From assembly GCA_902799045.1 (NCBI GenBank), contig CADBZH010000002.1, positions 234,966 through 298,965 of the forward strand: 64,000 bases of DNA, in the 5' to 3' direction. The translations under genes and the position numbers were made by a program. The DNA comes from an uncultured Eubacteriales bacterium (lineage in GTDB: Bacteria; Bacillota; Clostridia; Christensenellales; Aristaeellaceae). Positions within the stretch are counted from its first letter, which is position 1; the number at the start of each line of letters is the position of its first letter. The notes below the pieces were generated by a model, which saw only the letters and a program-made list of their open reading frames with translations, was not told the DNA's origin and searched no databases. This document shows, piece after piece, positions 1 to 64,000 of this stretch.

Positions 1-902
1 TTGGGGCCGATGTCCAGGCCCTGGAAGCCCGCGGGGATCTTGCCCGCTTCGACGGTCTTGATCTCGGTGGGATTGTCGAAATCGTTGGCGATCACGGTGT
101 CCACCGGCAGCAGGAACTTCACGCCCTTCGCCTCGGCGGCCTTCATCATGTCCTTGGCCAGGTCGATGCGCTCCTCGTCCAGCAGGGAATCGCCGATCTC
201 GCCGCCCATGGCCTTGGAGAAGGTATAGGCCATGCCGCCGCCGATGATCAGGGTGTCGACCTTCTCAAGCAGGTTGGTGATGACGCCGATCTTGTCCTTC
301 ACCTTCGCGCCGCCCAGGATGGCCACGAACGGACGAACGGGGTTCTCCACGGCGTTGCCGAGGAAGTTCAGCTCCTTGCCGATCAGGTAACCGGCCACGG
401 CGGGCAGATAGTCGGCCACGCCGGCGGTGGAGGCGTGCGCGCGATGCACGGTGCCGAAGGCGTCGGACACGTACAACTCGGCCATGGAAGCCAACTCCTT
501 GGCGAAGGCGGGGTCGTTCTTCTCCTCTTCGGCGTGGAAGCGGACGTTCTCCAGCAGCACGGCCTTGCCGGGCTCGACCTCGGCGGCCAGCTTCTTTGCG
601 GAGGGCCCGATGACGTCCTTGGCCAGCTTCACCTCGAAGCCCAGCTTCTCGGAGAGGCGCTTGGCGACGGGCGCGAGGGAATACTTCATGTTGAACTCAC
701 CCTTGGGACGGCCCAGGTGGGAGCACAGGATCACGGCGGCGCCGTTGTCAAGCAGGTACTTGATGGTCGGCAGCGCGGCGTTGATGCGGGTCTCGTCGGT
801 GATGTTCTTGTCCGCGTCCAGCGGCACGTTGAAGTCACAGCGCACGAGAACCTTCTTGCCCTTGACCTGGACATCCTCGATGGTCTTCTTATTCAGATTC
901 AT
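1..902 (-). CDS. pgk: phosphoglycerate kinase, C-terminus cut by window edge
   Basis: Glycolytic enzyme that transfers phosphate from 1,3-bisphosphoglycerate to ADP in the cytosol. The reverse-strand translation begins [20 protein letters not shown] and carries the family's RCDFNVPL substrate loop, the SHLGRPKG motif and the [12 protein letters not shown] hinge segment. About 300 of the usual ~395-400 residues lie in the window; the rest is beyond base 1. The start at 902 is preceded by an AAGGAGTGA ribosome-binding site, and a TAGAAT-like -10 lies near 936-941 with no clear -35. Enolase, another glycolytic gene, sits 7.5 kb away on the other strand. The assignment is secure. Confidence 0.96.
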
Positions 903-1128
903 GGTAAGTCACTCCTTAATCATATTGGTATCCATATTCTAACACATTCCCGGAGAAAATAAAAGGGGCTTTTGTCCACTGGTCACTATAAAATTTGCGT
1001 TGAAAGTGACAAAGCCGGGCAAAATCCGCCCGGTTCGATGGATTACTCTTAACGAAGGAGTGATATACTTTCTAATAATACACTTTTCCGGGGCCGGCCT
1101 GCGGCCGTCCCGGCGGAGGCCTTTCAGC

Positions 1129-2886
1129 ATGAAGAAACCGATTATCGAGGCCAGGAACGTCTCCTTCACCTACGAGGGCGCGAAAAAGCCCGCCGTCGAC
1201 GGCGTGAGCCTGACGGTCATGGAGGGCGAATTCCTGGCGATCCTGGGCCGGAACGGCAGCGGCAAGAGCACGTTCGCCAAGCTGCTCAATGCCCTGCAGC
1301 TGCCCACCGCCGGCGAGCTGACCGTGAACGGCATCAGCCCCGCCACCGAGGACGACTGCTATGAGGTGCGCAAGTCCTGCGGCATGGTGTTCCAGAACCC
1401 GGACAACCAGATCGTCACCACCATCGTGGAGGAGGATTGCGCCTTCGGCCTGGAGAACCTGGGCACCGAGCCCGCCGAGATCCGCCGCCGCGTGGACGAC
1501 GCGCTGCGCAGCGTGGGCATGAGCGACTTCGCCCAGGCCTCCCCCGCCATGCTCTCCGGCGGCCAGAAGCAGCGGGTGGCCGTGGCGGGCGTGCTGGCCA
1601 TGCGCCCCAGGATCATCGTGTTTGACGAATCCACCGCCATGCTGGACCCCATCGGCCGACGCGACGTGTTCAGCCTCGCGCGCCGTTTGAATCTGGAAGA
1701 GGGCATCACCGTGGTGTGGATCACCCACTTCATGGAGGAGGCGGCGCTGGCGGACCGGCTGGTCGTGATGGACGGCGGCAGGATCGCCCTGGAGGGCGCG
1801 CCCCGCGAGGTGTTCGCGAAGACGGAAAAGGTGCTGTCGCTTGGGCTGGACGTCCCGGAGATGATGAAGCTGACCCGGGCGCTGCGCGACCGGGGCGTGA
1901 AGCTGCCGGAGGGATTGATGACCGTCAACGAAACATCGCTGGCGCTGCGCAGGCTGCCCCGGAGCCAAAGCGGCGCGGCGAAAAGCGCTTCCACCATGTC
2001 CAAGAGCGTGAAGGCCCATCGCCCCGTGATCGAGGTCAACGCCCTCACCCACGTCTACATGCCTGGCACGCCCTTCGAGGCGAAGGCGCTGGATTCCGTG
2101 AGCCTGCGCATCTGCGAGGGCGAGTTCATCGGCATCATCGGCCACACCGGCAGCGGCAAGAGCACGCTGATCTCCCACCTGAACGGCCTGGAGAAGTCCG
2201 CGCCCGGCGAGGTGACCGTGAACGGCGTCGATCTGGGCGCGAAGGGCACGGACCTTATCGCCATGCGCCGGGCCGTGGGCCTGGTGTTTCAGTATCCCGA
2301 ATACCAGCTGTTCGAGGAGACCGTCGCCAAAGACGTGGCCTATGGGCCGACCAACCTGGGCCTTGACGCGGCGGAGATCGACTCCCGGGTGGAGTGGGCG
2401 CTTCGCCAGGTGGGGCTTGACCCGAAGGAAGTGGGCGAAAAATCGCCCTTTGAGCTGTCCGGCGGCCAGAAGCGGCGCGTCGCCATCGCGGGCGTGCTGG
2501 CCATGAAACCGTCGATCCTGATCCTGGACGAGCCCGCAGCGGGCCTCGATCCCCAGGGCCGGCGCGACATGCTGGATCTGATCCGCGGCATCCACGACGC
2601 GGGCACCACGGTCGTGATGGTGTCGCACTCGATGGACGACGTGGGGCGCTGCTGCGACAGGCTGTACGTGCTCAGCAAGGGCGAGGTGGCCTATTCCGGC
2701 ACGCCCGCCGAGGTGTTCCTCCACGACCGGAAGCTGCACGAGATCGGCCTGGACGTGCCGGAATGCGCAAAGCTGGCGCGGCTTCTGCGGGAGGCGGGCT
2801 TCGATATGCCCGAGGGCATCTATCGCGCGGAGGACGTGTGCGACGCCATCGTCCGAAACCTGCGGGGAGGTGAAGCGGCATGCTGA
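1129..2886 (+). CDS. ecfA: fused ECF transporter ATPase, EcfA1-EcfA2 in one chain
   Basis: ATP-hydrolysing part of an energy-coupling-factor transporter, which powers vitamin and metal uptake with EcfT and interchangeable S components. The 585-residue product holds two complete ABC ATPase domains. The first (about 1-275) has Walker A GRNGSGKST at 40-48, signature LSGGQKQR and the DESTAMLDP Walker B/D-loop typical of EcfA1. The second (about 300-585) has Walker A GHTGSGKST at 338-346, LSGGQKRR and DEPAAGLDP, typical of EcfA2. A basic Ser/Lys-rich linker joins them with no stop codon. These are normally two genes of about 280 codons. I start at 1129, just after a GGCGGAGGC site; the open frame extends upstream but looks non-coding. 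It overlaps ecfT by 7 bases. No S component is adjacent, as expected for a shared (group II) module. Confidence 0.93.
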   Translation: MKKPIIEARNVSFTYEGAKKPAVDGVSLTVMEGEFLAILGRNGSGKSTFAKLLNALQLPTAGELTVNGISPATEDDCYEVRKSCGMVFQNPDNQIVTTIVEEDCAFGLENLGTEPAEIRRRVDDALRSVGMSDFAQASPAMLSGGQKQRVAVAGVLAMRPRIIVFDESTAMLDPIGRRDVFSLARRLNLEEGITVVWITHFMEEAALADRLVVMDGGRIALEGAPREVFAKTEKVLSLGLDVPEMMKLTRALRDRGVKLPEGLMTVNETSLALRRLPRSQSGAAKSASTMSKSVKAHRPVIEVNALTHVYMPGTPFEAKALDSVSLRICEGEFIGIIGHTGSGKSTLISHLNGLEKSAPGEVTVNGVDLGAKGTDLIAMRRAVGLVFQYPEYQLFEETVAKDVAYGPTNLGLDAAEIDSRVEWALRQVGLDPKEVGEKSPFELSGGQKRRVAIAGVLAMKPSILILDEPAAGLDPQGRRDMLDLIRGIHDAGTTVVMVSHSMDDVGRCCDRLYVLSKGEVAYSGTPAEVFLHDRKLHEIGLDVPECAKLARLLREAGFDMPEGIYRAEDVCDAIVRNLRGGEAAC

Positions 2887-3689
2887 AAAACGTCACGCTG
2901 GGCCAGTATTTCCCCGGCGAATCGCTGATCCACCGGCTCGATCCCCGCACGAAGCTGTTGGCGACGGTCGCGCTGATTGCCATCGTTTTCGTGGTGCAGG
3001 GCTTCGCGGGCTTTATGCTGATCGCGGCGTTCGTGCTGGCCTGCGCCGCCTCCACGGGCATCCACCTGAAGTTTCTGTTCAAGGGCCTGAAGCCCCTGAT
3101 GTTCATCATACTCTTCACGTTCATACTGAACCTGTTCTTCCAGTCCGCCGGCAACGCGCTGGTTCAGGTGGGGCCGGTGAAGATCACCGACACGGGCCTG
3201 CGCATGGCCTCGTTCATGGCGGTGCGCCTGATCCTGCTGGTGGTCTGCTCGCAGCTTCTGACGCTGACGACCTCGCCCATCGCCCTGACGGACGGCCTGG
3301 AGACGCTGTTCAGGCCCCTGCAGGCCATTCACTTCCCGGCGCATGAGATCGCCATGATGATGTCCATCGCCCTGCGGTTCATTCCGACCCTGATGGACGA
3401 GGCGGACAAGATCATGAAGGCCCAGAAGGCGCGCGGGGCAAATTTTGAGACCGGCAGCCTGATCCAGCGCGCCAAGGCGATGATCCCGCTGCTGGTGCCG
3501 CTGTTCGTCGGCGCGTTCCGGCGCGCGGAGGAACTGGCCCTGGCGATGGACGCGCGCTGCTATCGCGGCGGCGCGGGGCGCACCCGGATGAAGCAGCTGA
3601 AGTTCGGTCGGATCGACCTGCTGGCGGCGGCGGTGCTGGTCCTGCTGCTGGCGGCGGTGATACTCCTGAACCGCTTCGTGGCGTTCTGA
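2880..3689 (+). CDS. ecfT: ECF transporter transmembrane subunit EcfT
   Basis: Membrane scaffold of the ECF transporter that couples ATP hydrolysis to the substrate-binding S component. The 269-residue product begins with the soluble stretch GQYFPGESLIHRLDPRTKLL typical of the family, followed by several hydrophobic helices (about 28-60, 70-95, 105-130 and 245-265). The helical coupling segment holds the Ala-Arg-Gly type motif in KARGANFETGSL near residue 185, where the family docks on the ATPases. The start overlaps the fused ATPase gene and the stop overlaps the truA start codon, so the genes are translationally coupled. This ecfA-ecfT-truA order is widespread in Bacillota. Confidence 0.95.
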   Translation: MLKNVTLGQYFPGESLIHRLDPRTKLLATVALIAIVFVVQGFAGFMLIAAFVLACAASTGIHLKFLFKGLKPLMFIILFTFILNLFFQSAGNALVQVGPVKITDTGLRMASFMAVRLILLVVCSQLLTLTTSPIALTDGLETLFRPLQAIHFPAHEIAMMMSIALRFIPTLMDEADKIMKAQKARGANFETGSLIQRAKAMIPLLVPLFVGAFRRAEELALAMDARCYRGGAGRTRMKQLKFGRIDLLAAAVLVLLLAAVILLNRFVAF

Positions 3690-4444
3690 TGCCTATGCGC
3701 AGGATCCGCCTGACCGTCGAATACGACGGTACGAATTACGCCGGCTGGCAGCGCCAGAAGAACGCACTGGCCGTGCAGCAGGTGCTGGAGGAAACGCTGG
3801 AGCGCCTCACCGGCGCGCCGGTGACGCTGCATGGCGCGAGCCGCACCGACGCGGGCGTGCACGCGCTGGGACAGTCCGCGCACTTCGACACCGAAAGCCG
3901 CATCCCCGGCGAGAAGTTCAGCTACGCGCTGAACGCCCTGCTGCCGCACGACATCCGCGTGACCACCTCGGAGGACGCCGCGCCGGACTTCCACGCGCGG
4001 TTTTCCACCTGCGGCAAGCGCTATCGCTATCTGTTCTGGGACGCGCCGCACGCCGGAGCGCTGAACCGCAACACCCACTCGCACAGCATCTATCCGCTGG
4101 ATGTGGCGCGCATGCAGGCTGAGGCCGACGCGCTGATCGGCACCCATGACTTCGCCGCCTTCGCCGCCAGCGGCTCGGTGGTGAAGGACACCGTGCGCAC
4201 GATCTGGCGCGCGGACGTGGCCCGAAACGGCCACGAGGTGGTGCTGATCGTGGAGGGCAGCGGGTTCCTGTACAACATGGTGCGCATCATCGCCGGGACG
4301 CTGCGGGACGTCGGCTCCGGAAAGCTGGCGCCCGGCGCGCTGAAGAAGGCCATCGAGACCGGCAACCGCCTGGACCTGGGCGTCACCGCCCCCGCGCACG
4401 GGCTGACGCTGATGAAAGTATTTTACTCCACGGAGGATATATGA
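3689..4444 (+). CDS. truA: tRNA pseudouridine(38-40) synthase TruA
   Basis: Converts uridines 38-40 in the anticodon arm of tRNAs to pseudouridine. The 251-residue protein has the usual length and fold markers: the N-terminal EYDGTNYAGWQRQ stretch, the catalytic aspartate D54 in GASRTDAGVHALGQ, and the C-terminal GSGFLYNMVRIIAGTL segment. Its ATG overlaps the ecfT stop (TGATG) and its stop overlaps the next gene (ATGA), so it is the middle of a coupled operon. Nothing unusual is seen. Confidence 0.97.
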   Translation: MPMRRIRLTVEYDGTNYAGWQRQKNALAVQQVLEETLERLTGAPVTLHGASRTDAGVHALGQSAHFDTESRIPGEKFSYALNALLPHDIRVTTSEDAAPDFHARFSTCGKRYRYLFWDAPHAGALNRNTHSHSIYPLDVARMQAEADALIGTHDFAAFAASGSVVKDTVRTIWRADVARNGHEVVLIVEGSGFLYNMVRIIAGTLRDVGSGKLAPGALKKAIETGNRLDLGVTAPAHGLTLMKVFYSTEDI

Positions 4445-4911
4445 CGATCACCAATGCGATGCGCCTTTTGAAGCAGGCGGGCATCCCCTTCGACACCAGC
4501 GAATACGAGGTGGACGAGAGCGACCTCTCCGGCGTGCACGCCGCCGAGGCGCTGGGCGTCGAGCCGGATTGCGTGTTCAAGACGCTGGTGGCCCGGGGCG
4601 GCAAGGGCCTGTATGTGTTTGTGATCCCCGTGGCGGAGGAGCTGGATCTGAAGAAGTGCGCCGCCGCCGTGGGCGAAAAGAAGGTGGAGATGATCCACGT
4701 CAAGGAGCTGCCGGGCCTGACCGGCTATATCCGCGGCGGCTGCTCCCCTATCGGCATGAAGAAGAAGTATCCGACCTGTATCGACGAGATCGCCACGCTG
4801 TTTGACCGCATCTACGTCAGCGCAGGCATGCGCGGCCAGCAGCTGATCGTGAACCCGGAGGATCTGCGCGCCTACACCGACGCGTCGTTTGTGGATCTGA
4901 CCAAGAGATAA
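4441..4911 (+). CDS. ybaK: Cys-tRNA(Pro)/Cys-tRNA(Cys) deacylase, YbaK/EbsC family
   Basis: Probable trans-editing enzyme that hydrolyses mischarged Cys-tRNA(Pro). The 156-residue protein matches the YbaK/EbsC fold: an N-terminal helix plus YEVDESDLSGVHAAEALG, then VFKTLVARGG, a central lysine-rich stretch, and the RGGCSPIGMKKKYP loop that in YbaK-type proteins lines the active site. It starts inside the truA stop codon (ATGA), with GGAGGATAT upstream serving as ribosome-binding site, and is the last gene of the ecf-truA operon. Function is assigned by family. Confidence 0.93.
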   Translation: MTITNAMRLLKQAGIPFDTSEYEVDESDLSGVHAAEALGVEPDCVFKTLVARGGKGLYVFVIPVAEELDLKKCAAAVGEKKVEMIHVKELPGLTGYIRGGCSPIGMKKKYPTCIDEIATLFDRIYVSAGMRGQQLIVNPEDLRAYTDASFVDLTKR

Positions 4912-4989
4912 CTCCCTCCGGCGCTGCGCGTCGCCTCATTCAACGAGGGAGGCATAGCCCGGGAGCGGTATCATAAGGAGGTTGTTTTC

Positions 4990-5277
4990 ATGATCCGTCA
5001 CATCGTAATGTTCAAAATCAAGGACGAGTTCAAGGACGAGATTCCCCAGCTGGTTGAAAACTTCAAGGGAATGAAGGGCCGCATCGAGGGCATGCTGGAC
5101 CTGGAGGCCGGGGCGGACATCCTGCACAGCGAGCGCAGCTACGACCTGGCGCTGATCACCGTGTTCCAGGATCGCGCCGCCTTCGACGCCTACCAGACCC
5201 ACCCGGTGCACCTTCCGGTAAAGAAGCGCATGCACGAAGTGCGCAGCGCCTCCGTGGCCTGCGATTTTGAGATCTGA
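4990..5277 (+). CDS. Dabb-family (stress-responsive A/B barrel) protein
   Basis: A 95-residue protein of the dimeric alpha/beta-barrel (Dabb) family, recognised by the opening MIRHIVMFKIKDEF, the central KGMKGRIEGMLDLEAGADI segment, and the closing YQTHPVHLPVKKRMHEV. Members are small cytosolic dimers; a few bind or convert small hydrophobic molecules, but most have no known activity, so no function is claimed. The start is preceded by AAGGAGGTTGTTTTC. It lies 78 bases after ybaK; an inverted CTCCCTC/GAGGGAG pair between about 4912 and 4951 may end or attenuate the upstream transcript. Confidence 0.85.
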   Translation: MIRHIVMFKIKDEFKDEIPQLVENFKGMKGRIEGMLDLEAGADILHSERSYDLALITVFQDRAAFDAYQTHPVHLPVKKRMHEVRSASVACDFEI

Positions 5278-5301
5278 CCGAGAACAGTTCAGGGAGGCTT
5301 A

Positions 5302-5745
5302 ATGACAGAGCTCAGACCAGTCACTGAGGAAAACTTCATCGACGTGTTCAATCTCACGCTCGCGCCGGGGCAGGAGCGCTTTGTGTCGCACCCGATTCGG
5401 AGCCTTGCGCAGGCATACGTCTACAGGGATCAGTGTCAGCCCTTCGGAATCTATGCGGCGGGCAGGATCGTCGGCTATGTCATGGTGATCTACGACCATG
5501 ACGTTCCAGAGTATGATATCTGGCACATGATGATCGACGAAAGGGAGCAGGGACGCGGCTATGGCCGTGAGGCCCTGGAACGGGTCATCGAATACATCAG
5601 GACGAAGCCCTTCGGCAATTCGAATCGGGTGGCGCTGACCTGCAACAAGGACAACGTGAATGCAATAAGGCTGTATGAGAGCAGGGGCTTCACCCCAACC
5701 GGAAACGTGGATGAGGACGAGATCGAGTTTACAATAACGGTTTGA
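5302..5745 (+). CDS. GNAT-family N-acetyltransferase
   Basis: A 147-residue acyl-CoA-dependent N-acetyltransferase. The acetyl-CoA pyrophosphate loop is visible as ERE-QGRGYGREALERVIEY (about residues 77-94), and the C-terminal half holds ALTCNKDNVNAIRLYESRGF, the classical GNAT motif B with N and Y residues. This arrangement resembles spermidine/diamine and antibiotic acetyltransferases of the SpeG/BltD type, but the substrate cannot be read from sequence. The start at 5302 follows GGGAGGCTTA. The gene stands 24 bases after the Dabb gene and may share its transcript. A terminator-like hairpin follows at 5831-5871. Confidence 0.88.
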   Translation: MTELRPVTEENFIDVFNLTLAPGQERFVSHPIRSLAQAYVYRDQCQPFGIYAAGRIVGYVMVIYDHDVPEYDIWHMMIDEREQGRGYGREALERVIEYIRTKPFGNSNRVALTCNKDNVNAIRLYESRGFTPTGNVDEDEIEFTITV

Positions 5746-5830
5746 TAACGATTTCCGGCGAAGTCCTGCGGCCTCCGCCGGACCGCGCGACGCCCGCCTT
5801 TGGCGGCCCGTCCGCCAATCGTGCGCAAGC

Positions 5831-5871
5831 ACAGTAATACCCGGCCAGAGCATTTCTGACCGGGTAAACTG
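5831..5871. terminator. bidirectional hairpin between convergent genes
   Basis: Inverted repeat with inner arms ACCCGG/CCGGGT and outer ACAGT/ACTGT, lying between the stop codons of the convergent GNAT and GGGtGRT genes. It probably ends transcription from both sides, although neither flank has a long T run. Confidence 0.6.
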
Positions 5872-5880
5872 TTTATTGGA

Positions 5881-6817
5881 TTACTTCTTCATCGCTTCTT
5901 CAACCGCCACGGCCACGGCGACGGTGGCGCCGACCATGGGGTTGTTGCCCATGCCCAGGAAGCCCATCATCTCCACGTGCGCGGGCACGGAGGAGGAGCC
6001 GGCGAACTGGGCGTCGGAGTGCATGCGGCCCATGGTGTCGGTCATGCCGTAGGAGGCGGGGCCGGCGGCCATGTTGTCTGCCCGCCACGGGGTGCTGGAA
6101 GCGGGTGGGGTTGGTGGAGTTGCCGGTGATGGACACGTCGGCGTTCTCATGCCACATGATGGCCACGCCCTCGCGCACGTCGTCCGCGCCGTAGCAGTTC
6201 ACCTTCGCGCGGTCGCCGTTGGAATAGGCGGTCTTGGAGACGACGGTCAGCGCGTGATCCTCCTTCACGTCGGCAGACAGGTAGTCATACTTGGTCTGCA
6301 CGTAGGTGAAGCCGTTGATGCGGGAAATGATCATGGCGGCGTCCTTGCCCAGGCCGTTCAGGATGACGCGCAGGGGCTTGGTACGCACCTTGTTGGCGTT
6401 CAGGGCGATCTTGATGGCGCCCTCGGCGGCGGCGAAGCTCTCATGGCCGGCCAGGAAGGCGAAGCACTCGGTCTCCTCCTCCAGCAGGCGTGCCCCCAGG
6501 TTGCCGTGGCCGATGCCGACCTGGCGCTGGTCCGCGACGGAGCCGGGGATGCAGAAGGCCTGCAGGCCCACGCCGATGCAGCGGGCGGCCTCAGCGGCGG
6601 TCTTCACGCCTTCCTTCATGGCGATGGCGGCGCCCAGCTCATAGGCCCACTTCGCGTTTTCGAAGCAGATGGGCTGCGTGCTCTCCACGATGCTGTAGGC
6701 GTCGACGCCCTTGGCATTGTTGAAAGCCTTCACTTCGTCGAAATCCTTGAAGCCATACTTGTCCAGGACGGGCTGGATCTGAGGCATACGACCTTCATAA
6801 TTCTCAAACAGAGCCAT
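5881..6817 (-). pseudogene. GGGtGRT-family protein, interrupted by internal deletion and frameshift
   Basis: Family of unknown function that commonly sits beside a NifU-like Fe-S scaffold gene, as here. The first 246 codons (6817 to about 6080) read MALFENYEGRMPQIQPVLDK and run to FQHPVAG. The sequence then shifts frame, and the conserved C-terminus (DNMAAGPASYGMTDTMGRM to the stop at 5881) continues in another frame for about 65 codons. As I recall the family, roughly 20-30 residues including the eponymous Gly-Gly-Gly-Thr-Gly-Arg-Thr motif should lie between these parts; no such motif is present in either frame. Either the gene is truly inactivated or the assembly dropped a segment. The rest of the coding sequence is undecayed, which favours a recent event or an artefact. 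The ribosome-binding site is GGAGGTGCGCAAGA. Confidence 0.8.
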
Positions 6818-6834
6818 TCTTGCGCACCTCCTAA

Positions 6835-7536
6835 TTACTCTTTGCGCGGGTCAATCCACTTGACCGCGCCGTCCTCGGCCTTGAAGCGGCCGTAGGTGCC
6901 GATGTTCTTCTCGTAGGCCTCGTTGGGGGTCATGCCGCCCTTGATGGCATCCATCATCTTGCCCAGGGAGAGGAACTGATAGCCGCAAACCTGGTCGTCC
7001 TTGTCCAGGGCGATCTTCACGACGTAGCCCTCGGTCATCTCCAGGAAGCGCACGCCCTTGGCCTTGGTGCCGTACATGGTGCCGACCATGGACCTGAGGC
7101 CCTTGCCCAGGTCTTCCAGGCCAGCGCCGATCCGCAGACCGTCGTCAGAGAAGGCGGACTGGGTGCGGCCATAGACGATCTGCAGGAACAGCTCGCGCAT
7201 GGCGGTGTTGATGGCGTCGCAGACGAGGTCGGTGTTCAGCGCCTCAAGAATGGTCTTGCCGGGCAGAATCTCGGCGGCCATGGCGGCGGAATGGGTCATG
7301 CCGGAGCAGCCGATGGTCTCCACCAGGGCTTCCTCGATGACGCCGTTTTTCACATTCAGGCTCAGCTTGCAGGCGCCCTGCTGCGGCGCGCACCAGCCGA
7401 CGCCGTGGGTGTAACCGGAGATATCCTTGATCTCCTTGGCCTGTACCCATTTGCCCTCCTCGGGAATGGGCGCGGGGCCGTGGTTCGGGCCCTTGGCGAC
7501 GCATACCATTTCCTCAACTTCGCGGGAATATTGCAT
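6835..7536 (-). CDS. NifU-like iron-sulfur cluster scaffold protein
   Basis: A 233-residue protein of the NifU_N/IscU-like group found next to GGGtGRT genes in Clostridia. Likely metal-binding cysteines are visible in GWCAPQQGACKLSL (near residues 50-63) and ETIGCSGMTHSAAM (near 75-88), consistent with a cluster-assembly or cluster-carrier role in the cytosol. I start at MQYSREVEEMV (7536) because AAGGAGGTAAGC precedes it; a longer open frame to 7653 overlaps the promoter and is not used. The broken GGGtGRT gene follows 17 bases downstream. Upstream are a strong promoter, a palindrome over the -35, and a second perfect palindrome in the leader. Confidence 0.85.
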   Translation of the reverse strand: MQYSREVEEMVCVAKGPNHGPAPIPEEGKWVQAKEIKDISGYTHGVGWCAPQQGACKLSLNVKNGVIEEALVETIGCSGMTHSAAMAAEILPGKTILEALNTDLVCDAINTAMRELFLQIVYGRTQSAFSDDGLRIGAGLEDLGKGLRSMVGTMYGTKAKGVRFLEMTEGYVVKIALDKDDQVCGYQFLSLGKMMDAIKGGMTPNEAYEKNIGTYGRFKAEDGAVKWIDPRKE

Positions 7537-7560
7537 ACTGCTTACCTCCTTGTCGATTGC

Positions 7561-7577
7561 TTCATGCCAGGCATGAA
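7561..7577. promoter_or_regulatory. perfect 17-bp palindrome in scaffold-gene leader
   Basis: TTCATGCC-A-GGCATGAA, a perfect inverted repeat with a one-base centre, lies 24 bases upstream of the Fe-S scaffold start codon, inside its predicted 5' leader. It could be a second operator or a small RNA hairpin. Confidence 0.45.
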
Positions 7578-7624
7578 AGACTTTCGTTGATGAAACATTG
7601 ATGCTTGTGTTCATCATCATATCA

Positions 7625-7653
7625 ATATTAACACGGGAATCGCTTTTTTGCAA
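7625..7653 (-). promoter_or_regulatory. sigma-A promoter of the Fe-S scaffold/GGGtGRT operon
   Basis: Reverse-strand TTGCAA (7653-7648) and TAATAT (7630-7625) separated by exactly 17 bases, about 90 bases upstream of the start codon. Confidence 0.7.
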
Positions 7654-7676
7654 TGTGAATTGTTATAATTTACATT
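7652..7676. promoter_or_regulatory. 25-bp operator-like palindrome overlapping the -35 box
   Basis: Arms AATGTGAATT and AATTTACATT pair at 9 of 10 positions around a 5-base AT-rich centre. The palindrome abuts the -35 of the scaffold-gene promoter and lies in the divergent region shared with the gene at 7742, a typical place for a dimeric repressor. The regulator is unknown; Rrf2, MarR or CRP/FNR-type proteins are possibilities given the Fe-S context. Confidence 0.5.
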
Positions 7677-7741
7677 ACATTGTTGTGAAGTCATAACATA
7701 AACCATGTATGCTATAAGGGACAAGGCAGGAGGGATGCCCA

Positions 7742-8203
7742 ATGAATGAGACGGTAAGCCGCGCCGAGCTCGCCCGGGAGCTGTTCCTCTCGGGCTACAA
7801 CTGCTCCCAAGCGGTGGCCTGCGCGTTTTGCGACGTCACGGGACTGGACATTGATACCGCAGCCCGGCTCGCTTCCTCCTTCGGCGGCGGGCTGGGGCGG
7901 CTGCGGGAAGTCTGCGGCACGGTCAGCGGCGCGGCGCTGGTGCTGGGCATCGCCCGCGGCTATTCCGACCCGAAGGATTTCGAGGCCAAGAAGCGCCACT
8001 ATGCCCTCGTGCAGGAATTCGCGCGGCGATTCAGTGAGCAAAACGGCTCGATCGTCTGTCGCGAGCTGCTTTCCGGCATCGGCGTGACCACCGGCGGCGC
8101 GCCCGAGGCGCGCACGAGCGCCTATTACGCCAAGCGGCCCTGCCCCGCCCTGGCCGCCAGCGCTGCCGGCATCCTGGAGGAATTGCTCCGCGAAACCGAA
8201 TGA
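7742..8203 (+). CDS. C_GCAxxG_C_C family redox-type protein
   Basis: A 153-residue protein of the C_GCAxxG_C_C family (putative redox-active or metal-binding, function unknown). The family's spaced cysteines are present: GYNCSQAVACAF near the N-terminus, EVCGTVSGAALVLG in the middle (the place of the GCAxxG motif), then IVCRELL and KRPCPALAASAA toward the C-terminus. It starts at 7742 after GGAGGGATGCCCA and is divergent from the Fe-S scaffold gene, sharing the intergenic palindrome, which suggests joint redox- or metal-linked control. It appears monocistronic; enolase behind it has its own promoter. Confidence 0.85.
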   Translation: MNETVSRAELARELFLSGYNCSQAVACAFCDVTGLDIDTAARLASSFGGGLGRLREVCGTVSGAALVLGIARGYSDPKDFEAKKRHYALVQEFARRFSEQNGSIVCRELLSGIGVTTGGAPEARTSAYYAKRPCPALAASAAGILEELLRETE

Positions 8204-8239
8204 GCGCTATTCAAAAATCGACTTCTTTTCCGTTTGAGT

Positions 8240-8268
8240 TTGACATATCTAACCGCTTGTGCTATACT
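8240..8268 (+). promoter_or_regulatory. sigma-A promoter of enolase
   Basis: TTGACA (8240-8245), 17-base spacer and TATACT (8263-8268), about 125 bases upstream of the enolase start; a near-consensus promoter for a highly expressed gene. Confidence 0.85.
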
Positions 8269-8345
8269 TCGCTCTGGAAGTTCGCATACGCTTCCCCCTC
8301 CGATGGCATTATAACCATTGCCAATCAGGAATGCCCAGGGTTTGA

Positions 8346-9695
<1,350 letters not shown>

Positions 9696-9720
9696 CGCCA
9701 GTCGGGCGGCATACAAACAG

Positions 9721-9783
9721 GGCTGTCTCAGAATGGATCTGCATATCCATGCATGACCATTCGTTCTGAGACAGCCTCTTTTC
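9721..9783. terminator. long hairpin terminator after enolase
   Basis: Perfect 13-bp arms GGCTGTCTCAGAA (9721-9733) and TTCTGAGACAGCC (9764-9776) followed by TCTTTT. The loop contains smaller ATGG/CCAT palindromes. A GGCTGTCTC-type end also occurs at the tips of some transposons, but no transposase lies nearby. Confidence 0.7.
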
Positions 9784-9822
9784 TGTCGCGAATAAGCGAT
9801 AGGCAGTCAGCCAATAAATGTT

Positions 9823-9892
9823 CAGATCCTTCGCTGCGCTCAGGATGACAGGAATTGCGTCGTTTGTCATCCTGAGCGCAGCGAAGGATCTG
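9823..9892. repeat. intergenic inverted repeat, family A, copy 1
   Basis: Arms of about 28 bases centred on CCTTCGCTGCGCTCAGGATG and its complement, around a 14-base loop. The same element recurs at 19047, 44821 and 50824. The right flank TGTACGCATGAT is shared with the copy at 50824. Confidence 0.85.
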
Positions 9893-9951
9893 TACGCATG
9901 ATAAGCAGACTGCGTTTCGTGCTTTCAAATTCAGGAAAAGGTCCAGAGCCG

Positions 9952-11064
9952 TTATCCCAGCTCCGCCTCCGCCAGCCTCAGCGCTGCAGCGATGGTCTGG
10001 TCCATGTCATAGTACTTGTACTCGCCCAGCCTGCCGCCGAAGATCACGTGCTTCTCCGCGTCCGCGAGCTTTCGGTATTCTGCGTAGAGCGCGCCGTTCT
10101 TTTCGTCGTTGACGGGATAGTAGGGCTCGTCCCCGGGCTTCCACTCGCTGGAGTACTCGCGGCTGATGACGGTTTTGGGCAGGTCGTTGCCGTCCGCGTC
10201 CTTGCCGAATTCAAACCACTTGTGCTCGATGATGCGCGTCCAGGGCGTTTCCCGGTCGGTGTAGTTCACGGCGGCGTTGCCCTGGAAGTTTGGCACGTCC
10301 AAAAGCTCCGTCTCAAAGCGCACGGAGCGGTATTCCAGCGTCCCCAGCCGATAGTCAAACCAGGCGTCGATCGGGCCGGTGTAGACCACCCTATCCGCCA
10401 GCGCGCCGAGCTCCGAGCGGTGCTCGAAGTAATCGCAGTTCAGCCGCACCTCGATGCCGGAGAGCAGGTTTGCCACCAGCTTCGTATAGCCGCCGATGGG
10501 GATGCCCTGATAGAGGGCGTTGAAGTAGTTATTGTCAAAGGTCAGCCGCACGGGCAAGCGCTTGATGATGAAGGCGGGTAGCTCCCTGCAATCCCTTCCC
10601 CACTGCTTTTCCGTGTAGCCCTTCACCAGCTTTTCAAAGATATCGCGCCCGACGAGGCTGATGGCCTGTTCCTCCAGGTTCTTCGGCTCGCCGGTGATCT
10701 CCGCGCGCTGCTCGTCGATCTTCGCCCGGGCTTCCTGCGGCGTGACCACGCCCCACATCTTGTTGAAGGTGTACATGTTGAAGGGCAGCGAATACAGATC
10801 GCCCCGGTAGTTCGCCACCGGCGCGTTGGTGAAGCGGTTGAAATCGGCGTAGCGGGTGATGTAATCCCAGACCTTTTTGTCGTTGGTGTGGAAGATGTGC
10901 GCGCCGTAACGGTGCACGTGGATGCCCTCGACCTCCTCGGTGTAGACGTTGCCGGCGATGTTCGGCCGCTTGTCGATCACGAGCACGCGCTTTCCCGCGT
11001 CCGTCGCCTGTCGGGCGAAAACGGCTCCGAAGAGGCCGGAGCCGACGATCAGATAGTCGTACAT
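9952..11064 (-). CDS. glf: UDP-galactopyranose mutase
   Basis: FAD-dependent enzyme that converts UDP-galactopyranose to UDP-galactofuranose, the donor for galactofuranose-containing cell-surface glycans. The 370-residue protein has the N-terminal dinucleotide-binding YLIVGSGLFGAVFA, the KRPNIAGNVYTE loop, HIFHTNDKKVWDYI, and the C-terminal GRLGEYKYYDMDQTIAAAL segment that closes the FAD site. Length and motifs fit the bacterial Glf family. The start at 11064 follows GGAGGAT. It is the last gene of a three-gene cluster with two family-2 glycosyltransferases, 35 bases after the nearer one, so galactofuranosyl transfer is the likely theme. Confidence 0.96.
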   Translation of the reverse strand: MYDYLIVGSGLFGAVFARQATDAGKRVLVIDKRPNIAGNVYTEEVEGIHVHRYGAHIFHTNDKKVWDYITRYADFNRFTNAPVANYRGDLYSLPFNMYTFNKMWGVVTPQEARAKIDEQRAEITGEPKNLEEQAISLVGRDIFEKLVKGYTEKQWGRDCRELPAFIIKRLPVRLTFDNNYFNALYQGIPIGGYTKLVANLLSGIEVRLNCDYFEHRSELGALADRVVYTGPIDAWFDYRLGTLEYRSVRFETELLDVPNFQGNAAVNYTDRETPWTRIIEHKWFEFGKDADGNDLPKTVISREYSSEWKPGDEPYYPVNDEKNGALYAEYRKLADAEKHVIFGGRLGEYKYYDMDQTIAAALRLAEAELG

Positions 11065-11099
11065 GAATCTATCCTCCATGAAATCAATCCGGTTTCCCG

Positions 11100-11990
11100 C
11101 TATTTGAGATACTCTATGTCCGGCCTGAACCCTATGCCGGCCAATGTGCCGCCGAGGATGACGCGGATGCGCTCCCATTTCCGGCCCTTCGACTTCGCCA
11201 GCACCCGGAAGATGTGCAGCGGCGTGCGCAGGATCAACCGCCTTATGCCCGGCCAGCCCTCGCGCCGGTAGACGTAGACCTCGTTGCGATAGGCGAAGCG
11301 ATAGCGCTGGATGCGCTCCGGAAGGTCGGTGGCGATGTTGCCGCCGTTGTTGGTGGCGCACTTGTGCACGGTCACGCTCCCGGGGATCACCCAGCAGGGA
11401 TACCGCCGGGAAATGCGCCGCGTGTATTCCAGATCGTCTGCCCAGATGAAGAACTCTTTGATCGGCAGGCCGACCTCGCGCACCACCTTCGACGGGATCA
11501 GCAGCGAGACGAAGGTCGCCGCGCCGGCTTCGATCCTGTCGCCGGAAAAATCGGAAAGATTCCCCATCCGAAGGTCGCGCTGCTGGTTCATGCGGCAGGG
11601 CGAGCCGTCCGTCCAGAGCGCCCTGCCGGAGAGCCAGCCGAAGCCGCCGAGCGCCTCCGCCGCCTCCATCAGCGCCTGAAGCGCGTCGGGCCCAGGGATC
11701 GAATCGTCGTCCATGATCCAGACGTAGTCATAGCCCGCCGCCACGGCCGCCCGGATGCCATGCTGAAAGCCGCCCGCGCCGCCGAGATTCGAGCCGGTGT
11801 TCAGATACGTGAGCGTCCCGTTTTCGCACAGCGGCCGCAGGACCGCCCCGGTGCCGTCCGTGCTGGCGTTGTCAACGACGAGTATGTCGGCCTTCGCCGT
11901 CTGGGCGCGAAGGGCCTCGACGCATTCGAGCAGCAGGGCCTTGCGATTGTACGTCACCACGACGGCGGCGACGGTTCCGGCCGCCCTCAT
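11100..11990 (-). CDS. family-2 glycosyltransferase, GlfT/rhamnosyltransferase-like
   Basis: A 296-residue GT-A fold transferase. It opens with VAAVVVTYNRKALLLECVEAL, has the nucleotide-sugar motif WIMDDDSIPG (DDD) near residue 95, and FFIWADDLEYTRRI near 190, which places it with GT2 rhamnosyl- and galactofuranosyl-transferases. Immediate linkage to glf suggests that it uses UDP-galactofuranose. It has no membrane segment and probably acts at the inner face of the membrane. Its ATG overlaps the stop of the preceding glycosyltransferase (ATGA). Donor and acceptor are inferred from context only. Confidence 0.88.
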   Translation of the reverse strand: MRAAGTVAAVVVTYNRKALLLECVEALRAQTAKADILVVDNASTDGTGAVLRPLCENGTLTYLNTGSNLGGAGGFQHGIRAAVAAGYDYVWIMDDDSIPGPDALQALMEAAEALGGFGWLSGRALWTDGSPCRMNQQRDLRMGNLSDFSGDRIEAGAATFVSLLIPSKVVREVGLPIKEFFIWADDLEYTRRISRRYPCWVIPGSVTVHKCATNNGGNIATDLPERIQRYRFAYRNEVYVYRREGWPGIRRLILRTPLHIFRVLAKSKGRKWERIRVILGGTLAGIGFRPDIEYLK

Positions 11991-12742
11991 GAAAACTTGC
12001 CGAGGCCGCTGACGCCCCAGCGCACCGTGTTCATCAGCGCCTTCGGCATGGCCTGGCGCAGATAGCCGCGGTAAAAACGGTATTGCTTCGCCACCAGGTT
12101 CAGCTTGTTGCCAGTGGTGCTGCCGGAGAGCACGCGATAGCGGGCCAGTATCTCCGGATTGCCGTAGGCCGTTCCCGAGAGGCGGATGATGTCGTACCAA
12201 TAGGCGTAGTCGTCCCGGATGGAGCGCAGCTCCTCGTGCAGAAACACCTTGCCGTGGGGCGCGGTATCGTAAAGGCCAGTCAGGCAGCCGATGCGGTTCA
12301 TCACGTCCATGTCCTTCAGCGTGATCACCGGCTTGGCGAGGGTGGGATGCTGGATCTCGTTGGAATGCTCGTCGATATGTCGATAGGAGCAGCAGACGCA
12401 CACGGCGCGCTTGCTGCGCATGAAATCCAGCTGGCGCTGGAGAAAATCCGGCTCCCAGAGGTCGTCGGCGTCCAGAAGGGCGATGTAGCGGCCCTCGGCC
12501 CTTCGCATGGCATTGTTGCGAGCGGAGGCCGTGCCGCCGTTGGGCTGGCGGATCAGGCGAATGCGCGGGTCCTTCGCGGCGTATCCGGCGGCGATATCGG
12601 CGGTATGGTCGCGTGAGCCGTCGTCGACGATGAGCATCTCCCAATTTGCATAGGTCTGCCCCAGCACCGATTCGATGGTCTCCGCGAGGAATCGCTCGCC
12701 GTTGTAGCATGGCGTGATGATTGAAACCCTGTCCCCGACCAC
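11987..12742 (-). CDS. family-2 glycosyltransferase
   Basis: A 251-residue GT2 enzyme with the standard VSIITPCYNGERFLAETIESV start, LIVDDGSRDHTADI, NGGTASARNNAM, and the catalytic DxD in YIALLDADDLW near residue 95. The 3' half is short and soluble. The start codon is a GTG at 12742 preceded by AAAGGGGAC. It is the first gene of the glycosyltransferase-glycosyltransferase-glf operon, with a promoter at 12800-12828. It probably adds a sugar to a lipid-linked or wall glycan; the acceptor is unknown. Confidence 0.88.
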   Translation of the reverse strand: MVGDRVSIITPCYNGERFLAETIESVLGQTYANWEMLIVDDGSRDHTADIAAGYAAKDPRIRLIRQPNGGTASARNNAMRRAEGRYIALLDADDLWEPDFLQRQLDFMRSKRAVCVCCSYRHIDEHSNEIQHPTLAKPVITLKDMDVMNRIGCLTGLYDTAPHGKVFLHEELRSIRDDYAYWYDIIRLSGTAYGNPEILARYRVLSGSTTGNKLNLVAKQYRFYRGYLRQAMPKALMNTVRWGVSGLGKFS

Positions 12743-12799
12743 GGCCGCCGTCCCCTTTGCAGGCGCAAATGCGCATAAATAGACATTTTATCGATACTC

Positions 12800-12828
12800 A
12801 TCGTATCATAGAAAGGCGTAAAAGTCAA
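12800..12828 (-). promoter_or_regulatory. promoter of glycosyltransferase-glf operon
   Basis: Reverse-strand TTGACT (12828-12823), 17-base spacer, TACGAT (12805-12800), about 58 bases before the first gene. Confidence 0.65.
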
Positions 12829-12838
12829 GGAACGAACG

Positions 12839-12873
12839 CGGGCCCGGCAGGGCGATACGCCTTTCCGGGCCCG
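12839..12873 (-). terminator. hairpin after the FGGY kinase gene
   Basis: Arms CGGGCCCGG and CCGGGCCCG lie 19 bases downstream of the kinase stop. The transcript continues into a T-rich stretch (GTTCGTTCCTTGACTTTT) that also carries the next operon's -35. Confidence 0.5.
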
Positions 12874-12891
12874 GAACAATTGTGTAATCGG

Positions 12892-14496
<1,605 letters not shown>

Positions 14497-14568
14497 AGAA
14501 CTCCCCCCATATGTTTTATAATGCCGTTGGTATTATAGCACGTTTCCCGTCGCATTGCCAGATTTTGT

Positions 14569-15288
14569 TTATCGCGGCTCCTTCTTCCCGGTATCGCTGA
14601 ATTCGTCGGCCACCGGCAGGTTCGAGACGTTGAACACCTCGTCCTCATACTGATCGGATACCTCCGGCTTGTTCAGCTTGCCGGACTGGAAGATGCTGTC
14701 CGGCTCATAGCGCTCGCGCTTGTGCGCGTGGGCGGCCTCCGCGTCCCGCTTGGGCCCCGCGGCGTTCGCCGGGCGATTCTTCGCGTCCTGCGAAGCGTTC
14801 CGGTCAACGTGCCGCTCCACCCGGGCGTCCCGCCGCCTGTCGCGGCGCTCGCCGGGCTTGGGCTTCTCGGGGCGCTTGCCGTTCTTCACCACGGCGCCTC
14901 TGCCGCCCTCCGCCTTGCGGTTGCGTACGACGGTGCTGGCGACCACGTAGTCGTGCTCGTCCCAGTTGCCGTTCAGGTGGCGCTCCCAGTCGGGCGCCTT
15001 GTCCATGTCGGCGCTGGCAAAGAATTTTTCGTCATTGACGATGACACGCTCCTTGCGGAACCACACCCAGTAGGGCCGCCAGCGGATCAGCCAGATGAGC
15101 CGGTCCACCACGACGCCCAGCACCAGGAAGAATATGAGCAGCTTGAGCCAGTTCTGGGACAGCCACAAAAGCGGCGAGCCGCCCGTCCTGCCCGCGAGGT
15201 TGAACAGCCTCAGCACCCAGTTAGCCAAGCCCTTCAGCCAGCTCAGCATCACATCCACAAAGGCGTTGGAATAACCACTGATCGTCAT
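14569..15288 (-). CDS. unknown single-pass membrane protein, third gene of the cda operon
   Basis: A 239-residue protein I do not recognise. The first 30 residues form an amphipathic helix, followed by a clear membrane span near 48-68 (WLKLLIFFLVLGVVVDRLIW), a short WRPYWVWFRKERVIVNDEKF basic/aromatic stretch, then a long, very charged, Arg/Lys/Asp-rich and probably disordered tail with an acidic end (YEDEVFNVSNLPVADEF). It lies 15 bases downstream of the YbbR/CdaR gene in the same orientation, in the position often held by glmM. A role in tethering or regulating the diadenylate cyclase complex is only a guess from position. Confidence 0.7.
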   Translation of the reverse strand: MTISGYSNAFVDVMLSWLKGLANWVLRLFNLAGRTGGSPLLWLSQNWLKLLIFFLVLGVVVDRLIWLIRWRPYWVWFRKERVIVNDEKFFASADMDKAPDWERHLNGNWDEHDYVVASTVVRNRKAEGGRGAVVKNGKRPEKPKPGERRDRRRDARVERHVDRNASQDAKNRPANAAGPKRDAEAAHAHKRERYEPDSIFQSGKLNKPEVSDQYEDEVFNVSNLPVADEFSDTGKKEPR

Positions 15289-15303
15289 TTAGGATTGAAC
15301 CTC

Positions 15304-16632
15304 CTATTCGGCGACGTCAGCCCCGTCGGTGCTGACGTCCGTCAGTGTCACGGAGACGGCCTCGCTCTCAAAGGTCAGGCCGGGATAGCGCTCCTCGTCG
15401 ATCTGCGGGTCCAGCAGATAGTAGCCCGCGGCATAGCCGGTCAGGTCCAGGTTCACCGACATGCCGCTCCTTTGCAGCGCTTCCACGGCGCTGCGCGGGC
15501 CGGTGACGAACACGCCCAGCGGGTCATAGCTGGCGACGAGGTTGTCCGGCGTGCCGCTGAACAGGACCTTCACGCCCTCCACGTAGGCGGTGACCGTCTC
15601 TTCGACGATGTTCACGTTCACATAGACCTGCTCGGTCGAGACGTTCTTGAAGTCAGAGAGCCGGGATACGGCGGCGCGGGCGCTGAAGCTGTGGTCGGCG
15701 CCTTCCACGCTCACCGGCTCGATCATCAGCTCGGTGAGGCTGTCGAGCAGCTCCCGCTCCGCGGCCACCTGGGCGCTCTCGGGCTGCAGCGTCACCGATT
15801 GCACCACGAACCCCTCGGCCGGTTGGCCGGTGACTAGGCCGGTGAGATCGGTGTCAAAGGGCAGCTCCCGCTGGGGATAGACGTCCACGCTGACGGAGAT
15901 GGACGAGGTCGAGCGATTCAGCATGGCCTGGGAGATCTCCTCCCCGTTGCCGTCCAACAGCGTGTAGGCCACGGCCTTGACGGAGGAAGCCTCCAAGCCG
16001 GCGACGTCCAGGCTGACGCGGGCGGAGGCGATGCTCTGCACCACCGAAGCCGCGCCGGAAACCGTGACCGACGAGGGGTTGACGCGGGTGACGTTGTACC
16101 AGTAGCCGTCGGACTGGCCGGTCAGCTCCGTATTGACGGTGACGTTCCGGGAATCCAGGTTCTCAAAGGTCAGCGTCAGCGACGAGGGCGAGATGCTCCT
16201 GACCCGGCCGTAGGCGGTGGTGGCGCGAAGGGCGACCTCCTGGGTGCCCGGGGCGCGGACGCTGGACAGGTCCAGCAGCACCTGCACGTTGCCCTGGGAG
16301 ACGCGGGAATAGTCCGCCTGGGGGGCCTCGACGGTGACGGACAGGCCGGAGAGCTTCTCCGTCGGGTCGCCGTTCAGGGCCAGCTGGTTGGCGGTCAACG
16401 AGGTCTGGCCGCTGACGCTGCCGGTGATGCCACTGACGGTCTTCGAACGGGTGATGCTGGTGTTGGTGGAGATCACGTAGTTCCAGAGCAGGATCGCCAT
16501 CAACAGCGACAGCAGCTTGAGCCCCAGGTTGTGGGACAGGGAGCCGACGATCCACTTCAGGGGATTCGGCATCTTCTGATAGCGGCTGCTGGAGAGCATG
16601 CGCTCGCGCAGCGCGCCCTTTTTATTCTTCAT
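15304..16632 (-). CDS. cdaR: YbbR-repeat protein, CdaA regulator CdaR
   Basis: Membrane-anchored regulator of the diadenylate cyclase CdaA. The 442-residue protein has one N-terminal membrane helix (LLSLLMAILLWNYVIS, about 38-53), then several extracytoplasmic YbbR-type beta repeats of about 80 residues, recognisable by recurring valine/threonine-rich strands such as VTVEAPQADYSRV and VFVTGPRSAVEAL. It overlaps the end of cdaA by 11 bases, which fits the widespread cdaA-cdaR pair and co-translation. The repeats are ordinary in number. A further membrane protein gene follows 15 bases on. Confidence 0.92.
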   Translation of the reverse strand: MKNKKGALRERMLSSSRYQKMPNPLKWIVGSLSHNLGLKLLSLLMAILLWNYVISTNTSITRSKTVSGITGSVSGQTSLTANQLALNGDPTEKLSGLSVTVEAPQADYSRVSQGNVQVLLDLSSVRAPGTQEVALRATTAYGRVRSISPSSLTLTFENLDSRNVTVNTELTGQSDGYWYNVTRVNPSSVTVSGAASVVQSIASARVSLDVAGLEASSVKAVAYTLLDGNGEEISQAMLNRSTSSISVSVDVYPQRELPFDTDLTGLVTGQPAEGFVVQSVTLQPESAQVAAERELLDSLTELMIEPVSVEGADHSFSARAAVSRLSDFKNVSTEQVYVNVNIVEETVTAYVEGVKVLFSGTPDNLVASYDPLGVFVTGPRSAVEALQRSGMSVNLDLTGYAAGYYLLDPQIDEERYPGLTFESEAVSVTLTDVSTDGADVAE

Positions 16633-17506
16633 CCTCGCGCTCCTCCCTGCGCCGCGTGTTTCCCAGCAGGGAATACATGCTGCGCTCCGGTGTGAACAGC
16701 TCGGTCAGCAGGATCGTCAGCGAACGCGCGTCCAGATGGCGGGTCAGGCGTCCCTCGCGCGCCATGGAGATGATGCCCGTCTCCTCCGAGACGATCATCG
16801 CCACGGCGTCGGTGGTCTCGGTGATGCCGATGCCGGCGCGGTGGCGGGTGCCCAGATCCCGGCTGATGTTCGGGTCCTCCGAAAGGGGCAGTATGCAGGC
16901 CGCGGCGTTGATGCGGCGGTTTCGAATGATCATCGCGCCATCGTGCAGCGGCGTGTTCGGCTCGAAGATGTTTTCGATCAGCGCGCCGGAGATCTCCGCG
17001 TCCACGCGGGTGCCGGTCTCGATCACGTCGCCCAGGCCGGTCACGCGCTCCACGACGATCAGCGCGCCGATCTTCTTGCGGGCCATGTTCGTCATCGCGC
17101 GGACGATCTCAGTCACGGGCCTTTCAACGTCCTCCTCCTCGACGGAGCCGGGGCTGTTCAGGCCGAACAGGCGGCGCATCAACTTGGAGCGCCCCAGTTG
17201 GTCCAGGGCGCGACGGAATTCCGGCTGGAACAGGATCACCAGCACCACGAGGCCCATGCTCAGGATCTGGTTCAGAAGCCACGAGACCGCGCTGATGCGC
17301 AGCGCGCTTGAAAGCCACGCCAGCAGCAGCACCACGGCAATGCCCTTGAACAGGGAGTTCGAGCGCGTGTGCACGACGAGCTTGATGGCATTATAAATAA
17401 GTATGGCAAGGATCGCCACATCGATGATGTTGCGCCAGTCCGGATATACAAAGAGATTGGTAAACAGAGCGCCGATGGAATTCAGGAATTCCTGGATCTG
17501 CGTCAT
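16622..17506 (-). CDS. cdaA: membrane diadenylate cyclase CdaA
   Basis: Makes cyclic di-AMP from two ATP, a second messenger controlling potassium, osmotic balance and wall homeostasis. The 294-residue protein has three N-terminal membrane helices (about 27-45, 54-70 and 80-95), a linker, and the DAC domain with both catalytic motifs intact: DGA at 189-191 in PLHDGAMIIRN and GTRHRAG at 219-225. The C-terminal tail is strongly charged (RRREEREDEE). It is the first gene of its operon, with a near-consensus promoter about 44 bases upstream. Confidence 0.96.
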   Translation of the reverse strand: MTQIQEFLNSIGALFTNLFVYPDWRNIIDVAILAILIYNAIKLVVHTRSNSLFKGIAVVLLLAWLSSALRISAVSWLLNQILSMGLVVLVILFQPEFRRALDQLGRSKLMRRLFGLNSPGSVEEEDVERPVTEIVRAMTNMARKKIGALIVVERVTGLGDVIETGTRVDAEISGALIENIFEPNTPLHDGAMIIRNRRINAAACILPLSEDPNISRDLGTRHRAGIGITETTDAVAMIVSEETGIISMAREGRLTRHLDARSLTILLTELFTPERSMYSLLGNTRRREEREDEE

Positions 17507-17549
17507 GCCCGCCGCCTCCTCGTGTCAGTAATCATCATTTCCCAAATCT

Positions 17550-17578
17550 ATTATAATACAAAACCGGCCAAATGCCAA
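17550..17578 (-). promoter_or_regulatory. sigma-A promoter of the cdaA operon
   Basis: Reverse-strand TTGGCA (17578-17573), 17-base spacer and a perfect TATAAT (17555-17550). Confidence 0.8.
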
Positions 17579-17780
17579 CTTGCTTTTGATAAACGGAATA
17601 AGAAAAAAATGTGTCATATGGGTGTCAGAAAACGGGAGAACCCCAAGGAAGGCGTCTCATTTTTAACCTGTTTTTATAAATTTCGCTTACATTGTCAGAT
17701 TGCGAAAAACGCCCACACGCTTTTTGGCGGAGCTGACAAACCGCCACAATGCGGCGGGCGCTTTTTGTGAAATCAAACAA
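17579..17780 (+). other. intergenic stretch with an orphan terminator-like hairpin
   Basis: About 200 AT-richer bases between the divergent cdaA and ATPase promoters, with no convincing gene. Near its right end three short segments compete: GGCGG (17726-17730), CCGCC (17741-17745) and GGCGG (17753-17757). The second pair forms a hairpin followed by CTTTTT (to 17766), like a terminator, but it stands upstream of the ATPase promoter. This could be the 3' end of a small plus-strand RNA. I see only weak candidate promoters for it. Confidence 0.4.
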
Positions 17781-17809
17781 TTCACAATCCGGCCTTTTTC
17801 TGCTATAAT
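17781..17809 (+). promoter_or_regulatory. sigma-A promoter of the solitary sugar ATPase
   Basis: TTCACA (17781-17786), 17-base spacer and TATAAT (17804-17809), 36 bases before the start; AGAGGAGGTTACCC supplies a strong ribosome-binding site. Confidence 0.8.
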
Positions 17810-17844
17810 GTGTACATCGAATTAATTAGAGGAGGTTACCCATT

Positions 17845-18966
17845 ATGGCAAGTTTGTCTCTTCGTGGTATCTATAAGATCTATGCGGGCGACGTCGTCGC
17901 GGTCAGCGATTTCAACCTTGAGATCGAAGACAAGGAATTCATCATCCTGGTCGGCCCGTCCGGCTGCGGCAAGTCCACCACCCTGCGCATGGTCGCCGGC
18001 CTGGAGGATATCTCCAAGGGCGAGCTGTACATCGACGACAAGCTGGTGAACCACATCCCGCCGAAAGATCGCGATATCGCCATGGTGTTCCAGAGCTACG
18101 CTCTGTATCCGCATATGACCGTGTACAACAACATGGCCTTCGGCCTGAAGCTGCGCAAGATGCCCAAGGCCGACATCGACCGCCGCGTGAAGGAAGCCGC
18201 CTCCATCCTGGGCATCGAAGCCCTGCTGAACCGCAAGCCCGCCGCTCTGTCCGGTGGTCAGCGTCAGCGTGTCGCCCTGGGCCGCGCCATCGTGCGTGAG
18301 CCGAAGGTCTTCCTGATGGACGAGCCTCTGTCCAACCTGGACGCCAAGCTGCGCGTGCAGATGCGTTCCGAGATCACCAAGCTGCACAAGAAGCTGCAGA
18401 CCACCTTCATCTATGTTACCCACGACCAGACCGAGGCCATGACGATGGGCTCCCGCATCGTGGTCATGAAGGACGGCTACATCCAGCAGGTCGATTCCCC
18501 GCAGAACCTGTATGACTTCCCCGCCAACCTGTTCGTCGCCGGCTTCATCGGCATGCCGCAGATGAACATCTTCCGCGTGAAGCTTGAGAAGCGCCAGGAC
18601 GGCGTTTGGGCCGTCTTCGGCAACAACGCCATCAAGGTTCCCGAAGGCAAGGTCCAGCGCATGACCGGCGACTACATCGGCAAGGAAGTGTTCATGGGCA
18701 TCCGTCCCGAGAACATCAGCGATGACGCCGTATTCACCAGCACCTATCCCGATGCCTGCATCGACGTGGATGTCGAGATCATCGAGCTGATGGGCTCTGA
18801 GACCTATCTGTACATGACCACCAGCGGCAAGGACGAGAACTTCATCGCCCGCGTGGATCCTCGCACCACCAGCCGCGGTGGCGACAAGATCAAGGTTGGC
18901 TTCGACGTGAACCGCCTCCACTTCTTCGATGTGGAAACCGAGAAGACCATCCTCTCCCGCGACTGA
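17845..18966 (+). CDS. ugpC: sugar ABC importer ATPase, MsmK/UgpC type, encoded alone
   Basis: ATP-hydrolysing subunit of CUT1-class carbohydrate importers. The 373-residue protein has Walker A GPSGCGKST, signature LSGGQRQRVALGRAIV, Walker B VFLMDEPLSNLDAKLR, the switch histidine in VTHDQTEAMTMG, and a C-terminal TOBE/regulatory domain (about 235-373). It is encoded alone between its own promoter and a strong terminator, with no permease or binding protein near. In Bacillota, MsmK-like proteins serve several importers at once. The window's uronate importer (58.9-62.1 kb) lacks an ATPase, so this is a plausible partner. The strong expression signals and less GC-extreme codon use suggest high expression. 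Symbol by family resemblance; msmK would serve as well. Confidence 0.93.
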   Translation: MASLSLRGIYKIYAGDVVAVSDFNLEIEDKEFIILVGPSGCGKSTTLRMVAGLEDISKGELYIDDKLVNHIPPKDRDIAMVFQSYALYPHMTVYNNMAFGLKLRKMPKADIDRRVKEAASILGIEALLNRKPAALSGGQRQRVALGRAIVREPKVFLMDEPLSNLDAKLRVQMRSEITKLHKKLQTTFIYVTHDQTEAMTMGSRIVVMKDGYIQQVDSPQNLYDFPANLFVAGFIGMPQMNIFRVKLEKRQDGVWAVFGNNAIKVPEGKVQRMTGDYIGKEVFMGIRPENISDDAVFTSTYPDACIDVDVEIIELMGSETYLYMTTSGKDENFIARVDPRTTSRGGDKIKVGFDVNRLHFFDVETEKTILSRD

Positions 18967-18989
18967 GACACTTTGACTGCATAACCCGG

Positions 18990-19020
18990 CAGGGGCGCCA
19001 TTGCGGCGCCCCTGCTTTTT
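18990..19020 (+). terminator. intrinsic terminator of the sugar ATPase gene
   Basis: Perfect 10-bp hairpin CAGGGGCGCC-attgc-GGCGCCCCTG followed by CTTTTTC. Confidence 0.9.
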
Positions 19021-19046
19021 CATCATTCAGAGATCTCATGCGAAAA

Positions 19047-19111
19047 GATCCTTCGCTGCGCTCAGGATGACATACGACACAGCGCTGTCATCCTGAGCGC
19101 AGCGAAGGATC
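19047..19111. repeat. intergenic inverted repeat, family A, copy 2
   Basis: Arms of 26 bases (19047-19072 and 19086-19111) with the CCTTCGCTGCGCTCAGGATG core; nearly identical to the copy at 9823. It lies between convergent genes. Confidence 0.85.
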
Positions 19112-19146
19112 CATAGTATTGAGGTTCAGCACCCGCAAATCCTGCT

Positions 19147-21054
19147 CTACAGCGGGATCTCCACCACCTCGGCCATCTTGGCGAGGCACTGCTCGATCTG
19201 CTGGGAGATCTCCGTTGCCATGCGCGCGCTGATCTCCGCGTTCTTCTCGTTCTCCAGATTGCTGTAAAAGCTGTTCTTGACCTCCTCCGTCATGCGCTCG
19301 ACGCGGGCCTCGAAGTGTCCCCGCGGCACCAGCTTGCGCATAGGCTTGGGGATATCCAGGTTCATGAACAGTTCCTGCATCTTCTCCTTCCCCAGGAAGA
19401 GGATCAGCAGGGAGATGATCGCCCCGGCGAGGATGCCGGAGATGCCGCTGGAGAGGATCGCCAGGCCGCTGCCGCCGCAGATCAGCCCCACGATGATGGA
19501 GATGATGGCGTTGATCAGCCAGGTAAAGCCCTCGACGGCGAAGACCTCCTTGGCGTCGATGCGGATGTCGATGTCCGAAAGGGAGAAGTAGGAATTGAGG
19601 CTCATGGCCCGGTACGGCACGTTGTGGCGCACACAGATGGGCATGGTCTTTTCCTCCACGTCGTAGGCCACCGGCTTGAGCCACTCGGCAATCGGCTTCA
19701 CCAGCAGGGCCTGCGCCTCGTCGGAATGCAGCCAGGCCTCGATCTCCTTCTGGACGATCTGGTCGATGTCGGACAGGCGCTGGATCTCGTCGATGCGCCA
19801 TCGGTCAAACACGGGCAGCGCCACGTGCCGCAGGATCGGCTCCACCATGGCGTCCACGACGCGGCGATAGAGGTCGTCGATGCGCCCCGCGACGATGCGC
19901 TCCACGGCGCTGGAGTCGATCAGCTCAGCGACCTCCTTGCGAAATTCGCGCAGTTCCTCGTCGATGCGCCCGCTCCAGGCCAGGCCCCGTGAGACGGAAA
20001 ACTCCGGCTCCGCGCCGGTGATCACGACGGCCTCCGGGAAGACGTCGGCGCACCAGTCGCGAATGGCGGGCAGGCGCGAAACGCCGCCGGTCAGGAACAA
20101 AAGCTCCGGCATCTGGCCCTCCAGCTTCTTGCGCAGCGCCTTCAGGCTGTCTACGAACGCGCTCCTGAACGACTGGCCGTTCAGCTGCTCCGCGCCGCGG
20201 TTCAACACGCGGTCCGCAATCCTTTCGTCGATGCGCAGCGTCAGCTTCGCGCCCTGGCCGGCGTGGATGCGGATGGTCTTGGCGCACACGTTGTCCCGCC
20301 AGTATTCCTCGTCGGAGAAGTACTGCTCCTTGAGGCGGCGGGCGGCAAATTCGCAGTAGCTGCGCCAGGGCGGGCTGGCCTCCAGCGCCTCGCGCACCGA
20401 AGCAGCGTCCTCGCTCAGGCGGATGGATTCCTCCAGCAGCAGCTCATCCATGATGCCGCCGCCCAGGCGCACCTCCCCCGCCGTCTGAAGCTCCACCTCC
20501 CGACCGCCGTGGATGAAGGCGAAATCGGTGGTGGAGGAGCCGATGTCCACCACCAGCACGGGCTTGGACATGATATCATAGCCCACCTGAAAGTGCTTGG
20601 ACTGGCAGGCGCTGATTAGCGCCGCGCGGGATTCCGAGACGATGCGCGCCGGCGGATAGCCCGTATCCTCGAAGATGCGGCGATAGCGCTCCCGGGCGGC
20701 CCGGTCCCATCCGGCGGGACAGCCGATGTAGAAGCAGCAGTCGTCGTCCTTCACCAGGTTCCCATCGGCATAGAGTTCGCCCAGAACCCCCGCCGCAAAG
20801 CGCTTCACGTCCTTCTCGCTCTGCGGGTCGGTGAGGAAATTGCTCTTGAAGCGCAGGCTGCGCCGGATGGCGCTGGTGTCATAGCAGGCGCTTTCGCCGA
20901 TCAGCAGCTCGCCGGTGGGCAGCTGCGCGTAGGCGGTGATGAAACTCTTCGCCTCCCGCACCGGCAGCACCTCCGGCATGCCGGGATCCCGCCTGCCGAG
21001 TCGGCAGACGGCGCTCTCGGCGTCGCCCAGGTCAAAGCCATAGTATTTGTTCAT
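19147..21054 (-). CDS. membrane-anchored Hsp70-like ATPase lacking the usual substrate-binding domain
   Basis: A 635-residue protein with an Hsp70/actin-type ATPase: phosphate-1 loop YYGFDLGDAES (5-14), phosphate-2 VVDIGSSTTDFAF (168-180) and adenosine-binding LFLTGGVSRLPAI (319-331). In place of the beta-sandwich substrate domain of DnaK it has a mostly helical region (about 365-505), two adjacent membrane helices (about 510-527 and 530-555), and a charged helical tail. It is the last gene of a four-gene reverse-strand operon, 25 bases after an unknown membrane protein. It is probably a specialised membrane ATPase acting on its operon partners. It is not DnaK. The start at 21054 gives the canonical N-terminus. 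Confidence 0.8.
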   Translation of the reverse strand: MNKYYGFDLGDAESAVCRLGRRDPGMPEVLPVREAKSFITAYAQLPTGELLIGESACYDTSAIRRSLRFKSNFLTDPQSEKDVKRFAAGVLGELYADGNLVKDDDCCFYIGCPAGWDRAARERYRRIFEDTGYPPARIVSESRAALISACQSKHFQVGYDIMSKPVLVVDIGSSTTDFAFIHGGREVELQTAGEVRLGGGIMDELLLEESIRLSEDAASVREALEASPPWRSYCEFAARRLKEQYFSDEEYWRDNVCAKTIRIHAGQGAKLTLRIDERIADRVLNRGAEQLNGQSFRSAFVDSLKALRKKLEGQMPELLFLTGGVSRLPAIRDWCADVFPEAVVITGAEPEFSVSRGLAWSGRIDEELREFRKEVAELIDSSAVERIVAGRIDDLYRRVVDAMVEPILRHVALPVFDRWRIDEIQRLSDIDQIVQKEIEAWLHSDEAQALLVKPIAEWLKPVAYDVEEKTMPICVRHNVPYRAMSLNSYFSLSDIDIRIDAKEVFAVEGFTWLINAIISIIVGLICGGSGLAILSSGISGILAGAIISLLILFLGKEKMQELFMNLDIPKPMRKLVPRGHFEARVERMTEEVKNSFYSNLENEKNAEISARMATEISQQIEQCLAKMAEVVEIPL

Positions 21055-21079
21055 GATATCACCCGCATTCGATTTGGGT

Positions 21080-21964
21080 TCAGCGCGCCGCCAGGCCCTT
21101 TTTCAGCAGCCTGCCGCCGGAGACGAGCGCCGGGCGCAGCGTTCCGGGGCGCGGGGCGGGCAGGAATTCAAACCAGCTCTCGCAGCCTTCGGCATAGTCC
21201 AGCGCTTCGATGCCCGCGTTGTGCAGGAAGAAGCGGATGGCCGAGGCGGATTCCCGCGCGGATTCGTCCTTTGAGGCGCAGGCGGATTCCAGCAGCTCCG
21301 CGAACAGCTCCAGTGCCGGGCCGCTGACCTCCACCGCCGGGTTGGCCGCGGCGCGGTCCTGCGCGCGAAGTGCGTCCTCCTCGCGGATGCGCTCCAGCTG
21401 GCCGTCCGCCAGCAGCATCGCGCCGTGCAGGATGTGCCAGGCCTTTTCCGCATCCACCAGGAATTCCGTTCGCGCGTCCGGCGCGTCCGCAGGCTTCGCC
21501 TTCTTCGGCCTCGCGGCCATCGTGCCCGCCAGGAAGAGCGCCGCGCAGCCCAGCGCCGTGGGCAGCAGCGCCTTGATCAGCGCGATCGCGCCGCCGATCT
21601 GGCCGCTGATCATCACCGCCGTCACCGAGGCGGCCACCAGCAGAATGCCGGCGAGCAGGGTCAGTACCGTCCAGACGTTCAGTCGCAGCCCCTGCTTTTC
21701 ACCCTTTGGCAGTTCCTTTTTCCACGTGCGGGCCTCGCCCACCGCGCCGATCATCGGCAGGGTGTTCTTAATCGCCTGGAGGATGTGCTGCGCCGCGTCG
21801 CAAAGCGTCTCGCTCCCGGCAGCCTCCGTATAGCGGTACATCACGCGGTCCACCGCCTTCTCCAGCGTCGATTGCGCCGCCTCCGGCGAACGGTCGCGAG
21901 CGAGGTTCGCGACGATCATCTCGCGGTCTTCCTCCAGAAGCGCCGCAAGGCTGAGCTTATCCAT
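21080..21964 (-). CDS. unknown two-span membrane protein paired with the Hsp70-like ATPase
   Basis: A 294-residue protein I do not recognise. The soluble N-terminal helical part (about 1-90) is followed by two membrane helices (near 96-120 and 127-150), then a basic loop and a cytosolic helical domain (AEKAWHILHGAMLLADGQLERI onward) ending in an Arg/Lys tail. I start at MDKLSLAALL (21964), with GGAGGAAGG six bases upstream; an ATG five codons earlier has no site. Both this protein and the downstream Hsp70-like protein have two neighbouring membrane spans, so they could form one complex in which this protein acts as co-factor or nucleotide exchanger. That role is inference from pairing only. 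Confidence 0.72.
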   Translation of the reverse strand: MDKLSLAALLEEDREMIVANLARDRSPEAAQSTLEKAVDRVMYRYTEAAGSETLCDAAQHILQAIKNTLPMIGAVGEARTWKKELPKGEKQGLRLNVWTVLTLLAGILLVAASVTAVMISGQIGGAIALIKALLPTALGCAALFLAGTMAARPKKAKPADAPDARTEFLVDAEKAWHILHGAMLLADGQLERIREEDALRAQDRAAANPAVEVSGPALELFAELLESACASKDESARESASAIRFFLHNAGIEALDYAEGCESWFEFLPAPRPGTLRPALVSGGRLLKKGLAAR

Positions 21965-21991
21965 GAGTCCTTCCTCCATCCGAGGGTCGCT

Positions 21992-23485
21992 TTATTCCGA
22001 AGGGATCAGTATGACGATGGCGAGCGGCGGAAGACTGACGACGCCGTCCGCGAGCGTCGCGGCGTCTTCGCCGGTCTCCAGGTCCGCGGCGATTTCAGCG
22101 GGCCCCACTTCGATGCTGCCCCATACCTTCCTCGAAAAGTTGATCGCGATCATGCACGTCTCCGACGCCGCTTCGCGCCGCATCAGGCAGAGGTCGCCCT
22201 CCGCCAGCAGGAATTCGTTTTTGCCTTCCGGGATGGCCGCATGATCCAGCCGCGCGTGATTCACCTTGCGCACATAGCTCAGCAGCGAATCCTCGTCGGC
22301 CAGCTGCGCCTCCACCGAGGGATAGGGATACTCGATCGCGTTCGCTCCGGGCGGCTGGTCGGTCCTGTCGTCGTCGGACCAATCCATGGCCAGGCGCTTG
22401 TTCGGGTCGTCGCCGCTGCCCACCATGCCGATTTCCTCGCCATAGTAGGTGAAAACGCTGCCGCCGAGCATGCCGAGCAATCCCTCCGCGAACTTGCACA
22501 CGGCCGGATTCTCCCGCCCGCGCACCAGGCCCACCGTCCTGCCGGTGTCGTGGTTGCAGAGGAACGGCGCGAGGCGCCCGTCGATGCTCTCAACCACCTT
22601 CTCATACTGCCTGGCGAACTTCTCCGCGCCCTTGCTCCGGGCGTTGATGGCGGCGGCGAGAAAGCCCTCGCCCTGCGCCGCGGGGAAAAGAAAGAAGCTG
22701 TCCACGCCGCTTGCGTAGTAGTCCGCGATGGTGTTCAGGTTCGCCCAGCATTCGCCCACCAGGTACGAACCGGGCCTGAGCTCCTCGCAGGTTGCCTTCA
22801 ACCAGGCGAGGAACGCGATGTTTGCCGGAGCGTCGCCGGTGTAATAGCTGGTCACGGCGTCGAGGCGGAAGCCGTCCACGCCCACGTCCTGAAGCCAGAA
22901 GGCGAGGATCGCGGCGATTTCCTCACGCACGGCGGGGTTGTCCAGGTTCAAATCCGGCATATTGCCGCCGGAAAACTGCTCCTCGTAAAACCAGTCGGTG
23001 CCGGAAAGCGGCGCATAGCCGCCGGCGGCCTCGGACGTGAAGCGATAGTAATCGATAAAGGGAGAATCGCCGCCCTCCGCGAGGCTCCCTGCCGCTTCGA
23101 CGAACCAGGGATGTCGCGTGGACGTGTGGTTGATCGGCAGGTCGATGATCACGGACAGGCCAAGAGCATGGGCTTCGCCCAAGAGCGCGCGCATGTCCTC
23201 CATCGTGCCGTATTCCGGGTCGATGGCCATGTAATCCGTCACGTCATACTTGTGATAGGAAGGGCTCGGCATCACGGGCATCAGCCAGAGCCCGCACCAG
23301 CCCATATCATGGATGTAGTCCAGCTTCGAGCGCAGGCCGTTCAGATCGCCCAGGCCGTCGCCGTCGGAATCCCGGTAGGAGCGCACGAACACCTCGTACC
23401 AGTTCGGGGCGATCTCCCCTTCGGCGAATGCAGCCGATGTCAACAGGAAAAAGAGAGAAAGGATCGACGCAAGGAAGCGCTTCAT
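21992..23485 (-). CDS. secreted alpha-amylase family (GH13) enzyme
   Basis: A 497-residue glycoside hydrolase with a signal peptide (MKRFLASILSLFFLLTSAAFA, cleavage after about residue 21). The (beta/alpha)8 barrel shows all GH13 landmarks: VIIDLPINHTS (region I), GFRLDAV with the nucleophile Asp (II), LVGECW with the acid/base Glu (III) and FLCNHDTGR with the third carboxylate (IV). A C-terminal beta domain follows. The enzyme would act outside the membrane on alpha-glucans or alpha-glucosides; exact specificity is not readable. It lies 7 bases after a membrane glycosyltransferase gene in the same operon, an unusual synthesis/hydrolysis pairing. Confidence 0.92.
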   Translation of the reverse strand: MKRFLASILSLFFLLTSAAFAEGEIAPNWYEVFVRSYRDSDGDGLGDLNGLRSKLDYIHDMGWCGLWLMPVMPSPSYHKYDVTDYMAIDPEYGTMEDMRALLGEAHALGLSVIIDLPINHTSTRHPWFVEAAGSLAEGGDSPFIDYYRFTSEAAGGYAPLSGTDWFYEEQFSGGNMPDLNLDNPAVREEIAAILAFWLQDVGVDGFRLDAVTSYYTGDAPANIAFLAWLKATCEELRPGSYLVGECWANLNTIADYYASGVDSFFLFPAAQGEGFLAAAINARSKGAEKFARQYEKVVESIDGRLAPFLCNHDTGRTVGLVRGRENPAVCKFAEGLLGMLGGSVFTYYGEEIGMVGSGDDPNKRLAMDWSDDDRTDQPPGANAIEYPYPSVEAQLADEDSLLSYVRKVNHARLDHAAIPEGKNEFLLAEGDLCLMRREAASETCMIAINFSRKVWGSIEVGPAEIAADLETGEDAATLADGVVSLPPLAIVILIPSE

Positions 23486-23492
23486 GGCGGGC

Positions 23493-24701
23493 TTACTCCT
23501 CTATGTCCGGCTTGGCGACGCCGCGGGTATGGCGCACGGCCTTCCACTGCTTCGGCGGCGGGGTCAGGCACGCCCAGATGCTGCAGGGCATCCAGCTGGC
23601 CATGAAGATGGGCGCGGCCATGATGCCGGGGATCGCGCGCTTGTTCAGGCGGCCCTCCCACTTGTAGAGCACCGCGCAGACGGCGCAGAACGCCGCGTAG
23701 TACACCGCGAACAGCACCACCAGCGCCAGGATGCGCCAGGGATGGTCGATGAAGAACGGCAGCAGGCCCAGCGCCGTGCCGATGGCGGGGATCAGGCCGA
23801 TGATGCACATCAGGTTGCCGGTGAACAGCATGGTCATGTCGATGCTCATCATCGAGCCGTTGCGCACCAGCTTCGGCACATATTGCCGCATGCACTGCAG
23901 CGACCCGGAGGCCCAGCGCCTGCGCTGGAAGCAGGAGGTCTTGAACGAGGTGGTCTGCTCGTCGTAGATGCGGGCCTTGGACATCCAGCCCACCTTGATG
24001 CCGTTCAGCGCGCAGAGCGCCGTGAATTCCAGGTCCTCCGTGAGGGTGTTCGTGTTCCAGCCCACCTTGCGGATCGCCGCGTCGGAGACCATGATGCCGG
24101 TGCCGTTCAGGTGGCAGGACATGTTCATGCGGAACCGGCTCTCGCAGTAAAAGCGGTCCATGAACCAGAAGTAGGCCGTGAAGCCGCCCGCGATCCAGTT
24201 GTCAAAGGGGTTCTTGCTGTCGCGGAAGCCCTGGCCCGCCTCCATGCCGAAGGCCAGCGCATCGTTGGTGGCCTGGAAGAAGCCCTTGTCCACGAGGTTG
24301 TCGGCGTCGAACACGCAATAGGCGTCATACCTGCCCGTGGCGGACAGCTGCGCGAAGGCCTTGCGCAGCACGTCGCCCTTGGTGTGGATCGGACCGTCCA
24401 CGGTCATGATCTTCGCCCCCGCCGCGCGGGCGACGGCTTCGGTATCATCGTGGCAGTTGTTGGGAATGACGTAGACGTCGAACAGCTCCCGCGGATAATC
24501 CTGCGCCATCAGCGATCCCACCAGCTGGCCGATCACGGCGGCCTCATTCCGGGCGGCGATCACCGCCGCGATGCGGTGGGTCGGCTGGGTCACGGGGATC
24601 TCCCTCTTCTTTCGGAACAGGACGCCCCAAAAACAGGTTACGATGAAGTAGACGGTGTACAGCGTGGCGATCACGCCGCATATAGAAACGATAATCGTCA
24701 T
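23493..24701 (-). CDS. membrane-bound family-2 glycosyltransferase
   Basis: A 402-residue GT2 enzyme of the processive, membrane-embedded kind. A first membrane helix (about 1-25) is followed by the catalytic domain with VIAARNEAAVIGQLVGSL, the FDADN (DxD) motif, and the QRRRWASGSLQC acceptor/processivity motif (QxxRW). A C-terminal group of about three helices ends in a basic tail. This architecture is shared with hyaluronan/cellulose/beta-glucan-type synthases, so it may make and export a polysaccharide or glycolipid. I place the start at 24701 because the promoter (24742-24771) leaves too little leader for the ATG at 24740. It is the first gene of the operon with the GH13 enzyme and the Hsp70-like pair. 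Confidence 0.86.
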   Translation of the reverse strand: MTIIVSICGVIATLYTVYFIVTCFWGVLFRKKREIPVTQPTHRIAAVIAARNEAAVIGQLVGSLMAQDYPRELFDVYVIPNNCHDDTEAVARAAGAKIMTVDGPIHTKGDVLRKAFAQLSATGRYDAYCVFDADNLVDKGFFQATNDALAFGMEAGQGFRDSKNPFDNWIAGGFTAYFWFMDRFYCESRFRMNMSCHLNGTGIMVSDAAIRKVGWNTNTLTEDLEFTALCALNGIKVGWMSKARIYDEQTTSFKTSCFQRRRWASGSLQCMRQYVPKLVRNGSMMSIDMTMLFTGNLMCIIGLIPAIGTALGLLPFFIDHPWRILALVVLFAVYYAAFCAVCAVLYKWEGRLNKRAIPGIMAAPIFMASWMPCSIWACLTPPPKQWKAVRHTRGVAKPDIEE

Positions 24702-24741
24702 TGATGCGCTCCAGGGTGTTATTTTATACCATTCTGTCAAT

Positions 24742-24771
24742 AGTATAACTGATTTCCTCCGCTCCAGTCAA
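24742..24771 (-). promoter_or_regulatory. promoter of the glycosyltransferase/GH13/Hsp70-like operon
   Basis: Reverse-strand TTGACT (24771-24766), 18-base spacer, TATACT (24747-24742), about 40 bases before the chosen start codon. Confidence 0.7.
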
Positions 24772-24863
24772 GCAAAGTAACGCTTTTGAGGCAAAATCTA
24801 ATACAACCCTAATGATCCAGCGTCACTTATTGAAGATTTAACCTTGAATCGCCCGACCATCCC

Positions 24864-24893
24864 TTGCGTCCGGCGGGTGGATTGTGTTATAAT
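24864..24893 (+). promoter_or_regulatory. promoter of rpsB-tsf
   Basis: TTGCGT (24864-24869), 18-base spacer, perfect TATAAT (24888-24893). A roughly 110-base leader with a GGTTGACCGTAGGGAGGAATCC stretch precedes rpsB; no known leader structure is recognised. Confidence 0.7.
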
Positions 24894-25011
24894 ACTTCGG
24901 CAAAACGCACTTCTGCCGATTCGCGCGGCGGTTGACCGTAGGGAGGAATCCTCTCATGGTGCCACGCGGAGTTGAAGCAGGAGGTGGAAAAAACAAGGAG
25001 GGAAACCCACT

Positions 25012-25702
25012 ATGGCAGTCATTTCCATGAAGCAGCTGCTGGAGGCCGGCGTTCACTTCGGCCATCAGACCCGCCGCTGGAACCCGAAGATGGCCCAGTA
25101 CATCGAAGACCGTTCGCAAGATCGACGAGGCCTACATGTTCGTGCGTGACATCGCGCTGGAAGGCAAGAGCATCCTGTTCGTCGGCACCAAGAAGCAGGC
25201 ACAGGAGAGCATCGAAGTGGAAGCCAAGCGCTGCGGCATGTTCTATGTGAACAACCGTTGGCTGGGCGGCACGCTGACCAACTTCCGCACGATGCAGACC
25301 CGCATCAAGAGGCTGAACGACATCGACGCGATGGAGAAGAACGGCCAGTTCGACGTTCTGCCCAAGAAGGAAGTCATCAAGCTGTGCGCCGAGCGCGAAA
25401 AGCTGCTGAAGAACCTGGGCGGCATCCGCGAGATGAAGAAGCTCCCCGGCGCCCTGTTCATCGTCGACCCCCGCAAGGAGCGCATCGCCGTGGCTGAGGC
25501 CCGCACGCTGGGCATCCCGATCGTGGCGATCGTCGACACCAACTGCGATCCCGACGAGATCGACTACGTCATCCCCGGCAACGACGACGCCATCCGCGCC
25601 GTGAAGCTGATCGCCGGCAAGCTGGCGGACGCCGTTCTGGAGGGCAAGCAGGGCGAGCAGATCGAGGACGAGGCCGCTCCCGCTCCCGCCGCCGCCGAAT
25701 AA
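25012..25702 (+). pseudogene. rpsB: 30S ribosomal protein S2, frameshifted by a ~38-base internal deletion
   Basis: Essential small-subunit ribosomal protein. The start (ATG 25012, after AAGGAGGGAAACCCACT) reads [20 protein letters not shown] and runs to KMAQYI at 25104. The expected 13-residue segment, the FTERNGIYIIDLQ stretch of Bacillus S2, is missing, and the sequence resumes one base later in another frame at 25106 with [15 protein letters not shown], which continues normally to 25702 ([33 protein letters not shown], an acidic/Ala-rich tail). Read literally the protein would stop near 25148. An essential gene is unlikely to be dead, so an assembly deletion of about 38 bases is the leading explanation. 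The rest is undecayed. Confidence 0.9.
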
Positions 25703-25809
25703 TTGAACTTATAATGATTCATGCGACGCCCCGGAACGCCTTGGGGTGCCGCTTGAATCGCGTAATGGAGCGATTGCGCTCCCCCATCGAAGATTAGGAG
25801 GAATTCAAA

Positions 25810-26733
25810 ATGGCTAACTTCACCGCTAAGGACGTTATGGATCTGCGCGGCCGCACCGGCTGTGGCATGATGGATTGCAAGAAGGCGCTGACCGAGTGCG
25901 ACGGCGACGTCGAGAAGGCCATCGACTACCTGCGCGAAAAGGGCCTGGCAAAGGCCGCCAAGAAGCAGAGCCGCATCGCCGCCGAGGGCCTCGTGGGCAG
26001 CCACATCTGCACCAAGTGCGGCACCGGCGCGATCGTCGAAGTCAACTGCGAGACCGACTTCGTGGCCAACACCCCGGACTTCAAGGCCATGGTCAATGAC
26101 ATCGCCAAGCAGATCGTCAAGGGCAATCCCGCCGACGTGGACGCCCTGCTGGCCCAGAAGTATCTGGACACCGACCAGACCGTCGCCGACGTCATCACCG
26201 AGAAGACCGCCAAGATCGGCGAGAAGATCTCAGTGCGTCGCTTCGCGCGCTATGAGTGCGGCGAGAACGGCTTCGTGGACAGCTACATCCACATGGGCGG
26301 CAAGGTCGGCGTGCTGGTGAAGGCTGAAGTGGCCGAGGTGACCGACACCGTGAAGGAAGTGCTGCATGACGTGGCGCTGCAGATCGCGGCGGCTTCCCCC
26401 GTAGCCCCCGAGTATGTGACCCGCGACCAGGTGAACCCCGAGCACCTGCAGCACGAGACCATGATCCTCGCTGAGCAGGCCCGCAACGAGGGCAAGCCCG
26501 AGAAGATCATCGAGAAGATGGTCCAGGGCCGCATCAACAAGTTCTACCAGGAAGTCTGCCTGCTGGAGCAGGTGTTCGTCAAGGACGGCGAGACCCCCGT
26601 CGGCAAGATGATCGAGGGCAAGGTGCCCGGCATGAAGATCGTCGAGTTCACCCGCTACAAGATGGGCGACGGCCTCGAGAAGAAGGTCAGCGACCTGGCG
26701 GCCGAGGTTGCCGAGCAGATCGGCAAGAAGTAA
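25810..26733 (+). CDS. tsf: translation elongation factor Ts
   Basis: Guanine-nucleotide exchange factor for EF-Tu. The 307-residue product has the N-terminal UBA-like domain with VMDLRGRTGCGMMDCKKAL, a small CxxC pair in GSHICTKCGTGA (seen in some clostridial EF-Ts), IVEVNCETDFVANTPDF, the VRRFARYECGENGFVDSYIHMGGKVGVL core, and a C-terminal coiled segment. The start follows TTAGGAGGAATTC. It lies 107 bases after rpsB; the spacer holds two hairpins that may modulate the operon. A strong terminator follows. Confidence 0.97.
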   Translation: MANFTAKDVMDLRGRTGCGMMDCKKALTECDGDVEKAIDYLREKGLAKAAKKQSRIAAEGLVGSHICTKCGTGAIVEVNCETDFVANTPDFKAMVNDIAKQIVKGNPADVDALLAQKYLDTDQTVADVITEKTAKIGEKISVRRFARYECGENGFVDSYIHMGGKVGVLVKAEVAEVTDTVKEVLHDVALQIAAASPVAPEYVTRDQVNPEHLQHETMILAEQARNEGKPEKIIEKMVQGRINKFYQEVCLLEQVFVKDGETPVGKMIEGKVPGMKIVEFTRYKMGDGLEKKVSDLAAEVAEQIGKK

Positions 26734-26744
26734 ACCATAATTGC

Positions 26745-26777
26745 AAAGGGAACGTGGAAACGCGTTCCCTTTTTTTC
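26745..26777 (+). terminator. intrinsic terminator of rpsB-tsf
   Basis: Hairpin AAAGGGAACG-tggaaacg-CGTTCCCTTT followed by a run of seven T. Confidence 0.92.
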
Positions 26778-26799
26778 GAGGTTCCGGGAGGGGGCCAGC

Positions 26800-27942
26800 A
26801 TGAATAAAGTCAAAACCCGCATCGTGAAGGTGGCAAAATGGCTGTCCGCGACGGCTGTCGTCGCGTATGTGCTGACGATCATACTGTTGGTCGTGACGGG
26901 CCTGCAAATCGCGGCGGCCTTCTCCATGAACACGCCTTCCCTCTCCGGCTTCTTCAATGGCCGCGTGAGCGACATCGAGAGCGTGCTGGGCAGCAGCGCC
27001 ATCTTTGAGTTTTTGTTTGAGACCGCCAACCTGCGGGCGTTGGACCCCGTCTACCAAAAGGCGATCGAGCTGTTCTTCACGTTCCTGTCGCTGCTGGTGC
27101 TGCTGTTCTACATCAGCTTCTTCAAGAAGCTGATCGAGCGCGTCATCGAGGACGGGCAGCCCTTCTCCGCCGAGACGGTCGCGCGGATGCGAAAGAGCAG
27201 CTTCGGGCTTTTGCTGCTGGCGTTGATCAACCCGGTGCTGGGCCTGCTGCTGTTTCTGCTTATGAGGTTCTTCTCGCTGGTGTTTGAATACGGCGCGTAC
27301 CTCCAGGAAAAGGCCGGGGAGACCAGCCGCATCCAGGAGGAGGTCATCGTCTCGCTGGCGGAAATCACCGAGAACAAGAGCGAGCAGACCGGCCAGCACA
27401 TCCGCCGCGTGTCGGAGTATTCGAAGATCCTCGCGCTGCAGTTGGGCATGTCAGAGGAGGCGGCGGAAAACCTGCGCCTGGCCTCCACGATGCACGATCT
27501 GGGCAAGCTGATGATCCCCTCGGAGATCCTCGACAAGCCCGGACGCCTCACCGACGCGGAGTTCGCCGAAATCAGGAAGCATCCCGGGTTTGGCGAGCAT
27601 CTGCTGCACAATGTGGAGGGCGACACGATGGTGCTGGCGCGCAGGGTGGCCCTGGAGCACCACGAGCGCTTTGACGGCAAGGGCTATCCCAACGGCGAAG
27701 CGGGCGACGCCATCAGCCTGGAGGGCCGCATCGTGGCCGTCGCGGACGTCTACGACGCGCTGACCAGCCGCCGCAGCTACAAGGACGCCTGGGACCCGAA
27801 GATCGCTTATGACGAGATCGTCCGATGCAGCGGCACCCAGTTTGACCCGAAGGTGGTGGAGGCCTTCGTGGCCGCCTACGACAGAATCGACGCGGCGCGC
27901 AGACAGTACGCCGACGAAGAGTTTACCGCAAACGCGGCATAA
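26800..27942 (+). CDS. membrane HD-GYP domain phosphodiesterase
   Basis: A 380-residue protein with an N-terminal membrane helix (about 15-40), further helices near 85-110 and 135-155, and a C-terminal HD-GYP domain (about 180-360). The domain keeps the metal-binding HD pair in TMHDLGKLMIP, the following HPGFGEHLL, the ALEHHERFDGKGYP motif (HHE plus the GYP triad) and ADVYDALTSRRSYKDAW. Such enzymes usually break down cyclic di-GMP or related cyclic dinucleotides; the substrate here is unproven. It stands between tsf and pyrH, which are usually adjacent, and ends 15 bases before pyrH, so both could be transcribed together. Confidence 0.88.
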   Translation: MNKVKTRIVKVAKWLSATAVVAYVLTIILLVVTGLQIAAAFSMNTPSLSGFFNGRVSDIESVLGSSAIFEFLFETANLRALDPVYQKAIELFFTFLSLLVLLFYISFFKKLIERVIEDGQPFSAETVARMRKSSFGLLLLALINPVLGLLLFLLMRFFSLVFEYGAYLQEKAGETSRIQEEVIVSLAEITENKSEQTGQHIRRVSEYSKILALQLGMSEEAAENLRLASTMHDLGKLMIPSEILDKPGRLTDAEFAEIRKHPGFGEHLLHNVEGDTMVLARRVALEHHERFDGKGYPNGEAGDAISLEGRIVAVADVYDALTSRRSYKDAWDPKIAYDEIVRCSGTQFDPKVVEAFVAAYDRIDAARRQYADEEFTANAA

Positions 27943-27957
27943 AGGAGAAGATAGACC

Positions 27958-28677
27958 ATGTACAAGCGCATTATATTGAAGCTCAGCGGCGAGACGCTGG
28001 CGCCGGAAAGGTTCTCCGAGAGCGACGCCTCCCACAGCTTTGAGGCTTCCCGGGTGGATCGCGCGGCGAAGGCCATTGTAGACCTGACGGACCTGGGCGT
28101 GCAGGTGGGCGTGGTGATGGGCGGCGGAAACATCTGGCGCGGCCGCTTCACCGCGGAGATGAACCCCGTTCTGGCCGACCAGATGGGCATGCTGGCCACG
28201 ATCATCAACGCACTTTGCGTGCAGGACGCCATCCAGCGCATGGGCCGCGGCGCGACCGTGTTCACCGCCCAGGAGATGACCCGCTTCGCCGAGCTCTATC
28301 GCGCCGACCGCGCCATCGCCAGAATGGAGGCGGGCGACGTGGTGCTGCTGGCCGGCGGCAGCGGCAACCCCTTCTTCACGACGGACACCGCCGCCGCGCT
28401 GAGGGCCGCGGAGCTGGGCGCGGACGCCGTGTTCAAGGGCACCACCGTGGACGGCGTGTATGATTCCGACCCCCGCAAGAACCCGGACGCGAAGCTGATC
28501 CGGGACATCACCTATCTGGAGACCATCGAACGCGGCCTGAAGGTGATGGACACCTCCGCGTTCCAGCTTTGCCAGGACCAGCGCATCCCCGTGATCCGCA
28601 TCTTCAACATGGACGACCTCGACAACGTGCTGCGCGTCGCACGGGGCGAGGACATCGGCACCGTGGTGCACCTGTAG
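27958..28677 (+). CDS. pyrH: UMP kinase
   Basis: Phosphorylates UMP to UDP in pyrimidine metabolism. The 239-residue protein has the amino-acid-kinase fold markers YKRIILKLSGETLA at the N-terminus, VGVVMGGGNIWRG, the NPFFTTDTAAALRAAELGAD substrate loop, and KGTTVDGVYDSDPRKNPDA. It matches the bacterial PyrH family in length and order. The start follows AAAGGAGAAGATAGACC. The neighbouring rpsB-tsf is the standard gene context; frr, normally next, is absent and a new promoter follows. Confidence 0.97.
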   Translation: MYKRIILKLSGETLAPERFSESDASHSFEASRVDRAAKAIVDLTDLGVQVGVVMGGGNIWRGRFTAEMNPVLADQMGMLATIINALCVQDAIQRMGRGATVFTAQEMTRFAELYRADRAIARMEAGDVVLLAGGSGNPFFTTDTAAALRAAELGADAVFKGTTVDGVYDSDPRKNPDAKLIRDITYLETIERGLKVMDTSAFQLCQDQRIPVIRIFNMDDLDNVLRVARGEDIGTVVHL

Positions 28678-28701
28678 TCGAGCCGCGCGCATTCTTTCAG
28701 G

Positions 28702-28730
28702 TTGACTAACGACGATGTTGGCGCTATAAT
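28702..28730 (+). promoter_or_regulatory. promoter of the small protein and rlmD-like gene
   Basis: TTGACT (28702-28707), 17-base spacer and TATAAT (28725-28730), 28 bases before the start codon at 28759. Confidence 0.85.
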
Positions 28731-28758
28731 GAAGGCATACACAAGGGAGGTGAGCTTC

Positions 28759-28968
28759 ATGCGGTCCGGACAGGGCGCGCCCTGGCGCGTCATCTACATT
28801 GCCCGTGGCGAGGCGCAGGCCAGCCAGATCGAGTCTCTTTTGAGCGAGGCCGGCTTCCTCTGCGACTGTAAGCAGCCCCAGGGTGCCTACGCCGAGGATA
28901 TCGAGATCAAGGCGCTGGAATCCGAGGCCGAGGAGGCCCGCCTCTACCTGATGGAGCAGGGTTTATAG
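28759..28968 (+). CDS. small DUF2007-like protein
   Basis: A 69-residue protein, probably of the DUF2007 (putative signal-transducing) type: WRVIYIARGEAQASQIESLLSEAGF forms a beta-alpha unit resembling ferredoxin-like folds, and the second half (DIEIKALESEAEEARLYLMEQ) a second such unit. The start at 28759 is fixed by GGGAGGTGAGCTTC just upstream and by the promoter, whose -35 would lie inside any longer reading frame. It is the first gene of a two-gene unit, ending 2 bases before the RNA methyltransferase. Function unknown. Confidence 0.75.
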   Translation: MRSGQGAPWRVIYIARGEAQASQIESLLSEAGFLCDCKQPQGAYAEDIEIKALESEAEEARLYLMEQGL

Positions 28969-28970
28969 CG

Positions 28971-30296
28971 ATGGAGCAGATCCGCATCACGGGTGTCGGC
29001 TCGCAGCTGCAGGGCGTGGGCCGTCTCGCGGATGGACGCGCGGTGTTTGTGCCCGGCGCGATCGTCGGCGAGCGCGTTGAAATTGAAATCACTCAGGAAA
29101 AGGGGCGCTTCTGTGAAGCGTCTCTTTCCGCTGTTTTGGAGCCTTCAGAGGACCGCGTCTCCCCCGCCTGCCCCCACGCGGACGCCTGCGGCGGCTGTCA
29201 GGGGTGGCACATGCGCTATGAGCGCACGCTGGAGCTGAAGCGGCAGATCGTCTGTGACGCGCTGTCGCGACTGGGCGGCATCGAAGCCCCCAACGTGTTC
29301 CCCACGCTGGGCTGCGCCGCGCCGGAGCGCTATCGCAACAAGGCGGAGTATCCCATCCAGTGGCAGGACGGCCGCGCGGTGATCGGCATGCACGCCCCGG
29401 GAAGCCGCACCGTCGTGCCCATCGGAAGCTGCCTGATCCAGTCCGAAGCCAGCGAGCGGGCCCTGCGGTGGCTCGGCGAGCGCCTGCCCTCCCTGTCATT
29501 CGCGGGGCGCCTGAAATACCTGGTGACGCGGGTGAACCGCCGCGGCGAGCTGATGCTGGTATTCTGCGCCGACGCGCCGATCCAGGGGGAAATCGCCCGC
29601 CTCGCGCCGGAACTGCAAAAAGAAATGCCGGAGCTGAAATCGCTCTGGCTGTGCCATCTGAACCGCCGCCCCGCCCACGCGCTGGACGGTCGCTGCGCGA
29701 AGGTATTCGGCGCGGACGCACTGACGGAGACGCTGCTGGGCCTCCAATTCCGGATCTCACCGCAATCCTTCTTCCAGGTGAACCCACCCCAGGCCGAGAT
29801 CCTGTATGAGAAGGCGCTGGAGGCGGTCGGAGTCGCGCCGGATTGCAGCCTGAAGCTGCTGGACGCCTACTGCGGCGCCGGAACGATCACGCTGGCGGCG
29901 GCCCGTTACGTGCGATCGGTCGTCGGCGTGGAAATCGTGCCGTCCGCCATCGCGGATGCCCAGCTGAACGCGCGGCGCAACGGCCTGTCCGACCGGGCGT
30001 GCTTCATCTGCGGTGACGCCGCCCGGGAGCTTCCCCGGCTGCTCTCCGGCGGCGAACGCTTCGACGGCGCGATCCTGGACCCGCCGCGCAAGGGCTGCGA
30101 CCCGGCGCTGCTGGACGCGCTCATCCGGGCAAAGCTGCCCGTGCTGGCCTATGTCTCCTGCAATCCGGCCACGCTGGCCCGGGATGTCAGGCTCCTTGTC
30201 GCGGGCGGCTACCGGCTCGACTGGGCTCAACCCGTGGATATGTTCCCCTGGTGCTCGGATGTCGAAACCGCCTGTCGGCTGGCCTTTAAAGGCTGA
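28971..30296 (+). CDS. rlmD: RlmD/TrmA-family RNA (uracil-5-)-methyltransferase
   Basis: SAM-dependent enzyme that methylates uracil C5 in 23S rRNA or tRNA. The 441-residue protein has an N-terminal TRAM domain (1-60, ending VEIEITQEKGRF), the Fe-S cysteine cluster CPHADACGGCQGW, the Rossmann methyltransferase core with LDAYCGAGTITLAAA, DPPRKGCDPALL and the nucleophile region YVSCNPATLARD, and a C-terminal DMFPWCSDVETACRL segment. Bacillota have several paralogues, so RlmD versus RlmCD is not certain. It follows the small protein by 2 bases and converges with the gene at 30301, whose stop is only 4 bases away; there is no visible terminator between them. Confidence 0.92.
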   Translation: MEQIRITGVGSQLQGVGRLADGRAVFVPGAIVGERVEIEITQEKGRFCEASLSAVLEPSEDRVSPACPHADACGGCQGWHMRYERTLELKRQIVCDALSRLGGIEAPNVFPTLGCAAPERYRNKAEYPIQWQDGRAVIGMHAPGSRTVVPIGSCLIQSEASERALRWLGERLPSLSFAGRLKYLVTRVNRRGELMLVFCADAPIQGEIARLAPELQKEMPELKSLWLCHLNRRPAHALDGRCAKVFGADALTETLLGLQFRISPQSFFQVNPPQAEILYEKALEAVGVAPDCSLKLLDAYCGAGTITLAAARYVRSVVGVEIVPSAIADAQLNARRNGLSDRACFICGDAARELPRLLSGGERFDGAILDPPRKGCDPALLDALIRAKLPVLAYVSCNPATLARDVRLLVAGGYRLDWAQPVDMFPWCSDVETACRLAFKG

Positions 30297-30300
30297 GGGG

Positions 30301-32748
30301 CTATCGCGCGACCAGGGCGTCGATCTCCCCGAGCAGCGCCTCCGCGTCGCCCAGCGGCTTGACATAGCCCTCCAGCATCCTGCCCTTGGCGGTGAGGCCC
30401 CGGGAGCGCGGGTTGATGTAGATGCGACACTTGCAGCGGGCGTTGCGGGCTTCCTGGATCAGGTTCAGCGCCGCCGAGTTTCCGTCGAAGGCAATCAGCG
30501 CCGAGGGGCGGCGCTTGAAGATCTCATAGGCGAAGCTCTTGTAGAGGCCGCCGGACGTGCCTTCTATGGAGACCAGGATGCCCAGGCCGCCCTCGCGCAG
30601 CTTCGCGATCTGCTGGGGCGTCAGCCGATTCGGCACGATGGCGAACAGGTCAAAGCGTCCCGCTGACTGCTTCACCAGATAGCCCTCCTGGGCCGTCAGC
30701 GCGTGTCCGACCACAAAGCAGACCTTTTCCGGGTCTGCTTTTTCAAGCAGCGCGTCGATGAAATCGCGGTCCTCGCCCCGAAGCGGGGTGCGCCGGCGGC
30801 TGGAATTGAAGCTGCCGCCCGCCACGATGATGGGAAAACGCCCGTCGGGAAGTGCCCTCAGCTGGTCGCGCAGCATCTCCTCCGCGGCCACCTTTCCCCC
30901 ACCGCGCCACAGGTCCGCCGGGGCCTTGTTCGCGGCCTCCAAACACCCCCTGAAGAACTGCTCCACGTCGCCGGTGCAGGCCTCCCGGAAGGCCGCGAGG
31001 CGCGCCTCGAACACGCTGCGGCTCCGCTCCAGGATCGCGTCCTCGCATTCCCGCATGCGGCGCAGCTCCTCCGGCTTCAGGCCCAGCAGCTTCTCAAGGC
31101 TCAGCTCCTCGTCGATGGAGTTCGTGCCGTAGAGCGCACCGCCGTCGGTGCCCTGGACGCAGGCCACGCCCGCCTTCAGGTAGCGCTTGAGCGGGTGGCG
31201 CTCCAGCCGGGAGAGGTTGTTCAGGCGCACGTTGGACGTGATCTGGAATTCCAACGTCACGCCCAACCGGCGCATCTCCGACAAGAGCTGCTTTCCCTTT
31301 TCGCTGCGCAAATCGCAGGTGTAGAGCCCGTGCCCGAGGCGGAGCGCCGGCATCGCCTGTCCGGGCGAAAGGGATTCGGCGACGCAGCGGATGCTGTTGG
31401 CCACGTTGTCGCGCAGGCTGTCGTTCTCCCCCGCGTGGATGCGGATGACGAAGCCCGGGTGCTCCCCCGCCAGCTTCACCAGCTCGCGGATGACGCTGCG
31501 CAGCTCCAGGATGTCGTTGATCTCCTCGCCGATGATGTCGCTGCCCGCCACGTAGGGGTCGGCGGCGATAGCCCGCAGGCAGCGCAGGTTTTCCGCCAGG
31601 TAGTCGTTGGGAGTGACCCTGTCCTTGACGATCGTCAGCGGCACCCGGCGAATGCCCGCCAGGAAGCGCAGCAGCACGCCGGTCTCCCGCGTGACGGCGG
31701 GCATGATCGCGTGGATCTGGCGCAGCCGGTCCGGGAATTCCGCGCGGTTCAGCAGGCTCGTATCGGAGATCTCGGCGTATTCTATGCCGTGCTTCTGGTA
31801 TTCCCGGGCAATCCACAGCAGCAGGTCCTGATAGAGCGTGTTGCCTCGATAGCGGTCGTCCTCGCGGTCGCGGCGCATGCGCTGGGCGTAGGCGCGCACC
31901 TCCCGATCCGGGATGTGCTCCACGTTCACGTCCACGTACGGGTCGTCCGCAGGGACGCCCTTGGTGAACACATAGCGATACAGATACACCTTTTCAAGAT
32001 TTGCGAACACCGCCTGGCCATCCTTTGGGATCGTCAGCGAATTGCGGATTTTTTCGATGTTCCCGGCGGCGTGCTCGGGATTGCCGAGGATCAGGTCGGC
32101 AAAGTTGATGAAGGTGAAGTCGTCGATGCGGCGCTCGCGATGGCGGCCCGTCAGCGGGATATCGCCCAGGTTGGCCTCGGCGACCTTCCGGGCCGCCTCC
32201 AGCCGCGCGATCTGCTCCAGCGTGCAGGTCAGCTCCAGCTTCTTGACGTAGTAATAGGGATAGCGGATCTGGCGCGTGATGCCCAGGGCGATCAACGCAT
32301 CCGGCGGCAGATTGCCGTTCATGTGGGTGTGCAGGTCCGTGCGGAACTTGCAGTCGCTGCGGATATAGGTCTTGACGATGGTCTTTTCGATGCCCAGGCG
32401 GTAATCCTTGGTCTGGCTCATCAGCGTCTTGGAGATGGCCGGCACGGAGGCCTTCAGCTCCACCCGCCCGTCCGGGAAGATGTTGGCCACCTTGGTATCC
32501 GCCAGGCGCAGGATGTAGACGCGCCGGTTGTCCCCGTCGAAATAGCAGGGAACCTCGCCGCGAATCACCTTCAGGCCATGTTCGTCCAGCGACGTCTCCA
32601 GGCTGCAGAGGCGCGCCAGATTGGTGATCAGGTTGCCGGAATGGTGATTGGGCGTGCGGATGACATGATAGAGACGCGCCCCGTCCAGGTAGAGATCGAC
32701 GACGATATCCTTTTCTCGGTCCAGGTAGAACTGCTGGAAAAAGAGCAT
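30301..32748 (-). CDS. adenosine-deaminase-like enzyme with an extra C-terminal Rossmann-like domain
   Basis: An 815-residue protein, more than twice the size of a housekeeping adenosine deaminase. After a novel N-terminal region (1-135) an amidohydrolase barrel carries every expected catalytic residue: H140 and H142 in TDLHTHMNG, H438 and E441 in RIHAGEND, H473 in LGHG, the S505/N506 pair and D535 in GTDGG. The C-terminal part (about 635-815) reads like a nucleotide-binding Rossmann or SLOG/LOG-type fold (FPIIVAGGSFNSS, VCFVVGHALTAQEGY, VSIEGTSGG, LIAFDGNSAAL). No signal peptide. AAAGGAGG precedes the start. It follows a hybrid histidine kinase by 44 bases in the same direction. Large divergent deaminases are known in phage-defence systems (RdrB of RADAR), but no RdrA-like AAA+ gene is here. 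The substrate is unknown. Confidence 0.8.
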   Translation of the reverse strand: MLFFQQFYLDREKDIVVDLYLDGARLYHVIRTPNHHSGNLITNLARLCSLETSLDEHGLKVIRGEVPCYFDGDNRRVYILRLADTKVANIFPDGRVELKASVPAISKTLMSQTKDYRLGIEKTIVKTYIRSDCKFRTDLHTHMNGNLPPDALIALGITRQIRYPYYYVKKLELTCTLEQIARLEAARKVAEANLGDIPLTGRHRERRIDDFTFINFADLILGNPEHAAGNIEKIRNSLTIPKDGQAVFANLEKVYLYRYVFTKGVPADDPYVDVNVEHIPDREVRAYAQRMRRDREDDRYRGNTLYQDLLLWIAREYQKHGIEYAEISDTSLLNRAEFPDRLRQIHAIMPAVTRETGVLLRFLAGIRRVPLTIVKDRVTPNDYLAENLRCLRAIAADPYVAGSDIIGEEINDILELRSVIRELVKLAGEHPGFVIRIHAGENDSLRDNVANSIRCVAESLSPGQAMPALRLGHGLYTCDLRSEKGKQLLSEMRRLGVTLEFQITSNVRLNNLSRLERHPLKRYLKAGVACVQGTDGGALYGTNSIDEELSLEKLLGLKPEELRRMRECEDAILERSRSVFEARLAAFREACTGDVEQFFRGCLEAANKAPADLWRGGGKVAAEEMLRDQLRALPDGRFPIIVAGGSFNSSRRRTPLRGEDRDFIDALLEKADPEKVCFVVGHALTAQEGYLVKQSAGRFDLFAIVPNRLTPQQIAKLREGGLGILVSIEGTSGGLYKSFAYEIFKRRPSALIAFDGNSAALNLIQEARNARCKCRIYINPRSRGLTAKGRMLEGYVKPLGDAEALLGEIDALVAR

Positions 32749-32792
32749 ATCGCGCCTCCTTTCGGCGATTGTTTAATGCGTCACGACCCGCG

Positions 32793-35627
32793 TCACCAGA
32801 TCAGCGCCTCGAGGGTCTCATAGAGGTGATCCGGCTCCACGGGCTTGGACAGGTGCGCCGTCATGCCGGCCTGCAGCGAAAGCTGCACGTCCTCGTCGAA
32901 GGCGTTGGCCGTCAGCGCGATGATCGGCACCCGCCGCGCGTCCCGCCTGGGCAGGGCGCGTATGGCCGCGGTAGCCTCCAGGCCGTCCATCACCGGCATG
33001 CGCACGTCCATCAGCACGGCGTCGTAATAGCCCTCGGTGCTGCGCTCGAACATCTCCAGCGCGACGCGGCCGTTTTCCGCGTGCTCCACCTGCATCTCCC
33101 TCATGCTGAGGATCTGCTTCATGATCTCGGCGTTGATCAGCACGTCCTCGGCCATCAGCACGCGCTTCCCCGCCAGCTCGGCCCGCCGGCCGTCCATGCG
33201 CGTATTCGAGCTCTTGCGCTTCACCACCGATTCGTACTCGCTGAGCACCGCCGAGGCGAAAAGCGGCTTGGCCATGAAGCCGTCCACGCCTGCCGCCAGG
33301 GCGGCGTCCTGTATGTCGTCCCAGTTGTAGGCTGTGAGCAGTATGATGGTCGTCTCGTGGTTGAAGTTCGCGCGGATCTCCCGGGCCACGGCCACGCCGT
33401 CCTGACTGGGCATCTTCCAATCCAGCAGCACCAGGTGATACGGCTCGTGCTTGGCGTGATGCAGCTCGATCAACTTCAGCGCCTCGCTTCCGCTCATGCA
33501 GGTCTGGGCGGCGATGCCGATCTCCTCCAGCACGATCCGGGCGTGTTCGCAGGCGATGGGATCGTCGTCCACCACCAGCACGCGCAGCTGGCTGGGCTTC
33601 AGCTGGCTGCTGACGACGGCGCGGTTGCCGCCGTCGCGCAGCGTGACCGTCACGGTGAAGGTGGAGCCGACGCCCTTTTCGGAGGTGACCTGAATGGTGC
33701 CGTTCATCATCTCCACGATGCTCTTGGTGATCGCCATGCCCAGGCCCGTGCTGCCGAACTTGTTGTTGCTGCTGCTGTTTTCCTGGGTGAAGGCGTCGAA
33801 GATCCTGGAGATGAAGGTCTTTTCCATGCCGATGCCGGTGTCCGCGATGGTGAAGCGCAGCGTGGCGTTGCTCTCATACTTCGCGATCTGCTCCACCGTG
33901 AAGGTGACGGCGCCGGGCGCGTCGGTGAACTTGATGGCGTTGGAGAGGATGTTGATGATGACCTGCTTGAGCTTCATGTCGTCGCCGATATAGTTGTCGG
34001 CCACCGCGCCGATGACGCGGCATTCAAAGCTCAGCCCCTTGTCGTCGCACTGGGCCTGGACCAGCGTGTTGATCTGCTCCAGCATGGCCCGGAAGGAGAA
34101 CTCCTCCTTGTGCAGCGTCAGCCGGCCGGACTCAATGCGGCTCATGTCGAGGATATCGTTGATGAGGCTCAGAAGGTGCCGCGCGCTGTCGCCGATCTTC
34201 TCCAGGTATTCCCGGGTCTGGGGCATCAGGTCCGCCGATTGCAGGGCGATGCTGTCCAGGCCGATGATGGCGTTCATGGGCGTTCGGATCTCGTGGCTCA
34301 TGTTGCTCAGGAAGCTGGTCTTGGCGGCGTTGGCCTGTTCCGCGGCCTGCAGGGCGTCCGCAAGCGCGGTGTTGCGCTCGCGCTCCTTGCGCAGCACGTC
34401 GGTGACGTCGCTCTTGAGCAGCAGGTAGAAGCGGGCCTCCCGGTCCACCTGGCAATAGGTGAAGCGCTTGAAGAACAGCTCTCCCCCGTCCTCGCAGGTC
34501 ACGTCCACGGTGTAGGTGTCCTTGTCCTCCAGCTCGCGCTCCACCGTCTCGGCCGAGAGCGCCAGGCGGAGCTGCTCCGGATCGTGCAGCGCTTCCGAGG
34601 CCGCCGGAAGCACCTGGTTCTGGATGTACTCGGAATAGACGCCGTCGCGCTGCTTCGGGAAGATGTTGCCGCGCTTGATGTTGGAGGCGTCGCCGATGAC
34701 GACGCCATAGTGGTCGCCCACGATGTAGGACACCATGTCGTACTGCTGGGCCAGCACCCGCTGGTTCAGCACCTCGGTGACCTTTTCCGTGTTGTACTCC
34801 GTCTCCACGCCGAAGGCGAACACATCGCCCGAGACCGGGTCGATGGCCGCCGAGCCGGAGAACTTCACAAAGCACTGGCGTCCGGACGCCCTGCGGCAAT
34901 AGCCCACGAACACCGCCGGCCCCTGGCCCTTGTAATAGCGTTCCACCAGGCGATCCAGCGCGAAGATCTCGTCATAGCGCTTCCGGTCGCCGGGCACCAG
35001 GAAGCTCTCGGAGCGCACCCGGGCGCTTTCGGCGATGGAGCCGCCAGGATAGTCGGTGTCATAGAGGTCGCGGCCGCGCGCCTCCTCGATGATGCCAGTG
35101 GTGATGTTCGTGCGGAACACGGTCAGGCTGCCATCCGCCAGCGCGTTGAACTGCTCCCGCATGCCCTCGTACACCTTCTCGCGCCGCCTGATCTCCTCCA
35201 GCGCGTAGTGCTGTTCGGTGATGTCGCCGATGAACACATAGAACACGTCGCCATAGCCGGGCAGGCGGGCCAGATGGCCGTAGTCGTCCACCCAGCGAAC
35301 GCTGCCATCGCGGCGGATGATACGATATTCCACGTAGTCCAGATTGTTGCTGTCAGGGGATTCGATCTGGCTCTCGATGGAGGCCTGCACCCGGTCGTAA
35401 TCCTCCGGATGCACCAGGCCCCGGAACCTGAAGCCGGTGAGCTCGCGGAACTCCGCCTCGTCCTTGCAGCCGAACAGCCGGTAACAGATGCTGTTGGCGA
35501 AGATCAGCTCCTGCTCCTCGTCGTCGCGGTATACGAAGAACCCGCCGGGGACCTGCTCAGCCATCCACCGGATGGCGGGCATGATCTGCCCTTCGTCCAT
35601 TTGGAAGCGTTTGAGGAAGTCATTCAT
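32793..35627 (-). CDS. soluble hybrid histidine kinase with two receiver domains
   Basis: A 944-residue sensor kinase with no membrane span. Domains in order: PAS with PAC (about 20-145, ending VFIGDITEQHYALEE), a second PAS-like region (about 155-285), a third (about 290-415), a coiled linker, HisKA with the phospho-acceptor H445 in SNMSHEIRTPMNAI, HATPase_c (about 545-680, with GSTGLGMAI), receiver 1 (from LRVLVVDDDP, phospho-acceptor in LVLLDWKMP) and receiver 2 (from GKRVLMAEDV, acceptor in AVLMDVRMP). No DNA-binding output domain is attached, so output goes through protein partners. The adenosine-deaminase-like gene directly downstream is the obvious candidate. Family architecture is common in gut Clostridia; the signal is unknown. 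Confidence 0.92.
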   Translation of the reverse strand: MNDFLKRFQMDEGQIMPAIRWMAEQVPGGFFVYRDDEEQELIFANSICYRLFGCKDEAEFRELTGFRFRGLVHPEDYDRVQASIESQIESPDSNNLDYVEYRIIRRDGSVRWVDDYGHLARLPGYGDVFYVFIGDITEQHYALEEIRRREKVYEGMREQFNALADGSLTVFRTNITTGIIEEARGRDLYDTDYPGGSIAESARVRSESFLVPGDRKRYDEIFALDRLVERYYKGQGPAVFVGYCRRASGRQCFVKFSGSAAIDPVSGDVFAFGVETEYNTEKVTEVLNQRVLAQQYDMVSYIVGDHYGVVIGDASNIKRGNIFPKQRDGVYSEYIQNQVLPAASEALHDPEQLRLALSAETVERELEDKDTYTVDVTCEDGGELFFKRFTYCQVDREARFYLLLKSDVTDVLRKERERNTALADALQAAEQANAAKTSFLSNMSHEIRTPMNAIIGLDSIALQSADLMPQTREYLEKIGDSARHLLSLINDILDMSRIESGRLTLHKEEFSFRAMLEQINTLVQAQCDDKGLSFECRVIGAVADNYIGDDMKLKQVIINILSNAIKFTDAPGAVTFTVEQIAKYESNATLRFTIADTGIGMEKTFISRIFDAFTQENSSSNNKFGSTGLGMAITKSIVEMMNGTIQVTSEKGVGSTFTVTVTLRDGGNRAVVSSQLKPSQLRVLVVDDDPIACEHARIVLEEIGIAAQTCMSGSEALKLIELHHAKHEPYHLVLLDWKMPSQDGVAVAREIRANFNHETTIILLTAYNWDDIQDAALAAGVDGFMAKPLFASAVLSEYESVVKRKSSNTRMDGRRAELAGKRVLMAEDVLINAEIMKQILSMREMQVEHAENGRVALEMFERSTEGYYDAVLMDVRMPVMDGLEATAAIRALPRRDARRVPIIALTANAFDEDVQLSLQAGMTAHLSKPVEPDHLYETLEALIW

Positions 35628-35996
35628 CAGGGCTCCGTCCTTTCATCGGCCCGCCTTCAGGGCGGTTTTGTTCTCGTACACGGCGGTCAAAAAGCAGTTT
35701 ATACTGAATTCCTTTCAAAACATGTACAAACGCGGAGTTGTTTTCTTGTTCTGGCAAAACTGATCGGAGAGAGGGGATGCAGCGCATCGTTGACTTAAGG
35801 ATTGGATGGAATTCACCGTTAACCCGATCGCCCACCCGCGCGCCATCTTACGCGCGGCAAGCGCCCGTTGCGCCACGGGCAAGGATACGGAAGCAGTCGC
35901 TTCATTTTACCATAACTTCATGCGCATTTGCAACCCATCAATAAGAAACAAATGAAATAAGGGCAAGCGCCGCCCGGCCCTGGCTGAACAAGAAAA
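35628..35996. other. intergenic stretch without a recognised gene
   Basis: About 370 bases upstream of the hybrid kinase. It holds a small GCCCGT/ACGGGC hairpin (35864-35881), a CGCGCG pair and short AT-rich tracts. I see no convincing promoter, coding region or structured RNA, although the kinase promoter must lie here; a TATAAA-like box occurs near 35700 without a matching -35. Confidence 0.4.
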
Positions 35997-36023
35997 GGCC
36001 TCCGAAGCATTTGCCCGGAGGTC
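35997..36023 (-). terminator. terminator of the tRNA cluster
   Basis: Hairpin with arms GACCTCCG and CGGAGGCC (reverse strand, one G-U pair) followed by TTTTCTTG, just downstream of the last tRNA gene. Confidence 0.8.
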
Positions 36024-36028
36024 TTGTG

Positions 36029-36104
36029 TGGTACACCATCAGGGGCTCGAACCCTGGACACCCTGATTAAGAGTCAGGTGCTCTACCAACTGAGCTAATG
36101 GTGC
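36029..36104 (-). tRNA. tRNA-Lys (CTT)
   Basis: Full 76-base cloverleaf with encoded CCA. The anticodon stem CCTGA/TCAGG encloses the loop CTCTTAA, giving anticodon CTT; the T-arm carries GGTTCGAGC. First acceptor pair is a G-U. Last gene of a five-tRNA cluster. Confidence 0.95.
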
Positions 36105-36107
36105 CTG

Positions 36108-36183
36108 TGGAGCGGTAGACGAGACTCGGACTCGCGACCTCCACCTTGGCAAGGTGGCGCTCTACCAACTGAGCTACTACCGC
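36108..36183 (-). tRNA. tRNA-Gly (GCC), copy 2
   Basis: 76 bases including CCA. Anticodon stem CCACC/GGTGG around TTGCCAA gives GCC. It appears identical to the copy at 36293-36368. Confidence 0.95.
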
Positions 36184-36201
36184 ACGTTAGCGAGGATTGA
36201 A

Positions 36202-36275
36202 TGGAGCGGGTGATGGGAATCGAACCCACGTAGCCAGCTTGGAAGGCTGGAACTCTACCATTGAGTTACACCCGC
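36202..36275 (-). tRNA. tRNA-Gly (TCC)
   Basis: 74 bases including CCA. Anticodon stem CCAGC/GCTGG around CTTCCAA gives TCC. Confidence 0.95.
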
Positions 36276-36292
36276 ATGCTTCAATGGAAAGT

Positions 36293-36368
36293 TGGAGCGG
36301 TAGACGAGACTCGGACTCGCGACCTCCACCTTGGCAAGGTGGCGCTCTACCAACTGAGCTACTACCGC
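36293..36368 (-). tRNA. tRNA-Gly (GCC), copy 1
   Basis: 76 bases including CCA, with anticodon GCC in TTGCCAA; apparently identical to the gene at 36108-36183, with the tRNA-Gly(TCC) gene between them. Confidence 0.95.
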
Positions 36369-36381
36369 ATGTCGGTTCAAA

Positions 36382-36466
36382 TGGTGCGGGCGAAGGGACT
36401 TGAACCCATACGCCGTTTGGCACCAGAACCTAAATCTGGCGCGTCTGCCAATTCCGCCACGCCCGC
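36382..36466 (-). tRNA. tRNA-Leu (TAG)
   Basis: 85-base type-II tRNA with encoded CCA and a long variable arm. Anticodon stem CCAGA/TCTGG around TTTAGGT gives TAG. First gene of the cluster. Confidence 0.94.
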
Positions 36467-36525
36467 ACAGGTCGGGAAGCGCGCTCGCCCGTCGGACGAT
36501 CCAGACGCGACAACCAACGCAGATT

Positions 36526-36554
36526 ATAATAGCACAAACCGGCGCGGTTGTCAA
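36526..36554 (-). promoter_or_regulatory. promoter of the five-tRNA cluster
   Basis: Reverse-strand consensus TTGACA (36554-36549), 17-base spacer, TATTAT (36531-36526), about 60 bases before tRNA-Leu. Confidence 0.85.
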
Positions 36555-36563
36555 TACTGAAAC

Positions 36564-37169
36564 TCAGATTTTACCATACACCTCGTCGATGAGGGCGAGG
36601 CTGTCCTCCACGAATTCATGCACATAGGCGGGCGTGACGAACCGCGAGAGGCCGGGCTTCGGGCATTCGCCGCGATAGGCCTCCACCATCAGCTCCCGCC
36701 AGCGGCTGATCTCGTAGGCCGTCAGAAGCGGATGATCCTCGGGCGTCTTGCCGCGCTCGACCAGGCCAAGCAGCGCCTCCGCGTCCGGCAATTCGTCCCG
36801 GAGGGCAAAATCCGTGGCGATGTTTTCGCGGAAGTAGAAATCGATATCCAGGCTGCCGTCCTCCCTGAACAGGCCCCGCAGGCGCTTTTTGTAGCGCGGC
36901 ACCCACTGGGCGTCGGTGAGCACGTGCACGCCATAGCCCACGTCGAAGGGCGACGACCGGGCGCGCCAGTAGTCCAGCACGTCCTTTTCGTGAAAGGTTC
37001 CCCAGTTGTTCAGGTGAATGACGTTCTTGTGGGACTTGTCGTTACCGTCGCGCACGTGGATGGCGTCCGGTGAGATCGCGCCATAGAGGAAATCCGGATT
37101 ATCGCGGTATTGGGCATGCCTCTCTGCCCAGCGCCGCGCCACCAACAGATGCACCATCATATACGCCAT
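36564..37169 (-). CDS. zinc-dependent phospholipase-C-like protein
   Basis: A 201-residue protein of the Zn-dependent phospholipase C / P1-nuclease-like superfamily. Candidate metal ligands include H7 in MVHLLVARRW, the aspartate/histidine pairs in ISPDAIHVRDG and KSHKNVIHLNNW, and GYGVHVLTDAQW in the middle. There is no signal peptide, unlike the secreted toxins of the family, so it is probably a cytosolic hydrolase of unknown substrate. The gene stands alone: it converges on nothing, and its 3' end lies against the tRNA-cluster promoter. Confidence 0.8.
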   Translation of the reverse strand: MAYMMVHLLVARRWAERHAQYRDNPDFLYGAISPDAIHVRDGNDKSHKNVIHLNNWGTFHEKDVLDYWRARSSPFDVGYGVHVLTDAQWVPRYKKRLRGLFREDGSLDIDFYFRENIATDFALRDELPDAEALLGLVERGKTPEDHPLLTAYEISRWRELMVEAYRGECPKPGLSRFVTPAYVHEFVEDSLALIDEVYGKI

Positions 37170-37256
37170 ACCGCTTCGCTCCCACTTTGCTCGATGATTG
37201 TATTTTAACCAATGCGAAGGATTTTGTCAAACGTTGTCGAATTCACACGATTCCCC

Positions 37257-37285
37257 TTGACGGGCGTGGGCCGAGGGGCTATAAT
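37257..37285 (+). promoter_or_regulatory. promoter of the metK riboswitch transcript
   Basis: TTGACG (37257-37262), 17-base spacer, TATAAT (37280-37285), placing the transcription start just before the riboswitch. Confidence 0.85.
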
Positions 37286-37309
37286 ACCAGTGACAACAAA
37301 AACAGCCTT

Positions 37310-37418
37310 ATCAAGAGCGGCGGAGGGACAGGCCCGATGATGCCCGGCAACCGGTTCAAGCGAACAAGGTGCCAATTCCTGCGGCGGGATCCCCGCCGAA
37401 AGATGAGGCGAGCTTGAT
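37310..37418 (+). promoter_or_regulatory. SAM-I (S-box) riboswitch
   Basis: The leader matches the S-box consensus: closing helix ATCAAG/CTTGAT (37310-37315 with 37413-37418), AGAGCGGCGGAGGGACAGGC, CCCGATGATGCCCGGCAACC, AAGGTGCCAATTCC, a GC-rich helix, and GAAAGATGAGG. It binds S-adenosylmethionine. The segment GGCGAG (37406-37411) can pair with CTCGCC (37428-37433), which supplies the alternative antiterminator. It controls metK, the gene making the ligand, by feedback at transcription level. Confidence 0.96.
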
Positions 37419-37425
37419 CGGTTTC

Positions 37426-37451
37426 AACTCGCCTTCGGGGCGGGTTTTTTG
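37426..37451 (+). terminator. riboswitch-controlled terminator
   Basis: Hairpin AACTCGCC-ttcgg-GGCGGGTT followed by six T. It forms when the aptamer is SAM-bound and frees the CTCGCC arm from the antiterminator. Confidence 0.9.
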
Positions 37452-37511
37452 TTGCTTTGCTCCGCGCCGGAGACGGGCCGCGGGTTTCGGAAAGACGAAA
37501 GGAGACGCGAT

Positions 37512-38660
37512 ATGAGACACTTTTTTACCTCTGAATCGGTGACCGAGGGCCATCCGGACAAGGTCTGCGACCAGATTTCCGACGCGGTGCTGGACGCGAT
37601 CCTGGCCCAGGACCCGGAGGCCCACGTGGCCTGTGAGTGCGCCGCCACCACCGGCATGGTGCTGGTGATGGGCGAGATCACCACCAGCGCCTACGTGCCC
37701 ATCGACAAGATCGCCCGGGAGAAGATCGTCGAGATCGGCTATGACCGGGCCAAATACGGCTTCGACGGCTCCAGCTGCGCCGTGCTGGTCAGCGTGGACG
37801 AGCAGAGCCCGGACATCGCCCGCGGCGTGGTGCGCGAGGACGCGGACCAGGGCGCCGGCGACCAGGGCATGATGTTCGGCTATGCCTGCGACGAGACGCC
37901 GGAATACATGCCGCTGGCCATCTCACTGGCCCACCGGCTGACGCGCCGGCTCGCCCAGGTGCGCAAGGACGGCACGCTCCCCTACCTGCGGCCCGACGGC
38001 AAGAGCCAGGTGACCATCGAATACGACGACGACCGCGCCGTGCGCATCGACGCGGTGGTGCTGTCCACCCAGCACGCGCCGGAAATCAGCCAGCAGCAGA
38101 TCTACGACGACATGCTCGAGCACGTCGTCAAGCCCGTCCTGCCGGAATCGCTTCTGGATGAAAACACCAAGTACTTCGTCAACCCCACCGGCCGCTTCGT
38201 GATCGGCGGTCCCCAGGGCGATTCCGGCCTCACCGGGCGCAAGATCATCGTGGACACCTACGGCGGCTACGCCCACCACGGCGGCGGCGCGTTCTCCGGC
38301 AAGGACCCCAGCAAGGTGGACCGCAGCGCCGCCTACGCCATGCGCCACGTCGCCAAGAACCTGGTCGCGGCAGGCCTGGCCAGGCGCTGCGAGGTGGGCG
38401 TGGCCTACGCCATCGGCGTGGCGAAGCCCGTATCCGTGCTCGTGGACAGCTACGGAACCGGCGCGCTCAGCGACGAGCGCCTGGCGGCAATCGTTCAGGA
38501 GGTGTTCGACCTGCGCCCCGCGGCGATCATCCGCGACCTGGACCTGAAGCGGCCCATCTACGCGCAGACCGCCAGCTACGGCCACTTCGGCCGCGACGAC
38601 CTGGACCTGCCCTGGGAGAAGCTGGACAAGGCGCAGGCGCTGAAGGCATATCTGCGCTGA
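37512..38660 (+). CDS. metK: S-adenosylmethionine synthetase
   Basis: Makes SAM from ATP and methionine. The 382-residue protein is of normal length: [28 protein letters not shown] at the start, [12 protein letters not shown] (methionine-loop region), [21 protein letters not shown], and the [19 protein letters not shown] signature. The start at 37512 follows GAAAGGAGACGCGAT; the open frame further upstream runs through the riboswitch terminator and is not coding. Expression is under the SAM-I riboswitch. Confidence 0.98.
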
Positions 38661-38716
38661 GGCGGAACGCACAGGGAACGCCGACTCAATAGCACGGCAG
38701 CTTTCCCTGTATGAAG

Positions 38717-38827
38717 AACCGGATTGCCGCGTCGGCCCCGAGGGCTTCCTCGCGATGATATCATGCGATCACTGGCATTGAACGTCATCGCCGGGGAAAC
38801 CCGAAGGTTCGACGCGGCAATCCGGTT
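38717..38827. repeat. large intergenic inverted repeat, family B
   Basis: Perfect 18-base outer arms AACCGGATTGCCGCGTCG (38717-38734) and complement (38810-38827), with partial inner complementarity (GCCCCGAGG... and CATCGC) around a GATGATATCATGC palindrome. It lies downstream of metK and downstream of the convergent gene at 38897. It resembles the short palindromic elements dispersed in many bacterial genomes; only one copy is in this window. Confidence 0.75.
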
Positions 38828-38896
38828 ATATATGATTTCGTTGTCGCGCTTGTCAGAGGCGGCTTTCCAGAGCAGCCATTTGTTTGTGAATGGGCA

Positions 38897-41875
38897 TCAG
38901 ATCCCCGGGGTCTTGATGATGAACTGCGTGGCGCCCTTCTGGCCCTCGGCCAGTCCCGCGTAGCCGCGGTAGTGCTTCACCACGTCGATCATCGCCTTCG
39001 TGCGATCGACCAGGCCGGTGATATCGCCGTCGAGGTAGCCCAGGAGCTTCTGGATGGCTTCATCGTTGAACGTATGCAGGCCATCCTTCAACTGCTCCGC
39101 GCCGTCCTTCAGGCGCTTTGCGCCGTCCAGCAGGTCGCCGGTGCCGTCCTTCAGCTTTCCCGCGCCGTCGTCCAGCTTCACCGCGCCGTCGTACAAATCG
39201 CTCGTGCCGTCCTTCAGCTGTCCCGCGCCGTCGTCCAGTTGCACCGCGCCATCGGCCAGCGCCTTCGCGCCGTCGGCGGCCTGGCCGACCCCGTCGGTAT
39301 AGCGGATCACGCCCTGGTAGAATTCATCCACGCCCGACAGCTGCAGCAGCAGGTCCGCCAGTGCGCGATAGGCCTCGCCGTTTTTGCCGTTCTCCTCCAG
39401 CGCCTCGGCCACGCCGTTCAGGTAAGCGGCCCTGGTCTTCTGGTCGGCGACGTTCGTGTCGATGATGCCCTGCACCTTGCCGGAGTGCATCTGGGAAGAG
39501 ATGGCCTTGTTGATCTCCTTCTTCACCTCGTCGGACTCCATCTGTTCGTCCACGTTCTGCTCGATCAGGGCCTCTACCTCGTCGGACGCGAGCTGCTTCT
39601 CCACCTCGGCGTCGATCAGCTGCTGAACGTCCACGTTCTCCATCTGCTTATTGACCTCCGCGTCGATCTGGGCCTGCACGTCGCCGGAGGCGAGCTGCTT
39701 GTCCGTCTCGGATTCGATGGTGGCGCGGATGCTGTCGGAAGCCATCTGCTCGCTGCAGGCGCTTTCGATCTGGGCCTGTACCTCGGCAGAGCCCATCTTT
39801 TCGTTGACCAGGGCGCTGACCTGATCATCGGAGAGGTTCCCGGCTGCATCGGCGATCTTCTGCCGGGCGGCGGCGGTCACCTGTTTGCGGACCTCGGCCT
39901 CCACGGCGGCGCGCACCTGGGCGCGGGCGTCGTCGGTCTTGTTCGCGGCGATCATGTCCTCGATCTGGGCGTCGGTGGCCTGGTCGATCGCGGCCTGGGT
40001 CGCGCTGTCGCTCATCTGAGCGTCCACGGCGGCGGCGATCTCCGCGGAGTGATCCACCGGCTCCTGGGCCTCGCCTTCCCCATCGCCTTCGCCAGCCCCT
40101 TCGCCGCTGTCGGCAAACTGAGCACTCACCTGCGCTTCGATGTCGCCGCGCACCTTGGCCTCGACGCCGGCGCGGATCTCGCTGCGCCGCGCCTCCACCT
40201 GGCCGCGCACGGCCTCCTCCAGCTTGGATTCGATGGCGTTCTTCACGGCGTCGGAGTCCATCTGGCTGGCGACCTCATTCTCGATCTGCGCCTGCACGTC
40301 GGAGGCATTCAGCTTCGCGTCGATCTGGGCGTTCAGCGTGGCCTCGTCGGGGTTGCGCACGGCGGCCTCCACCTTCTTGCGGGCCTCGGCCTCCACGGCG
40401 GCGCGCACCTGCTGGGCGACGGCGGCCTCCACCTGGGGGCGCACCTTTTCGCGCGCCGCTTCGACCACGCGCTGGCGCACCATGTCGTCCGCGCCGTTCT
40501 CCACCTGCTGGCGCACCTTGGCCTCGGCGGCCTCGCGCACGGCAGCTTCCACCTTCTTCTTCGCGGCGGCGCGCACCTTCTTGCGCACCTCGGCCTTCAC
40601 GGCGTCGGTCACGGCGCTCTCCACCTTCGCGTCCGCCTGTCGATAGACCTCCTCTTCCACCTTCTCCAGAAGCTCGCGCTCCAGGCGCTCCAGCTCCTCG
40701 ACATAGTTTTCCGCGGTCAGCTCGGTGAGCTCGATGCCGTGGGCGGCGAAATCCTGTTCCTTCTCCATCAGGCCCGCGTTCGCGGTGGCGAGCACGCCCT
40801 CGAAGATCTGCAGCGCGCCGTCCACCAGCGCCTGGGAGTTAGCGTCCAGCTCCGTCATGCCGTCGGAAAGCTGCTGCGCGCCGTCATTCAGGTCGTCCGC
40901 GCCGTCCTTCAGGTCGGACGCGCCCGTCTTCAACTGCTCCGCGCCGCCCAGAAGATCCGCCGTGCCGTCTTTCAGGTCGGACGCGCCGTCGTTCAGGTCA
41001 GACGCGCCGTCATACAGATCGCCGGTGCCGTCCGCCAGGTCGTCGATGCCGTCGAGGATCTGGTCGATGGCGTCGCTGACGTCCCGGGAAATCTTGTCGA
41101 GGTCGATGTCCTCGTCCAGCAGCTTCACGTCCTCCTGCTTCAGGTTGAACACGGAGTTGCTCGCCAGGGTGTAGGTGCCGGAGGTGTGGAAGTCCGTGAC
41201 CTCCGCGCTGATGGTGGCGGATTCGGGCAGCTCCACGTCGATATCCCTGTAGTCGCCCAGCTTCAGGGCTTCGGAGACGCCCGGCAGGCCGTAGCACAGT
41301 GCCGCCTTCATGTTGCCGGCGTCGATGATCTTGCCGTTGTTGATCTCAACGTCGTGGAACACGTCCTCGTCCAGCAGCATCACGGTGGCCATCAGGAACG
41401 GCACGGGCATTACCTCGGATTTCCCCGCCACGTCGGCATCGTCTGTCTGATGGACGGCGTAGGTGATCTCAATGTCCAGATGGCCGCTCTTGCCGGCAAG
41501 CTCCTCCGGCGCAATGGGCGCGCCGTCCAGCCTGTAGGCGAAGGACACGCTCACCGGCAGCGGGGCTTCAGAGGTGCCCTCGTAGCTGATATCCGCGCCG
41601 TTGGCGTTCCAGACGAGCACGCCGTCCTGGTTGGTGAAGGTCTCGTCGCCGCCAACATTTTCGATGTTTTCCAGATCGCTCACGTCGCTGAGCACATCCG
41701 CGCCGTCGTGGTTATAGAGGCGCTCGCTGACGACGATGTGGTCGGTTTGGCCCGCCGCGTCCGCCACGACGAACACGGTTTCCTTCTTGTCCTCCGCCAG
41801 CGCCGGCAGCACCGCACAGCTGAGCATCGTCGCGGCGATCAGCGCGGACAGCGCGCGCAAAATCCTGTTTTTCAT
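38897..41875 (-). CDS. secreted coiled-coil repeat protein partnered with an MMPL exporter
   Basis: A 992-residue protein with a signal peptide (cleavage near ALPALAED, residue 28), an N-terminal beta-rich domain (30-235), two blocks of seven-residue L-x-x-G-x-x-D/A repeats (about 265-335 and 880-955), and between them a very long Ala/Val/Glu/Lys coiled-coil region (about 375-840) built from short degenerate repeats. L-x-x-G heptads occur in YhgE/Pip-type proteins of Bacillota that accompany MMPL transporters. It begins 2 bases after the MMPL gene, so the pair is an operon. It probably forms an elongated extracytoplasmic adaptor or wall-spanning element. There is no C-terminal membrane span, unlike many YhgE relatives. 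Confidence 0.75.
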   Translation of the reverse strand: MKNRILRALSALIAATMLSCAVLPALAEDKKETVFVVADAAGQTDHIVVSERLYNHDGADVLSDVSDLENIENVGGDETFTNQDGVLVWNANGADISYEGTSEAPLPVSVSFAYRLDGAPIAPEELAGKSGHLDIEITYAVHQTDDADVAGKSEVMPVPFLMATVMLLDEDVFHDVEINNGKIIDAGNMKAALCYGLPGVSEALKLGDYRDIDVELPESATISAEVTDFHTSGTYTLASNSVFNLKQEDVKLLDEDIDLDKISRDVSDAIDQILDGIDDLADGTGDLYDGASDLNDGASDLKDGTADLLGGAEQLKTGASDLKDGADDLNDGAQQLSDGMTELDANSQALVDGALQIFEGVLATANAGLMEKEQDFAAHGIELTELTAENYVEELERLERELLEKVEEEVYRQADAKVESAVTDAVKAEVRKKVRAAAKKKVEAAVREAAEAKVRQQVENGADDMVRQRVVEAAREKVRPQVEAAVAQQVRAAVEAEARKKVEAAVRNPDEATLNAQIDAKLNASDVQAQIENEVASQMDSDAVKNAIESKLEEAVRGQVEARRSEIRAGVEAKVRGDIEAQVSAQFADSGEGAGEGDGEGEAQEPVDHSAEIAAAVDAQMSDSATQAAIDQATDAQIEDMIAANKTDDARAQVRAAVEAEVRKQVTAAARQKIADAAGNLSDDQVSALVNEKMGSAEVQAQIESACSEQMASDSIRATIESETDKQLASGDVQAQIDAEVNKQMENVDVQQLIDAEVEKQLASDEVEALIEQNVDEQMESDEVKKEINKAISSQMHSGKVQGIIDTNVADQKTRAAYLNGVAEALEENGKNGEAYRALADLLLQLSGVDEFYQGVIRYTDGVGQAADGAKALADGAVQLDDGAGQLKDGTSDLYDGAVKLDDGAGKLKDGTGDLLDGAKRLKDGAEQLKDGLHTFNDEAIQKLLGYLDGDITGLVDRTKAMIDVVKHYRGYAGLAEGQKGATQFIIKTPGI

Positions 41876-41877
41876 GG

Positions 41878-43980
41878 TTATGCTTCCTTTCCGACCTTAT
41901 TTTCCGGGTTCCTGGGCTTCATGCCGAAGGTGGTGTGCCGCACGACGCCGTCGCAGAGCATCAGCAGCGCCGGCAGCAAAAGCAGCACGCACACCATGCT
42001 GATCAGCGCGCCCCGCGCGAGCAGCAGGCAGATGGATTTGATGATGTCGATGTCCGAATAGAGGGCCACGCCGAAGGTGGCGGCGAACAGGCCTATGCCG
42101 CTGACGATGATCGACGGCGTGGAGGTGGACAGTGCGATGGACACGGCCTCGCGCTTGTCCTTCCCCGCCGCGCGCTCCGCCTTGTAGCGGGTCGTCATCA
42201 GGATGGCGTAGTCCACCGTTGCGCCCAGCTGGATCGTCGAAATGCAGATGGGCGCGATGAACGGCAGGCTCTGGCCGGTGAGATGGCTGATGCCCAGGTT
42301 CACGAAGATGGCCAGCTCGATGACGGCGATCAGTATGAACGGCAGCGAGAGGCTGCGCTCCACCAGCAGGATGATGGCGAATATGGCCAGTATGGACACC
42401 AGGTTCACGACCTGGAAGTCGTGGTTAGTGATCTCGATCATGTCCTTCATGCAGGGAGCCTCGCCGATCAGCATGCCGGAGGGATCGTAGCGCTTCAGGA
42501 TCGCGTTCAGCGCGTCGATCTGCGCGTTCACCTCGTCGCTGGCGACGGAATACTCCGAATTCACCAGCAGAAGCTCCAGCCGGTCGCTCTGCAGCTTCTC
42601 CAGCAGCCGCTGGGGCAGCATCTCCCTGGGGATGTTCCCGCCGGAGAAGGATTCGAGGCCCAGCACGTACTTGACGCCGTCCACCTGTTCCATCTCGTCG
42701 ATCATCTTCGAAACGTCCTTCGGCTCCAGGCCGGCGTCCAGCAGCACCATGTGGGTGCTTGCGATGTCGAAGGTATCAGACAGCCTGTTCTCCGCCACCA
42801 CATAGGGCATGTCCTCCGGCAGGGTCGCGCCGAGGTTGTAGTACACCTCGTCGTTGGCCATCGTGTAGCACTTGTAGGCCGGGACCACCAGCAGCGCGAA
42901 GACGATCAGCAGGATCGGGAAAACCTTCGTGACCGACCTGGCAAAGCCGCTCATTTCCGGCAGGATCGCCCGATGCTTCGTCTTTTGCAGCGGCTTGTCC
43001 AGCACCAGGATCATCGCGGGCAGAATCGTCACGCAGCCGACCACGCCCAGCAGCACGCCCTTCGCCATCACCAGGCCCAGGTCGCGGCCCAGCGTAAAGC
43101 TCATGAAGCACAGGGCAATGAAGCCCGCCACGGTGGTGATGGAGCTGCCCACCACGCTGGTGAGGGTCTCCCGGATGGCAACGGCCATGGCCTCGTACCT
43201 GTCCTCCGTCCGGGTCAGCTGCTCGTTGTAGCTGTGCCAGAGGAAGATGGAGTAGTCCATCGTCACGGCCAGCTGCAGCACGGCCGAAAGCGCCTTGGTG
43301 ATGTAAGAAATCTCCCCCAGGAAGTAGTTGGTGCCCAGGTTGTAGAGTATGGCGATGCCGATGGAAGCCAGGAACACCAGCGGCACCAGCCAGCCGTCCA
43401 GGAAGATCAGCATGGCCACCACCGCCAGCGCCACCGCGATGCCCACGTAGATGGGCTCCTCGCGCTCGCACAGGTCACGCAGGTCGATGACCATGGCCGT
43501 CATGCCCGCCACGAAGCAATGCTCGCCGGTGATGCGGCGGATCTCCTGGAAGGCGGCGATCGTGCCGTCCTCGCTGGTGGAGCCGTCGAAGAACACCGCC
43601 ATCATCGTGGCATCGCCGCGGTTGAACGCGTCATACAGCTTCTTCGGCAGCATCTCCTTCGGGATCGCAGGATCGAGGAAGGAGGTGTACCAGATGACGG
43701 ATTCCACATGCTCCACGCCCTCCAGCTTCTCCCGAAGGGCCTCCACGTCCTCGTCGCTCATCCCTTCGATGACGATGAATGAGAACGCGCCCTTGCCGAA
43801 TTCCGCCATCAGCTCGTCCTGGCCGATCATCGTGTCGATGTCCGACGGCAGGTAGGTGAGCATGTCATAGTTGATGCGCGTCGCCACCATGCCGAGCAGG
43901 GAGGGAATCAGCAGCAGGATCGAGAGGATCAGGATGGGAATGCGGTATTTGACCACCGCCTTTGAGAAACGCACGTTCAC
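41878..43980 (-). CDS. MMPL/RND-family exporter
   Basis: A 700-residue proton-driven exporter with two homologous halves of six membrane helices each. The first helix (about 12-32) is followed by an extracytoplasmic domain, then a cluster of five helices (about 178-345); the pattern repeats from about 365 with the second extracytoplasmic domain (430-530) and helices 535-680. The conserved MDYSIFLWHSYNE (half 1) and VDYAILMTTRYKAE (half 2) segments, with the acidic D-Y pair, are typical of MMPL/HAE2 proteins. Substrates of relatives are lipids or toxic compounds. It precedes the coiled-coil gene by 2 bases, and a TetR-type operator stands upstream at 44029-44048. Confidence 0.92.
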   Translation of the reverse strand: MNVRFSKAVVKYRIPILILSILLLIPSLLGMVATRINYDMLTYLPSDIDTMIGQDELMAEFGKGAFSFIVIEGMSDEDVEALREKLEGVEHVESVIWYTSFLDPAIPKEMLPKKLYDAFNRGDATMMAVFFDGSTSEDGTIAAFQEIRRITGEHCFVAGMTAMVIDLRDLCEREEPIYVGIAVALAVVAMLIFLDGWLVPLVFLASIGIAILYNLGTNYFLGEISYITKALSAVLQLAVTMDYSIFLWHSYNEQLTRTEDRYEAMAVAIRETLTSVVGSSITTVAGFIALCFMSFTLGRDLGLVMAKGVLLGVVGCVTILPAMILVLDKPLQKTKHRAILPEMSGFARSVTKVFPILLIVFALLVVPAYKCYTMANDEVYYNLGATLPEDMPYVVAENRLSDTFDIASTHMVLLDAGLEPKDVSKMIDEMEQVDGVKYVLGLESFSGGNIPREMLPQRLLEKLQSDRLELLLVNSEYSVASDEVNAQIDALNAILKRYDPSGMLIGEAPCMKDMIEITNHDFQVVNLVSILAIFAIILLVERSLSLPFILIAVIELAIFVNLGISHLTGQSLPFIAPICISTIQLGATVDYAILMTTRYKAERAAGKDKREAVSIALSTSTPSIIVSGIGLFAATFGVALYSDIDIIKSICLLLARGALISMVCVLLLLPALLMLCDGVVRHTTFGMKPRNPENKVGKEA

Positions 43981-44000
43981 GGCCTCCTTTGGATTTAAAA

Positions 44001-44048
44001 AGACTTTGGTTTGTTTTTTGTTTGCAATAAACAGACTTCAGTCTGTTT
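44001..44048. promoter_or_regulatory. TetR-type operator (plus a degenerate second site) before the MMPL gene
   Basis: AAACAGACTTCAGTCTGTTT at 44029-44048 has perfect 9-bp arms around TC. The core AGAC-N4-GTCT recurs twice at 44997-45038. A weaker AGACTTTGGTTT lies at 44001-44012. The main site is about 50 bases upstream of the MMPL start codon and touches the stop of the preceding gene. Confidence 0.65.
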
Positions 44049-44632
44049 TATTGGACGAAGCGGGGCGCCGCGCCGTCGGGCCGCTGGTGGGCTATGATCT
44101 TCACCGCGCACAGCGCCACGCACAGGTTCAGCGCGCCCTCAGCCAGCAGCGACACGCCCAGCAGCGTCACCAGCGTTTCGACGCCCTTGGCCGGATGCAG
44201 CGCCAGGGCTACGCCCATGCCCACGGCAGCCAGCGCCACCAGGAAGATCAGCCACCAGCGCTCCAGGCCGAATCGCCTGGCGTCCATGGCGGTCTGCACC
44301 TTGAAGAGGCCGTCGGCGATGATCTCAACGCCCATCGCCACGCACAGCACGTTCATCGCCGTGCCGGGCCGCAGCAGGATCATCGCCCCGATGGCGATCA
44401 GCAGGCAGCCGAAGGCGAGGTCAAACTGGAAGGCCAGCCGGTAGAGGTCCTTGGAAAAGTAGCCGACCAACTTGATGACGCCGAAGGCGACCAGGCCCGC
44501 GCCGACCAGCACGCCGATCCAATCCACGGAGATATCCGGCCTCAGGATCAGCAGAAGCCCCAGCGCGCAGAACGTGGCGGACAGGGCGATGTATCCGGCC
44601 TTCGCAGCCCGAATGAGTTTGACGGAGCGCAT
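44048..44632 (-). CDS. HdeD/DUF308-family membrane protein
   Basis: A 194-residue integral membrane protein with six predicted helices in three hairpin pairs, typical of the DUF308/HdeD family (acid-stress and general membrane proteins of uncertain function). Repeated ALGLLLILRPDI, IGAMILLRPGTAM and GVALALHPAKGV motifs with Arg/His-Pro turns mark the three repeats. I start at MRSVKLIRAAK (44632) after GAGGAGGTGGCATT; upstream TATACT 17 bases from TTTTCA may be its promoter. It lies between tetR and the MMPL operon in the same direction, flanked on both sides by the operator motif, so it is probably part of the same regulon. Confidence 0.82.
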   Translation of the reverse strand: MRSVKLIRAAKAGYIALSATFCALGLLLILRPDISVDWIGVLVGAGLVAFGVIKLVGYFSKDLYRLAFQFDLAFGCLLIAIGAMILLRPGTAMNVLCVAMGVEIIADGLFKVQTAMDARRFGLERWWLIFLVALAAVGMGVALALHPAKGVETLVTLLGVSLLAEGALNLCVALCAVKIIAHQRPDGAAPRFVQ

Positions 44633-44693
44633 AATGCCACCTCCTCGTTTTTTCCATGCGCCAGTATACCAGCGATGACCGGCGCTGAAAACG

Positions 44694-44742
44694 GACAAAA
44701 CCGGCCTCACGCCCAAAATTTGGGCATTCGACCGGTTTTGTC
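44694..44742. terminator. nested hairpin upstream of the DUF308 gene
   Basis: Outer arms GACAAAACCGG/CCGGTTTTGTC (11 bp) enclose a perfect inner palindrome GCCCAAA-A-TTTGGGC. It may end transcripts coming from tetR; the reverse-strand side is followed by a CGTTTTC stretch. Confidence 0.5.
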
Positions 44743-44820
44743 TGGCAGCGGCTTTCGGGCTGTATTGGTTTTTTCGGAGAGTTTATATTTGCAGATCGCA
44801 GCTTCCTGACGCTTCGCACA

Positions 44821-44887
44821 GATCTTTCGCAGCGCTTGGGATGACAGCGTATCGCAATCCCTGTCGTCCTGAGCGCTGCGAAGGATC
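44821..44887. repeat. intergenic inverted repeat, family A, copy 3 (divergent)
   Basis: Arms GATCTTTCGCAGCGCTTGGG... (44821-44847) and complement (44861-44887) match the 9823/19047 elements with several substitutions, a few of them compensatory (CTGCG/CGCAG). Confidence 0.75.
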
Positions 44888-44996
44888 CTATTCATGGCGT
44901 TCGCGTGCGGTTATGTGGGCTCTGTTCTTTCCATGTCCATCCATGCAGCCCTCATCCTTCGGTGATGGGGTCTGTTTCCTTCACGGCGACATAAAT

Positions 44997-45038
44997 CAGA
45001 CCGAAGTCTATTTCTTATCATTAATAGACTTCGGTCTG
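44997..45038. promoter_or_regulatory. pair of TetR-type operators in inverted arrangement
   Basis: Perfect 15-base arms CAGACCGAAGTCTAT (44997-45011) and ATAGACTTCGGTCTG (45024-45038). Each arm is itself an AGAC-N4-GTCT half-palindrome matching the operator at 44029-44048. The reverse strand of the second copy reads AACAGACCGAAGTCTATT, against AACAGACTGAAGTCTGTT at 44030. They sit 18 bases beyond the tetR stop codon and 365 bases upstream of the DUF308 gene. Confidence 0.6.
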
Positions 45039-45055
45039 TTATTTACGGTTCCGGG

Positions 45056-45610
45056 TCAAAGGCTTCGCTTCAGCATCTCCTCGGTCATGCCCCGGCGCAG
45101 CTCGCACAGGCGCAGGAAGTGCTTCTCCTGCTCGGAACTCATCCCCCGGCTCAACCAGTCCAGCACGTGGCCGAACAGCTCGCAGCGATAGCCCTGAAGG
45201 ATGGCGCAGCGGTCTTCCTCGGGCACGGGACGCCCGGCGATCAGGTTGTCGACCAGCGTGGTGGCCACGTATTCGCAGATCTCCATCAGATAGCGCTCGT
45301 AGATATCCCGATTGGCCGAGTTGTAGATGTGCATTACGGCCCGCTTGTGCTCGATGGAGAGCTTCATTGCCGCCGCGGCGCACTCCTCCAGGGAGGAAAT
45401 GCCGTGATAGCTCTGCATGATGCGATCCACCTCGTCACGCATGATGGCTTCCACCAGGTCCGGCAGGTCCGCGAAGTGATAGTAAAAGGTGTTGCGGTTG
45501 ATGCCGCAGTCCTCCACGATATCCTTGATGGAGACCTTGCTCAGCGGACGCTCGTCGAGCAGCTTCATCAACGATTCCATGATCATCTTCCGCGTGAGCG
45601 ACGATGCCAT
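45056..45610 (-). CDS. TetR/AcrR-family transcriptional regulator
   Basis: A 184-residue repressor. The N-terminal helix-turn-helix is clear: LTRKMIMESLMKLLDERPLSKVSIKDIVEDCGINRNTFYYHFADLPDLV (the NTFYYHF signature), with a variable ligand-binding C-terminal part (about 60-184). I start at MASSLTRK (45610) after GGGAGGGGAAGAGAAGGC. Its promoter (45670-45698) has no copy of the AGAC-N4-GTCT motif, but copies lie just downstream of the gene and before the MMPL gene, which suggests that it controls the exporter rather than itself. The ligand is unknown. Confidence 0.9.
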   Translation of the reverse strand: MASSLTRKMIMESLMKLLDERPLSKVSIKDIVEDCGINRNTFYYHFADLPDLVEAIMRDEVDRIMQSYHGISSLEECAAAAMKLSIEHKRAVMHIYNSANRDIYERYLMEICEYVATTLVDNLIAGRPVPEEDRCAILQGYRCELFGHVLDWLSRGMSSEQEKHFLRLCELRRGMTEEMLKRSL

Positions 45611-45669
45611 GCCTTCTCTTCCCCTCCCGGGCGCTTTTTGCCGGATGAGCAACCGGCGGCGCCGCCATC

Positions 45670-45698
45670 ATTATAGCGCGCGCCGCCGGGCGAATCAA
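45670..45698 (-). promoter_or_regulatory. promoter of the tetR gene
   Basis: Reverse-strand TTGATT (45698-45693), 17-base spacer, TATAAT (45675-45670), about 60 bases before the start. Confidence 0.8.
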
Positions 45699-45723
45699 TC
45701 CGGTCAATGGAATAAATGTGTTA

Positions 45724-46020
45724 TTATTCCTCGTCGTCGTAGATTTCGTCGAAATCGTTGGACTCGAAGATCTTCATCAGGGTCTGGGCCAGCTCCTCGT
45801 CCACCTCGACGAACTCCTCCTGGTCCTCGCCCACGGGGCGGACCTCCATGATGAACACCTCCACGGGTTCATCCTCGTCGCCGTCGTCATCCTCGTCTTC
45901 CACGTATTCGGTCAGAAGCGCGTATTCCTTGCCCTCGTAGGCCAGGTAATCCAGCACTTCCATGGTCAGCTCGTTGCCGGCATCGTCCTCAAATACGACA
46001 AGATCCAGTTCCTCATCCAT
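45724..46020 (-). CDS. DUF1292 domain protein
   Basis: A 98-residue, strongly acidic protein of the DUF1292 family, which is common in Bacillota near yrrK/yrzB-type genes; function unknown. LVVFEDDAGNELTMEVLDYLAYEGKEYALL shows the conserved beta-strand order, followed by an Asp/Glu-rich insertion and VFIMEV. I prefer the start at 46020 (AGGAGG nine bases upstream) over an ATG two codons earlier that is too close to the site. The gene stands alone. Confidence 0.85.
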   Translation of the reverse strand: MDEELDLVVFEDDAGNELTMEVLDYLAYEGKEYALLTEYVEDEDDDGDEDEPVEVFIMEVRPVGEDQEEFVEVDEELAQTLMKIFESNDFDEIYDDEE

Positions 46021-46094
46021 GTGCATCCGCCTCCTTATTGTTGCTTGCGCTGTTATTATATCCCAAACGGGCCGAAAGCGCAAGGGGACGGCCG

Positions 46095-46778
46095 TCATTC
46101 TCCGTCGATGTCAAAGACGAGGGTGACGCTGGCGCTGACCTGCTGACGGGAAGCCAGCACCGGGGTGCCCGCGCCGGCGTCCGCCTCGGCCTTGGTGGCG
46201 AAGCCGTTGTCCGGAATATAGCTGTCGGTCAAGGCGTTGCGGATCTCGCGCAGCTCTCCCAGCTTGACGCCCGCGGCGTCGGCCAGCACCCCGGCCTTGT
46301 GACGGGCGTCCTCCACGGCCAGCGCGAGCGCCTGGTCGGCGGCCTCGGCGGTATCGACCGCGAAGAACTGCACGTAGTCCAGGCCGTTCGCCCCGGCGGC
46401 GAAGGCAGCGTCGATGTAAGCGCCCACGTTGTCCACGTCCGCGACGGTGACGACGACGCTGTTGTAGGCGGTGTAGCCCGTCAGCTCCTCGCCCATGGAA
46501 TAGTCGTAGTTGGCATAGATGCCGATGCCGTTGGTGGCCAGGTCGCCCTCCGCCACGCCGGCCTCACGCATGGCCTCGATCACGGCGTTCATCTTTTCGT
46601 TCACCGCGGTCTGAGCGGTCTGGACGTCGACGGCGGTTTCCCGCACGTCCAGGCTGATGGTGGCGCGGTCGGCGTTCACCATCACCACGCCCACGCCCTG
46701 GGTCGTCAGAGTCCCCTCGGCCAGCGCGCCAACGGACAGGAGCACCAGCATCATCACAATCGCCAATAGCTTTTTCAT
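46095..46778 (-). CDS. secreted SIMPL-domain (DUF541) protein
   Basis: A 227-residue exported protein with a signal peptide (MKKLLAIVMMLVLLSVGALAEG). The SIMPL/DUF541 core is recognisable from LTTQGVGVVMVNADRATISLDV, the YANYDYSMGEELTGYTAYNSVVVTV segment, and ALAVEDARHKAGVLADAAGVKLGEL. Relatives (for example Brucella BP26, E. coli YggE) are periplasmic proteins linked to oxidative stress, but function is unclear. The start at 46778 follows GAAGGAATCTGCG. It lies between the anti-sigma gene and DUF1292, 84 bases from the former, and may be read from the sigma-factor operon. Confidence 0.88.
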   Translation of the reverse strand: MKKLLAIVMMLVLLSVGALAEGTLTTQGVGVVMVNADRATISLDVRETAVDVQTAQTAVNEKMNAVIEAMREAGVAEGDLATNGIGIYANYDYSMGEELTGYTAYNSVVVTVADVDNVGAYIDAAFAAGANGLDYVQFFAVDTAEAADQALALAVEDARHKAGVLADAAGVKLGELREIRNALTDSYIPDNGFATKAEADAGAGTPVLASRQQVSASVTLVFDIDGE

Positions 46779-46862
46779 CGCAGATTCCTTCTTTCTTGGT
46801 ATGATTGCAGGGAAAATCCCCGTCACAATCGCTTGGACGGGGATTCATTCCCATTGGTTCCA

Positions 46863-47795
46863 CTATTCCATCGGCTCGATCACCAGCAGCACAAGCAGCG
46901 AGCCCTCCTCCGGCACGTCCGGCAGCGCCGGCGCGCTCTCGGAGGCGTCCAGCTTCGCCACAGCCTTCAGGAAATCCCCGGCCTCCCGGGCGTAGAGCTC
47001 CACATACACGTTGGCGCTGCCGCCTTCGACGGCCTGCACGTCCGCGACGCCGTCGAACTCCCCGGCCAGGTCGGAGGCGACGCGGCAGGCGTCCTCCACA
47101 TCCTCCACATGCAGCGTCAATTCGATGGCGGGCGCTTGCTTGGCCACCGCGGCGCAGCTGGTCTCGCCCAGCCGGATGGAGAAGTCGTTTACGGCGTCGG
47201 CCTCCTCCGAAGCGACTCCTTCGCCCTCGTCGAGCGCTGACGTGGCTCCCTCGGCGATGACGATCTCTTCCTCCGCCTCGAAGGCCAAATCGGCCTCCTC
47301 CGCCGCCATCGGCATGGCTTCCTCTTCCAGCTCCGGTGCGGCCAGCACCGCGCTCTCGCCGTCCGCCTCGATCACTTCCACCTGCGGCGCCTCCTCGTAT
47401 TCGGCCTCCGCAAGCTCCGCTTCACCGGCGGCCTCAGAGGTCTTTGTCTGAAGCGCGGCATTTCGGGGCGCCAGGCCGCCGTTCACGGCCAGGCCAACGC
47501 CCACCAGCACCACCACCGCGGCGGCGACGGAGCCGATCCAGCGCGTCAGCCGGCGCTTCTTCGAGCGCGCAGCCTCCTCGCGCACCGCGCCGCGCCACCT
47601 GGCCTGCACGGCCAGCGGCACGTCCACCTCCGGCTCCATCTCTTCAAACAGGGCTTTCATCTGAAGCGTCGCGCGAATGGCCTCGGCGCAGTCGGGACAC
47701 TCCGCCCCGTGCGCGATCATCGCCTGGCGCTCATCCTCGGTCAGCTCGTCGTCCATCAGGCGGTCCAGCAGACCGTTCAGCTCCTCGCAGGTCAT
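46863..47795 (-). CDS. membrane anti-sigma factor with zinc-finger (ZAS) domain
   Basis: A 310-residue protein that probably holds the adjacent ECF sigma factor inactive. The N-terminal cytosolic zinc-binding anti-sigma motif H29-x3-C33-x2-C36 (AHGAECPDCAEAI) is intact, followed by a basic stretch, one membrane helix (about 86-105, WIGSVAAAVVVLVGVGLAV), a long Glu/Ala-rich extracytoplasmic linker (about 115-210) and a C-terminal DUF4349-like beta domain. The start follows GGAGGGCTTTCA. It is transcribed with the sigma gene, 52 bases behind it. Confidence 0.85.
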   Translation of the reverse strand: MTCEELNGLLDRLMDDELTEDERQAMIAHGAECPDCAEAIRATLQMKALFEEMEPEVDVPLAVQARWRGAVREEAARSKKRRLTRWIGSVAAAVVVLVGVGLAVNGGLAPRNAALQTKTSEAAGEAELAEAEYEEAPQVEVIEADGESAVLAAPELEEEAMPMAAEEADLAFEAEEEIVIAEGATSALDEGEGVASEEADAVNDFSIRLGETSCAAVAKQAPAIELTLHVEDVEDACRVASDLAGEFDGVADVQAVEGGSANVYVELYAREAGDFLKAVAKLDASESAPALPDVPEEGSLLVLLVIEPME

Positions 47796-47847
47796 TGAAA
47801 GCCCTCCCTTCTATCGATCAATTTCGCCCATTCCGGCGCGTCACTGT

Positions 47848-48420
47848 TTAGACGCGGTACCTGTCAAAAAGTTCCGACTTCAGCTTGATTTTCTCGCGCA
47901 GCTTTTCGCGGCCGCGGCTGATGCGGGATTTGATGGTGCCCACGTTGGTGTCCAGCATCTGCGCGATCTCCTCATAGGCATAGCCTTCGATGTCGCGCAA
48001 CACGATGGCGGAGCGCATGTCCTCCGGCAGCTCCTTTATGAAGCCCTGGAGGCTGGCGCGCACCTCGACGCGCAGGGCGTGCTTTTCCGGCGTGTCGTCC
48101 TCGTCGGCGGGCGACCACCCCGAATCCACCAGGCTGTCCAGCGAGGTGTTCGGGCGATTCTTGCGCTTGCGCAACTCGTCCAGGCAGGTGTTCATCGTGA
48201 TGCGATAGACCCAGGTGGCAAACGACGACTGGCCCTTGAAGCCGGAAATGGCGCGATAAACGCGCAGCATGGCCTCCTGGAGGCAGTCCTGCGCGTCCTC
48301 GGCGTTGCCGCACATGCGCAGCGCCACCGCGTACATGCGGCGCTCATGCTGGCCCAGCAATGCGTTGAAAGCCGCCGCGTCGCCCTCGGATGCCCGATGG
48401 ATCAACTGGCTCTCCTCCAT
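47848..48420 (-). CDS. ECF-type sigma-70 factor
   Basis: A 190-residue sigma factor of the SigW/RpoE class. Region 2 (about 12-80) carries HERRMYAVALRMCGNAEDAQDCLQEAMLRVYRAISGFKGQSSFATWVYRI and region 4 (about 130-185) carries MRSAIVLRDIEGYAYEEIAQMLDTNVGTIKSRISRGREKL. I start at MEESQLIHRAS (48420) after GGGGGAGGTGG; a longer open frame to 48600 runs over the divergent tRNA region. It is paired with the membrane anti-sigma factor downstream, so it should respond to an envelope signal. No autoregulated promoter motif was identified. Confidence 0.9.
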   Translation of the reverse strand: MEESQLIHRASEGDAAAFNALLGQHERRMYAVALRMCGNAEDAQDCLQEAMLRVYRAISGFKGQSSFATWVYRITMNTCLDELRKRKNRPNTSLDSLVDSGWSPADEDDTPEKHALRVEVRASLQGFIKELPEDMRSAIVLRDIEGYAYEEIAQMLDTNVGTIKSRISRGREKLREKIKLKSELFDRYRV

Positions 48421-48505
48421 GCACGATCCACCTCCCCCGCTTCCGTTTTTCCTTATTATACACCATTTCCTTCGGTTTGCAAAGCGAACATTTGCATTTC
48501 GGGTC

Positions 48506-48534
48506 TTGATTTTTGCGGCAAAATGCGCTATACT
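48506..48534 (+). promoter_or_regulatory. promoter of tRNA-Leu(CAA)
   Basis: TTGATT (48506-48511), 17-base spacer, TATACT (48529-48534), 33 bases before the tRNA. Confidence 0.8.
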
Positions 48535-48567
48535 GTCTATTGTTCGGTGCTTTTCGCTCGAATATTC

Positions 48568-48650
48568 GCCGGTGTGGCGGAATTGGCAGACGCACCGCAC
48601 TCAAAATGCGGCGGGAAACCATGCCGGTTCGAGTCCGGCCACCGGCACCA
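48568..48650 (+). tRNA. tRNA-Leu (CAA)
   Basis: 83-base type-II tRNA with CCA end. Acceptor GCCGGTG/CACCGGC; anticodon stem CCGCA/TGCGG around CTCAAAA gives CAA. It directly precedes the Y-family polymerase gene. Confidence 0.95.
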
Positions 48651-48765
48651 CCTATGCACGTCAGCTTGGAGAACAGGCTGGCGTGTTTTGTCTGTGGAGG
48701 AATCGCGCTTTCATTGGCGGCGCATTTGTGGTAAAATGAATGCAGAGGAGAAGGGAGGCGACGGC

Positions 48766-50289
48766 ATGGGTGAACCCAGTGAAAACCGGCAGTACATCGC
48801 CATCGACCTCAAGTCGTTCTACGCCTCGGCGGAGTGCGCGGAACGGGGGCTGGACCCGCTGACCACGAATCTCGTCGTCGCGGACGAGCGTCGGACGGAC
48901 AAGACCATCTGCCTGGCCGTGTCGCCCAGCCTGAAGTCCTTTGGCATTCCCGGGCGGCCGCGGCTGTTCGAGGTCATCCAAAAGGTGAAGCAGGCCAACG
49001 CCGAGCGCCGCCGCCGTGCCCCGGGCGGTCGGCTCAGCGGCGCTTCCGTCAGCCTCACGGCGCTTGAAAGTAACCCTTCCCTCGCCGTGGATTACGTCGT
49101 CGCCAGGCCGCAGATGGCCCATTACATGGCCCTTTCCACGCGCATCTTTGACATCTATGCCCGATACGTCGCCCCGGAGGACATCCACGTCTATTCGGTG
49201 GACGAGGTGTTCATGGATGTGACGCACTACCTGAAGCATTACGGCATGAGCGCCCATGATCTGGCCATGACGATGATCCGCGACGTGCTGAGCCAGACGG
49301 GCATCACCGCCACGGCGGGCATCGGCACGAACCTCTATCTCTGCAAGATCGCCATGGACATCGTCGCCAAGCGCATGCCCGCCGACGCGGACGGCGTGCG
49401 CATCGCCCAGCTGGACGAGGCGGGCTACCGAAAGCAAATGTGGGCCCACCGTCCCCTCACCGATTTCTGGCGCGTCGGCAAGGGCTACGCCCGCAAGCTG
49501 GAGGCGCACAATCTGATGACGATGGGCGACGTGGCGCGCTGTTCGCTGGAAAACGAGGAGCTGCTCTACCGATTGTTCGGCGTGAACGCGGAGCTTCTGA
49601 TCGATCACGCCTGGGGCTGGGAGCCCTGCACCATCGCGGACATCAAGGCCTACAAGCCCGAAAACAACAGCATCAGCTCCGGCCAGGTGCTCCAGGAGCC
49701 CTATCCCTTCGACATGGCCAGGCTGGTGGTGAAGGAGATGGCCGACGCCCTGGTGCTCGATCTGGTGGACAAGAGGCTGGTGACCGACCAGATGGTGCTG
49801 ACCGTGGGCTATGACATCGAAAACCTGGCTGATCCCGACCGACGCGGACGCTACAAGGGGCCGGTCACGCTGGATTGGTATGGGCGCAGCGTTCCCAAGC
49901 CGGCGCACGGCTCCATCAACCTTGACGGCCCGACTTCATCGACCCGGGAGATCACCCGCGCCATTTCGGAGCTGTTCGACCGCATCGTGGACAAAAGCCT
50001 GCTGGTGCGGCGGATGTATGTGGTGGCCAACCACATCGTCGATGAATCCGCGGCGAAGCGGGCCGAGGCAGAGGCGCCGGTACAGCTGGACATGTTCACG
50101 GACTACGCCGCCGAGGCCGAGCGCGAAGCCGCCGAGGAGGCGGCCCGGGAAAGGGAAAAGCGCCGTCAGCGCGCGGTGCTGGACATCAAGAAGAAATACG
50201 GGAAAAACGCCATCCTGCGGGGCATGAACCTGGAGGAGGGCGCGACGGCGAAGGATCGCAACGCCCAGATCGGAGGACACCGTGCCTGA
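48766..50289 (+). CDS. Y-family error-prone DNA polymerase, UvrX/UmuC-like
   Basis: Translesion DNA polymerase. The 507-residue protein has the palm with catalytic D14 in YIAIDLKSFYASAE and D146-E147 in YSVDEVFMD, SYTAGIGTNLYLCKIAMD-like fingers (here TATAGIGTNLYLCKIAMDI), and a helix-hairpin-helix thumb (KLEAHNLMTMGDVA). The C-terminal little-finger part runs on to a charged coiled tail. It has more than the usual ~420 residues of DinB and pairs with a YolD-like gene, as in mobile-element UvrX/YolD cassettes. The long N-terminal extension of the open frame is discarded: it covers a tRNA; the start at 48766 follows GGGAGGCGACGGC. No LexA box seen. Confidence 0.9.
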   Translation: MGEPSENRQYIAIDLKSFYASAECAERGLDPLTTNLVVADERRTDKTICLAVSPSLKSFGIPGRPRLFEVIQKVKQANAERRRRAPGGRLSGASVSLTALESNPSLAVDYVVARPQMAHYMALSTRIFDIYARYVAPEDIHVYSVDEVFMDVTHYLKHYGMSAHDLAMTMIRDVLSQTGITATAGIGTNLYLCKIAMDIVAKRMPADADGVRIAQLDEAGYRKQMWAHRPLTDFWRVGKGYARKLEAHNLMTMGDVARCSLENEELLYRLFGVNAELLIDHAWGWEPCTIADIKAYKPENNSISSGQVLQEPYPFDMARLVVKEMADALVLDLVDKRLVTDQMVLTVGYDIENLADPDRRGRYKGPVTLDWYGRSVPKPAHGSINLDGPTSSTREITRAISELFDRIVDKSLLVRRMYVVANHIVDESAAKRAEAEAPVQLDMFTDYAAEAEREAAEEAAREREKRRQRAVLDIKKKYGKNAILRGMNLEEGATAKDRNAQIGGHRA

Positions 50290-50701
50290 CGAAAATCGAT
50301 ACGACGACATCATCGCCCTGCCCCATTCCACGTCGAAGCGACACCCCAGGATGTCCCGGCTGAACCGTGCGGCGCAGTTCGCGCCATTCGCGGCGCTGAC
50401 GGGCTATGGCGACGCCATTGCCGAGGCGGCGCGTCAGACGGGGGATCAGCGGGAGCTGACCGACGCCGAGCGGCTGGCCCTCGGCGAGAAGCTGGCGACA
50501 TTGAGAGATCGCCTCGCGGATTCCCCCACCGTCACCGTCACCTACTTTCGCCCGGATCCGCGCAAGGCCGGCGGCGAATACACAAGCGTCACCGGCAATG
50601 TGCGCAGGGTCCGCGAATACGAGCGGGAACTTTACATGGCGGACGGAACGATCATTCCCTTCGACCGCATTCTGGACATCGACGGCGAGTGGATCCCATG
50701 A
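50282..50701 (+). CDS. YolD-like protein
   Basis: A 139-residue protein of the YolD-like family that accompanies Y-family polymerases in Bacillota. The N-terminal YDDIIALPHSTSKRHPRMSRLNRAAQFAPFAALTGY segment is the conserved block; the C-terminal half is a small beta-rich domain (VTVTYFRPDPRKAGGEYTSV). It overlaps the polymerase gene by 8 bases, so the two are co-translated, and is followed at once by a terminator. YolD relatives are thought to assist or regulate the polymerase, in the manner of UmuD, but this is not shown for this protein. Confidence 0.86.
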   Translation: MPDENRYDDIIALPHSTSKRHPRMSRLNRAAQFAPFAALTGYGDAIAEAARQTGDQRELTDAERLALGEKLATLRDRLADSPTVTVTYFRPDPRKAGGEYTSVTGNVRRVREYERELYMADGTIIPFDRILDIDGEWIP

Positions 50702-50750
50702 CCAAAGGGGCGGCAAATGCGGCCCCTTTGGTCTGTCCGCTTTCTTTTTG
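50701..50750 (+). terminator. terminator of the polymerase/YolD operon
   Basis: Perfect 11-bp hairpin ACCAAAGGGGC/GCCCCTTTGGT beginning at the last base of the YolD stop codon, followed by a CTTTCTTTTT stretch. Confidence 0.8.
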
Positions 50751-50823
50751 GCTCTTCATGGATTCTCGTGGAATGAGACGAGGGGCTTGCAGGTTTTCTC
50801 TTTCAACGCTGTTTGCCAACAGA

Positions 50824-50903
50824 GCGTACAGATCCTTCGCTTCGCTCAGGATGACAACGAATCGAAACCCTGTCATCCTGAGCAGAGCGAAGGATCTGTA
50901 CGC
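50824..50903. repeat. intergenic inverted repeat, family A, copy 4 (longest)
   Basis: Arms reach GCGTACAGATCC...GGATCTGTACGC, extending the family A core on both sides; the flank TGTACGCATGAT is shared with the copy at 9823. It lies between convergent genes. Confidence 0.85.
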
Positions 50904-50966
50904 ATGATTGCCTGACTGGTTTTCACCGATTCCCCCGGGTTTTGTGATACACCTTCTGCCTGGATA

Positions 50967-53243
50967 TCACGCGGCGGCATCCAGCGCCGTTTCCGACGGG
51001 CCGTAGGTTTCGACCAGGCCGTCGTAGGCGTCGATGGCCTGCTGCATGCAGGCGCACACGTCGTCCAGCCGGTAATAGCCGTCCGCGTTCCTCTCCAGGC
51101 CGGGCAGCGGAACATCGAAGGACATCGGCGGATTCTCCAGCGACATCGGCGCGCGATCCCGCAGCTGTTCGGTGCTGGGATACACGAGGCGCACCCGCGC
51201 GTATGCCTCGCCGTCCACCGAACGCCAGCGCTCAAACAGCAGCTTGACGCCGATGGGGGTCTTCCTCTCCAGGGCGCCGGACAGCTCGTACTCTGTCACG
51301 CCCAGCGCGCTCAGCACGGTGGCCACGTTGGAATCATGCCCGCAGAGGAACGTGAACACGCGATCCGGCGTCCGAAGCTCGGCGAGCAATTCCGCCAGCA
51401 TGTTGTGGGCCGCGTTCACGCCGATCAGCGGGCAGCCGAACTTCACCGACCGGTACAGCGTGGTGAGGTCGGCCAGGCGAAGCCACTCTTCGTCCGTCAG
51501 GTCGTGGCCGAAGGCGGCGGCGTTGGCGTCGTCCAGCTCATAGTATTGCAGGATCAGCGCCTCGGCGGCGGCCTGAGCCGTCTTGAGGGAGCCCTTCACC
51601 GTGGCCTCCTTGCCCTCCTCCAGCTCGATCCGGGTGTCGTCGGCGGCCCAGGGTGCGTATTCGCCGGACAGGCAGCCGTTGGACTGGTCAAAGTCCAGCA
51701 CGTCACTGAGCAGCGCAAGCGCCTCGGCGTAGCTCTGGCGCGCCGGAGAATCCTCCCACAGGCCGAACTGCGCCTCCATCTGGGCCTGCACGGCCTCCCG
51801 GTAGGCGTCGTTCACATAGGTGAGCACCGTCTTGAACACGGGATCGTAGGCGCCGATCTCGCCGTGGTATTCGATGTCCACATCGGCGATGGGCAGCATG
51901 CCGCCGGCGAAATAGCGGGCCGTGGCGATGGTGCGCTGGCGGGCGTTGGTGTAGAAGCGCACCTGCCTGGCCTCGGGGATCCAGTTTTCGGGGATGAGCG
52001 ACTCGCTCTCCAGCCACTTCCTGAAGTACTGGCCCATCAGCGTCTCGTTGACGCCGCCCTTCAGTGTCAATTCGCTCTCCGGGGCGGTCCATTCCGTCCA
52101 GGCGTGGGGCGTCAGCTCTGCCACGGCGGAGCCGGAATTGGAGAGCGGCGCTCGGATGTTGTGTCGGCTCAGCACCACGACCTGCTCCAGCTGATAGCCG
52201 TCTTCGGCGCTCGTCATCTCGACGCCATCGGGATACAGGCTCTCAAATTCGTCCCTTTCGCTGACGGTGTAGAAGCCGTTGGCGTCGCACTTCCCCTTGA
52301 ACTTCGCCGCGGCCTCCGGGTCGCCGTAGTCGCGTTCGGTGTCGTCACAGAGCAGCATGTAGGCTCGGGCGGCATATTTGTCGTTCGAGAGGGTGTAGGT
52401 GGCCATGGAGAAATCCCCGGTGGAGTTGCCGAAGGCCAGCACCGGCACCCTGCCGATCTCCTGCTGGATCATGGCGGCCTTGTTGGTCTTCTGGTTCTTC
52501 AGGAACAGCTCGCCGGCGATCACCAAGTCGTCCTCGGGCGTCAGCTCATAGAACATGCTGTTCTCATCCGTGTCGCCGGACGCCACGTATTTGAGATCCG
52601 TGCCGATCACGTGGTCATAGGGAATGTATTCGTCCAGCACGCCCTCGGTCATCACGCGCACGGCGTCGCGATAGGTGGCGCTGACGATGTAGACGGCGTA
52701 ATCATGCTCGCACAGATACTTCACCAGGGACACCATCGGCTGGAAATAGGCCTCGCCGTAGGTCATGCCCGAGAAGCCGCGCACGTCCATGGCCTTGAAG
52801 GCGCGCACCACGTCCGCGTATTCGTCCGGCGTCAGGCCCTTGTACAGCTTCGGGCCGAGCTCGCGCTCCAAGGCGTCAAAGTCCTCGATGGGCTCGCCCC
52901 TGAGCACCTTGTCCTCCCAGGCCTGCGCAAAGGCCTTCAGCTCCTCCGGGGCCTCGTAGCCATCGTCATACAGCGCCCGGTTGATGTACAGCCAGTCGTT
53001 GAAGTAGGTGGGAAAGCGCTCGCCGTAGAGCGTGCCGTCCATGTCAAACACGGCGATGCGATCCGCGACGGGAATGAAGCCCTCCGAGCTCTCGTCCACG
53101 GACGCCTCGACAAAGCTGACGATGGACTGCATGGCCGGGGAATCCGGCGACCAATGCTCGATGGCCGCGCCTTCCGCCACGGCGGGCAGCGCCAGGAGCA
53201 CGACGGACAGGATGATCAAGAGCGCGATGAATGCCTTTTTCAT
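50967..53243 (-). CDS. secreted two-domain phosphatase: HAD phosphatase fused to histidine acid phosphatase
   Basis: A 758-residue exported protein with signal peptide (MKKAFIALLIILSVVLLALPAVAEG). The first domain (about 35-330) is a HAD-superfamily phosphatase: nucleophile motif AVFDMDGTLYGERF, YIVSATYRD (motif II), a lysine in FLKNQKTNKAAM and FGNSTGDFSM (motif IV). The second (about 345-758) is a histidine acid phosphatase: VVVLSRHNIRAPLSN, the RHNxRAP form found in E. coli glucose-1-phosphatase, and the proton donor pair in FLCGHDSNV. Both active sites look complete. It is likely to release phosphate from organic phosphates outside the cell, perhaps phytate or sugar phosphates. The start is fixed by GGAAGGAGAGAACCC. 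Confidence 0.88.
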   Translation of the reverse strand: MKKAFIALLIILSVVLLALPAVAEGAAIEHWSPDSPAMQSIVSFVEASVDESSEGFIPVADRIAVFDMDGTLYGERFPTYFNDWLYINRALYDDGYEAPEELKAFAQAWEDKVLRGEPIEDFDALERELGPKLYKGLTPDEYADVVRAFKAMDVRGFSGMTYGEAYFQPMVSLVKYLCEHDYAVYIVSATYRDAVRVMTEGVLDEYIPYDHVIGTDLKYVASGDTDENSMFYELTPEDDLVIAGELFLKNQKTNKAAMIQQEIGRVPVLAFGNSTGDFSMATYTLSNDKYAARAYMLLCDDTERDYGDPEAAAKFKGKCDANGFYTVSERDEFESLYPDGVEMTSAEDGYQLEQVVVLSRHNIRAPLSNSGSAVAELTPHAWTEWTAPESELTLKGGVNETLMGQYFRKWLESESLIPENWIPEARQVRFYTNARQRTIATARYFAGGMLPIADVDIEYHGEIGAYDPVFKTVLTYVNDAYREAVQAQMEAQFGLWEDSPARQSYAEALALLSDVLDFDQSNGCLSGEYAPWAADDTRIELEEGKEATVKGSLKTAQAAAEALILQYYELDDANAAAFGHDLTDEEWLRLADLTTLYRSVKFGCPLIGVNAAHNMLAELLAELRTPDRVFTFLCGHDSNVATVLSALGVTEYELSGALERKTPIGVKLLFERWRSVDGEAYARVRLVYPSTEQLRDRAPMSLENPPMSFDVPLPGLERNADGYYRLDDVCACMQQAIDAYDGLVETYGPSETALDAAA

Positions 53244-53315
53244 GGGTTCTCTCCTTCCGGGGGATTCAGGTAGTCTCATTATAGCACATATCAGTTTACA
53301 GCGTAACCCTTGCGC

Positions 53316-53345
53316 GATAAAAAGCAGGAAGCGATATCCGCTTCC
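53316..53345 (-). terminator. terminator of the uronate-polysaccharide operon
   Basis: On the reverse strand GGAAGCG-gatat-CGCTTCC is followed by TGCTTTTTATC, just after the stop codon at 53363. It marks the end of the operon that begins at 62143. Confidence 0.85.
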
Positions 53346-53362
53346 CGCAATTCACCGCAACG

Positions 53363-54151
53363 TCACTCGTCGACATCCGAGCCGAAGACCTCCCATTCGA
53401 TCAGCGCCGGAAACGCCGACGGATCGTCGCTCTTGACCATGTTCTGAAGCCGCAGCCAGCGCACACGATGCCGGCCCAGTTCGACGACCTGGCGATCGCC
53501 GGTCTTCTCGAGCGGAAAATCCACGATCGCACCGTCGCTGAGCGCCACCTGTCCCCTCACCCACCAGGCGTCGTGGGGAAAATCCGCGCGGAGCGTCAGC
53601 GCCATGGCGTCGATCTGGACCTCGCGTCCCAGATCCAACAGGCACCAGGCATCCTCCCGCGCGCCGATGCCCCAGCTTTGGAAGGGCCATTCGCCGTGGA
53701 AGGTGTTGAAGCGCATGCCGTCGATCACGTTGCGGGCCGCAAAGCAGCTCTCACCGCGCGTCTCCACATTGGCCGTGCAGTGGGGAAAGAAATCGGTGTC
53801 GCCGCGCAGATCGGCGGGATTGCACGCCAGATTGCGCCGGGCGCGCGTCTCCGTCTCCGTCATCAGGCGGGCCGAGACGATGTGTCGCGCCTCGGTGAAC
53901 GCGCCGGGGCGATAGGCCAGGCGATGCTCGCCCTGCGGAACGGTCCAGGTCAACCTGCCTTCCGGCAGATAGACCTCTCCGGGCAGGATGGACACGTCCG
54001 GCTGAAAGAGGATGTGGCGCGACTTCCCGGCGTCGATCTCGACGCGGTCGCCGTCCATATACGCGCGGTCAAAGCACAGCAGCGCCTCATTCTCATGCCT
54101 GACGCTGGCCAGTGCGTTTCCGGCCGCGTCCCGAACGGTGATTTCAATCAT
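53363..54151 (-). CDS. discoidin-like (F5/8 type C) domain protein of unknown role
   Basis: A 262-residue soluble protein. The C-terminal half (about 115-262) resembles a carbohydrate-binding discoidin/F5-8C domain: RRNLACNPADLR, AARNVIDGMRFNTFHGEWPFQSWGI, WCLLDLGREVQIDAMALTLRADFPHD and RVRWLRLQNMVK, which follows the usual strand order of such domains. The N-terminal half (1-110) is a beta-rich domain I do not recognise. There is no signal peptide, so it acts inside the cell. It overlaps the GH88 gene by 8 bases and is the last gene of the polysaccharide operon; it may bind or help process the imported oligosaccharide. Confidence 0.72.
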   Translation of the reverse strand: MIEITVRDAAGNALASVRHENEALLCFDRAYMDGDRVEIDAGKSRHILFQPDVSILPGEVYLPEGRLTWTVPQGEHRLAYRPGAFTEARHIVSARLMTETETRARRNLACNPADLRGDTDFFPHCTANVETRGESCFAARNVIDGMRFNTFHGEWPFQSWGIGAREDAWCLLDLGREVQIDAMALTLRADFPHDAWWVRGQVALSDGAIVDFPLEKTGDRQVVELGRHRVRWLRLQNMVKSDDPSAFPALIEWEVFGSDVDE

Positions 54152-55271
54152 GTGCCTTGTCCTCCGCGCGCCAGATCATCGGGTCGCAGCCGGCCAGCTT
54201 CGCCAGCGCCTCGACGAAGAAATAGTCGCCATAGACGATGTTCGTGTGCACGCCCGCCGCGTCGTCGTGATAGCTGGCGGTGCACTTGGTGAGCAGGCCG
54301 CATTTTTCCTCCGACCAGTCGCAGCAATGGTCGATCAGGCCGTCCAGCAGCTTCTCTGCGGCGGCCAGATACCGGCCGTCGCCAGTCTGGCGGTGCAGCT
54401 CGATCAGGCCGCAGGCGGCGCAGGCCCCGGCGATGTTGTCGATGCGCTCCGGGCTATCGGGCTGGAGGAAATCGCAATTCGTCAGGCCGTCCTCGCGGAT
54501 GTGCTCCATGAAGAACCCAGCCACCCGGCGCGACGCTTCCAGATAGCGCGCCTCGCCCGTGTTGGCATGGGCCAGCACAAAGCCATAGAGCGCCCAGGCC
54601 TGCCCCCGCGACCAGGCCGTGCCCTCGGCATAGCCCTGGCCGCCGTGCTCGCGCACCCGTGCGCCGGTCATCGGGTCAAACTCCACGATGTGGCACACCG
54701 AGCCGTCCTCACGCACAAATTCGCGCAGCGTGGTGTCCGCGTGGGCGCGCGCCACGTGGGCAAAGCGGGGATCGCCGGTCACATCGCTGGCCCAGAACAG
54801 CAGCGACAGGTTCATCAGGCAGTCGATGATGGCAAAGCCCACGCGTTCCCGCTCGTTCCAGGCGCGGATGTAGCCCTTCGGATTGAAGCGGCCCATCAGC
54901 AGATTCGCGGCGTGAAGCGTGTCCGTTCCGGCCTGGGGATCGCCCAGCATCTTGAAGTGCGCTCCGCAGGAGAGCAGGTACATGAAGCCCACGTCGTGGT
55001 TGAGCTTTTCAAAGGTTCTGAATTCGGCGGTGAGCAGATCCTCCGAGCGCAGGGCCTCGTCCCTGAACCAGTCGTCCCCGGAGGCGGACCACAGCAGCCA
55101 CATCAGGCCCGGCCAGAAGCCGCCGGTCCACCAGCTGTTGCCGTCAAAGGGCGAGGCCAGCCAGCCCTCGCCGCCCCGATAGGGCAGCTGATCGTCGTGG
55201 GTCGCCAGCGGCGCGGTGGCGCGATACTTCTTCGCGGCACGGCGAAGGATTTCAGCGGCATTGTTCCGCAA
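54144..55271 (-). CDS. unsaturated glucuronyl hydrolase, GH88/GH105-like
   Basis: A 375-residue (alpha/alpha)6-barrel enzyme that hydrolyses the unsaturated uronic acid left by a lyase at the end of an oligosaccharide. Family markers are NSWWTGGFWPGLMWLL near residue 45, the catalytic-region aspartates in KLNHDVGFMYL and FAIIDCLMNLSLLFWAS, QGYAEGTAWSRGQAWALYGF (the WSRGQAW block) and NIVYGDYFFVEAL near the end. No signal peptide, so degradation is cytosolic. It overlaps DUF2264 by 20 bases and the discoidin gene by 8. It supplies the step after the heparinase-type lyase in this operon. Confidence 0.9.
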   Translation of the reverse strand: MRNNAAEILRRAAKKYRATAPLATHDDQLPYRGGEGWLASPFDGNSWWTGGFWPGLMWLLWSASGDDWFRDEALRSEDLLTAEFRTFEKLNHDVGFMYLLSCGAHFKMLGDPQAGTDTLHAANLLMGRFNPKGYIRAWNERERVGFAIIDCLMNLSLLFWASDVTGDPRFAHVARAHADTTLREFVREDGSVCHIVEFDPMTGARVREHGGQGYAEGTAWSRGQAWALYGFVLAHANTGEARYLEASRRVAGFFMEHIREDGLTNCDFLQPDSPERIDNIAGACAACGLIELHRQTGDGRYLAAAEKLLDGLIDHCCDWSEEKCGLLTKCTASYHDDAAGVHTNIVYGDYFFVEALAKLAGCDPMIWRAEDKAHD

Positions 55272-57057
55272 TTTGCATTACCTCCTTGGGAATCCCGTTC
55301 GGCAGGGTGCCGTCTTCGGTGGCGCAGACGGCGCAAACCAGGCGCGTCTCGCCGGGCTCGATCGCCTTCAGCAGCGTGGGAATCAGCGTTCTGGGGTACA
55401 TCAGGCTGGTGTTCGGCTCGGTCTCGATGACCTCTCCCTTATCGTAGCCCTCGATGGCATAGATGGCACAGGAGCCCTTTTCGCACCTCGCCGCGGCCAT
55501 CGATTCGCTGGCGATCCTCTCGCTGGCTACCCGGTCGCAGGGCCGGCTGCCCGCGTAATCGCGGCAGACGGCGAAGGCGCCCTCGGCGGCCTCCAGGGCA
55601 CGGTCGGAGTGGATCACGTGTCGGCGCACATGCCAGGGGCCGCAGGGAATGACGACTGTGTCGATTGTGACGCCGTCCATCGGCTGCCAGGTGAAGCGCA
55701 CCTCTCTTTCAGAGAGGCTGAAGCGCTCGAGTCCGCTGCGCACGTGCCACAGGCCGCGCTGCCCCCGAAGGGCCAACATGCTGTCGAACGCGCCCTTTTT
55801 CAGCGTCCCCGCCTCCTTCGAGGCGGAAAAGCCGAAGCGGGTGGAATAGGCGAACTTTTCGTACTTCTCGTCCTCATGGGCGTGCTCGTAGGCGTGGTTC
55901 CCGGCGGTGTAGGCAATCACCGAGCGGTTATCAGCGTCGCGGGTGACCAGCAGCCGGGCCTGCTCGTCCAGCAGCACCCGCGGCGGCGTGTAATCCGCCT
56001 CCTCCGCCTGCCAGAAGAGATGATCCTCCGGCAGGGCCAGCACCGCGAAAACCTTCATGGCCCAGTAGGGCGAGCCGGGCGCGTTGTAGCCCTCGGCGAA
56101 TATGAGGTTCGGATAGCCGTAGCCGATGGTGAGGATGCCGTCGCGGTCGAAGATCGGCTGCTTCATCCACCAGCGCAGGTTTTTGAGCAGCAGCCCCTTG
56201 ATGGCGCCCCAGTCGAGGCCCTCCTGGGTGGCGCCGCCCAGGGCGCAGGCGCTCCAGAACGCGCCCTCGGCAAAGCGATAGGTCAGACTGCGCCCATAGG
56301 GTAGCGCGCGTCCCTCGCCGTCAAACCAGGCGGCGAAGCGCGGCGCGATCAGCCTCGCGCGCTCGATGAAGCGCCGGCAGCGCTCCGGATCACGCTCGCC
56401 CATGAACCGGGCGTAGACCAGGCCGTAGTAGTGGAACGCCCAAAGCGTGTAGTAATCGCGCTGGGCGGGCTTGTCATAGTACCAGCCGTCGCCGCAGTAG
56501 TGCGTCTCCAGGTTGTCGAGGTCGTCCTTCAGACGCGCCTCGTCGGCGGGCAGGCCCACGTGCATGAAGCCGATGTTCACCAGCACCCGGAAGAAGAGCC
56601 AGTTGTTCTGGGGCATCTCATGCCGGTTGATCTGGTTGAGCCAGTTGTACAGATTGACCCGAGCCCCGGCGGGCAGTTCGTAATAGAAGCGCTCCGGGAT
56701 CATGCAGAGGGCCATGCCCATTACGGCCATCTCCACCATGCGCTGGTCAAACTCGCCGATGTCGCCCCAGTATTCCGCGTGATCGGGATCCGTGCCGTGG
56801 ATCAGCCCCTCTCGCCAGACGGCCCAGAGCGCTTCCGCCTCCGGGCACTTGCCCGCCAGCATGGGCACCAGCGCCCAGAGCACCCGGGAAAAGCCCTCCA
56901 TGCCCGCGATGGCCTCGTCGTACACCGCGCCGGTGTCGCCGATGTGCAGGCGCGCCTTGCCTTCGCTCAGGCAGGGCACCAGCGGCTCGATCAGTTCGGC
57001 GGCCAGGCACGCCAGGTCCGCGCGGGACCGGATTGGATTGCTTGCGTATCTGTTCAT
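55252..57057 (-). CDS. DUF2264-domain protein, probable uronidase-type glycosidase
   Basis: A 601-residue protein of the DUF2264 family. The N-terminal two-thirds is an (alpha/alpha) toroid recognised by GFSRVLWALVPMLAG, EYWGDIGEFDQRMVEMAVMG, NNWLFFRVLVNIGF, DGWYYDKPAQRDYYTLWAFHYYGL and FAEGAFWSACALGG; the C-terminal third is beta-rich and contains HAYEHAHEDEKYEKFAYSTRFGF. From memory, part of this family is classed as GH154 beta-glucuronidase; that assignment is not verified here. No signal peptide. It is encoded between the lyase and the GH88 gene with overlapping ends (4 and 20 bases), so a joint role in uronate-oligosaccharide breakdown is likely. Confidence 0.82.
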   Translation of the reverse strand: MNRYASNPIRSRADLACLAAELIEPLVPCLSEGKARLHIGDTGAVYDEAIAGMEGFSRVLWALVPMLAGKCPEAEALWAVWREGLIHGTDPDHAEYWGDIGEFDQRMVEMAVMGMALCMIPERFYYELPAGARVNLYNWLNQINRHEMPQNNWLFFRVLVNIGFMHVGLPADEARLKDDLDNLETHYCGDGWYYDKPAQRDYYTLWAFHYYGLVYARFMGERDPERCRRFIERARLIAPRFAAWFDGEGRALPYGRSLTYRFAEGAFWSACALGGATQEGLDWGAIKGLLLKNLRWWMKQPIFDRDGILTIGYGYPNLIFAEGYNAPGSPYWAMKVFAVLALPEDHLFWQAEEADYTPPRVLLDEQARLLVTRDADNRSVIAYTAGNHAYEHAHEDEKYEKFAYSTRFGFSASKEAGTLKKGAFDSMLALRGQRGLWHVRSGLERFSLSEREVRFTWQPMDGVTIDTVVIPCGPWHVRRHVIHSDRALEAAEGAFAVCRDYAGSRPCDRVASERIASESMAAARCEKGSCAIYAIEGYDKGEVIETEPNTSLMYPRTLIPTLLKAIEPGETRLVCAVCATEDGTLPNGIPKEVMQIAEQCR

Positions 57058-58871
57058 CGGTGCATCCTTCCAATTTCAAACTGCATGTTATGGGCCTTCG
57101 CCGACGCACTTGTGAATGTCACGCGCCAGAGGCTGCCCGGGTAGTTCCGCGCCATGCGCGGATCGGTGACGGGAATCTCCTCCACGCCGATGCTCATCGG
57201 CGCGTTTGCCACAATCCTGATCCTGCCGGAAACGACGCCGCTTCCCGAGATTTCCGGTGGGTTGCGCAGCAGGAACGCCTCCGTCACGTCCGCCGGGGCC
57301 GAGAGCTCGACGGCGTCCTTCAGCGTCAGCTTTCCCTGCGCATCGAGCGTGAACTGCCGATGCAGGGCGATGACGCCCGCCGACTCGGGATAGGCCGCGG
57401 CGATGTCCATCGACAGGCCGTCCGCCTCGGGCCTGACGTCCCGCGCCCTGCGCTGTGTGCCCTCCAGCTGCTCGTGTTTTCCGATCATCGGCACGTTGTG
57501 ATACTTCGAGCGGATGTTCCAGAGGGTGTAGCGCTGCTCGGAGAAGGTCTTGCGGCTGTAGGTCATGTTGCCGGCGTCCACGATCTGCGGCTCGCCGTCG
57601 ACAAACAATATGAAGCTGCCGCAGTCGTTGTGGTTGTGGCTGCCGAAATTCGCGCCGCCCTTCGCCACCAGCGTCACGCCGTCGCGCGTGAGGCTGCGAA
57701 TCTCGAGATCCTGGAGCCAGGCCTCCTCCGGCGGCTCGATCGCGTTCACATCCTTCGGCGGGGCCTTCAGGTTGTTCGTCAGCCGCCAGAACTGGGGCGT
57801 GTCGCTGACTGCGTCCGTCGGATCGCCGCGGAAGAGGGTCCCGAAGTCGATCAGCTCCGGCATCTTCAGCCGCTTGCCCGCGTATTGCAGGCGCTCCCCC
57901 GGCACGTCCGGCCGGGCGTCGCAGTCGCCGAAGTTCGCGAACCAGTCTCCGCCCAACCACATGTCCAGCGGAAAGTGCGCCATGCGCCTCAGCTTCTCCA
58001 CGCGGCCAAAGCGCCAGCTGCCCAGCTGATCCTCAAGGAGCTGCAAAAAGTCCAGCACCGCGCCGGTGGCCATGTTCCAGTAGCCCACGCCCTCGTCGCA
58101 GCCGCCGTCCTCGGGAATGACGTCGAGGTAGCGGTCCATGGCGCGGCAGGCCCGGTCCAGCAGGTCGCAGAGGCGCCGTCGATCCTCGACGCAGAAGAAG
58201 GCGGCAAACGCCACGTCCGAGACGATCCAGGGCGTCCAGTTACACAGGTCCTTCCGGATGAAGCCCAGCCACCAGAAGTCGTCCCGCGTCTCAAAGGGGA
58301 CGATCACCCGCCGCTCGATCTCGCTTCGCACCCGACGGCGGATCAGCGGCGCGATGTCGTCCAGCTGCTCGGAAAGCAGCTGGCAGGTGAGCGCCAGGAT
58401 CATCGCCGTCTGGGCGGCAAACAGGTCCACGTAGGGCCTCTCGGGGTCCGGCAGGGGCATGTACGCGCGGGGTTCCACGCCGTCGTGTTCGCCGGCGTTG
58501 TGGGCGCTGATGACCCAGCTGGTCTCCTCGCAGATCAGCCAGAGGCCGTCCACGACGGCATCCAGGTCGTCCTGGGGCTCGTCCCCGGCGCAAACGCCCA
58601 TCACCGCCGCGATCAGCTTCTTCCGGCGCTGAAAGTAGGGCGCTTCCATGATGCCCCGGTTGCCCGTTCGGGCGAAGGCCATGTACTGCGCGGCGGTCAG
58701 CTGGGCATACGGCTCCTCCCGGTAGCGCTCCGCCAGGCGGCGAATGGGCTCGCGGCGGTCGGGACCGAGGCGCTCCCAGTCGCCCGTGAGGCTCGCGGGC
58801 GGAATGACGTAGCCCAGGCGCTCCTTCATCAGCTCGTGAATGGGATAGCGGTCGATGTCCTCTGTGAACAT
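57054..58871 (-). CDS. heparinase II/III-family polysaccharide lyase
   Basis: A 605-residue cytosolic lyase. An alpha-toroid N-terminal region (about 1-330, with ISAHNAGEHDG and DEGVGYWNMATGAVLDFL) is followed by the beta-sandwich heparinase_II_III domain, with VAKGGANFGSHNHNDCGSFILFVDGEPQIVDAG (catalytic-region His/Asn/Asp) near 415-445. This is the arrangement of PL12/PL15/PL17/PL21/PL33-type enzymes, which cleave uronic-acid polysaccharides such as heparan, hyaluronan or alginate. The exact substrate is not decided. With GH88 and DUF2264 downstream it forms a complete uronate pathway. It overlaps the DUF2264 gene by 4 bases and lies 16 bases after a permease gene. Confidence 0.88.
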   Translation of the reverse strand: MFTEDIDRYPIHELMKERLGYVIPPASLTGDWERLGPDRREPIRRLAERYREEPYAQLTAAQYMAFARTGNRGIMEAPYFQRRKKLIAAVMGVCAGDEPQDDLDAVVDGLWLICEETSWVISAHNAGEHDGVEPRAYMPLPDPERPYVDLFAAQTAMILALTCQLLSEQLDDIAPLIRRRVRSEIERRVIVPFETRDDFWWLGFIRKDLCNWTPWIVSDVAFAAFFCVEDRRRLCDLLDRACRAMDRYLDVIPEDGGCDEGVGYWNMATGAVLDFLQLLEDQLGSWRFGRVEKLRRMAHFPLDMWLGGDWFANFGDCDARPDVPGERLQYAGKRLKMPELIDFGTLFRGDPTDAVSDTPQFWRLTNNLKAPPKDVNAIEPPEEAWLQDLEIRSLTRDGVTLVAKGGANFGSHNHNDCGSFILFVDGEPQIVDAGNMTYSRKTFSEQRYTLWNIRSKYHNVPMIGKHEQLEGTQRRARDVRPEADGLSMDIAAAYPESAGVIALHRQFTLDAQGKLTLKDAVELSAPADVTEAFLLRNPPEISGSGVVSGRIRIVANAPMSIGVEEIPVTDPRMARNYPGSLWRVTFTSASAKAHNMQFEIGRMHR

Positions 58872-58887
58872 GGTTCTCCCCCGTTCG

Positions 58888-59754
58888 TCAGCCCTTCAGG
58901 CCGGTGGTGGCGATGCCCTGGATGAAGTACTTCTGCAGCGCCAGGAACACCACGGAAACCGGCAGCAGGCTGCACACGGACACGGCCATGATCAGGTGAT
59001 AGTCGCTGGAATTCTCCTGGATGAAGCGGCGCAGGCCCACCTGCACGGTCTTGTTGATGTCGCGGGTCAGGTAGATCATCGGGCCCATGTAGTCGTTCCA
59101 GGTGCCGACGAAGGTGAAGATCACCAGGGTCGCGACGGCGGCCTTGGACAGCGGCAGCATGATCCGCGCCCAGATGCCATATTCACTCAGTCCGTCGATG
59201 CGGGCCGCTTCGCAGAGCTCCGTGGGGATGCCCTGGTAGAATTGGCGCATCAGGAACACGCCGAAGGCGCTGAAGGATTGCAGCACCACGATGGCCCAGA
59301 GCGTGTCATACAGGCCCATGGAGCGCATCAGGATGAACTGCGGCAGCATGTAGGTCTGCCACGGCACGGCGATGGTGGCCACATAGCAGATGAACAGCGT
59401 GTTTCGACCTCTGAACTGCAGCTTCGCGAAGGCATAGGCCGCAAAGGAGGAGGTCAGCGTCTGGATGAACGTCACCAGGATGGCGATCAGCGCGGTGTTT
59501 TTGAAGTATGTCAGCAGTGGCACCTTCGACCAGATCAGGCTATAGTTCTCCCAGTGGAAGGTCTCCGGGATCCAGCGGATCGGATAGCTGAACACCTCGC
59601 GGTCCAGCTTCAGCGACGCGGAGAGCATCCACACGAAGGGGATCAGCGTAAACAGCGCCGTGGCGATCAACACGATGTACAAAAGCGCCTTCAAAACCAC
59701 GCTCAGGGGCGAGCGCGCGATGCCCGCGTCCTTTTTCACAGCCAGTTGCGTCAT
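58888..59754 (-). CDS. sugar ABC importer permease, MalG type
   Basis: A 288-residue inner-membrane permease of a CUT1-class carbohydrate importer, with six helices (first at about 22-42, last near 255-280). The ATPase-contact EAA loop is clear: ELCEAARIDGLSEYGIWARIMLPLSKA near residue 185. N-terminal ALFTLIPFVWMLSASLK is typical of the MalG group. It follows the partner permease by 16 bases and precedes the lyase gene by 16. No ATPase gene is present in the operon. Confidence 0.93.
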   Translation of the reverse strand: MTQLAVKKDAGIARSPLSVVLKALLYIVLIATALFTLIPFVWMLSASLKLDREVFSYPIRWIPETFHWENYSLIWSKVPLLTYFKNTALIAILVTFIQTLTSSFAAYAFAKLQFRGRNTLFICYVATIAVPWQTYMLPQFILMRSMGLYDTLWAIVVLQSFSAFGVFLMRQFYQGIPTELCEAARIDGLSEYGIWARIMLPLSKAAVATLVIFTFVGTWNDYMGPMIYLTRDINKTVQVGLRRFIQENSSDYHLIMAVSVCSLLPVSVVFLALQKYFIQGIATTGLKG

Positions 59755-59770
59755 ATCTGCTCCCCTCCCC

Positions 59771-60730
59771 TCAGTTGTTGGCGTACTTGCCTTCCATGCT
59801 GAACTGCGCCAGCGTGAAGACCAGCACGATCACCAGCAGCACCATGGCGATGGCGCTGGCGATGCCGTAGTTAAAGTTCGAGAAGGCCTCGTCGTAGATG
59901 TAGGTAACCAGCATCTTCGTGGAGCGCCCCGGGCCGCCCTCGGTCATGATGGCCACCACGTCGTAGATCTTGAAGCAGGAGATGATCATCATCGTGGAGG
60001 CGAAGAACGTGGTGGGCCGCAGCTGCGGCAGGGTCACGTGGGTGAACTGCTGCCACTTGTTCGCGCCGTCCATCGTCGCGGCCTCGTACAGGTCCGTCGG
60101 CACGCCCTGCAGCGCCGCCAGATAGATGACCATATAGTAGCCCATGTTTCGCCAGACGCTGACCAGTATGATGGACCATATGGCCATGCCGCTGTCCGCC
60201 GTCCAGCTCTTGTTGAAGCTGCCGCCGAGGGCCATGATCAGCTGGTTGATCGGGCCGTCCTTCATCATCATGAAGCGCCAGCAGACGCAGATGGCGACCA
60301 TCGAGGCGACATACGGGAAGAAGAACACGGTGCGGAAGCCCACCGCGCCCTTCACGGCCTTGTTCAGGGCCAGGGCCAGCGCCATGGCGCAGATCAGCGT
60401 AAGCGGCACGGTGATGACCGTGTAGAAGAGCGTGTTCTTCAGCGCGATGCCGAGGTCCACCTTCGTGAACAGGTAGCCCAGGCCCTTTTCGGCCACCTTC
60501 GCGGTCTTGAAGATCTCCGCGTAGTTGCCGAGGCCGACCCACTCCATCGTGCTGAAATCGCCGCCCTTCCACTTGACGAAGGACAGGAAGATGGAGAACA
60601 GCACCGGCAGCAGCGTGAATACCGCGAAGCCGATGAAGTTCGGCGCGATGAAGGAATAGGCGATCAATTCCTTCTTGCGCTCGTAGCGGGTCTTGTTGCG
60701 CTTATAGATGATTCTTCTCTCCTGGTCCAT
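59771..60730 (-). CDS. sugar ABC importer permease, MalF type
   Basis: A 319-residue permease partner. Basic N-terminus (RNKTRYERKKELIAYSF), then six helices with LYEAATMDGANKWQQFTHVTLPQLRP as EAA loop near residue 215. It lies 171 bases after the binding-protein gene; that gap contains a strong hairpin and an inverted repeat, which fits the common pattern where the binding protein is made in excess. The start follows AAAGGAGCGCTGCCAGC. Confidence 0.93.
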   Translation of the reverse strand: MDQERRIIYKRNKTRYERKKELIAYSFIAPNFIGFAVFTLLPVLFSIFLSFVKWKGGDFSTMEWVGLGNYAEIFKTAKVAEKGLGYLFTKVDLGIALKNTLFYTVITVPLTLICAMALALALNKAVKGAVGFRTVFFFPYVASMVAICVCWRFMMMKDGPINQLIMALGGSFNKSWTADSGMAIWSIILVSVWRNMGYYMVIYLAALQGVPTDLYEAATMDGANKWQQFTHVTLPQLRPTTFFASTMMIISCFKIYDVVAIMTEGGPGRSTKMLVTYIYDEAFSNFNYGIASAIAMVLLVIVLVFTLAQFSMEGKYANN

Positions 60731-60766
60731 GCTGGCAGCGCTCCTTTCAATGCAATTGCGAATGAT

Positions 60767-60816
60767 GAATTAGGAACGAGGAATGCCTCGGGGCCAGCGC
60801 TCCCCATTCCTAATTC
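60767..60816. repeat. inverted repeat in the binding-protein/permease gap
   Basis: Arms GAATTAGGAA (60767-60776) and TTCCTAATTC (60807-60816) around a GGGG/CCCC stem. GAATTAGGAA-type palindromes form short dispersed elements in some bacteria; only this copy is in the window. Confidence 0.55.
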
Positions 60817-60840
60817 CTCATGCGGGTCATCATAACAGCG

Positions 60841-60868
60841 CGGGGAAGGCGAGCGTTCGCCTTCCCCG
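60841..60868 (-). terminator. strong intercistronic hairpin after the binding-protein gene
   Basis: Perfect 12-bp stem CGGGGAAGGCGA-gcgt-TCGCCTTCCCCG without a following T run. It probably protects the upstream message from 3' decay or causes partial termination, giving more binding protein than permease. Confidence 0.7.
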
Positions 60869-60901
60869 CCGTTGCGTCAGGTCAATTCAGAGCTTGAGCG
60901 A

Positions 60902-62143
60902 TCAGCCCAGGATCTCGGCCACGCGCTCGTTCATCTCCTCAATGCCCTCTTCGATGGTGTACTCGCGGGTCATGATGAGGGTGTGCTCCTCGTTCAGCAC
61001 GGTGCTGATCTCGGAGGAATGCTCGGAAGCCGGGATCTCGATGCCCACATAGGTGGGGATCAGAGCGGCCTTGCTGGCATCGTCGGTCGGGAAGCCATCG
61101 GCAGAAGCCATGGCCTCGGCAACGGCCTCGGAAACCCAGGCGGGACGGGTGCCGGTGGAAGCGGTGGCGATGGAGCCTTCCTCGCCGGCCAGCCAGGAGA
61201 TGTACTCCCAGGCCAGATCCTTGTTCTCAGACTTGGCGTTGATCATGGCGCCGGTCAGGTTGCCGAAGGAAGAGCCCGCGGCGACGTCATCCTTGTGGGG
61301 AACCGCGACGATGCCCCAGTTGAAGCTGCAGGTGCCGTCCTTGATGGCCTGGATCATGGTGGACACGAACCAGTAGCCCATGGGCAGCATGGCGACGTTG
61401 CCGTTCTCGAAGGCGGCGGAGTAGTGCAGGCCGGCGGCCTTCACTTCGTCATAGGCCATGCAGGCGCCCGCGTCTTCCAGAGACTGATACAGCTCATAGA
61501 AGTAGGCCAGGTCGTCATAGTTGCCGTCGATCAGCGTGTTCACGCCGTCGCAGACATCCCAGTTCACAACCGCGCTCAGCCAGGTGTGATAGTGGGTGCC
61601 GAAGACGCCGTCGCTGGTCATCTGCTTGGCCAGGTCCGCGTACTGCTCCCAGGTCATGTCGTTAGTGGGATAGGCCACGCCAGCGGCGTCGAACAGATCC
61701 TTGTTGTAGAAGAGCACCCAGAAGTCGCTGCGGAAGGGCAGGGCGTACTGCTCGCCGTCCACGGCGTAGTTGCTCTCGATGCCGGCAAAGCCGCTCAGGT
61801 CATAGCCGGAAGCCTCGATGTAGCTGTTCAGGGGCTCTTCGTAGCCAGCCTCCTGCCAGTTCAGCAGGTCGGTGATCTCCTTGACCATGAAGATGTCGCT
61901 GGAATCGCCGCCGGCCAGCATCGTGGTGGTCTTCACGGCGTAATCCTGGGAAGCGACGTCGACGTACTCGATGGTCACGCCGGGGTGGGAGGCTTCAAAA
62001 GCTTCCTTCTGGGCGGCCAGATAGGGGGTGGTCTCGGCATCCCAAGCCACGACGGTCAGGGTCTGTCCTTCTTCGGCGACGGCGAAGCTGGCCGCGGTGA
62101 GCAGCATGAGCATTGCCAGAACCAGAGCAAGCGCTTTTTTCAT
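60902..62143 (-). CDS. sugar ABC importer extracellular solute-binding protein
   Basis: A 413-residue exported binding protein of the CUT1 sugar class. The signal peptide (MKKALALVLAMLMLLTAASFAVAEEG) ends in a signal-peptidase-I site (AVA-EE); there is no lipobox cysteine, which is unusual for a monoderm. Beyond it VVAWDAETTPYLAAQKEAFEAS, the KEITDLLNWQEAGYEEPL hinge region, LPFRSDFWVLFYNKDLFDAAGV, and NAKSENKDLAWEYISWL near the C-terminus are typical. It is the first gene of the uronate operon, preceded by a consensus promoter and a LacI-type operator. The ligand is likely a uronic-acid oligosaccharide, from its neighbours. Confidence 0.92.
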   Translation of the reverse strand: MKKALALVLAMLMLLTAASFAVAEEGQTLTVVAWDAETTPYLAAQKEAFEASHPGVTIEYVDVASQDYAVKTTTMLAGGDSSDIFMVKEITDLLNWQEAGYEEPLNSYIEASGYDLSGFAGIESNYAVDGEQYALPFRSDFWVLFYNKDLFDAAGVAYPTNDMTWEQYADLAKQMTSDGVFGTHYHTWLSAVVNWDVCDGVNTLIDGNYDDLAYFYELYQSLEDAGACMAYDEVKAAGLHYSAAFENGNVAMLPMGYWFVSTMIQAIKDGTCSFNWGIVAVPHKDDVAAGSSFGNLTGAMINAKSENKDLAWEYISWLAGEEGSIATASTGTRPAWVSEAVAEAMASADGFPTDDASKAALIPTYVGIEIPASEHSSEISTVLNEEHTLIMTREYTIEEGIEEMNERVAEILG

Positions 62144-62195
62144 GGGTAGTTCCTCCTTTTTTTCTCAACGGGCTTGGCCCGCAAGATTCGATTCG

Positions 62196-62215
62196 CATTG
62201 AAACCATTTTCAATG
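62196..62215. promoter_or_regulatory. LacI-type operator over the start of the uronate operon
   Basis: CATTGAAACCATTTTCAATG: perfect 8-bp arms around CCAT, resembling LacI/GalR operators. It lies immediately downstream of the -10 box (62230-62225), covering roughly positions +3 to +22 of the transcript, where bound repressor would block transcription. A weaker TTTCAT-N6-ATGAAA pair (62280-62297) lies upstream. The adjacent lacI-family gene is the obvious source of the repressor. Confidence 0.75.
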
Positions 62216-62224
62216 TCCAGGAAC

Positions 62225-62253
62225 ATTATACGTGCAATCATGGCACCTGTCAA
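62225..62253 (-). promoter_or_regulatory. consensus promoter of the uronate operon
   Basis: Reverse-strand TTGACA (62253-62248), 17-base spacer and TATAAT (62230-62225): fully consensus, so expression must be limited by repression. Confidence 0.9.
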
Positions 62254-62326
62254 TACTTTTTGTAAAGTCCGGCATATATTTTCATCATAAAATGAAATCA
62301 GGCCGGAAATTCAACGAAAATTACTG

Positions 62327-62355
62327 TTGATATTTTCATTCATGTATGGTATACT
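62327..62355 (+). promoter_or_regulatory. promoter of the lacI-family gene
   Basis: TTGATA (62327-62332), 17-base spacer, TATACT (62350-62355), 32 bases before the start codon. A GAAAAT/ATTTTC pair around the -35 may be an autoregulatory site. Confidence 0.8.
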
Positions 62356-62387
62356 GGCTGTGTGAATCAACGGCAGGAGGGATTTCG

Positions 62388-63437
62388 ATGGAGCCGAGAA
62401 CCATCACCATCCACGATGTCGCGGCGTTGGCAGGCGTGTCCCTGGCAACGGTTTCCCGCGTGCTCTCCGGCGGCAGCGCCAGCGCGACGACCCGCGAAAA
62501 GGTGGAGGCCGCGGCCAGGCAGCTGGGCTACCGGAAGATCAGCGCGGAGAAGCGCCCCGAAGGCGGGCAGGACCACGCCCTGGCCCTGGTGATCTCCGAC
62601 CTTACCAACCCCTACTACAGCATGCTCTGTGCCGGGGCGGAACAGGAAGCCCGTCGCGCCGGGTGGCCGCTGTTCGTCTGCCAGCCGGAATTCTCCTCCG
62701 CCGCTGAGGACACCGCCACGGAGAGCGTGCTGCGCCTGCCGGTCAGCGGCGCGGTGGTGGTCGGCGCGGCCATGGAGCAGGGCGACCTGGACGAGATCCG
62801 CAAGCGCCTCTGTCGCATCGCCCAGAGGATGCCCATCGTCACGATCGGGCCGCGCGTGGAGGGCGTCAGCTGCGTGAACATCACCTCCGACCTCTCCCTC
62901 AGCGTGCGCAAGTCACTGGCGCATCTGGTGACGCTCGGCCACCGGCGCATCGCCTTCATCGGCGGCTCTGGCGGCATGCGCTCCTCCAGCACCCGCAGGC
63001 GGGCCTACTTTGAAGAGATGGAGCGCCTGGGCCTGCCCTCCGACCGGGAAATGCGCACAGACGCGGGCTTCACGCCACAGGCGGGTGAATTCTGCGTGAA
63101 CCGGCTGTTCAACGACGCCTCCGCTGACCGACGGCCCACGGCCCTGATCGCCATCAACGACCTCGTGGCCCTGGGAGCGCTCCGGCAGCTACAGCGCATC
63201 GGCCTCCGGGTGCCGGAGGACGTGGCCCTGATCGGCTGCGACAACCAGTTCTTCACGCCCTTCCTCAACCCCTCCCTTACCACTGTGGACCTGCATCCCT
63301 TCGACCACGGCGTGACGGCCATCGAGGAGTTGATCGCCAGCCTGAACGGCGGCGGCGGTTCCTATTCGCAGATACGGGAGTGCAGCCTGATCGTGCGCGA
63401 AAGCTGCGGCGCCATGCTCGGCGCGCGGAAGTTCTGA
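62388..63437 (+). CDS. LacI-family transcriptional repressor of the uronate operon
   Basis: A 349-residue regulator. The N-terminal DNA-binding domain reads TITIHDVAALAGVSLATVSRVLSG with the hinge ATTREKVEAAARQLGYR; the ligand-binding domain (about 60-349) has the periplasmic-binding fold with ALVISDLTNPYYSMLCAGAEQEA and the GHRRIAFIGGSGGM and LIGCDNQFFTPFLNPSLTTVDL segments. It is divergent from the importer/lyase operon, with the operator palindrome between. The start at 62388 follows GGAGGGATTTCG. The inducer is probably a product of uronate-oligosaccharide degradation. Confidence 0.92.
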   Translation: MEPRTITIHDVAALAGVSLATVSRVLSGGSASATTREKVEAAARQLGYRKISAEKRPEGGQDHALALVISDLTNPYYSMLCAGAEQEARRAGWPLFVCQPEFSSAAEDTATESVLRLPVSGAVVVGAAMEQGDLDEIRKRLCRIAQRMPIVTIGPRVEGVSCVNITSDLSLSVRKSLAHLVTLGHRRIAFIGGSGGMRSSSTRRRAYFEEMERLGLPSDREMRTDAGFTPQAGEFCVNRLFNDASADRRPTALIAINDLVALGALRQLQRIGLRVPEDVALIGCDNQFFTPFLNPSLTTVDLHPFDHGVTAIEELIASLNGGGGSYSQIRECSLIVRESCGAMLGARKF

Positions 63438-63479
63438 AACGATGTGACAAAACAGATTGATTCCTCATCAGCAGAAAAA

Positions 63480-63510
63480 TACAGATCCGGACGCAACGTC
63501 CGGATCTGTA
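63480..63510. terminator. hairpin downstream of the lacI-family gene
   Basis: Perfect 14-bp arms TACAGATCCGGACG/CGTCCGGATCTGTA around CAA. There is no T run; it shares TACAGATCC/GGATCTGTA with the tips of the family A repeats and may be a reduced relative. Confidence 0.55.
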
Positions 63511-63565
63511 ACACATTGTTCGCCAGCTGCATTTCGTCGCTTCCCAGGCGTGCCGTGAAGCGCCT

Positions 63566-63823
63566 CTATCCGTCCCGCTCGTCCTTCAGCCAGTCGAGGA
63601 AGGTCTCCAGCGGGGTCGTGGGGCGTTCCTCCCGGCGCGCGGTCATGATCGCATCGTTGACGACGGAAATCAGGATGCTCAGATCCTGGCGCGTCCCAAT
63701 GCCGATCTCCTCCAACAGAGCCGCGTACAGCTCCGGGTCTGATTCATGGGGAAGATGGGCGCTCTGGCGAAGCGCCATGCCGATTTCCCGCTTCCTTTGC
63801 CCCCAATCCGCCACGCGGTACAT
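63566..63823 (-). CDS. small helical protein of unknown function
   Basis: An 85-residue protein, mostly helical, not recognised. MYRVADWGQRKREIGMALRQSAHLP is basic; the remainder (LYAALLEEIGIGTRQDLSILISVVNDAIM) suggests a two-helix hairpin, and the tail LETFLDWLKDERDG is acidic. The start follows GGAAAGGGGGCAGACCG. It is separated from the lacI-family gene by the hairpin. Coding status is supported by a good ribosome-binding site and normal codon use, but not by a known homologue. Confidence 0.55.
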   Translation of the reverse strand: MYRVADWGQRKREIGMALRQSAHLPHESDPELYAALLEEIGIGTRQDLSILISVVNDAIMTARREERPTTPLETFLDWLKDERDG

Positions 63824-63885
63824 CGGTCTGCCCCCTTTCCGGCATGTTTGTCAGGCTTTTTCGGTTCTTCACGTTTTTCTGGGGA

Positions 63886-64000
63886 ATGCCCCTCTCAGTC
63901 AGCCTTCGGCTGCCAGCTCTCCCCCTCACGGGGGCGAGCCAAGCGCTAAATAAACTTTGCCTCGCCCCCGTGAGGGGGAGAGCTGCCCGTAGGGCGGAGA
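63886..64000. repeat. inverted repeat at the window edge, family C
   Basis: Perfect 25-base inner arms (63914-63938 and 63961-63985) beginning CAGCTCTCCCCCTCACGGGG and its complement, plus outer sequence CCCTCTCAGTCAGCCTTCGG on the left and CCCGTAGGGCGGAGA on the right that may continue past the window. It resembles the dispersed palindromic elements of Faecalibacterium-like Clostridia. No gene is seen. Confidence 0.75.

Follow-up and report, generated by a model that had tools for sequence, protein, structure and literature searches.

A three-domain adenosine deaminase-like protein of gut and rumen Clostridia with two altered substrate-binding positions and a plausible SLOG domain at its C-terminus

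The reverse strand of a 64,000-nucleotide stretch of DNA from an uncultured Eubacteriales bacterium (here called the window) encodes, at 30301..32748, an 815-residue protein of the adenosine deaminase (ADA) superfamily in which the deaminase barrel lies between an N-terminal and a C-terminal domain, an architecture shown to be conserved as one unit. The protein is real and strongly constrained, with its six catalytic residues and both extensions kept in all 60 aligned sequences, and we tentatively favour, at somewhat less than even confidence, reading it as a stand-alone accessory nucleotide deaminase of Clostridia that would be gated by its SLOG-like C-terminal domain.

The open reading frame has 815 codons for amino acids, as a sequence-only reading of this DNA had stated, and a Shine–Dalgarno-like stretch read from the sequence, AAAGGAGG (32755..32762, reverse strand), lies 6 nt 5' of the start codon. 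Pfam recognises the barrel as A_deaminase (PF00962; 53.5 bits against a gathering score of 27), and all 60 members of alignment A1, comprising the window protein and 59 of the best 80 of 261 relatives, match the same family at E<=1, while no Pfam family exceeds its cut-off in either flanking region. The N-terminal domain, residues 1-135 (32344..32748, reverse strand), is represented by an alignment of 40 rows (A2) with a mean column identity of 78%, and its consensus reaches a best E of only 0.27 against Pfam. The barrel itself occupies approximately residues 136-580 (31009..32343, reverse strand) and carries roughly 100 extra residues after the HxH strand and before residue 313, which is position 77 of the Pfam profile. 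Residues 620-815 (30304..30891, reverse strand) form the SLOG-like C-terminal domain, which carries the motifs GGSFN, GHxLTxxE, GLYKSFAYE and FDGNSA (alignment A3). Extra regions of about 135 residues before the barrel and about 180 after it had been proposed from the sequence alone; the first figure holds, whereas the tail is nearer to 195 residues. Since both extensions are present in 60/60 aligned relatives they are not there by chance, and the picture of a large and divergent member of the ADA superfamily, conserved in its N- and C-terminal domains too, is supported. The protein is the sole A_deaminase match of its genome.

Residues H140, H142, H438, E441, H473 and D535 are invariant in 60/60 aligned relatives, so that the zinc ligands and the catalytic Glu of the ‘full deaminase active site’ claimed earlier are indeed present, but the site is not complete: Gly536 replaces the second Asp of the canonical ADA TDD pair (mouse Asp296) in 60/60, and the position of Asp19 is Asn144 in 59/60 relatives and Ser in one. 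Both positions were placed by alignment with Streptomyces Add, which reads TDD and itself has Glu at the Asp19 position. The window protein thus shares its superfamily, zinc ligands and catalytic Glu with canonical Add and differs from it in the Gly, the Asn and its length (815 versus ~340 residues); against the NCBIfam equivalog for Add, TIGR01430, it scores 41 bits and does not reach the cut-off of 216.55. As described in PMC12669630, the ATP-specific CARF–ADA protein TaqCad1 has Gly for Asp19 and Asn for Asp296, and converts ATP, not AMP or ADP, with no activity on adenosine. Because this enzyme is altered at the same two positions, ordinary adenosine is by analogy an unlikely substrate of the 815-residue deaminase, and the parallel suggests a nucleotide instead, although it is not proof, because the substituting residues differ (Asn and Gly here; Gly and Asn in Cad1). 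Loss of the second Asp might alternatively mean that the barrel is catalytically dead and serves as a regulatory nucleotide-binding scaffold, as changing this residue to Asn severely impairs the mouse enzyme (quoted in PMC12669630). The invariance of every zinc ligand and of the catalytic Glu speaks against such a scaffold, which we regard as improbable.

Two families of defence deaminase invite comparison. Like Cad1 (CAAD; PMC12669630), the window protein joins its ADA barrel to another domain and has substitutions at the Asp19 and Asp296 positions; unlike Cad1, it carries other residues there, has no match by sequence to the CARF models of PADLOC or Pfam at E<=1, and bears its extra domain at the C-terminus with another at the N-terminus. 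The Cad1 structure 9C67 (PMC11645235) is detected weakly by the family profiles (E 1.3 and 1.4). No CRISPR-like array was found in 81 stretches, 1.38 Mb in all, by a crude test for exact 24-mers only. RdrB of the RADAR system, which converts ATP to ITP and for which 8FNV and 8FNW are E. coli structures, is similarly an oversized ADA with an N-terminal extension and a core insertion (PMC9994260), but it keeps the DD pair, and the 815-residue deaminase has no adjacent RdrA AAA+ ATPase. The RdrB structures were absent from the PDB matches of the window protein, no PADLOC family matches it at E<=1, and Pfam finds no SIR2 domain in it. A direct comparison is offered by another genome of the genus, G027, whose 984-residue deaminase (L216 6716-9670, reverse strand) matches 8FNV/8FNW at ~1e-17 and keeps TDD; the window protein gives no alignment with it (best BLASTP E 0.72). 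A divergent member of RdrB or Cad1, for which the common superfamily, the large size, the insertions and the weak detection of 9C67 could be cited, is therefore extremely unlikely in view of the missing PADLOC match, the DD pair and E value of the RdrB-like protein, the absence of CRISPR-like arrays from the 81 stretches in that crude test, and extensions unlike those of Cad1 by sequence; membership of either family was rejected, and the earlier view that this is not RADAR stands.

Two observations concern other deaminases of these bacteria. In G027, a 1087-residue protein with a P-loop-like motif, seen by eye, adjoins the RdrB-like deaminase (L216 9701-12964, reverse strand), and the pair is probably a RADAR system, a reading resting on the deaminase because this neighbour has no PDB match at E<=0.01. 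Genome G007 encodes a 572-residue ADA-superfamily protein (L217 101-1819, reverse strand) with CSDD and a signal-peptide-like start, possibly a secreted deaminase.

The nature of the tail is best approached through a deeper branch of the family. A 783-residue protein of genome G726 (L116), whose barrel is 33% identical to that of the window protein, matches the tail profile at E 7e-5, and 5 carriers, G726 included, were found among 197 genomes of its taxonomic family; the proteins of G726, G1181, G1241 and G1169 are similar (branch B) and that of G1198 is more divergent (branch C). All five read TDG, i.e. Gly at the Asp296 position, and four of the five are in the alignment with Streptomyces Add. 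Comparison by hhalign of window-type and branch B/C tails gave E 1.5e-7 over 170 columns, against 2.1e-3 for the strongest of 146 controls, all unrelated neighbour proteins, and the N-terminal domains gave E 3.2e-4 over 47 columns, with a best control of 0.018 from the same set. Judged by these profiles the tails of the two groups are homologous, and with homologous N-terminal domains as well, the three-domain plan is therefore older than the window-type family. The tail of G726 alone matches LSDAT_prok (PF18171), Pfam's ‘SLOG in TRPM, prokaryote’, at E 8.8e-4 and 19 bits, where the gathering score is 25.4; in the branch B/C set this family is matched at E<=1, below the Pfam cut-off, by three proteins out of five (best 0.0026), and LSDAT_euk by two (0.036). 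None of the 60 window-type proteins matches LSDAT_prok at E<=1; the SLOG-like tail of the sequence-only reading is weakly and indirectly supported, by sub-threshold matches in homologous tails of the deeper branch. Profile comparison with three LOG-like proteins (0.25 and 0.066) was worse than the best controls, and neither the tail profile nor the N-terminal one found a meaningful match in the PDB. Toprim_2 weakly matches the tail in 10/60 members (E 0.0086 at best and 0.11 for the consensus, under the cut-off); as the deeper branch favours SLOG, that reading was set aside. A SLOG domain is thus a plausible, if unproven, assignment for the tail.

A scan of 84,980 species' genomes returned 261 stretches with a relative at E<=1e-3; the analysis used the best 80, and the remaining 181 may include ordinary deaminases. 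The best 80 are all from Clostridia, mostly with titles that indicate rumen or gut metagenomes, and one named strain is among them, Lachnospiraceae FE2018 (L075). The distribution of the family is patchy, scattered among gut and rumen Clostridia, with carriers in 13/60 relatives, 11/28 genomes of the genus and, at E<=1e-30, 2/398 of the phylum. The tail profile was found in 12/391 genomes of the class, always in an open frame of 783-869 residues, and the N-terminal profile in 7/291, always in one of 823-869 residues; therefore neither domain occurs outside the fusion in these samples. An apparent 1361-residue fusion in L045 was dropped, as it looked like high-GC frame read-through. One assembly, JAFWIM01, holds two deaminase copies (L067 and L068), each 57% identical to the window protein and with similar neighbours.

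Deaminase distances follow those of Tsf among genomes of the genus (Spearman 0.71, Mantel p 0.001; 10 genomes, 45 pairs), hence descent within the genus is mainly vertical and horizontal spread there is unsupported. The chromosomal place of the gene nevertheless varies: the rpsB–tsf stretches of nine relatives include five that reach rlmD, and the deaminase follows rlmD in 0/5, unlike in the window. No relative was found in phages or viral contigs, the plasmid search gave a single match, to an ordinary Streptomyces add gene, and no plasmid relative of the deeper-branch protein was found, so cargo of a mobile element or phage was rejected.

The main rival to a gated deaminase is a metabolic, possibly bifunctional, salvage enzyme, whose barrel would deaminate AMP or N6-modified AMP while a LOG-like tail splits or binds the product, with dietary purines of the gut as the supply. 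The rumen and gut hosts that predominate among the best 80 of 261 relatives, together with the mainly vertical inheritance, are consistent with this, and so is the sequence His-x-His-Met-Asn, whose Asn resembles that of N6-methyl-AMP deaminases; moreover, 15/28 genomes of the genus have no A_deaminase match at all, so the 815-residue type could supply the activity. It fits less well that only 11/28 genomes of the genus carry the gene, at changing places, and that no purine-salvage neighbour recurs among the first 25 of 100 and 98 neighbour families listed; nor does the tail alignment have an obvious PGGxGTxxE motif, the motif of LOG enzymes. On balance we consider a salvage role rather unlikely.

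In the window the deaminase adjoins a hybrid kinase and a methyltransferase-like gene, read as rlmD, but among relatives no Pfam family recurs in more than 3/74 upstream or 3/72 downstream neighbours (first 25 of 100 and 98 families listed), individual assignments being rough because genes were called by a simple codon-usage caller. PADLOC families, mostly generic domains, reach at most 1/74 upstream and 3/72 downstream, so there is no defence island, and no TIR (ThsB) partner appears among the first 25 of the 100 and 98 families listed. The possibility had been raised that homologues would prove to be housekeeping genes without conserved neighbours: the neighbours are indeed not conserved, but carriage by 11/28 genomes of the genus and the altered active site do not suit a housekeeping gene.

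The neighbouring kinase (32793..35627, reverse strand; 944 residues) is, as was read from the sequence, a soluble hybrid histidine kinase on the same strand with two receivers and no output domain. Pfam finds PAS_3, HisKA, HATPase_c and the two receivers; the residues H445, D736 and D874 are in place, and with a maximum 19-residue hydropathy of 1.35 the protein has no membrane-like stretch. It lies 44 bp upstream of the deaminase, and because the ribosome-binding site is strong and no terminator-like site is listed between them, the two genes are probably co-transcribed in the window. This arrangement speaks for the phospho-relay proposed from the sequence alone, in which the deaminase would be phosphorylated by the kinase or be under its direct control in some other way. 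The window is colinear with the closest genome, G014, at 80% over 30340-34367, which takes in the deaminase, the gap and the kinase core but not the sensor half, so the linkage is real but local, and kinases are also found close to the deaminase in L007 (convergent, with one gene between, and related to the window kinase at 72%) and L041 (a different kinase, divergently adjoining). Across the family, however, a same-strand kinase of this cluster directly upstream was found in only 2/75 loci, namely the window and L004, which appears to be the G014 locus, where the 75 are the window plus those 74 of the best 80 of 261 relatives with a readable upstream gene; HisKA likewise occurs in 2/74 upstream neighbours. 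When other carriers of the genus are compared with the window, the deaminase alone aligns. Of 28 genomes in the genus, 2 have kinase and deaminase, 4 the kinase alone and 9 the deaminase alone (Fisher p = 1), in which count G014 scores as kinase-less because the kinase was counted by its sensor half; in G001 and G024, which have the kinase without the deaminase, the kinase stretches hold no deaminase match. The kinase is therefore a member of the locus here and in G014 and not family-wide, the general kinase–deaminase arrangement proposed earlier does not hold, and kinase linkage was rejected as a feature of the family. As Pfam also detects neither a receiver nor an HPt domain within the deaminase, direct control by phospho-relay is very unlikely.

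Several features around this pair were recorded. In L041 (98-10125), receiver- and kinase-related genes flank the deaminase on both sides. Against L149 of G014, the window kinase shares its core at 80% but not its sensor half, as if recombination had exchanged the sensor. A cluster of five tRNA genes (Lys, Gly, Gly, Gly, Leu; window 36029-36466) lies just upstream of the kinase and rlmD lies at the opposite end, so that the pair is flanked by tRNAs and by housekeeping genes. A segment upstream of the kinase (window 35698-35794) has an 88% copy beside pyrH in G014 (L188 5587-5683) and recurs over 63 bases in L018, and is possibly a small repeated element. A SAM riboswitch (RF00162, 98.3 bits; window 37305-37409) precedes metK.

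Returning to the gated nucleotide deaminase, the barrel would act on an adenine nucleotide with a 5' phosphate, whether ATP, ADP, AMP or a signal derived from a nucleotide, and not on adenosine, the C-terminal domain may bind a nucleotide-like ligand and gate the barrel, and the N-terminal domain may help assembly or gating. The model for such gating is Thoeris ThsA, whose SIR2 domain is activated when its C-terminal SLOG domain detects a cyclic ADP-ribose isomer (PMC12948488 and PMC11204291); the analogy is one of function alone, a nucleotide-acting enzyme joined to a C-terminal SLOG sensor, as the enzyme domain here is ADA and not SIR2. The kinase would be a local operon partner in two genomes, at most tuning expression or activity there. 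A setting of conflict or stress seems likely, with the adenine nucleotide pool drained or changed on a signal. In favour of this reading we count the intact zinc site and Glu with both substrate-contacting Asp replaced, the homologous tails, the LSDAT_prok matches, the fusion-only domains and the lack of a constant neighbour. Against it we count the 0/60 window-type LSDAT_prok matches, the weak Toprim_2 matches, the LOG comparison that did not exceed controls, the failure to find a ligand synthase or defence neighbour or any phage, viral-contig or close plasmid relative, and the fact that the gene follows the species within the genus, unlike fast-moving defence genes.

A bolder form of the proposal, which we hold to be unlikely, is that the family forms a third class of nucleotide deaminase effectors under the control of a signal, in which one polypeptide with a ThsA-like sensor would deaminate ATP or a related nucleotide as a self-contained growth-arrest or anti-phage device needing no CRISPR or AAA+ partner. 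In the open-licence literature, to which our search extended, no description of an ADA–SLOG fusion was found. Immunity by ATP deamination has emerged twice in settings that are unrelated, RADAR and Cad1, and a version that stands alone and has its own sensor-like tail would, if true, be a further recruitment of the ADA barrel; one-gene systems are also easy to test. Even if its role is metabolic, this is an ADA-superfamily enzyme without either canonical substrate-binding Asp, for which the database label ‘adenosine deaminase’ would mislead and whose substrate is directly testable.
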